Source of the DNA: an uncultured Bacilli bacterium
Lineage (GTDB): Bacteria > Bacillota_I > Bacilli_A > RF39 > UBA660
DNA: 19,267 bases
Reading direction: 5' to 3'
Assembly (NCBI GenBank): GCA_944363805.1
Contig: CALVVH010000023.1
Location: 1-19,267, forward strand
Each line of letters starts with the position of its first letter. Position 1 is the first letter of the stretch. Both the position numbers and the translations under genes were made by a program. Below are positions 1 to 19,267 of this stretch, one piece after another. Below the pieces are notes generated by a model. It was given only the letters and a program-made list of their open reading frames with translations, was not told where the DNA came from and did not search any database.

Positions 1-1
1 A

Positions 2-30
2 TTGCAAAATTTAATTAGATATTTTATACT
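2..30 (+). promoter_or_regulatory. Promoter of the DGR target gene
   Basis: A TTGCAA -35 box (2-7) and a TATACT -10 box (25-30) are separated by exactly 17 bp. This predicts a transcript start near 37 and a short leader carrying the AAGGAG ribosome site (about 42-47) of the gene starting at 58. The variable gene therefore appears to have its own promoter. Confidence 0.55.
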
Positions 31-57
31 TAAAATAGCGAAGGAGAAGATGAAGTT

Positions 58-1509
58 ATGAATAAGACAAATGAAAAAAAGGTACTAATATTTTCAACGA
101 TAGCAGTTGTGTTATTAATAATAGTTATGGTGGGAGCAACATATGCCTTCTTTACAGCTCAAGGAGGAGCTAGTGCTAATACCAATGTCAATGTCCAAAC
201 TAATACTACTGATAGTTTGTCATTTAGTGTAGGTAATGCTATAAGTATTACTGCTAATCAACAAAACTTTGCGCAAGGCTTAGGTAACCAAGCCGGTAGT
301 ACCACGGCAAGTGCGACATTGACGGCGAATAATGCGACGAATACTGCCACAAGAAATTATTATTTGTATTTAAATATAACAAGTAATGATTTTACTTATA
401 CAACAGATGAAGAAACAGCAGAATTAATATTAACAATAGAAGATCCAGATGGAACAGAATTACAAACACTTGGAAGTTATGAATACACATCAGTAGGAGA
501 AGTATCCGGATTTGATATAACAACAGCAAATGGCTTAATAACAATAGTGGATAATTATGAAATAACTTCAACAGGTACAGTAACCCAAGAATGGAATATA
601 ACAGTAACATTTGTTAATTTAGATAGTGACCAAGAAGAAAATACAAATAAAACATTTGAAGCAACATTGATAATCCAAGAAGACTCATATGAGGAAGAAG
701 TAACAACATTAGGAAATTTTGCAAATTATATAACAACGCAAGTTTATACAGGAACAGATGGTGAAAATGGCCTTTACTATCACGATGCTGATTTAGCAAA
801 TGGAGCACAAGATAATAGTTACAGATATAGTGGAGCAAATCCAAATAACTATGTATGCTTTGGAGCCACAGGAGCAGATTGCCAAAATGAAGATAACCAA
901 TATAGAATAATCGGAGTATTTAATAATCAAGTAAAACTAATTAAAGCAACAAACTATGGAAATTATGCTTGGAATGCTGGTGTTAATACTTGGGATGAAA
1001 GTACCAAACCGGATATATACACAACACTAAATACAACATATTATAATACACTAGAAAGTGAATGGCAAAATCTAATAGCAGAGTCTACATGGCAAGTAGG
1101 AGGAATGGTATTTAGTAATACAAATACAGCCAAACAATATTATGATGTAGAAGTAGGAACAGGACAAAGTGGGTATGAAGAAACAATGAAAATAGGCTTA
1201 ATGTATGTATCAGATTATGGATATGGAGCAAGTCCAGAAAAATGGACAACAGCATTAGCATATCCTGATGGCGAAAACTATGGAACAGATAATTGGCTAT
1301 ATTTAGGCAATGATGAATGGTTCATTTCCCGTATTACAGACAATACCGCTTATGCGTTTCGTGTGTTTTCCAGCCGCGGTGGTAGCGTGGCTCGCGGCAA
1401 TGTGAACCCTACATATGCTGTTCGCCCGTCCTTTAGTCTGACATCCACAGCTACAATTTCCAGCGGTACAGGAACAAGTACTGATCCATTTGTTTTGAAT
1501 CTTGGCTAA
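58..1509 (+). CDS. DGR variable target protein: membrane-anchored surface protein with C-terminal C-type-lectin-like variable domain
   Basis: This 483-residue protein is the diversified product of the DGR. A hydrophobic segment at about residues 9-31 ending in GATYAFFTAQ looks like the signal/anchor of TasA/camelysin-like surface proteins. Residues about 35-220 are Thr/Asn/Ser-rich and probably beta-sandwich. Residues about 225-480 (starting near YRIIGVFNNQVKLIKA) form the terminal domain, inferred to be the CLec/formylglycine-enzyme-like fold used by DGR targets. Residues 423-457 are encoded by the VR. Fourteen residues there differ from the template reading, for example N426I, N432Y, N437F, N440R and N451P. 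About 26 invariant residues follow, ending PFVLNLG. The start has an AAGGAG site 10-11 nt upstream; the ATG at 50 is out of frame and stops at once. The ligand is unknown. The anchor suggests display on the outer face of the membrane. The fold is assigned from context and general pattern; the diversification comes directly from the VR/TR comparison. Confidence 0.85.
   Translation: MNKTNEKKVLIFSTIAVVLLIIVMVGATYAFFTAQGGASANTNVNVQTNTTDSLSFSVGNAISITANQQNFAQGLGNQAGSTTASATLTANNATNTATRNYYLYLNITSNDFTYTTDEETAELILTIEDPDGTELQTLGSYEYTSVGEVSGFDITTANGLITIVDNYEITSTGTVTQEWNITVTFVNLDSDQEENTNKTFEATLIIQEDSYEEEVTTLGNFANYITTQVYTGTDGENGLYYHDADLANGAQDNSYRYSGANPNNYVCFGATGADCQNEDNQYRIIGVFNNQVKLIKATNYGNYAWNAGVNTWDESTKPDIYTTLNTTYYNTLESEWQNLIAESTWQVGGMVFSNTNTAKQYYDVEVGTGQSGYEETMKIGLMYVSDYGYGASPEKWTTALAYPDGENYGTDNWLYLGNDEWFISRITDNTAYAFRVFSSRGGSVARGNVNPTYAVRPSFSLTSTATISSGTGTSTDPFVLNLG
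1324..1428 (+). repeat. DGR variable region (VR)
   Basis: This 105-bp, 35-codon segment aligns without gaps to the TR at 1706-1810. Differences are 19 at template A positions (A to C, G or T) and 2 elsewhere (T to G in codon 13, G to A in codon 30). Ten of 13 template AAY codons are altered, giving Ile, Tyr, Phe, Ser, Arg, Ala and Pro. The 3' end, TGCTGTTCGCC, contains no adenine and is identical in both repeats, as expected for the initiation-of-mutagenic-homing end. Similarity stops right after CGCC(C/A)G. The segment is visibly more GC-rich than the surrounding gene. Confidence 0.95.
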
Positions 1510-1515
1510 GCAAAT

Positions 1516-1548
1516 GCTTGTCTACGCGCCGTACGGTGCGAGGCAAGC
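1516..1548 (+). other. GC-rich hairpin downstream of the target gene and VR
   Basis: GCTTGTCT...AGGCAAGC continues inward to GCGCC-GTAC-GGTGC, giving about 14 pairs with one bulged A and two G-U pairs around a GTAC loop. It starts 7 nt after the target stop codon and about 88 nt after the VR. It could be a terminator of the target gene, since ACTTTTTG follows about 8 nt later, or a target-site cruciform of the kind that assists VR recognition in other DGRs. It shares sequence with the hairpin at 1609-1640. Confidence 0.6.
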
Positions 1549-1608
1549 GGGGCATACTTTTTGCTATGAGTGATAAAGGTTGATAAAATAGATTGATGAA
1601 AATTAAAA

Positions 1609-1640
1609 GCCGTGTCTGCACCGTAAGGTGCAGGTGTGGC
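1609..1640 (+). other. 14-bp hairpin with GTAA tetraloop upstream of the TR
   Basis: The arms 1609-1622 and 1627-1640 pair over all 14 positions, with four G-U pairs in RNA, around a GTAA (GNRA-type) loop. No T-run follows, so it is not a classical terminator. It resembles the hairpin at 1516-1548 (both contain TGTCT, then a CCGTA-containing apex, then GGTGC and AGG). It lies 65 nt upstream of the TR and could be part of the template RNA or a copy of the post-VR hairpin. Confidence 0.6.
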
Positions 1641-1705
1641 ATCGCGAAAAATAAATGTCAAATTAAAAAATTTTTGCTTATTTTTATAGGGTAATCTTGT
1701 GATAA

Positions 1706-1810
1706 ATTTCCCGTAATACAGACAATACCGATAATGCGTTTATTGTGAATTCCAACAACGGTGGTAACGTGAATAACGACAATGTGAACAATACGAATGC
1801 TGTTCGCCAG
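1706..1810 (+). repeat. DGR template repeat (TR)
   Basis: This 105-bp non-coding template lies between the target gene and the DGR operon. Read in the VR frame it is loaded with Asn codons: 13 AAT/AAC of 35 codons plus three Asp codons. AAY codons can yield many amino acids but no stop when only adenines mutate. A TAA follows two codons after the repeat. Its RNA would be copied by the reverse transcriptase with adenine-directed errors and the cDNA installed at the VR. I found no convincing promoter just upstream, so it may be read through from the target gene. Confidence 0.94.
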
Positions 1811-1967
1811 AGCCCTTAACAGTTCTAGAGTTATAAGATTAAGGTTTTATAAAGGATGAGGTTAAGGACAAAGATTATCCTTGGGAAACCCCTAAATAAG
1901 AAATATAGATGGAAGTGTATACGTACACTTCCTATACACTATATTAATTTAAGAAAGGATAAGCAAA
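1811..1967 (+). ncRNA. TR-proximal spacer, likely 3' part of the template RNA, with a UACG hairpin
   Basis: There are 157 bp between the TR and the first operon gene and no ORF. In studied DGRs the RNA just 3' of the TR is needed for cDNA priming, and the length here is similar to that spacer. The clearest structure is a perfect 9-bp stem (GGAAGTGTA / TACACTTCC, 1911-1932) capped by TACG, a UNCG-type tetraloop. A weaker AAGGA...TCCTT pairing lies near 1864-1882. An AAAGGA ribosome site precedes the ATG at 1968. The functional role is inferred. Confidence 0.5.
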
Positions 1968-2324
1968 ATGAAGAAATATTTAAAATTATATAAAAATGGT
2001 AAATTTTATAATGCCTTTGGTGATGATGGAATAATTATCCATTATTTACTTGGCTATAAATATCTAGAATATAAAAATTCAGTAGGATTTCCTGTAAGTG
2101 CCTATAACAAAGTTATAGGTAGATTACGTAAGATGGAAATTCCTTTTTTAATATATGATAAGGATATATTAATAGAAAAAGATGATGGAATAAGTAAGAA
2201 ATATAATGAAGTATTAAAGATAGCTTTAAGCAAGTATGATATGGAAAAAAGAGTAAATAGGATAATTGAAAAAATAGATAATTATACAATTCAAGAACTA
2301 GAGGATAAGTTTATAAATGAATGA
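1968..2324 (+). CDS. DGR accessory protein resembling MutS domain I (MSL-type)
   Basis: This 118-residue protein is first in the DGR operon. Residues 10-65 read like the N-terminal mismatch-recognition domain of MutS: GKFYNAFGDDG matches the GDFYExFxxDA region, then LLGY, then VGFPVSAYNKVIGRLRKMEIPFLIY matches the MutS GxPxHAxxxYLxxLxxxGxxVAI segment. The wedge Phe of the MutS F-x-E motif is present (F13), but the Glu is Asn (N15). MutS connector, lever, clamp and ATPase domains are all absent; the rest is a short charged helical tail. MutS-like (MSL) proteins are a reported class of DGR accessory gene. The ORF has an AAAGGA ribosome site and overlaps the next gene by 8 nt. A role in tolerating or detecting TR/VR mismatches is inference. 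Confidence 0.7.
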   Translation: MKKYLKLYKNGKFYNAFGDDGIIIHYLLGYKYLEYKNSVGFPVSAYNKVIGRLRKMEIPFLIYDKDILIEKDDGISKKYNEVLKIALSKYDMEKRVNRIIEKIDNYTIQELEDKFINE

Positions 2325-2655
2325 TAAATTTTTAATAATAAAGTATCTTAAGAAATTTATTATTAGTATAGAAGCTATTATAATGACTTTTCCCAAGAAA
2401 GATATAATAAGTAGGAATATGATATATAATGACTTATTAGAAGTATTAGAACTTATAATAATGGCTAATTATGAAGCAAATAAAGATGTTAAACATAATT
2501 ATCAAATTAAAGCAATTGCTAAAATAAATAAGATAGATTTTTATTTAGAAAGAGCATATAAATTAAAGTATATTAGTGAAAAACAAGTAATAAATAAAAG
2601 TAATGAATTACTTAAAATTAATAAGATGTTATATAAGTGGTGTAGTAATGGATAA
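2317..2655 (+). CDS. avd: Avd-like DGR accessory protein (four-helix bundle)
   Basis: The 112-residue, Lys/Ile/Leu-rich, wholly helical protein matches the Avd/bAvd pattern: a first helix ending at FPKK, then a helix with LLEVLELIIMANYEAN, then a helix with KINKIDFYLERAYKLKYISEKQ, then a terminal helix ending KMLYKWCSNG. Avd forms a positively charged pentamer that binds the reverse transcriptase and template RNA and is required for cDNA synthesis and mutagenic retrohoming in the Bordetella phage DGR. Its ATG lies 8 nt inside the upstream gene, with GAGG about 12 nt before it, and its own end overlaps the reverse transcriptase start by 8 nt. This suggests coupled translation and fixed stoichiometry. 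Length and order (just before the RT) are typical. Confidence 0.85.
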   Translation: MNDKFLIIKYLKKFIISIEAIIMTFPKKDIISRNMIYNDLLEVLELIIMANYEANKDVKHNYQIKAIAKINKIDFYLERAYKLKYISEKQVINKSNELLKINKMLYKWCSNG

Positions 2656-3709
2656 TATAACTATTAGTAATTTATTAAGTATATATGATAAAGAAATAAG
2701 TAAGAATGTTAAGAATAAGAGAAAATTATATAATTTTGATGTAAATAAAATGCAAAATATTAGTAATATTAAAAGAATGTTAGAAAGTGGCAATGTTGGA
2801 CACGATAAATATAATATATTTTTAATATATGAACCTAAGTGTCGATTAGTAATGTCATTAAGTATTAGAGATAAAATAATTAATCATTATGTAACTAAGT
2901 ATATATTAGAAAATAAATTAACTAAGTATTTAGATGATAGAAATGTTGCAACTAGAAAGAATATGGGAACTGATTATGGAATTAGGTTAGTTAAGAAATA
3001 TTTGATTAAGTTAAAAAGTAAATGTAAGAAGTTTTATATACTTAAACTTGATATAAGTAAGTATTTTTATAATATTGATCATAAAGTATTATTAAATATG
3101 TTAGCTGATAAATTAGATAGTAAAGAATATGAATTGATTAAAAGTATCATAGATAGTACTAATAGAGAGTATATTAATGTAAGAATAAATAATATTAAAG
3201 GTAGTAGAGATTTACCATTATATGAATATGGTAAAGGTATTCCAATAGGTAATATGACTAGTCAGTTTTTAGCGATATATTATTTAAGTAAGTTAGATTA
3301 CTATATAATACATAATTTACATTTGAAGTACTATGTAAGGTATATGGATGACTTTGTAATAATGAGTGAAGATAAAAAGTATTTAGAAGAATGTAAGAGG
3401 GTAATTATTGATAAATTAAAAATAGAATATAAGTTAGATATTAATAAGAATAAAAGTAATATAGTTAGTTCTAAAGGTGGATTTAACTTTTTAGGATATG
3501 TATTTAAAGTAACAGATGATAAATTGATTATAACGCTTAGAAAATGTAATAGGGAGAAAATTAAGAAGAAAGTTAGGAAAGTAAGTTATTTAGTAAATAA
3601 TAATAAACTAAGTTATTATAAAGCATTTTGTACTATTATGAATTATAAATATGGATTTAAGTATGTAAATAATCTTAAAGTAAGTAGGATAATAGATAAG
3701 TATTTATGA
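2648..3709 (+). CDS. DGR reverse transcriptase
   Basis: With the ATG at 2648 the protein has 353 residues. An in-frame ATG at 2603 would add 15 residues wholly inside avd, so the later start is preferred; it overlaps avd by 8 nt. Visible motifs are LKLDISKYFYNIDHK with catalytic D135, GIPIGNMTSQ at 197-206 (the DGR form ending SQ, where most group II intron and retroviral enzymes have QGxxxSP), YVRYMDDFVIM with Y232-M233-D234-D235, and GGFNFLGYVFK after it. There is no maturase, endonuclease or RNase H domain, as usual for DGR enzymes. It should copy the TR RNA and misincorporate opposite adenines. The C-terminal thumb region is Lys-rich. The stop overlaps the next start as ATGA. Confidence 0.95.
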   Translation: MDNITISNLLSIYDKEISKNVKNKRKLYNFDVNKMQNISNIKRMLESGNVGHDKYNIFLIYEPKCRLVMSLSIRDKIINHYVTKYILENKLTKYLDDRNVATRKNMGTDYGIRLVKKYLIKLKSKCKKFYILKLDISKYFYNIDHKVLLNMLADKLDSKEYELIKSIIDSTNREYINVRINNIKGSRDLPLYEYGKGIPIGNMTSQFLAIYYLSKLDYYIIHNLHLKYYVRYMDDFVIMSEDKKYLEECKRVIIDKLKIEYKLDINKNKSNIVSSKGGFNFLGYVFKVTDDKLIITLRKCNREKIKKKVRKVSYLVNNNKLSYYKAFCTIMNYKYGFKYVNNLKVSRIIDKYL

Positions 3710-3933
3710 AGAATAAGTATTGGTTTTTTAAAAGAATTTATAAGGATTATGTAATAGTATTTGATAATAATATTAGTTATGGGATAGATAATGATTTAAT
3801 TAAGTATATTAAATGTAAGGATATTAATTATGTTTTAGTGGATAGGAAATGTAATGTTAAAGTAATTAAATGTAGTAATAATAATTATTATAAGTATGTA
3901 ATAAGAGAAAATGTAGTGAAAAAACTTGAATAA
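3706..3933 (+). CDS. Small unrecognised protein coupled to the DGR reverse transcriptase
   Basis: The 75-residue ORF starts in the ATGA that ends the reverse transcriptase, so it is very likely translated by coupling and belongs to the DGR operon. It is basic and aromatic, rich in Lys, Asn and Tyr, with alternating hydrophobic stretches (DYVIVFD, INYVLVDRKCNVKVIKC) suggesting a small beta-rich domain. It has no signal peptide or membrane segment and ends NVVKKLE. I do not recognise the family. Codon and base use match the three genes before it. It could be a nucleic-acid-binding accessory or a detached thumb-like extension; neither is shown by the sequence. No promoter or strong ribosome site of its own is visible. 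Confidence 0.6.
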   Translation: MKNKYWFFKRIYKDYVIVFDNNISYGIDNDLIKYIKCKDINYVLVDRKCNVKVIKCSNNNYYKYVIRENVVKKLE

Positions 3934-3954
3934 ATTTATGTATTTTGATATATT
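3926..3954 (+). promoter_or_regulatory. Promoter of a short RNA downstream of the DGR operon
   Basis: TTGAAT (3926-3931) and TATATT (3949-3954) have a 17-bp spacer. A transcript would start near 3961. No ORF follows before the terminator at 4007-4030. Confidence 0.45.
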
Positions 3955-3960
3955 ATATAT

Positions 3961-4030
3961 GTAAGTGTTACCCATAGTGGTGGGTAGCATCTACTAATTA
4001 CTTAGTGGACACTATTATTAGTGTCTTTTT
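3961..4030 (+). ncRNA. Candidate ~70-nt antisense RNA (type I antitoxin-like)
   Basis: From the predicted start near 3961 to the T-run at 4030 there are about 70 nt without a reading frame. The RNA would fold into an 8-bp hairpin (3967-3974 with 3981-3988; loop TAGTGG) and the terminator hairpin (4008-4025). Its 3' end is complementary to the last codons of the small minus-strand ORF at 4018-4098 and the rest to that ORF's 3' untranslated region. This convergent 3' overlap is the layout of TxpA/RatA-type type I toxin-antitoxin loci. Transcription is predicted, not observed. Confidence 0.42.
4007..4030 (+). terminator. Rho-independent terminator of the DGR operon / small RNA
   Basis: GACACTA (4008-4014) pairs with TAGTGTC (4019-4025) around TTAT, followed directly by TTTTT (4026-4030). 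It ends plus-strand transcripts from the DGR operon or from the promoter at 3926. On the minus strand no T-run follows, so it works in one direction. Confidence 0.75.
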
Positions 4031-4098
4031 CCATTTTTCCCACCATAAAGGACGAGAATAAGTACTATTATTACTTGATAAAATAAATTATCTTTCAT
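4018..4098 (-). CDS. Small hydrophobic peptide, candidate type I toxin
   Basis: This 26-codon ORF is MKDN, then an uninterrupted hydrophobic core (LFYQVIIVLILVLYG), then a basic tail (GKNGKRH), the usual make-up of membrane-acting type I toxins. AAAGGAGAG lies 8-10 nt before the ATG, as strong as any site in the window. A TTGCAT-17-TAAAAT promoter (4201-4229) would make a leader of about 95 nt. The segment 4112-4146 can fold so that TGAAAG, including the first bases of the ribosome site, pairs with an upstream CTTTCA; such self-sequestration is typical of type I toxin mRNAs. A predicted small RNA converges on its 3' end. I recognise no specific toxin family, so function rests on architecture. 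Confidence 0.45.
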   Translation of the reverse strand: MKDNLFYQVIIVLILVLYGGKNGKRH

Positions 4099-4111
4099 TA
4101 ACTTCACTCTC

Positions 4112-4146
4112 CTTTCATCCCGACCTCCCAAGGTACCCCCTGAAAG
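4112..4146 (-). promoter_or_regulatory. Hairpin overlapping the ribosome site of the small peptide gene
   Basis: Read on the minus strand, CTTTCA (4146-4141) pairs with TGAAAG (4117-4112), with an inner ACCT-TGGG-AGGT hairpin. TGAAAG overlaps the AAAGGAGAG ribosome site (4115-4107), so folding would partly block initiation of the ORF starting at 4098. Confidence 0.45.
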
Positions 4147-4200
4147 CGATAATTACTTAAAAAGCAAAGTAGACACTTCCACTACAGATAACGATGATTT

Positions 4201-4229
4201 ATTTTATATACAAAGTAGAATAAATGCAA
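4201..4229 (-). promoter_or_regulatory. Promoter of the small peptide gene
   Basis: On the minus strand, TTGCAT (4229-4224) and TAAAAT (4206-4201) are 17 bp apart, predicting a start near 4194. The only downstream reading frame with a good ribosome site is the 26-codon ORF starting at 4098. Confidence 0.45.
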
Positions 4230-4258
4230 GAAAAAGAGTCCGACAAAGTTCGACATGA

Positions 4259-4287
4259 TGGACAAATACTCGAATAATTGTTATGAT
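4259..4287 (+). promoter_or_regulatory. Promoter of the HD hydrolase / M16 operon
   Basis: TGGACA (4259-4264), a 17-bp spacer and TATGAT (4282-4287) predict transcription from about 4294, right at the GGTGA ribosome site. The leader before the ATG at 4304 is thus very short. An ATG at 4283 lies inside the -10 box and cannot be the start of this transcript's gene. Confidence 0.5.
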
Positions 4288-4303
4288 TAATATGGTGATA
4301 TAT

Positions 4304-5437
4304 ATGTATGATAATATGCTTAATCATAATAAATATTTAAGTAAGTATGCAACTAAAGATAGTGATGCTATATATTTGAGGGATGTAAAGAGTGATTTTA
4401 GAACACCTTTTTTTAGAGATATAGATAGAATTATATATACATTATCATTTACAAGATATAGTGATAAGACACAAGTATTTTCTTTTAAAAATAATGATCA
4501 CTTGACTAAGAGAATGATTCATGTGCAATATGTTAGCAAGATTGCTAGAACTATAGGAAGAGCACTAGCTTTAAATGAAGATTTGATTGAAGCTGCAGGC
4601 CTTGGTCATGACTTAGGTCATACACCATTTGGTCATGTCGGGGAAGAGATATTAAATGAAATAAGCTTAGAATGTAACGAAGGATATTTTAATCATAATA
4701 TTCATAGTGTAAGACTTCTTATGAATATTGAAAACTATGGTAAGGGTAAGGATATAACTTTGCAGACAATGGATGCTATTATGTGTCATAATGGAGAATT
4801 ACCTAAACAAGAATATATTCCTAAAAAGAAGACTAAGGAAGAATTCTTTAAAGAATATGAAGCTAGTTATAAAGATAAGAGTATTATTAAAAAACTAAGA
4901 CCGATGACACTGGAAGGTTGTGTCGTTAGAATTAGTGATTTAATTGCTTACTTGGGAAGAGATATTGAAGATGCTATGCGTCTTAATATAGTAAGTTTTA
5001 ATGATATTCCAGATAATATTAAGAAACATTTGGGAAGTAGTAATAGAGAGATTGTAAATACAATAATTAATGATGTAATAAAAAATAGTTTGGATAAAGA
5101 TTATATTAGACTTAGTGATGAAGTTTATGAAGCTATAGTAGATTTAAAGAAATTTAATAGTGAAAACATTTATGCTAAGGCCTATACAAAAGAAGAAAGA
5201 GAAACTCTTAAAGTGATGCTCAATACCTTATTTAAGTGTTATATTAAGGATTTAGAAAATAATAATAAAGAATCTAATATAATTAAATCGTATTTGAATA
5301 ATATGAGTGAAGAATATAAAAATAATAATAGTAAGATGCGAATAGTAATCGATTATATTGCTGGTATGACTGATGATTATTGTCGATTAGAGTATAATAA
5401 ATATCTAAAAAATGGTAATACTAGTAAGGAGGTGTAA
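4304..5437 (+). CDS. Deoxyguanosinetriphosphate triphosphohydrolase-like HD protein
   Basis: The 377-residue protein belongs to the dGTPase (Dgt) branch of the HD superfamily, which hydrolyses dNTPs to the deoxynucleoside and tripolyphosphate and so helps set dNTP pools. Visible features are DRIIYTLSFTRYSDKTQVF (residues 41-59, matching the family's RxxxSxxxRRLxxKTQVF), H73 as the first metal ligand in a degenerate RLTHSxxVA segment (LTKRMIHVQYVSKIA), and GLGHDLGHTPFGHVGE with H102-D103. SDLIAYLGRDIEDA near residue 205 supplies the later conserved Asp. The start is set at 4304 because GGTGA lies 5 nt upstream and the earlier ATG lies in the -10 box. It leads an operon with two M16 proteins; the next start follows its stop by one base. 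Substrate range is not readable from sequence. Confidence 0.88.
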   Translation: MYDNMLNHNKYLSKYATKDSDAIYLRDVKSDFRTPFFRDIDRIIYTLSFTRYSDKTQVFSFKNNDHLTKRMIHVQYVSKIARTIGRALALNEDLIEAAGLGHDLGHTPFGHVGEEILNEISLECNEGYFNHNIHSVRLLMNIENYGKGKDITLQTMDAIMCHNGELPKQEYIPKKKTKEEFFKEYEASYKDKSIIKKLRPMTLEGCVVRISDLIAYLGRDIEDAMRLNIVSFNDIPDNIKKHLGSSNREIVNTIINDVIKNSLDKDYIRLSDEVYEAIVDLKKFNSENIYAKAYTKEERETLKVMLNTLFKCYIKDLENNNKESNIIKSYLNNMSEEYKNNNSKMRIVIDYIAGMTDDYCRLEYNKYLKNGNTSKEV

Positions 5438-5438
5438 A

Positions 5439-6713
5439 ATGATTTATAAAGTATATAAATGTAATTCTTTTAATGTTCATACTATAAAGACTGATAAATT
5501 TAAGACAACACATATGGAAATAAATTTTCGAAAGAATATAGTTAAAGAAGAATTGGGCTCTTTTTCATTATTGATGGATATGCTATCAGAAACTAGTAAA
5601 GATTACCCTAAAAGACAAGATTTGATTGTAAGATTTGAAGAACTTTATAAGACGAGTGTCTATGGTATAACTACTAAGACAGGGAATATATTAAATTGTT
5701 CAATGATCGTTGATTTTATCAATCCGGATTTTATTTGGGAAGACAATTATTTAGAAAATGTCATAAAGTTGCCATTTGAATTATTATTAAAACCGAATGT
5801 AGTTAATGAAGAGTTTGATTTAAAACAATTCAATATTATTAAAGAAAGAATTAGAAGAGAAATAAATAGTATAAAGGATAATTCATTTAAGTTGTCTATT
5901 AGAAACGCTTTTAATGCAATGGATCCGGATAGTCCAACTAGTTATCCGATTTTAGGGACTATTGAAGAATTAGATAAAATTACACCAAGTTCTTTATATA
6001 AAACTTATAAGTCTTTATTTAAAGAATGTATTTGTGATATATTCATTATTGGTTCCTTGGATATGGATGAAGTAGTTAGTTTAATTAAGAAATATTTTAA
6101 GCATCGTTATATCAATTTAGATACACTTAGTTTAGATGTCGATAATTCTACGAGAAAAAAAGGAATTGTGAAGCGAGATAAGTCAGAAAATATTCAAGCA
6201 AATATGGTAATGATTTATAATATATTGGATTTGACGGAAAATGAAAGACATATAGATTTTCAAGTATTTAATTATATCTTTGGTAATGGAGGTCTTACTA
6301 GTAAATTATATAGACATATTAGGGAAGAAAATAGTCTTTGCTATAGTATCAGTAGTTTATATATGAAGTATGATAAGTTATTAGTAATTCATGTGTCTTT
6401 AGATAATGACAATGTAAAAAAGGCTTCTTCTTTAGTAAAAAAATGTTTAAATATGATGGTAAATGGAGATTTTAGTGAAGATGAATTAAAAGATGCTAAA
6501 ATGAATTTAATTATGTCTTTGGATTTAGCTAATGATAATAATGTAGCGATATTAAATAATTATGTATTCAATTATTTAGATAATTTGCCAGAGATAGATA
6601 AAAGAAAAGAATTACTTAATAATGTTAGTAAGGAAGATATTATAAATGTAGCTAAAAAGTTGAAGTTAAATACCATTTATGTATTAGAGGGTGGTGATGA
6701 AGAAGATGAATGA
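5439..6713 (+). CDS. M16 family peptidase-like protein lacking the zinc motif (YmfF-like)
   Basis: The 424-residue protein has the M16 (pitrilysin/insulinase) fold, with a region near FNYIFGNGGLTSKLYRHIREENSLCYSISS that matches the C-terminal M16 domain. Where active members carry HxxEH, this one reads LGSFSLLMDMLSE, so it should be catalytically silent. In Bacillus the neighbours YmfF and YmfH form such an inactive/active pair, and the same order is seen here. The start at 5439 is chosen because AAGGAGGTG sits 5 nt upstream; a frame extension to 5412 lies inside the upstream gene. The 3' end overlaps the next gene by 17 nt. It likely acts as the non-catalytic half of a heterodimeric protease; the substrate is unknown. 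Confidence 0.85.
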   Translation: MIYKVYKCNSFNVHTIKTDKFKTTHMEINFRKNIVKEELGSFSLLMDMLSETSKDYPKRQDLIVRFEELYKTSVYGITTKTGNILNCSMIVDFINPDFIWEDNYLENVIKLPFELLLKPNVVNEEFDLKQFNIIKERIRREINSIKDNSFKLSIRNAFNAMDPDSPTSYPILGTIEELDKITPSSLYKTYKSLFKECICDIFIIGSLDMDEVVSLIKKYFKHRYINLDTLSLDVDNSTRKKGIVKRDKSENIQANMVMIYNILDLTENERHIDFQVFNYIFGNGGLTSKLYRHIREENSLCYSISSLYMKYDKLLVIHVSLDNDNVKKASSLVKKCLNMMVNGDFSEDELKDAKMNLIMSLDLANDNNVAILNNYVFNYLDNLPEIDKRKELLNNVSKEDIINVAKKLKLNTIYVLEGGDEEDE

Positions 6714-7989
6714 AATAGTTTTAGAAGGTTTAGATGAAAAAATATATGAGTATACTACGAAGACAGGATTAAAAATTTACATGTGGGTCAATGAAAAAGT
6801 AAATGGTTGTTTTATGAGTTTGTCGGTAAAGTATGGATCCCTTCATACGAAATTTAAAGTTGGAGGCAAAACTTATGAAGTTCCCAATGGGTTAGCGCAT
6901 TTTTTAGAACACATTAAGTTCAATTTGCGTGAAGGGGTTACAGCACATGATGAGTTTTATAAAATTGGGGGAGATTCTAATGCCTTTACTACTTTTAAAT
7001 ATACTTCTTATGTAGTATTTGCTACCCAAAATAAAAAAGAAAATTTGAAATTATTATTAGATTTTGTCTATAATCCTTATTTTACTAAGAAGATGATTAC
7101 GAAAGAAAAAGGAATCATTATTGAAGAAGCGAATATGAGTAATGATGATCCTTATTCTAAAATATTTTATGATAATTTGAAAAATGTTTTGCAAAAAAGT
7201 AATTATCGTAACTTAATTACTGGTGAAATTGAAGATATAAAGGAAATAAGTTTAAATGATGTTTTAGTGGCTTATGAGACTTTTTATCATCCAGAAAACA
7301 TGTTTTTAGCGATTACAGGCAGTTTTAATCCTTATGAAATGGCCAAGTTAGTAGAAGATAACTTAGCTAAAAAAGATTTTGGAGAATATAAAAATCCAGA
7401 AATTATAAGAGTTAGTGAACCTAAAAAGGTGACTGCAGAATATATGGAAGAAGAAATTAATATTACTTATCCTAAAGTAAAATATTCTTTAAAAATTCCA
7501 ATAAATAAATTTAAAAATATAGAATCAATGGATTTAAAGATGGTCGTAAATTTGATAATGAATATCAATTTTGGGGCTACTAGTGATTTTAGATCTGAAC
7601 TTATGCTCAAAGAGCTAATATCTGGCATGGGATATAGTGTCGATATATATGAGGAATATTTAGTAATTACATTAACTATCAATACTAATTATTATGATGA
7701 AGTTATTAAATTAGTTAGAGAAAAAATCGACAATATGGAAGTAAATGAAAAAGATATAATAAGAAAGAGAAATGCAACGATAGCTACTTTAATTTTAGAT
7801 TATGAAGATATTGAACAAGTAAATATGAAAATTCAAGATGATATAATAAATGAAGGAAAAATTGTTGCAGATATTAAAAAGAGAATAGGGAATGTAAATA
7901 AAGAAATATTAGAAGAAGTTTTAAAACAATTTTCTAATGATAATGTTTCTATAACAGTATTTAAGCCAAAAGAAAACCAAGAAAGTTAA
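6697..7989 (+). CDS. M16 family zinc peptidase (YmfH-like)
   Basis: The 430-residue protein is the active partner of the preceding gene. It has the inverted zinc motif H68-F-L-E71-H72 within NGLAHFLEHIKF and a downstream acidic ligand in GIIIEEANMSNDDP (E143/E144), as in active M16 enzymes. The N-terminal half contains the M16 core including FTTFKYTSYVVFAT and the segment ending ETFYHPENMFLAITGSF. The ATG at 6697 is preferred, with AGAGGG just upstream; GTG codons at 6691 and 6694 and an ATG at 6706 are alternatives that change the N-terminus by up to three residues. It overlaps the upstream gene by 17 nt. It is probably a cytosolic peptidase, since no signal peptide is seen. The operon ends at the terminator at 7973-8005. 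Confidence 0.88.
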   Translation: MKKMNEIVLEGLDEKIYEYTTKTGLKIYMWVNEKVNGCFMSLSVKYGSLHTKFKVGGKTYEVPNGLAHFLEHIKFNLREGVTAHDEFYKIGGDSNAFTTFKYTSYVVFATQNKKENLKLLLDFVYNPYFTKKMITKEKGIIIEEANMSNDDPYSKIFYDNLKNVLQKSNYRNLITGEIEDIKEISLNDVLVAYETFYHPENMFLAITGSFNPYEMAKLVEDNLAKKDFGEYKNPEIIRVSEPKKVTAEYMEEEINITYPKVKYSLKIPINKFKNIESMDLKMVVNLIMNINFGATSDFRSELMLKELISGMGYSVDIYEEYLVITLTINTNYYDEVIKLVREKIDNMEVNEKDIIRKRNATIATLILDYEDIEQVNMKIQDDIINEGKIVADIKKRIGNVNKEILEEVLKQFSNDNVSITVFKPKENQES

Positions 7990-8005
7990 GAACTATCTTG
8001 GTTTT
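7973..8005. terminator. Bidirectional terminator between the M16 operon and rpsD
   Basis: AAAACCAAGA (7973-7982) pairs with TCTTGGTTTT (7996-8005), and inside it AGTT pairs with AACT around AAG. It overlaps the stop codon of the M16 gene. On the minus strand the stem is followed by CTTTT, a good tail for rpsD. On the plus strand the TTTT belongs to the stem. Confidence 0.7.
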
Positions 8006-8009
8006 AATA

Positions 8010-8612
8010 TTATCTGTTGTAGAATTCAACGATAAGTTGTTCATTAATTTCTGGATTAAGTTCAGTTCTTTCTGGAGTTCTTAAGTATTTTCCAGTTAAG
8101 TTTTTCTTATCCATTTCTAAGAATGCTGGAACAGTTCTATTTTGTTCAAGCGAATCAATAATAGCTGGATGATTCATTGAGTTTTCTTTAACAGAAATTA
8201 TATCTCCAACTTTAGTAGTGTAAGAAGGAATATCAACCTTTTTACCATTTACTAAAATATGACCATGATTTACTATTTGACGAGCACTTCTTCTAGTTCT
8301 AGCCATTCCAAGACGATATACCATGTTGTCAAGTCTTGATTCAAGTAAAACTAGTAAATTTTCACCAGCGATACCTTTCATCTTAGATGCTTTTTCAAAA
8401 GTACGACGGAATTGTTTTTCATTTAAACCATAAAGAATACGTACTTTTTGTTTTTCTTGCATTTGGATACCATATTCACTAAGTTTCTTACGACGATCTT
8501 GGCCGTGTTGTCCTGGTGCATAAGGTCTTTTAGCAAGTTCTTTACCGTTTTCTAATGTTGAAAAACCTAAACGACGAGACTTTTTATAAGCAGGTCCTGT
8601 GTATCTTGCCAT
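8010..8612 (-). CDS. rpsD: 30S ribosomal protein S4
   Basis: The 200-residue protein matches bacterial S4 from end to end: [18 protein letters not shown] at the start, [20 protein letters not shown], then the S4 RNA-binding domain with [40 protein letters not shown], ending in [11 protein letters not shown]. There is no Cys-rich zinc motif, so it is the zinc-free form. S4 nucleates 30S assembly by binding 16S rRNA and in many bacteria represses its own mRNA. AAAGGAG precedes the ATG. The gene stands alone here, as rpsD does in Bacillus, with its own promoter and structured leader. Confidence 0.98.
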
Positions 8613-8763
8613 AATATCTCCTTTCTTTATATTGCAAAAGATTTATCCGTTATACCAAAGTTATAGGGAGTTTAAATTAATTTTTCTAGGGCAGTCCTAG
8701 ATACTTTATTCCCAATGGGTTTAAACACATTATAATTCGATATAACACTGCCATAAAACTTGT
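8613..8763 (-). promoter_or_regulatory. Candidate S4-binding autoregulatory leader of rpsD
   Basis: The roughly 150-nt leader can form a crossing (pseudoknot) pairing on the minus strand. GTTTAAA (8726-8720) pairs with TTTAAAC (8676-8670), while GGGA (8713-8710), lying between those arms, pairs with TCCC (8669-8666), lying just after them. A 6-bp hairpin TCTAGG/CCTAGA (8701-8696 with 8690-8685) is enclosed. Firmicute rpsD mRNAs are known to carry an S4-responsive leader, and the E. coli S4 target is a pseudoknot. The assignment to that class is inferred. Confidence 0.5.
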
Positions 8764-8769
8764 GCGAAT

Positions 8770-8799
8770 ATATTATATAATAATTGTATGATTAAAGTC
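8770..8799 (-). promoter_or_regulatory. rpsD promoter
   Basis: On the minus strand, TTGACT (8799-8794) and TATAAT (8775-8770) are 18 bp apart. This is near consensus, as expected for a ribosomal protein gene, with a predicted start near 8763. Confidence 0.7.
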
Positions 8800-8823
8800 A
8801 AATGCTTTTAGCAAAAATAATTA

Positions 8824-8852
8824 GAGACATTTAAAAAGATATTTGTTAGAAT
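8824..8852 (+). promoter_or_regulatory. Possible promoter of the HD/MazG operon
   Basis: GAGACA (8824-8829) and TAGAAT (8847-8852) have a 17-bp spacer. The start would fall near 8859, immediately before the GGAGG ribosome site, giving a very short leader like that of the gene at 4304. Confidence 0.4.
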
Positions 8853-8870
8853 AGAGATATGGAGGTAAGG

Positions 8871-9521
8871 ATGAATCAAAAATTACAAAAATATTTAGAA
8901 GAAGAAATTATGCTTAGAAATAACTTAAATGACGAGGGACATAATATAGAACATGTGAATTATGTAAGACGGAGAAGTCAAAAATTTGCTAATATGGTTG
9001 GAGGACTTAATTTAGATATGGTCGATACAATTGCAGTTTATCATGATGTAGGACATAGTATCGATGCTAAAAACCATGAAAAAGTATCTGCGCAAATTTT
9101 ATTTGAAGATGAAAAATTGCGAGAATTTTTTTTAGAAGATGATATTATGATTATGATGGAAGCTATCGCTGATCATCGAGCTAGTTTGGAATATGAACCG
9201 AGAAGTATATATGGTAAAATTGTGTCATCAGCAGATAGAAATACGTCGGTTGATCAAGTTTTAAGAAGAACATATACATATCGACTTAAACATATGCCTG
9301 ATGCTAGTATCGATGAAATTATCGAAGAATCACGTAAACATGCTATTGATAAGTTTGGACATGAAGGATATGCTATTGAGAAAATGTATTTTCCTGATGA
9401 CGAATACGAAAAATTTTTGGAAGGAATACAAGAGTTAGCTGATAATCCTGAAGAATTTAGAAGAAGATATATCGAAGTTAATGGAATTGATTTAGGAATA
9501 GCAAGAAAGAAAAGAAAGTAA
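8871..9521 (+). CDS. HD-domain phosphohydrolase
   Basis: The 216-residue protein carries the full HD signature: H28 in GHNIEHV, H58-D59 in YHDVGH, a His in ADHRAS and an Asp in SSADRNTS. HD proteins of this size are metal-dependent phosphohydrolases, often acting on nucleotides, but the substrate cannot be told here. The C-terminal 60 residues are helical and charged, ending ARKKRK. The ATG at 8871 is chosen because GGAGG lies 5 nt upstream; the in-frame ATG at 8859 lies ahead of that site. The next gene starts 7 nt after its stop with AAGGA between them, so the two form an operon with a plausible shared role in nucleotide clean-up. Confidence 0.82.
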   Translation: MNQKLQKYLEEEIMLRNNLNDEGHNIEHVNYVRRRSQKFANMVGGLNLDMVDTIAVYHDVGHSIDAKNHEKVSAQILFEDEKLREFFLEDDIMIMMEAIADHRASLEYEPRSIYGKIVSSADRNTSVDQVLRRTYTYRLKHMPDASIDEIIEESRKHAIDKFGHEGYAIEKMYFPDDEYEKFLEGIQELADNPEEFRRRYIEVNGIDLGIARKKRK

Positions 9522-9528
9522 GGATTTT

Positions 9529-10296
9529 ATGTATATAAATAATAAGTTACGAGATTTAGTGTTTTATAATAATTTATTGCATGGCTTTTGGGATAATGTA
9601 AGGTCTTATGAAAAGTTCGTAGAAAATGTTTTTGGAGAGTTTGAAGAAGTATTAGAAGAATTACAAACACATGACCCAACAGAAGTCTATAGTAAAGATG
9701 GAGTTAAACCAGAAGGAGCACCGACAGAGCTTGCTGATATAGTCATTTTTATTTTAGATTACTTTGGTGGTAGTAGTCCCCAGATCGATGTCGATGAAGC
9801 ATATTTATTAGAAGGTGATGATTATTATAAAAATGAAGAATACTATCAAAAAGCTAGAAGTAAGAGGGCAGTAGATTATTTTAGAGAAGTATATAAAGAG
9901 TGTCAGGGACACCTTTCCAAATCACTTTATTATCATATAATTCATCAAAATGCTGTTTTTATTGATGAGGATGGTAATAAAAAAGGAGTTCCTTTGGAAC
10001 TACACTTTGTTATTAAACGAATTTTAGAAGTATGTGATGTATTGGGAATCGATTTTGAAAAAGAATTGAAAGATAAAATTGTCTTTAATAATAGTAGACC
10101 TAAAGATTATCGGAAAATAGGGAGTCCGGAATTACTAGAGACTGATGAAAATAAAGTTTATAGAGAAATGCTTCATTCGGGTTTTGGAATGTATAAAATG
10201 ACTGATGAAGTTATTGAAAGACGAAATCAAATAAATAAAGATGTTATCGATAAACGAAATGCGAGGAAAGAAGAGGAAGAATCTTTAAAAAGATAA
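9529..10296 (+). CDS. MazG-like all-alpha NTP pyrophosphohydrolase
   Basis: The 255-residue protein shows the MazG-type metal site ExxE (E37-E40 in GEFEEVLEEL) followed 26 residues later by ExxD (E67-D70 in PTELADIVIFILDYF). This fold hydrolyses nucleoside triphosphates or dNTPs to the monophosphate and pyrophosphate. Around residues 155-200 a second helical segment (VPLELHFVIKRILEVCDVLGIDFE, then KIVFNNSRP) resembles the C-terminal part of MazG-like proteins, so the protein may be a degenerate two-repeat form. The last 40 residues are highly charged. AAGGA lies just upstream and the HD gene precedes by 7 nt. Substrate unknown; nucleotide-pool sanitising is the likely role. Confidence 0.72.
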   Translation: MYINNKLRDLVFYNNLLHGFWDNVRSYEKFVENVFGEFEEVLEELQTHDPTEVYSKDGVKPEGAPTELADIVIFILDYFGGSSPQIDVDEAYLLEGDDYYKNEEYYQKARSKRAVDYFREVYKECQGHLSKSLYYHIIHQNAVFIDEDGNKKGVPLELHFVIKRILEVCDVLGIDFEKELKDKIVFNNSRPKDYRKIGSPELLETDENKVYREMLHSGFGMYKMTDEVIERRNQINKDVIDKRNARKEEEESLKR

Positions 10297-10318
10297 AAAG
10301 AGCCAGTTGAGGCTCTTT
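10297..10318. terminator. Bidirectional terminator between the MazG-like gene and glmS
   Basis: AAAGAGCC (10297-10304) pairs with GGCTCTTT (10311-10318) around AGTTGA. Reading on the minus strand, GGCTC is followed by TTTTTATC, a proper tail for glmS. The plus-strand tail is the shorter TTTATT. The hairpin overlaps the glmS stop codon. Confidence 0.75.
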
Positions 10319-12122
10319 ATTCGACTGTGACAGATTTGGCAAGATTTCTTGGTTGATCGATATCACAGTTATTGTTTTTGGCTACTTTATAAGCGAGTAG
10401 TTGTAATGGTATTATTGCTAATATGCTTTGTAAAATAGGATGAACTTTGGAAATGGTAATTAGTTCATCATAAAATTTTTCAGAAGGTTCTTCAGTACTT
10501 ACGAAGATGACATAAGCACCACGAGCTTTAGTTTCCTTGATGTTACTGATAGTTTTTTCTATTATGTTTTTATCAGTTGCTAGAGCAATAACTGGGGTGT
10601 TTTTTTCGATTAATGAAATAGTCCCATGTTTTAGTTCTCCAGCTTGATATGGAAAACTATTGATATAGGATATTTCTTTTAATTTTAAACTGCCTTCCAT
10701 AGAGATGGCATAATCGATTCCTCGACCAATAAAAAATACTTGTTTATTTTTATATATTTTATCAGCGATAGTAAAGTACTTTTGATAGTTAGAGATAGTA
10801 TTTTTGATTAATTTGGGCATATTTTTTAGATCAGCAAATACTTTGGTTAACTCATTTGAAGTTATAGATTTATTTTGATAGCTCAAGTAAATTGTCAAAA
10901 GACTAAATATTGCTAGCTGAGCTAGGTAGGCTTTAGTGGTAGCAACTGCTATTTCACAACCAGCTTTAATATAGATGACATGATCTGCTTCTCTAGCAAT
11001 GCTACTGCCGATCGCGTTTACTATAGCTAAAGTGGAGATGCCATCGTTTTTAGCTTGGCGAAGAGCTGCTAGAGTATCAGCAGTTTCCCCAGATTGAGAT
11101 ACTAAAATAACTAAAGTGTTAGCATCATAAAAACATTTTTTATAGCGATATTCACTGGCAACTTCGACATTGACTGGGATATTTGCGTAAGTTTCGATTA
11201 GACTTTTGCCAACTAGACCGGTGTGATAGGCAGAACCACAAGCAACAATATCAATTTTGCTAAATTTTTTTAAGAAGCCAAAATTTTTCTTTAGAGATTC
11301 AATAGTGCCATCAAAGTAGAAATTTATAGTATCTTTAAAAACTCTATCTTGTTCATGAATTTCTTTTAACATGAAGTGTTCATAGCCATTTTTGGTGGCT
11401 GCTTCAAATGTGCCAGCGAAAGTATTTTGTTTTTTCTTTACTTCTTTTAGATTTTTATCATAAATTGTTATGTTATCTTTGCTTAATTTGGCTATTTCAA
11501 AGTCATCTAAAAGAATGTATTTATTCGTGTACTTTAAAATAGCAGGGACGTCCGATGCAATAAAGTTACCATATGGTGATGTTGCCATGATTAAGGGGCT
11601 TGTACATCTTAAAGCATAGATTGTGTTTACATCATCATTACAAATAATACCAAAGGCATAAGATCCCCGAAATATTTTAGTAGCTCGGTTAAGAGCTTTT
11701 AATATGTCTTTTTCTTGTTTGTATAATTCATCTAACATAGCACAAGCGACTTCCGTATCAGTTTCTGATTTGAAAGAATAACCTTTTTTTTCTAGATTTT
11801 CTTTTAACTCGCTATAGTTTTCAATTATACCATTATGGACAATTGTAAATTTGCCTACTGAGTGAGGATGGGCATTTGTTTTGTTAGCTTCCCCATGAGT
11901 GGCCCAACGAGTATGAGCAATTCCTAAATTCGTAGTAGTGTCAAAATCTAGTAACTTTTTGAGATTGTTGATTTTTCCTTTTTCTTTAATTATTTTTATT
12001 TTGTCATTTAAAACATAAGCAATACCTGCAGAATCATAGCCTCGATATTCTAGACTTTCAAGACCATGGATAATTTTGGGTATACATAAATCACGGCCGA
12101 CATAGCCGATTATTCCACACAT
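10317..12122 (-). CDS. glmS: Glutamine-fructose-6-phosphate aminotransferase (isomerizing)
   Basis: The 601-residue enzyme makes glucosamine-6-phosphate from fructose-6-phosphate and glutamine, the first step toward UDP-GlcNAc for peptidoglycan. The N-terminal glutaminase domain begins MCGIIGYVG with the nucleophile Cys2 and contains HTRWATHGE and HNGIIENY. Two sugar-isomerase (SIS) domains follow, visible at ACGSAYHTG, LVSQSGETADT and FIGRGIDYAISMEGSLKLKEISY. It ends with the family's DQPRNLAKSVTVE. Length is normal. GGAAGGA precedes the ATG. Expression should be controlled by the glmS ribozyme in its leader, which cleaves when glucosamine-6-phosphate is abundant. Confidence 0.98.
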   Translation of the reverse strand: MCGIIGYVGRDLCIPKIIHGLESLEYRGYDSAGIAYVLNDKIKIIKEKGKINNLKKLLDFDTTTNLGIAHTRWATHGEANKTNAHPHSVGKFTIVHNGIIENYSELKENLEKKGYSFKSETDTEVACAMLDELYKQEKDILKALNRATKIFRGSYAFGIICNDDVNTIYALRCTSPLIMATSPYGNFIASDVPAILKYTNKYILLDDFEIAKLSKDNITIYDKNLKEVKKKQNTFAGTFEAATKNGYEHFMLKEIHEQDRVFKDTINFYFDGTIESLKKNFGFLKKFSKIDIVACGSAYHTGLVGKSLIETYANIPVNVEVASEYRYKKCFYDANTLVILVSQSGETADTLAALRQAKNDGISTLAIVNAIGSSIAREADHVIYIKAGCEIAVATTKAYLAQLAIFSLLTIYLSYQNKSITSNELTKVFADLKNMPKLIKNTISNYQKYFTIADKIYKNKQVFFIGRGIDYAISMEGSLKLKEISYINSFPYQAGELKHGTISLIEKNTPVIALATDKNIIEKTISNIKETKARGAYVIFVSTEEPSEKFYDELITISKVHPILQSILAIIPLQLLAYKVAKNNNCDIDQPRNLAKSVTVE

Positions 12123-12138
12123 AATTAATATTTCCTTC

Positions 12139-12156
12139 CATACAAAAAATTGTATG
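12139..12156 (-). other. Hairpin next to the glmS ribosome site
   Basis: CATACAA-TTTT-TTGTATG forms a perfect 7-bp stem ending at the first base of the GGAAGGA ribosome site (12139-12133). It sits between the ribozyme and the start codon. It may insulate the ribozyme fold or tune initiation. Confidence 0.5.
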
Positions 12157-12157
12157 T

Positions 12158-12290
12158 GATATATCTTTTGTTACAATTTTGATTTTGCTTTTTTTAATAT
12201 ATCTAACGATTATACTAAACCGTAACTTTACCCGCCGAATATTTCGATAAAAGTTATCCTCGTCACCCTAAGTGGGCCTGGCGCTAACAA
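12158..12290 (-). ncRNA. glmS ribozyme (glucosamine-6-phosphate riboswitch)
   Basis: The minus strand reads like the Bacillus glmS ribozyme core in order: AGCGCC at the cleavage site, GACGAGG (12264-12258), TTATCGAAAT (12250-12241), TTCGGCGGGT (12239-12230), then a peripheral stem in which ATATATC/GATATAT (12203-12197 and 12164-12158) can pair. Cleavage is expected between A at 12285 and G at 12284. Glucosamine-6-phosphate acts as the cofactor, and the cleaved mRNA is degraded. Its position directly upstream of glmS confirms the call. Confidence 0.93.
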
Positions 12291-12327
12291 ATAAAGGTAT
12301 CCTCCTTTTATTTTATTTGTTTTGTTC

Positions 12328-12356
12328 ATTATATTATATGTATAGCTATTTGTCAA
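12328..12356 (-). promoter_or_regulatory. glmS promoter (fully consensus)
   Basis: TTGACA (12356-12351), a 17-bp spacer and TATAAT (12333-12328) match the sigma-A consensus at every base. The predicted start near 12321 puts about 36 nt ahead of the ribozyme cleavage site. The -35 box lies just past the stop codon of the upstream gene. Confidence 0.8.
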
Positions 12357-12358
12357 AG

Positions 12359-14137
12359 TCACTTTCTTTTAATTTTTGAATCAAAATACATATGGTCTTC
12401 TAAATTATTAAAGTATTTTAAAATATACATATAATAGTCAAGTAAGACATTGGGGATAATTTGCATTTTAGATAAATAATTTTTGATGGCAGTATATTTT
12501 ATATCTTTAGAAATAGGTTTGTTTACTTTCTTTAAGATATGATTACATATATCGTTTAAGATGGCATTTATAGTATCTTGGTTATAGTCTTCTGGAAAAA
12601 AACTATTTTCATTAAAGCCATATTTATTACTTAGTTCTTTAAAAAAAGTATAATCAATTGAAATAAAAATAATGAGAAATTCTTTGATAATTCTATGAAT
12701 ATCATTATCTCTTTTAAGATATTTTAATTTTTCCCAAAACTCATTTGAATTAGTAATATCAAAAAGGGCCATAATATCAAAATAAAATGGTGTTACAGCT
12801 TGACTGTTTTCTTTATCGGTAAATATTAGGTGAGTATAATAATCAAATGTTTTGGTAGAATCCCAAGTTGGATCAGAATAATAGTAACCATCTATTCCGT
12901 AGACAGGATCGGTTATATTGATGTACACTCGGGCATGACCATCTTTATTATATACTTGTTTTTTGGTATCACTATTAATAAATGTTTCTATTACTCTATA
13001 TAATGATTTGTGAAGATTTATAAAGTGGCTAATAAAGCTAGGAAATATTCGAGTAATCGATTCTTGAATCAATTCATCAGGTACTTTTAATTTTCCGACT
13101 TCACATGTGATATAAGTGCAGGGAATGTTAGCTAATTCACAAAGATTAGTTAATAAATTAGCATATCCTGAACAAACCATATAATCGCTATCGATAATAT
13201 TATAAATACTTCGAGAATCAGCATCATCTTGATGATTTTCTTTATATTTTTTGTAATTTTTTACAATATTGTATAAGAATATGTATTTTTCAAAGGGCGT
13301 TAGATTGCTATTATCAAGTGGTGATAACATGCTTTGAAGTTGTTTCTTTATTTTATTGTACTCATCAATAGTACTTTGATCTTTAAAATTTGCTTTATCA
13401 AATAAAGTATCACAAATGATAATATTTAAATGTTTGGAAAAATCACTTAATGAAGTAATATTAAACCCTTTAAAAATATTAATTTGAATTATCCCTTTAT
13501 AATTATTATTTTTTAAAAAGGTAAGAATTTGTATAGTATTTTCAATATCTTGAAAATCGATAATTACTTTGGTGGTGGTTAATAAATATGAAAATTTATC
13601 CGGTTGAATTGGGGCTAATAGGGAAGCTACGTTTAGTTCTCTATATTTAGCAGTTTCATAAAAGTTGACACTGATAAAAAAGTCTTTGTTTAGAGAATTT
13701 TTTAAAGAAGGAGTGAATGTTGGAACATATGCAATAATATTACGAGATTTTAATTTTTGTAATAACTCGGGAGTAAGGGTAAATCTAGGTAAGTAAGTAG
13801 TGAAATAAGCTTTTTTTAGATTGGGGTTGGCAACTAAACAATCGACGATTTCTGGCATTGTTAAGCCAGGAAAATTAATGATTATTTCAGATGAAGTGGT
13901 ATTTTTTAAGATATGAATTAGAAAATTTTTGAAAATATCTTGGCATTTGTGGGCTATGTTGATATTTAAATATATTATTTGAGTGGAGGAATCAAAAAAA
14001 ATGCTTTGATCAAAGTAGTTATATTCTGCTAAGCTAGATTGAGTTTGAGGATTATAGCAACTAATTTCCCGGATGGTTAAATGGGATATTTTTTCTAAAT
14101 TGGCTAAAGAACTTTTTAAAGTATATGCTTGATCCAT
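12359..14137 (-). CDS. Transglutaminase-like (papain-fold) domain protein
   Basis: The 592-residue protein has no signal peptide. The central part has a transglutaminase-like catalytic triad in the right order: C322 in DYMVCSGYANLLTNLC, H401 in DGHARVYIN and D422 in YYYSDPTWDS. Bacterial members are usually cysteine proteases or amidases rather than cross-linkers. Residues 1-270 are a series of short beta/alpha units (for example SSEIIINFPG, KKAYFTTYLP, TKVIIDFQDIE, GIIQINIFKG) resembling a repeat or Rossmann-like scaffold that I do not recognise. Residues 470-592 are helical and charged. AGGTGA precedes the ATG by 7 nt. It is divergent from the DUF308 gene and upstream of glmS, which has its own promoter. 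The substrate is unknown. Confidence 0.72.
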   Translation of the reverse strand: MDQAYTLKSSLANLEKISHLTIREISCYNPQTQSSLAEYNYFDQSIFFDSSTQIIYLNINIAHKCQDIFKNFLIHILKNTTSSEIIINFPGLTMPEIVDCLVANPNLKKAYFTTYLPRFTLTPELLQKLKSRNIIAYVPTFTPSLKNSLNKDFFISVNFYETAKYRELNVASLLAPIQPDKFSYLLTTTKVIIDFQDIENTIQILTFLKNNNYKGIIQINIFKGFNITSLSDFSKHLNIIICDTLFDKANFKDQSTIDEYNKIKKQLQSMLSPLDNSNLTPFEKYIFLYNIVKNYKKYKENHQDDADSRSIYNIIDSDYMVCSGYANLLTNLCELANIPCTYITCEVGKLKVPDELIQESITRIFPSFISHFINLHKSLYRVIETFINSDTKKQVYNKDGHARVYINITDPVYGIDGYYYSDPTWDSTKTFDYYTHLIFTDKENSQAVTPFYFDIMALFDITNSNEFWEKLKYLKRDNDIHRIIKEFLIIFISIDYTFFKELSNKYGFNENSFFPEDYNQDTINAILNDICNHILKKVNKPISKDIKYTAIKNYLSKMQIIPNVLLDYYMYILKYFNNLEDHMYFDSKIKRK

Positions 14138-14156
14138 ACTCTATTCACCTAGTATG

Positions 14157-14185
14157 ATTTTAGCATGAAACAATTATTTCTTCAA
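14157..14185 (-). promoter_or_regulatory. Promoter of the transglutaminase-like gene
   Basis: On the minus strand, TTGAAG (14185-14180) and TAAAAT (14162-14157) are 17 bp apart, with TGC directly before the -10 (extended -10). It lies back to back with the DUF308 promoter. Confidence 0.5.
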
Positions 14186-14195
14186 TAAAAAGCAA

Positions 14196-14224
14196 TTGTT
14201 TAAATTTGAAAAACATAATATAAT
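14196..14224 (+). promoter_or_regulatory. Promoter of the DUF308 gene
   Basis: TTGTTT (14196-14201), 17 bp, TATAAT (14219-14224). The predicted start near 14231 leaves a leader of about 13 nt that is essentially the GGTGATG ribosome site. Confidence 0.6.
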
Positions 14225-14243
14225 TATGGTGGTGATGTTTTTT

Positions 14244-14783
14244 ATGAAGAAAAAAGATGTGGAAATTATAGCTCCAAAAAAAGTTAATAATCCGGATAAT
14301 TTGAGTAAGACATTAATTTTAGGATTATTAGGGTTAGTATTACTACTTATTCCAGGGACATTAAACAAGTTGATTGGCATTTTGATAGGCGCAGCTTTAT
14401 TAGTAGTAGGGATAATTGCTATAGTTAAGTATGTTAAAGAAAAAGATGAGGATAATACTTTAAATTTAGTATCAGGTATTCTTTATGCAGTTTTAGGGGG
14501 AATAATTATTATTTATCCTTATTCGATTATCAATTTAGTTACTATATGTTTGGGAGTTTATTTAATAATTAATGGACTTTTGAAATTAAAATTGGCTTTT
14601 GTTTTAAAAAGTATTACGGAAAAATGGATCGGAACTTTAGTGATGGGAATTATCACTGTAGTTTTAGGCTTGCTTTTAATATTTAATCCATTTGCAGGAA
14701 TTACTATTACTAAGCTTGCTGGAGCATTTTTAGTAGTAGTTGCTGTATTTGATTTAATTGATACTTATATTATTCAAAAGTAA
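14244..14783 (+). CDS. DUF308 (HdeD-like) membrane protein
   Basis: The 179-residue protein has a short charged cytoplasmic start (MKKKDVEIIAPKK) and six hydrophobic segments arranged as pairs, the repeated two-helix layout of DUF308/HdeD-type proteins: LILGLLGLVLLLIPG, LIGILIGAALLVVGIIAIV, LVSGILYAVLGGIIIIYP, LVTICLGVYLIINGLLKL, WIGTLVMGIITVVLGLLLIF and LAGAFLVVVAVFDLID. HdeD is linked to acid resistance in E. coli; in Firmicutes the role is unclear. The ATG at 14244 follows GGTGGTG; an upstream TTG at 14196 is the -35 box, not a start. A terminator overlaps the stop codon, so the gene is monocistronic. Confidence 0.8.
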   Translation: MKKKDVEIIAPKKVNNPDNLSKTLILGLLGLVLLLIPGTLNKLIGILIGAALLVVGIIAIVKYVKEKDEDNTLNLVSGILYAVLGGIIIIYPYSIINLVTICLGVYLIINGLLKLKLAFVLKSITEKWIGTLVMGIITVVLGLLLIFNPFAGITITKLAGAFLVVVAVFDLIDTYIIQK

Positions 14784-14805
14784 AGTGCTTAATAGCACTT
14801 TTTTT
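14782..14805 (+). terminator. Terminator of the DUF308 gene
   Basis: AAAGTGCT (14782-14789) pairs with AGCACTTT (14794-14801) around TAAT, followed by TTTT. Confidence 0.85.
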
Positions 14806-14875
14806 ATGGATGGTGGTCTATGGATAGATAAAAGGACTTAGAAATATGGAAATATACTTAGGTAAGGCAAGGATG

Positions 14876-14895
14876 CCAAACTTGTTTGGTTTTTG
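14876..14895 (+). terminator. Possible second weak terminator before ftsA
   Basis: CCAAA pairs with TTTGG around CTTG, followed by TTTTTG. The stem is only 5 bp. It lies just upstream of the ftsA promoter and may back up the terminator at 14782. Confidence 0.35.
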
Positions 14896-14909
14896 TTCAT
14901 TAAAAAAAC

Positions 14910-14938
14910 TTGCAAGATATATTATTTTTGGGTATAAT
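14910..14938 (+). promoter_or_regulatory. ftsA-ftsZ promoter
   Basis: TTGCAA (14910-14915), 17 bp, TATAAT (14933-14938), with a predicted start near 14945 and a GGGAAG ribosome site before the ATG at 14967. Confidence 0.7.
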
Positions 14939-14966
14939 TAGTTTAATGATATGGGAAGTGTATTGA

Positions 14967-16208
14967 ATGCGCAAGATAATTGCTAGTTTAGATATTGGAA
15001 ATCATACTATTAAACTTGTAGTTGGAGAAATAGTTCGGGGTAAACTAAATATTTTGGCGTGTGTCGATGTCCCAGCTCGAGGAATAAAAAAGGGGTTTAT
15101 AGTTAATCCTGAAAGTGCAATGCTTGCTTTAGAAGATGTTTTTAAAAAAGGAGAAGAACAAATAGGCCTTAAAATAAGCAAAGTTATTGTAAGTGTTCCT
15201 AGTAATGGAATGGAATGTTTCTTAAGTGAAGGATATACTTCAATTAATAATGAGGAAAAGGTAGTTACAAGCAATGATATTGTTAGATCAATGCAATCAG
15301 CTGTTTATAATAAAATAATGGATAATCGGGAATTGGTGACGATACTTCCGACGAAGTTTTTGATTAATGATAGTGTAGTAACTGATCGGCCTTTAGCAAT
15401 GCATGCTGAAAATTTAAAAGTAAAAGCTGTTGTAGTAACTGTGCCTAAAAAGAATGTAACACCGATTGTAAAGTGTTTAGAAAAACTAAGTGTTGAAGTG
15501 GTCGATGTGGCTATTGGAGCACTTGGTGATTACTATGAATTTAAAAATAATAAGAACAGTGGGGAAGTTGGAGCGTTAATCGATATTGGAGCAAGCAAGA
15601 CAACAGTTTCCATATTCAATAAAGGAATTATTACTAGTAGTGAAGTAATCGATATGGGGGGAGATAATATCGATTATGATTTAGGTTATGTTTATAAGAT
15701 TGGTAGAAAAGATGCTATGTTTATCAAAGAAAATATAGCTTTAGCAGATAAGAATATGGCTCAAGCTAATGAATCAGTAGCCGTTGTTGATAAAAATGGA
15801 GATAAAATAAAGATCAATCAATTCAGTGCTAGTGAAATAGTCATGAGTAGGTTAGAAGAAATACTAAATTTAGCAAAAAAACAAATAAATCTCTTAACAA
15901 AAAAGCAAATTAGTTATATAATTATTACAGGGGGAGTAACGGAAACGGCAGAGTTTAAAAATGTAGTCGATTACATTTTTAAGGATGCTTCAGTTGGTGA
16001 AGTTCAAGAAATTGGAGCAAGACATAATAAATATGCAACTGCCGTAGGACTTATTAAATATTATGATAGTAGATTAAGACTTCGAAATAGAGATTTTTCA
16101 ATATTTAGTATTGAAGAACAAGAAGAATTAAGTGGAATACATAAAAAAGTAAACATTTCAGAAAATTCAATTTTAGGAAAGTTATTTGGTTACTTTTTTG
16201 ATAATTAA
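14967..16208 (+). CDS. ftsA: Cell division protein FtsA
   Basis: The 413-residue actin-like ATPase tethers FtsZ to the membrane and recruits later division proteins. The phosphate-1 loop is LDIGNHTIKLVVGE (residues 8-21), phosphate-2 is ALIDIGASKTTVSIF (near 204) and the adenosine motif is YIIITGGVTETAEF (near 315). Residues about 85-165 form the FtsA-specific 1C subdomain in place of actin subdomain 1B. The protein ends in a short amphipathic segment (GKLFGYFFDN) expected to bind the membrane. ftsZ follows after 13 nt. The usual Gram-positive neighbours mraZ, mraW and divIB are not adjacent, which points to a reduced division cluster. Confidence 0.95.
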   Translation: MRKIIASLDIGNHTIKLVVGEIVRGKLNILACVDVPARGIKKGFIVNPESAMLALEDVFKKGEEQIGLKISKVIVSVPSNGMECFLSEGYTSINNEEKVVTSNDIVRSMQSAVYNKIMDNRELVTILPTKFLINDSVVTDRPLAMHAENLKVKAVVVTVPKKNVTPIVKCLEKLSVEVVDVAIGALGDYYEFKNNKNSGEVGALIDIGASKTTVSIFNKGIITSSEVIDMGGDNIDYDLGYVYKIGRKDAMFIKENIALADKNMAQANESVAVVDKNGDKIKINQFSASEIVMSRLEEILNLAKKQINLLTKKQISYIIITGGVTETAEFKNVVDYIFKDASVGEVQEIGARHNKYATAVGLIKYYDSRLRLRNRDFSIFSIEEQEELSGIHKKVNISENSILGKLFGYFFDN

Positions 16209-16221
16209 GGGAGAATGAAAT

Positions 16222-17277
16222 ATGAATGGATTACAGATGGATCAAATTGCAAAAATTAAAGTAGTCGGTGTTGGAGGTGGCGGATGTAACGCTGTTAACC
16301 GAATGATCGAAGAAGGAGTAAAGAGTGTCGAATTTTATGTTGTCAATACGGATTTACAAGTTCTAAATAATTCTTTATGTCCTAATAAAATACAAATTGG
16401 AAAAAATATTACTGGAGGTCGAGGAGCTGGAGCTAACCCAGAAGTTGGTAGGGCAGCAGCTTTGGAAAGTAAGACTGAATTAGAAGATGCTTTGCAAGGA
16501 GCAGATATGGTATTTGTTGCTTGTGGTCTTGGTGGTGGTACCGGTACTGGAGCTGCTCCAATCATTGCTGAAATTGCTCAAGAAATGGGATCACTTACAG
16601 TTGGTATTGTGACAAAACCATTTAGATTTGAAGGCAAAAGAAGAATGGAAAATGCTTTAGTGGGACTTGAAGAATTAAGACAACATGTCGATTCACTAAT
16701 CATTATTCCAAATGATAGATTACGAGAAATTATCGATAAAACAACAAGTTTTGATGATGCCTTTAAGGAAGTTGACAATGTACTTCACCGGGGGGTACAA
16801 TCAATATCTGACCTTATTGCAGTTACTGGAGTAATTAATCTAGACTTCGCTGATGTTAAGACGGTTATGGAAAAAAGTGGTACTGCAATCATCGGAATTG
16901 GTTGTAATGCTGGAGAAAATAGAGCAATTGAAGCTGCAAGACAAGCGGTTGCTAATAGCTTACTAGAAGCAACAATTGAAGGAGCAACTAATGCGATTGT
17001 CAATGTAACTGGTGGTAAAAATCTTACATTATTTGAAATAGAAGATGCTGTTGAAACAGTTAGAGAAGCAGCAAATTCCGATATAAATATTATATTCGGA
17101 GCAATTAAGAATGAAAACTTAACTGATGAAGTTATTGTTACAGTTATTGCTACGGGATTTGATGAAGAGACTGGTGAAGAAGCATTATTCTCAGATGATG
17201 TTCCAAAAAGGAGAAGTAAACCAGAAGTCGATGATGAATATGAAATTCCACCATTCTTGAGAAGTGATAATTTTTAG
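16222..17277 (+). CDS. ftsZ: Cell division protein FtsZ
   Basis: The 351-residue tubulin-like GTPase forms the division ring. The N-terminal nucleotide-binding segment [13 protein letters not shown] and the tubulin signature [11 protein letters not shown] are intact, followed by [14 protein letters not shown] sequence ([14 protein letters not shown]) and the synergy-loop region with [11 protein letters not shown]. The linker is short and the conserved C-terminal peptide, [11 protein letters not shown], which binds FtsA, is present. AAGGGAGAATG lies upstream with good spacing. Codon use is more balanced than in nearby genes, fitting high expression. A terminator follows directly. Confidence 0.98.
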
Positions 17278-17301
17278 GTTCTAGGTTTCTAGGACTTTTT
17301 T
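17278..17301 (+). terminator. Terminator of ftsA-ftsZ
   Basis: GTTCTAG (17278-17284) pairs with CTAGGAC (17289-17295) around GTTT, with one G-U pair, followed by TTTTTT. It begins right after the ftsZ stop. Confidence 0.85.
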
Positions 17302-17327
17302 AAATTTTATAAATTTTACTAATTTAA

Positions 17328-17376
17328 AAATTTGCAGACCTTTTTTTGCAAATTTTTTCTTTTATTTGCAAAAAAA
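17328..17376. repeat. Cluster of GCAAA inverted repeats upstream of the DUF1016 genes
   Basis: AAATTTGC (17328-17335) and GCAAATTT (17348-17355) form an inverted pair with a 12-nt gap. A perfect 12-bp inverted repeat (17341-17352 with 17365-17376; TTTGCAAA at the inner ends) overlaps it. It may be an operator or just AT-rich structure. The remainder of the 17302-17485 gap holds only the candidate promoter and ribosome site. Confidence 0.5.
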
Positions 17377-17412
17377 TATCAAAAACAAAGGGAGATTTTA
17401 TAAATTGGTTAT

Positions 17413-17441
17413 TTGTATTATATATAATATTTTGCTATTAT
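17413..17441 (+). promoter_or_regulatory. Promoter of the DUF1016 genes
   Basis: TTGTAT (17413-17418), 17 bp, TATTAT (17436-17441) with TGC immediately before the -10 (extended -10). AAGGTGAT precedes the ATG at 17486. Confidence 0.45.
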
Positions 17442-17485
17442 GGGATAAATTTATTGGCAAGAAAAATTATAATTTAAGGTGATTT

Positions 17486-18322
17486 ATGAATTATTATAAA
17501 GAAATAAAAAATGAATTAATAAATAATGAAATAACAAAAAAAGCAAAAGATTATAGTAAGAATAGGAGTGACTTAACTACATATTATAATGTTGGTAAGT
17601 TACTTAGTGAAGCAGGTAACCATTATGGCGAAGGTATTATCAAAGATTATTCCGTAAAATTAACTAAAGAATTAGGAAAAGGCTATGGATTATCTAATTT
17701 AAAAAGAATGCGGCAATTTTATTGGTTAGTTGAAAAAGGTGTGGCGATGCCACACCAATTAAGTTGGTCACATGTTTTAGTATTGTTGCCTCTTAAAGAT
17801 AAAGATAAAATTAATTATTATGTAAAATTGACCGAAAATTTAAATTTATCTTATAGAGACCTTTCCAAAAGAATAAAAAATAAAGAATATGAAAGATTAG
17901 ATGAAGCTACTAAAGAAAAATTAATTACTAAAGAAGAAACTATATTAGTTGATTTTATCAAAAATCCTATAGTTATTAAGAATAATACTGATAGAGAAAT
18001 AATATCGGAAAAAATGTTACAAAAGATCATTATGGAAGATTTACCATCATTTTTAAAAGAACTAGGAAACGGTTTTACTTTTGTAGAAAATGAATACAAA
18101 ATAAAAATAGGTAATACTTATAATTATATTGATTTATTACTTTATAATATTAAATTTAATTGTTATGTTGTAGTAGAACTTAAAGTAATTGAATTAAAAA
18201 AGGAACATATTGGCCAAATAGAAGTATATATGAATTATATAGATAAGAATCTAAGAAAAGTAACGCAAGATAAAACAATTGGAATTATTATATGTAAGAA
18301 AGATAATAATGGAGTACTGTAG
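17486..18322 (+). CDS. DUF1016 / YhcG-like PD-(D/E)XK nuclease, C-terminus frameshifted
   Basis: The 278-residue product has the DUF1016 N-terminal helical domain (about 1-135; YYNVGKLLSEAG, LSWSHVLVLLPLKD, RIKNKEYERLDE) and a C-terminal PD-(D/E)XK nuclease domain (about 140-275). The nuclease motif appears as the Asp in YNYIDLLLYN and ExK in VVVELKVIELKKEHIGQIEVYMNYID. The family is common in accessory and defence regions and is thought to act on DNA; the exact role is unsettled. The frame ends TIGIIICKKDNNGVL, short of the family end. A natural ending (EYCSDFRILSKEYKLV, stop at 18360-18362) continues in another frame, so a small indel near 18311-18317 has trimmed about 16 residues beyond the catalytic core. 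A perfect palindrome lies inside the gene at 17738-17756. A paralogue follows. Confidence 0.85.
   Translation: MNYYKEIKNELINNEITKKAKDYSKNRSDLTTYYNVGKLLSEAGNHYGEGIIKDYSVKLTKELGKGYGLSNLKRMRQFYWLVEKGVAMPHQLSWSHVLVLLPLKDKDKINYYVKLTENLNLSYRDLSKRIKNKEYERLDEATKEKLITKEETILVDFIKNPIVIKNNTDREIISEKMLQKIIMEDLPSFLKELGNGFTFVENEYKIKIGNTYNYIDLLLYNIKFNCYVVVELKVIELKKEHIGQIEVYMNYIDKNLRKVTQDKTIGIIICKKDNNGVL
17738..17756. repeat. Perfect palindrome inside the first DUF1016 gene
   Basis: GGTGTGGC-GAT-GCCACACC has 8-bp arms and is centred at 17747, 18 nt before the TGG codon of LSWSH. It is far more GC-rich than its surroundings and encodes GVAMPH with codons (GTG, GCG, CAC) unusual for this genome. Confidence 0.85.
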
Positions 18323-18371
18323 TGATTTTAGAATACTTAGTAAAGAATATAAACTAGTTTAGGGGGTACAA

Positions 18372-18791
18372 ATGAACTATTATAAGAAAATAAAAAATGA
18401 ATTAATAAATAACGAAATAACTAAAAGAGTAAAAGATTATAGTAAAAATAGAAGTGATTTAACAACTTATTATAATGTTGGTAAATTACTAAGCGAAGCG
18501 GGAAAACATTATGGCGAAAGTGTTATTAAGGAATATTCTGAAAAGTTAACTAAAGAACTTGGAAAAAAATATTCTTATAGATCACTAAATTACATGTTAA
18601 AATTTTATAATTTTCAAAATTTGCAGTCAATAACTGCAAATTTGGCATGGGGACATTGGATTGAATTACTTTCAATTAAAGATGTAAATAAGTTAAAATA
18701 TTATATAAAACAATGCGAAAAGCTGTTATTAACAACTAGACAATTGCGTGAACGAATAAAAAATAAAGAATATGAAAGATTAGGTGATTGA
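18372..18791 (+). CDS. Second DUF1016 N-terminal domain gene, truncated by an IS element
   Basis: This 139-residue product is a tandem paralogue of the gene at 17486. The first 70 codons are nearly the same protein (YYK-IKNELINNEITK, YSKNRSDLTTYYNVGKLLSEAG), then they diverge around FYNFQNLQSITANLAWGHW and converge again at RIKNKEYERL. Right after that shared point the sequence departs and stops at GD. This coincides with the end of an IS1595-like element, so the nuclease domain has been lost or lies beyond the insertion. GGGGGT precedes the ATG. The remnant keeps only the helical domain and may be non-functional or a binding-only fragment. It contains the palindrome at 18617-18643. Confidence 0.8.
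   Translation: MNYYKKIKNELINNEITKRVKDYSKNRSDLTTYYNVGKLLSEAGKHYGESVIKEYSEKLTKELGKKYSYRSLNYMLKFYNFQNLQSITANLAWGHWIELLSIKDVNKLKYYIKQCEKLLLTTRQLRERIKNKEYERLGD
18617..18643. repeat. Perfect palindrome inside the second DUF1016 gene
   Basis: AAATTTGCAGT-CAATA-ACTGCAAATTT has 11-bp arms and is centred at 18630, again exactly 18 nt before the TGG codon (of LAWGH). The sequence is unrelated to the palindrome in the first gene. Its AAATTTGC/GCAAATTT outer halves recur at 17328-17355. Confidence 0.88.
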
Positions 18792-19267
18792 TATATTCAG
18801 CATAAGCAATATTTAAATCAATAGGCATTTGAACCGAAAAAAATTGCATTAGACTTAATATAATTATCATTTATAATTATATTAGAATAAGATTCTGTTT
18901 TAATTTTATTTAACATGAATCTTTTTTTCATTGTAAATATATATACAAACCAATTTAAGTATTTTTGTAAATGTCTAGTGGAAATTCCTCTAAATTTTTT
19001 TAACCAAGTTTCCAGTTGAGAATGAATGCCATTTATTTCTGATATATTATATATACCATCAATATGAAAACCATATGGTATAGCATTTAATATAAGATTA
19101 TTTTCTTCGCAAAAATCTTGATATGCACTAGCACTATCTGCAATGATTGATTTTGCATTATTTAACTTTTTTTCCTAATGAATCTTTTAACATTTCAGTT
19201 GTGCATCTGCCTAAACCAACAATTTTTAATAATAAATTATCGAATTCATCAATGCTTGAAACAACAC
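18783..19267 (-). mobile_element. IS1595-family (ISXO2-like) insertion sequence, partial
   Basis: The element enters at about 18783, where similarity between the DUF1016 paralogues breaks. Its outer end reads GGTGATTG, close to the GG-N-G-N-TG start of IS1595-family terminal repeats. It runs past the window end, so the other terminal repeat and any target duplication are not visible. Confidence 0.6.
18818..19267 (-). pseudogene. IS1595-family transposase, C-terminal part, frameshifted
   Basis: On the minus strand the window enters a transposase in one frame (SIDEFDNLLLKIVGLGRC, then TEMLKDSLG) and must change frame at a run of seven A (19173-19167). It then continues KLNNAKSIIADSASAYQDF and on to a typical ISXO2-like ending, ISEINGIHSQLETWLKKFRG, HLQKYLNWFVYIF, with the stop at 18820-18818. 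The catalytic Asp in IIADSASAY and the NGxHSxLxxWL block mark the IS1595 family. Read literally, the first frame stops at GKKVK just after the A-run. One A fewer would restore the gene, so this is either a decayed copy or a homopolymer error. Confidence 0.8.

Follow-up and report, generated by a model that had tools for sequence, protein, structure and literature searches.

Genes of the DUF1016/YhcG family carry, usually at one fixed codon of their own reading frame, a palindrome whose sequence varies between genes, and this arrangement is real and general, being present in eight phyla beyond the Bacilli. Each palindrome is very probably the site of its own gene's product, since the arms covary with residues of the putative DNA reader and the rules learned from the Bacilli also hold outside them. 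A widespread family of obscure function thereby gains a predicted, gene-specific DNA target.

Two paralogous genes with unrelated palindromes

The window, i.e., the whole stretch of 19,267 nucleotides that was analyzed, contains two DUF1016 genes (Table 1). Both domains of gene 1 score above the curated cut-offs and place it in the DUF1016/YhcG family (PF17761, 86.9 bits versus 32.8; PF06250, 115.4 bits versus 32.5), and gene 2 matches DUF1016_N alone (82.7 bits). The nearest genome (G001, ∼1.1 Mb) has a relative of gene 2 that is full-length and shares its palindrome. Downstream of gene 2 (18792-19267), there are only short ORFs, some of them cut by the window end.

The first-pass annotation had reported perfect palindromes at exactly the same position of both genes. 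We confirmed the centers at 17747 and 18630, each 18 nt 5' of a TGG. Both centers are on codon position 1, four codons ahead of the leucine of L(S/A)W. Palindrome 1 has arms of 8 bp (17738-17745 and 17749-17756) with 3 nt between them, palindrome 2 has arms of 11 bp (18617-18627 and 18633-18643) with 5 nt between them, and the innermost pairs of both, in the 3-nt and 5-nt centers, are outside the symmetry. The description of a conserved protein flanking unrelated palindromes was also correct, as the two proteins are 63% identical (88/140 aligned positions) and the arm sequences are unlike. Eight odd-centered sites in the window pair at 8 or more of 9 positions; the two palindromes alone therefore prove little, and their significance comes from the family. 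AT-rich half-sites resembling palindrome 2 at a different spacing (17326-17357) were considered and are not claimed as a site.

Table 1. Features of the window (positions count from its first nucleotide).
Feature	Position	Strand	Basis or remark
Gene 1, complete DUF1016/YhcG protein, 278 aa (DUF1016_N and YhcG_C PD-(D/E)XK nuclease, predicted)	17486..18322	+	Pfam profiles
Gene 1, codons of residues 68-77, start of predicted recognition helix (H69-83); covary with arm k5-k9	17687..17716	+	
Palindrome 1, GGTGTGGC-GAT-GCCACACC, center 17747	17738..17756	.	fourth codon before Leu of LSW, first base
AATT, right flank of palindrome 1	17757..17760	.	left counterpart AAAA, 17734-17737
Gene 1, codons of residues 95-99 (+3..+7), putative second reading helix (H94-100); covary with k3-k4	17768..17782	+	
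Gene 1, codons of residues 123-127 (+31, +35), putative third reading helix (H123-131); covary with k3-k4	17852..17866	+	
Gene 1, codons of residues 157-275, predicted YhcG_C nuclease domain, NucS/EndoMS-like	17954..18310	+	
Gene 2, paralog with DUF1016_N alone, 139 aa, nuclease half absent	18372..18791	+	Pfam
Gene 2, codons of residues 68-77, equivalent recognition-helix segment	18573..18602	+	alignment with gene 1; family table
Palindrome 2, AAATTTGCAGT-CAATA-ACTGCAAATTT, center 18630	18617..18643	.	codon offset as palindrome 1
Retroelement target gene; variable repeat 1324-1426	58-1509		
Retroelement template repeat	1706-1808		81% alike to variable repeat
Retroelement reverse transcriptase	2603-3709		RVT_1, E 1.5e-20

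Symmetry at a fixed codon is general

From the window and related Bacilli, mostly represented by MAGs of uncultured species, we obtained a set of 252 unique DUF1016_N genes (356 domain hits minus 75 duplicates and 29 that lacked the anchor column or ran into an ORF end). At least 8 of 10 pairs were present at the fixed center in 206/252 genes, compared to 0-2% of genes at each of 90 other offsets (-45 to +45). In synonymous resampling, with codons drawn from the usage of genes with like GC3, 4.01 of 9 pairs were expected and 7.58 were observed (310 of 326 genes, the other 16 being too near the ORF end). The excess over codon-preserving shuffles, on which the first-pass annotation had made its proposal depend in advance, was therefore present; p was at most 1/200 in 228/310 genes and at most 0.05 in 37 of the 52 genes from outside the Bacilli set. 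Synonymous codons at this gene position are under strong selection. In G001, which has 11 DUF1016_N matches, six of the nine distinct copies with an LxWxH motif have an inverted repeat of at least 7 bp on the same base, mostly with different sequences.

We also analyzed 16 named records from Pseudomonadota, Bacteroidota, Actinomycetota, Fusobacteriota, Acidobacteriota, Cyanobacteriota, Spirochaetota, Deinococcota and Wolbachia phage WO. Among all centers on codon position 1 (∼190 codons), the top palindrome was on the fixed codon in 13 of the 16. The exceptions were Leptolyngbya, two codons off, and E. coli and Cupriavidus, with longer loops and several sites. Taken singly, 11/16 records reached p ≤ 0.05, which was missed by Thiospirochaeta (0.056), Granulicella, Deinococcus, E. 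coli and Ilyobacter; for E. coli K-12 yhcG, the per-gene maximum test was not significant (p 0.27) despite three sites. Scans of viral_contigs returned 0 or 7 relatives with single proteins and 45 loci with an alignment. In one viral contig (L290:126-150), a family-form palindrome is located ∼50 nt 3' of a frame that resembles, by eye, the DUF1016 C-terminus.

Selection acts on double-stranded DNA

In the site, an A/T-rich flank is followed by some seven variable pairs and usually by a C-R-N-Y-G core. The right flank is AATT in 167/228 genes of the Bacilli set and 31/36 other genes, and the left flank is AAAA or AATT. Among 264 genes, there are 157 distinct 9-nt arms. Of the 15 genes with a GC content above 0.5, 14 have TTG as their anchoring codon, even though TTG accounts for only 117 of 698 Leu codons elsewhere in these genes; its retention indicates that the flank is also held at the DNA level.

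Inverted repeats at a conserved position could form RNA or single-strand hairpins within the mRNA. With the center on a first codon position, each third base is paired with a second base of the other arm. For k2-k8, we counted 1387 Watson-Crick pairs (437 expected), 13 sense G.T pairs (203 expected), 49 A.C pairs (324 expected) and 30 others (514 expected), in genes preselected for symmetry (314/326 with at least 6 of 9 pairs). Such preselection inflates the Watson-Crick count but treats G.T and A.C alike. G.T was as depleted as other mismatches, with A.C somewhat less so than G.T (0.15 versus 0.06). An RNA hairpin would tolerate G.U; with G.T excluded, selection is on the dyad symmetry of double-stranded DNA, such as a dimer would read. 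The hairpin explanation, which also conflicts with the covariation between arms and reader helices, was rejected on the wobble test as extremely improbable.

Arm bases covary with a probable ParB/Noc-type reader

The residues that covary with the arm bases are encoded outside the palindrome and belong to three helices. Residues of the predicted recognition helix covary with k5-k9, and those of two further helices with k3-k4. The three helices match the parS-reading helices of ParB/Noc, and ParB G201 and R204 are the counterparts of positions +3 and +6 (residue numbering worked out in this analysis). The DUF1016 N domain qualifies as a ParB-type HTH DNA-binding domain. A ParB CTPase domain was not found among all six Pfam matches of gene 1 (E ≤ 0.1), and the match of the model to the ParB DNA-binding domain begins at residue 1. 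The N domain thus gains a predicted fold and a residue-to-base code.

Rules learned from the Bacilli set predicted the arms of 23 other genes in 114/183 cases, compared to 71 with permuted arms. The rule set comprised 11 of 17 feature sets; it omitted five combinations of two columns as well as two off-diagonal controls and kept one two-column set. Covariation and the transfer of rules strongly, if indirectly, support the earlier suggestion that each gene carries the specific DNA address to which its own product binds.

For the alternative suggestion of an exchangeable specificity cassette, there was only partial support. The reader region, from -26 to +36 relative to the Leu, had a correlation of 0.45 with either flank, versus 0.91 between the flanks (119 proteins), and judged from these values the reader region evolves semi-independently of the flanks. 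Exchange itself was not seen, as no pair among the 119 proteins combined at least 90% identity in the reader region with at most 75% in the C flank. Any exchange would have to involve the reader together with its site rather than just the palindrome.

Sites in the rest of the genome and in arrays

Whole genomes of 30 genus members were searched with two arm types, allowing up to 2 mismatches. The first was found at seven places in seven genomes, always in DUF1016 genes. The second was found at eight places in seven genomes, namely in five DUF1016 genes, at one intergenic place beside an array (G020) and at two unassigned places. With 12/15 places inside DUF1016 genes, the main genomic address for these two arm types is the own gene. 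Two palindromes, one and two mismatches off a DUF1016 arm type, are away from the listed DUF1016 matches (G023:C123:3042 and G018:C12:9156).

Scanning loci with their own rather than swapped arms, we found more extra cognate sites at every threshold (28 versus 19.4 at ≥14/18, 13 versus 4.0 at ≥15/18, 7 versus 1.1 at ≥16/18). Four of the seven at the strictest threshold were additional in-frame copies within the same gene, and some genes have two or three palindrome copies with a common core. Outside the domain, there were 21/227 family-form palindromes, compared to one in the whole block-shuffled control; their arms were mostly unlike those of the nearest gene.

Tandem DUF1016 arrays of up to seven genes occur in genomes of ∼1 Mb (L040 in G023:C4, L041-L044 in G020, L048 in G003, L052 in G014), and G020 has 20 DUF1016 matches. 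In the G023:C4 array of seven copies, the five with listed arms all differ in them. Two of its genes have identities of 0.49 in the reader, 0.88 in the N flank and 0.92 in the C flank, so that in this array divergence is concentrated in the reader region, between similar flanks. The family offers a large natural series of reader-site pairs for studying the evolution of DNA-binding specificity.

In E. coli K-12, yhcG has three tandem palindromes in a loop, 39 nt apart. Eight E. coli loci were read, and the others have two, one or none, the last being a 69-nt yhcG remnant. A palindrome centered 28 nt past the yhcG stop was present in 7/8 loci, even with 69 nt of the gene left, and one centered 28 nt past the stop of the upstream gltD in 2/8. 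Palindromes with the yhcG core, exactly 28 nt after gltD/yhcG stops, are at L237:6983, L240:2218 and L240:3772. Such palindromes might also serve as terminators. In two broken yhcG alleles (L240 and L241), the third palindrome is where the junction lies (IS1 at nt 385, and nt 406 beside a transposase gene), but a further allele is broken at a different place (IS629 at nt 235). Among 60 matches listed, 10 cover only nt 1-406 of yhcG.

Nuclease domain and possible functions

YhcG_C is a predicted PD-(D/E)XK nuclease of the NucS type. The E, D and (D/E)xK residues expected of this class are present, with E, D, E/D and K in the columns of E175, D216, E231 and K233, respectively, in 73/73 aligned proteins each. 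PADLOC models, including the anti-phage defense candidate PDC-S02, match gene 1 (best 1e-61). DUF1016 genes are present on both plasmids and viral contigs and also form tandem arrays. A Klebsiella plasmid gene overlaps an integrase gene (L229), and one in Deinococcus overlaps a DNA methyltransferase gene (L331).

Starting from the site, its position and generality, its double-stranded symmetry, the covariation and the domain architecture, all of them observed, we consider it probable that DUF1016 genes combine a self-addressed site, a ParB/Noc-type reader and a nuclease, with autorepression or restraint as the likeliest effect in cis. The reading frame, usually at the one fixed codon, would hold the double-stranded site of the encoded protein. 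The N domain would bind the palindrome as a dimer through its HTH, with k5-k9 read by the recognition helix, k3-k4 by the next two helices, and the A/T-rich flanks outside. Joint diversification of reader and site among paralogs would address each protein to its own gene, where it could act as a roadblock that represses its own transcription and keeps the nuclease at or near the gene. The result would be a self-contained operator moving along with the ORF. Autorepression and nuclease restraint are favored because a site inside the ORF travels with it, because copies are added within or beside the gene, and because diverging specificities insulate the paralogs. That the cis effect is indeed autorepression or gating is a conjecture, to which we would give slightly less than an even chance.

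A broader scheme is possible, but doubtful. DUF1016 proteins might be self-addressed nucleases for which the own gene is the main strong site. The bound dimer would regulate, mark or cut this gene and incoming copies of the same allele, and competition between elements would drive new reader-site pairs. If so, these genes would represent a class of elements with reader and address in one coding sequence.

Somewhat less likely still, the product may bind and cut its site, with cleavage of self or kin driving recombination and array turnover or excluding incoming elements with the same allele. The invariant catalytic residues, the mobile and tandem contexts, the rarity of sites in the rest of the genome, the variation between three, two and one palindromes in E. 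coli yhcG and the two junctions at the third palindrome would all fit. Against this, ungated self-cutting should destroy the gene, two junctions in eight loci are anecdotal, and the IS629 junction is away from the third palindrome.

We think it improbable that the palindrome serves DNA maintenance instead of gene regulation, as a parS-like site for nucleation or marking. The type of reader is compatible with such a role, as are the after-stop site kept in most E. coli loci and the reported synthetic lethality of a yhcG deletion with dnaB, dnaN and parE hypomorphs (PMC2672614). However, the CTPase domain is absent, the sites are diverse rather than one centromere, and the after-stop site could equally be a terminator hairpin. 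Moreover, parA-parB adjoins the gene in only one listed neighborhood, a Moraxella plasmid with DUF1016 directly 3' of parA-parB (L330).

Mobile palindromes within coding genes, as in Rickettsia, or mutational perfecting of quasi-palindromes could account for the variable copy number in E. coli, but are very unlikely in view of the arm diversity, the single position, the fact that the reader helix predicts the arms and the concentration of two arm types in DUF1016 genes.

Comparison with known systems

ParB/Spo0J-parS and Noc-NBS resemble DUF1016 in the HTH domain, the three DNA-reading helices and the palindrome, and several reading positions coincide. In contrast to these systems, the DUF1016 site is diversified and occupies a fixed codon position within the gene. 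The arms do not follow a parS/NBS consensus (157 types among 264 genes), and most share the core CRNYG. DUF1016 works like a ParB-parS pair in one gene, yet is not a ParB, because it lacks the CTPase domain and has a fused nuclease instead. In B. subtilis, a parS is located inside spo0J. In 17 short loci with parS-like sites, a motif search, which is a weak check, recognized no parB-like ORF and placed the site within another ORF in three. One of the G001 contigs has seven parS-like sites in ∼750 bp (L329, G001:C26).

Regulatory sites in coding sequences are known from intragenic operators of autoregulated genes, for example lacO2. Such operators concern one gene, whereas the DUF1016 site is family-wide and has a coevolving reader. 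Homing endonuclease genes disrupt their site, which in DUF1016 is intact inside the gene. NucS/EndoMS has a similar type of nuclease but an unlike DNA-binding domain, and mismatch repair finds no support here. Rickettsia palindromic elements are also found within coding genes (PMC4316617), but they are selfish elements repeated in many genes, whereas DUF1016 palindromes are gene-specific; one repeated element in unrelated genes was not found for the latter, given the diverse arms and the 12/15 places in DUF1016 genes.

YhcG was earlier predicted to be a nuclease with an N domain called unknown (2005; PMC1189080). Both domains are common to that description, to PDC-S02 and to our analysis, and a DNA site is not mentioned in the accessible portions of these sources. 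In the literature searched, with subscription papers and preprints outside its scope, and insofar as the texts were accessible, we found no mention of a DUF1016/YhcG palindrome. The terms 'DUF1016' and 'YhcG' are absent from the main text of a survey of the ParB-CTPase fold (PNAS 2025).

A diversity-generating retroelement

At its other end, the window contains a diversity-generating retroelement (58-3709; Table 1). Of the 20 differences between its repeats, 18 are at template adenines.
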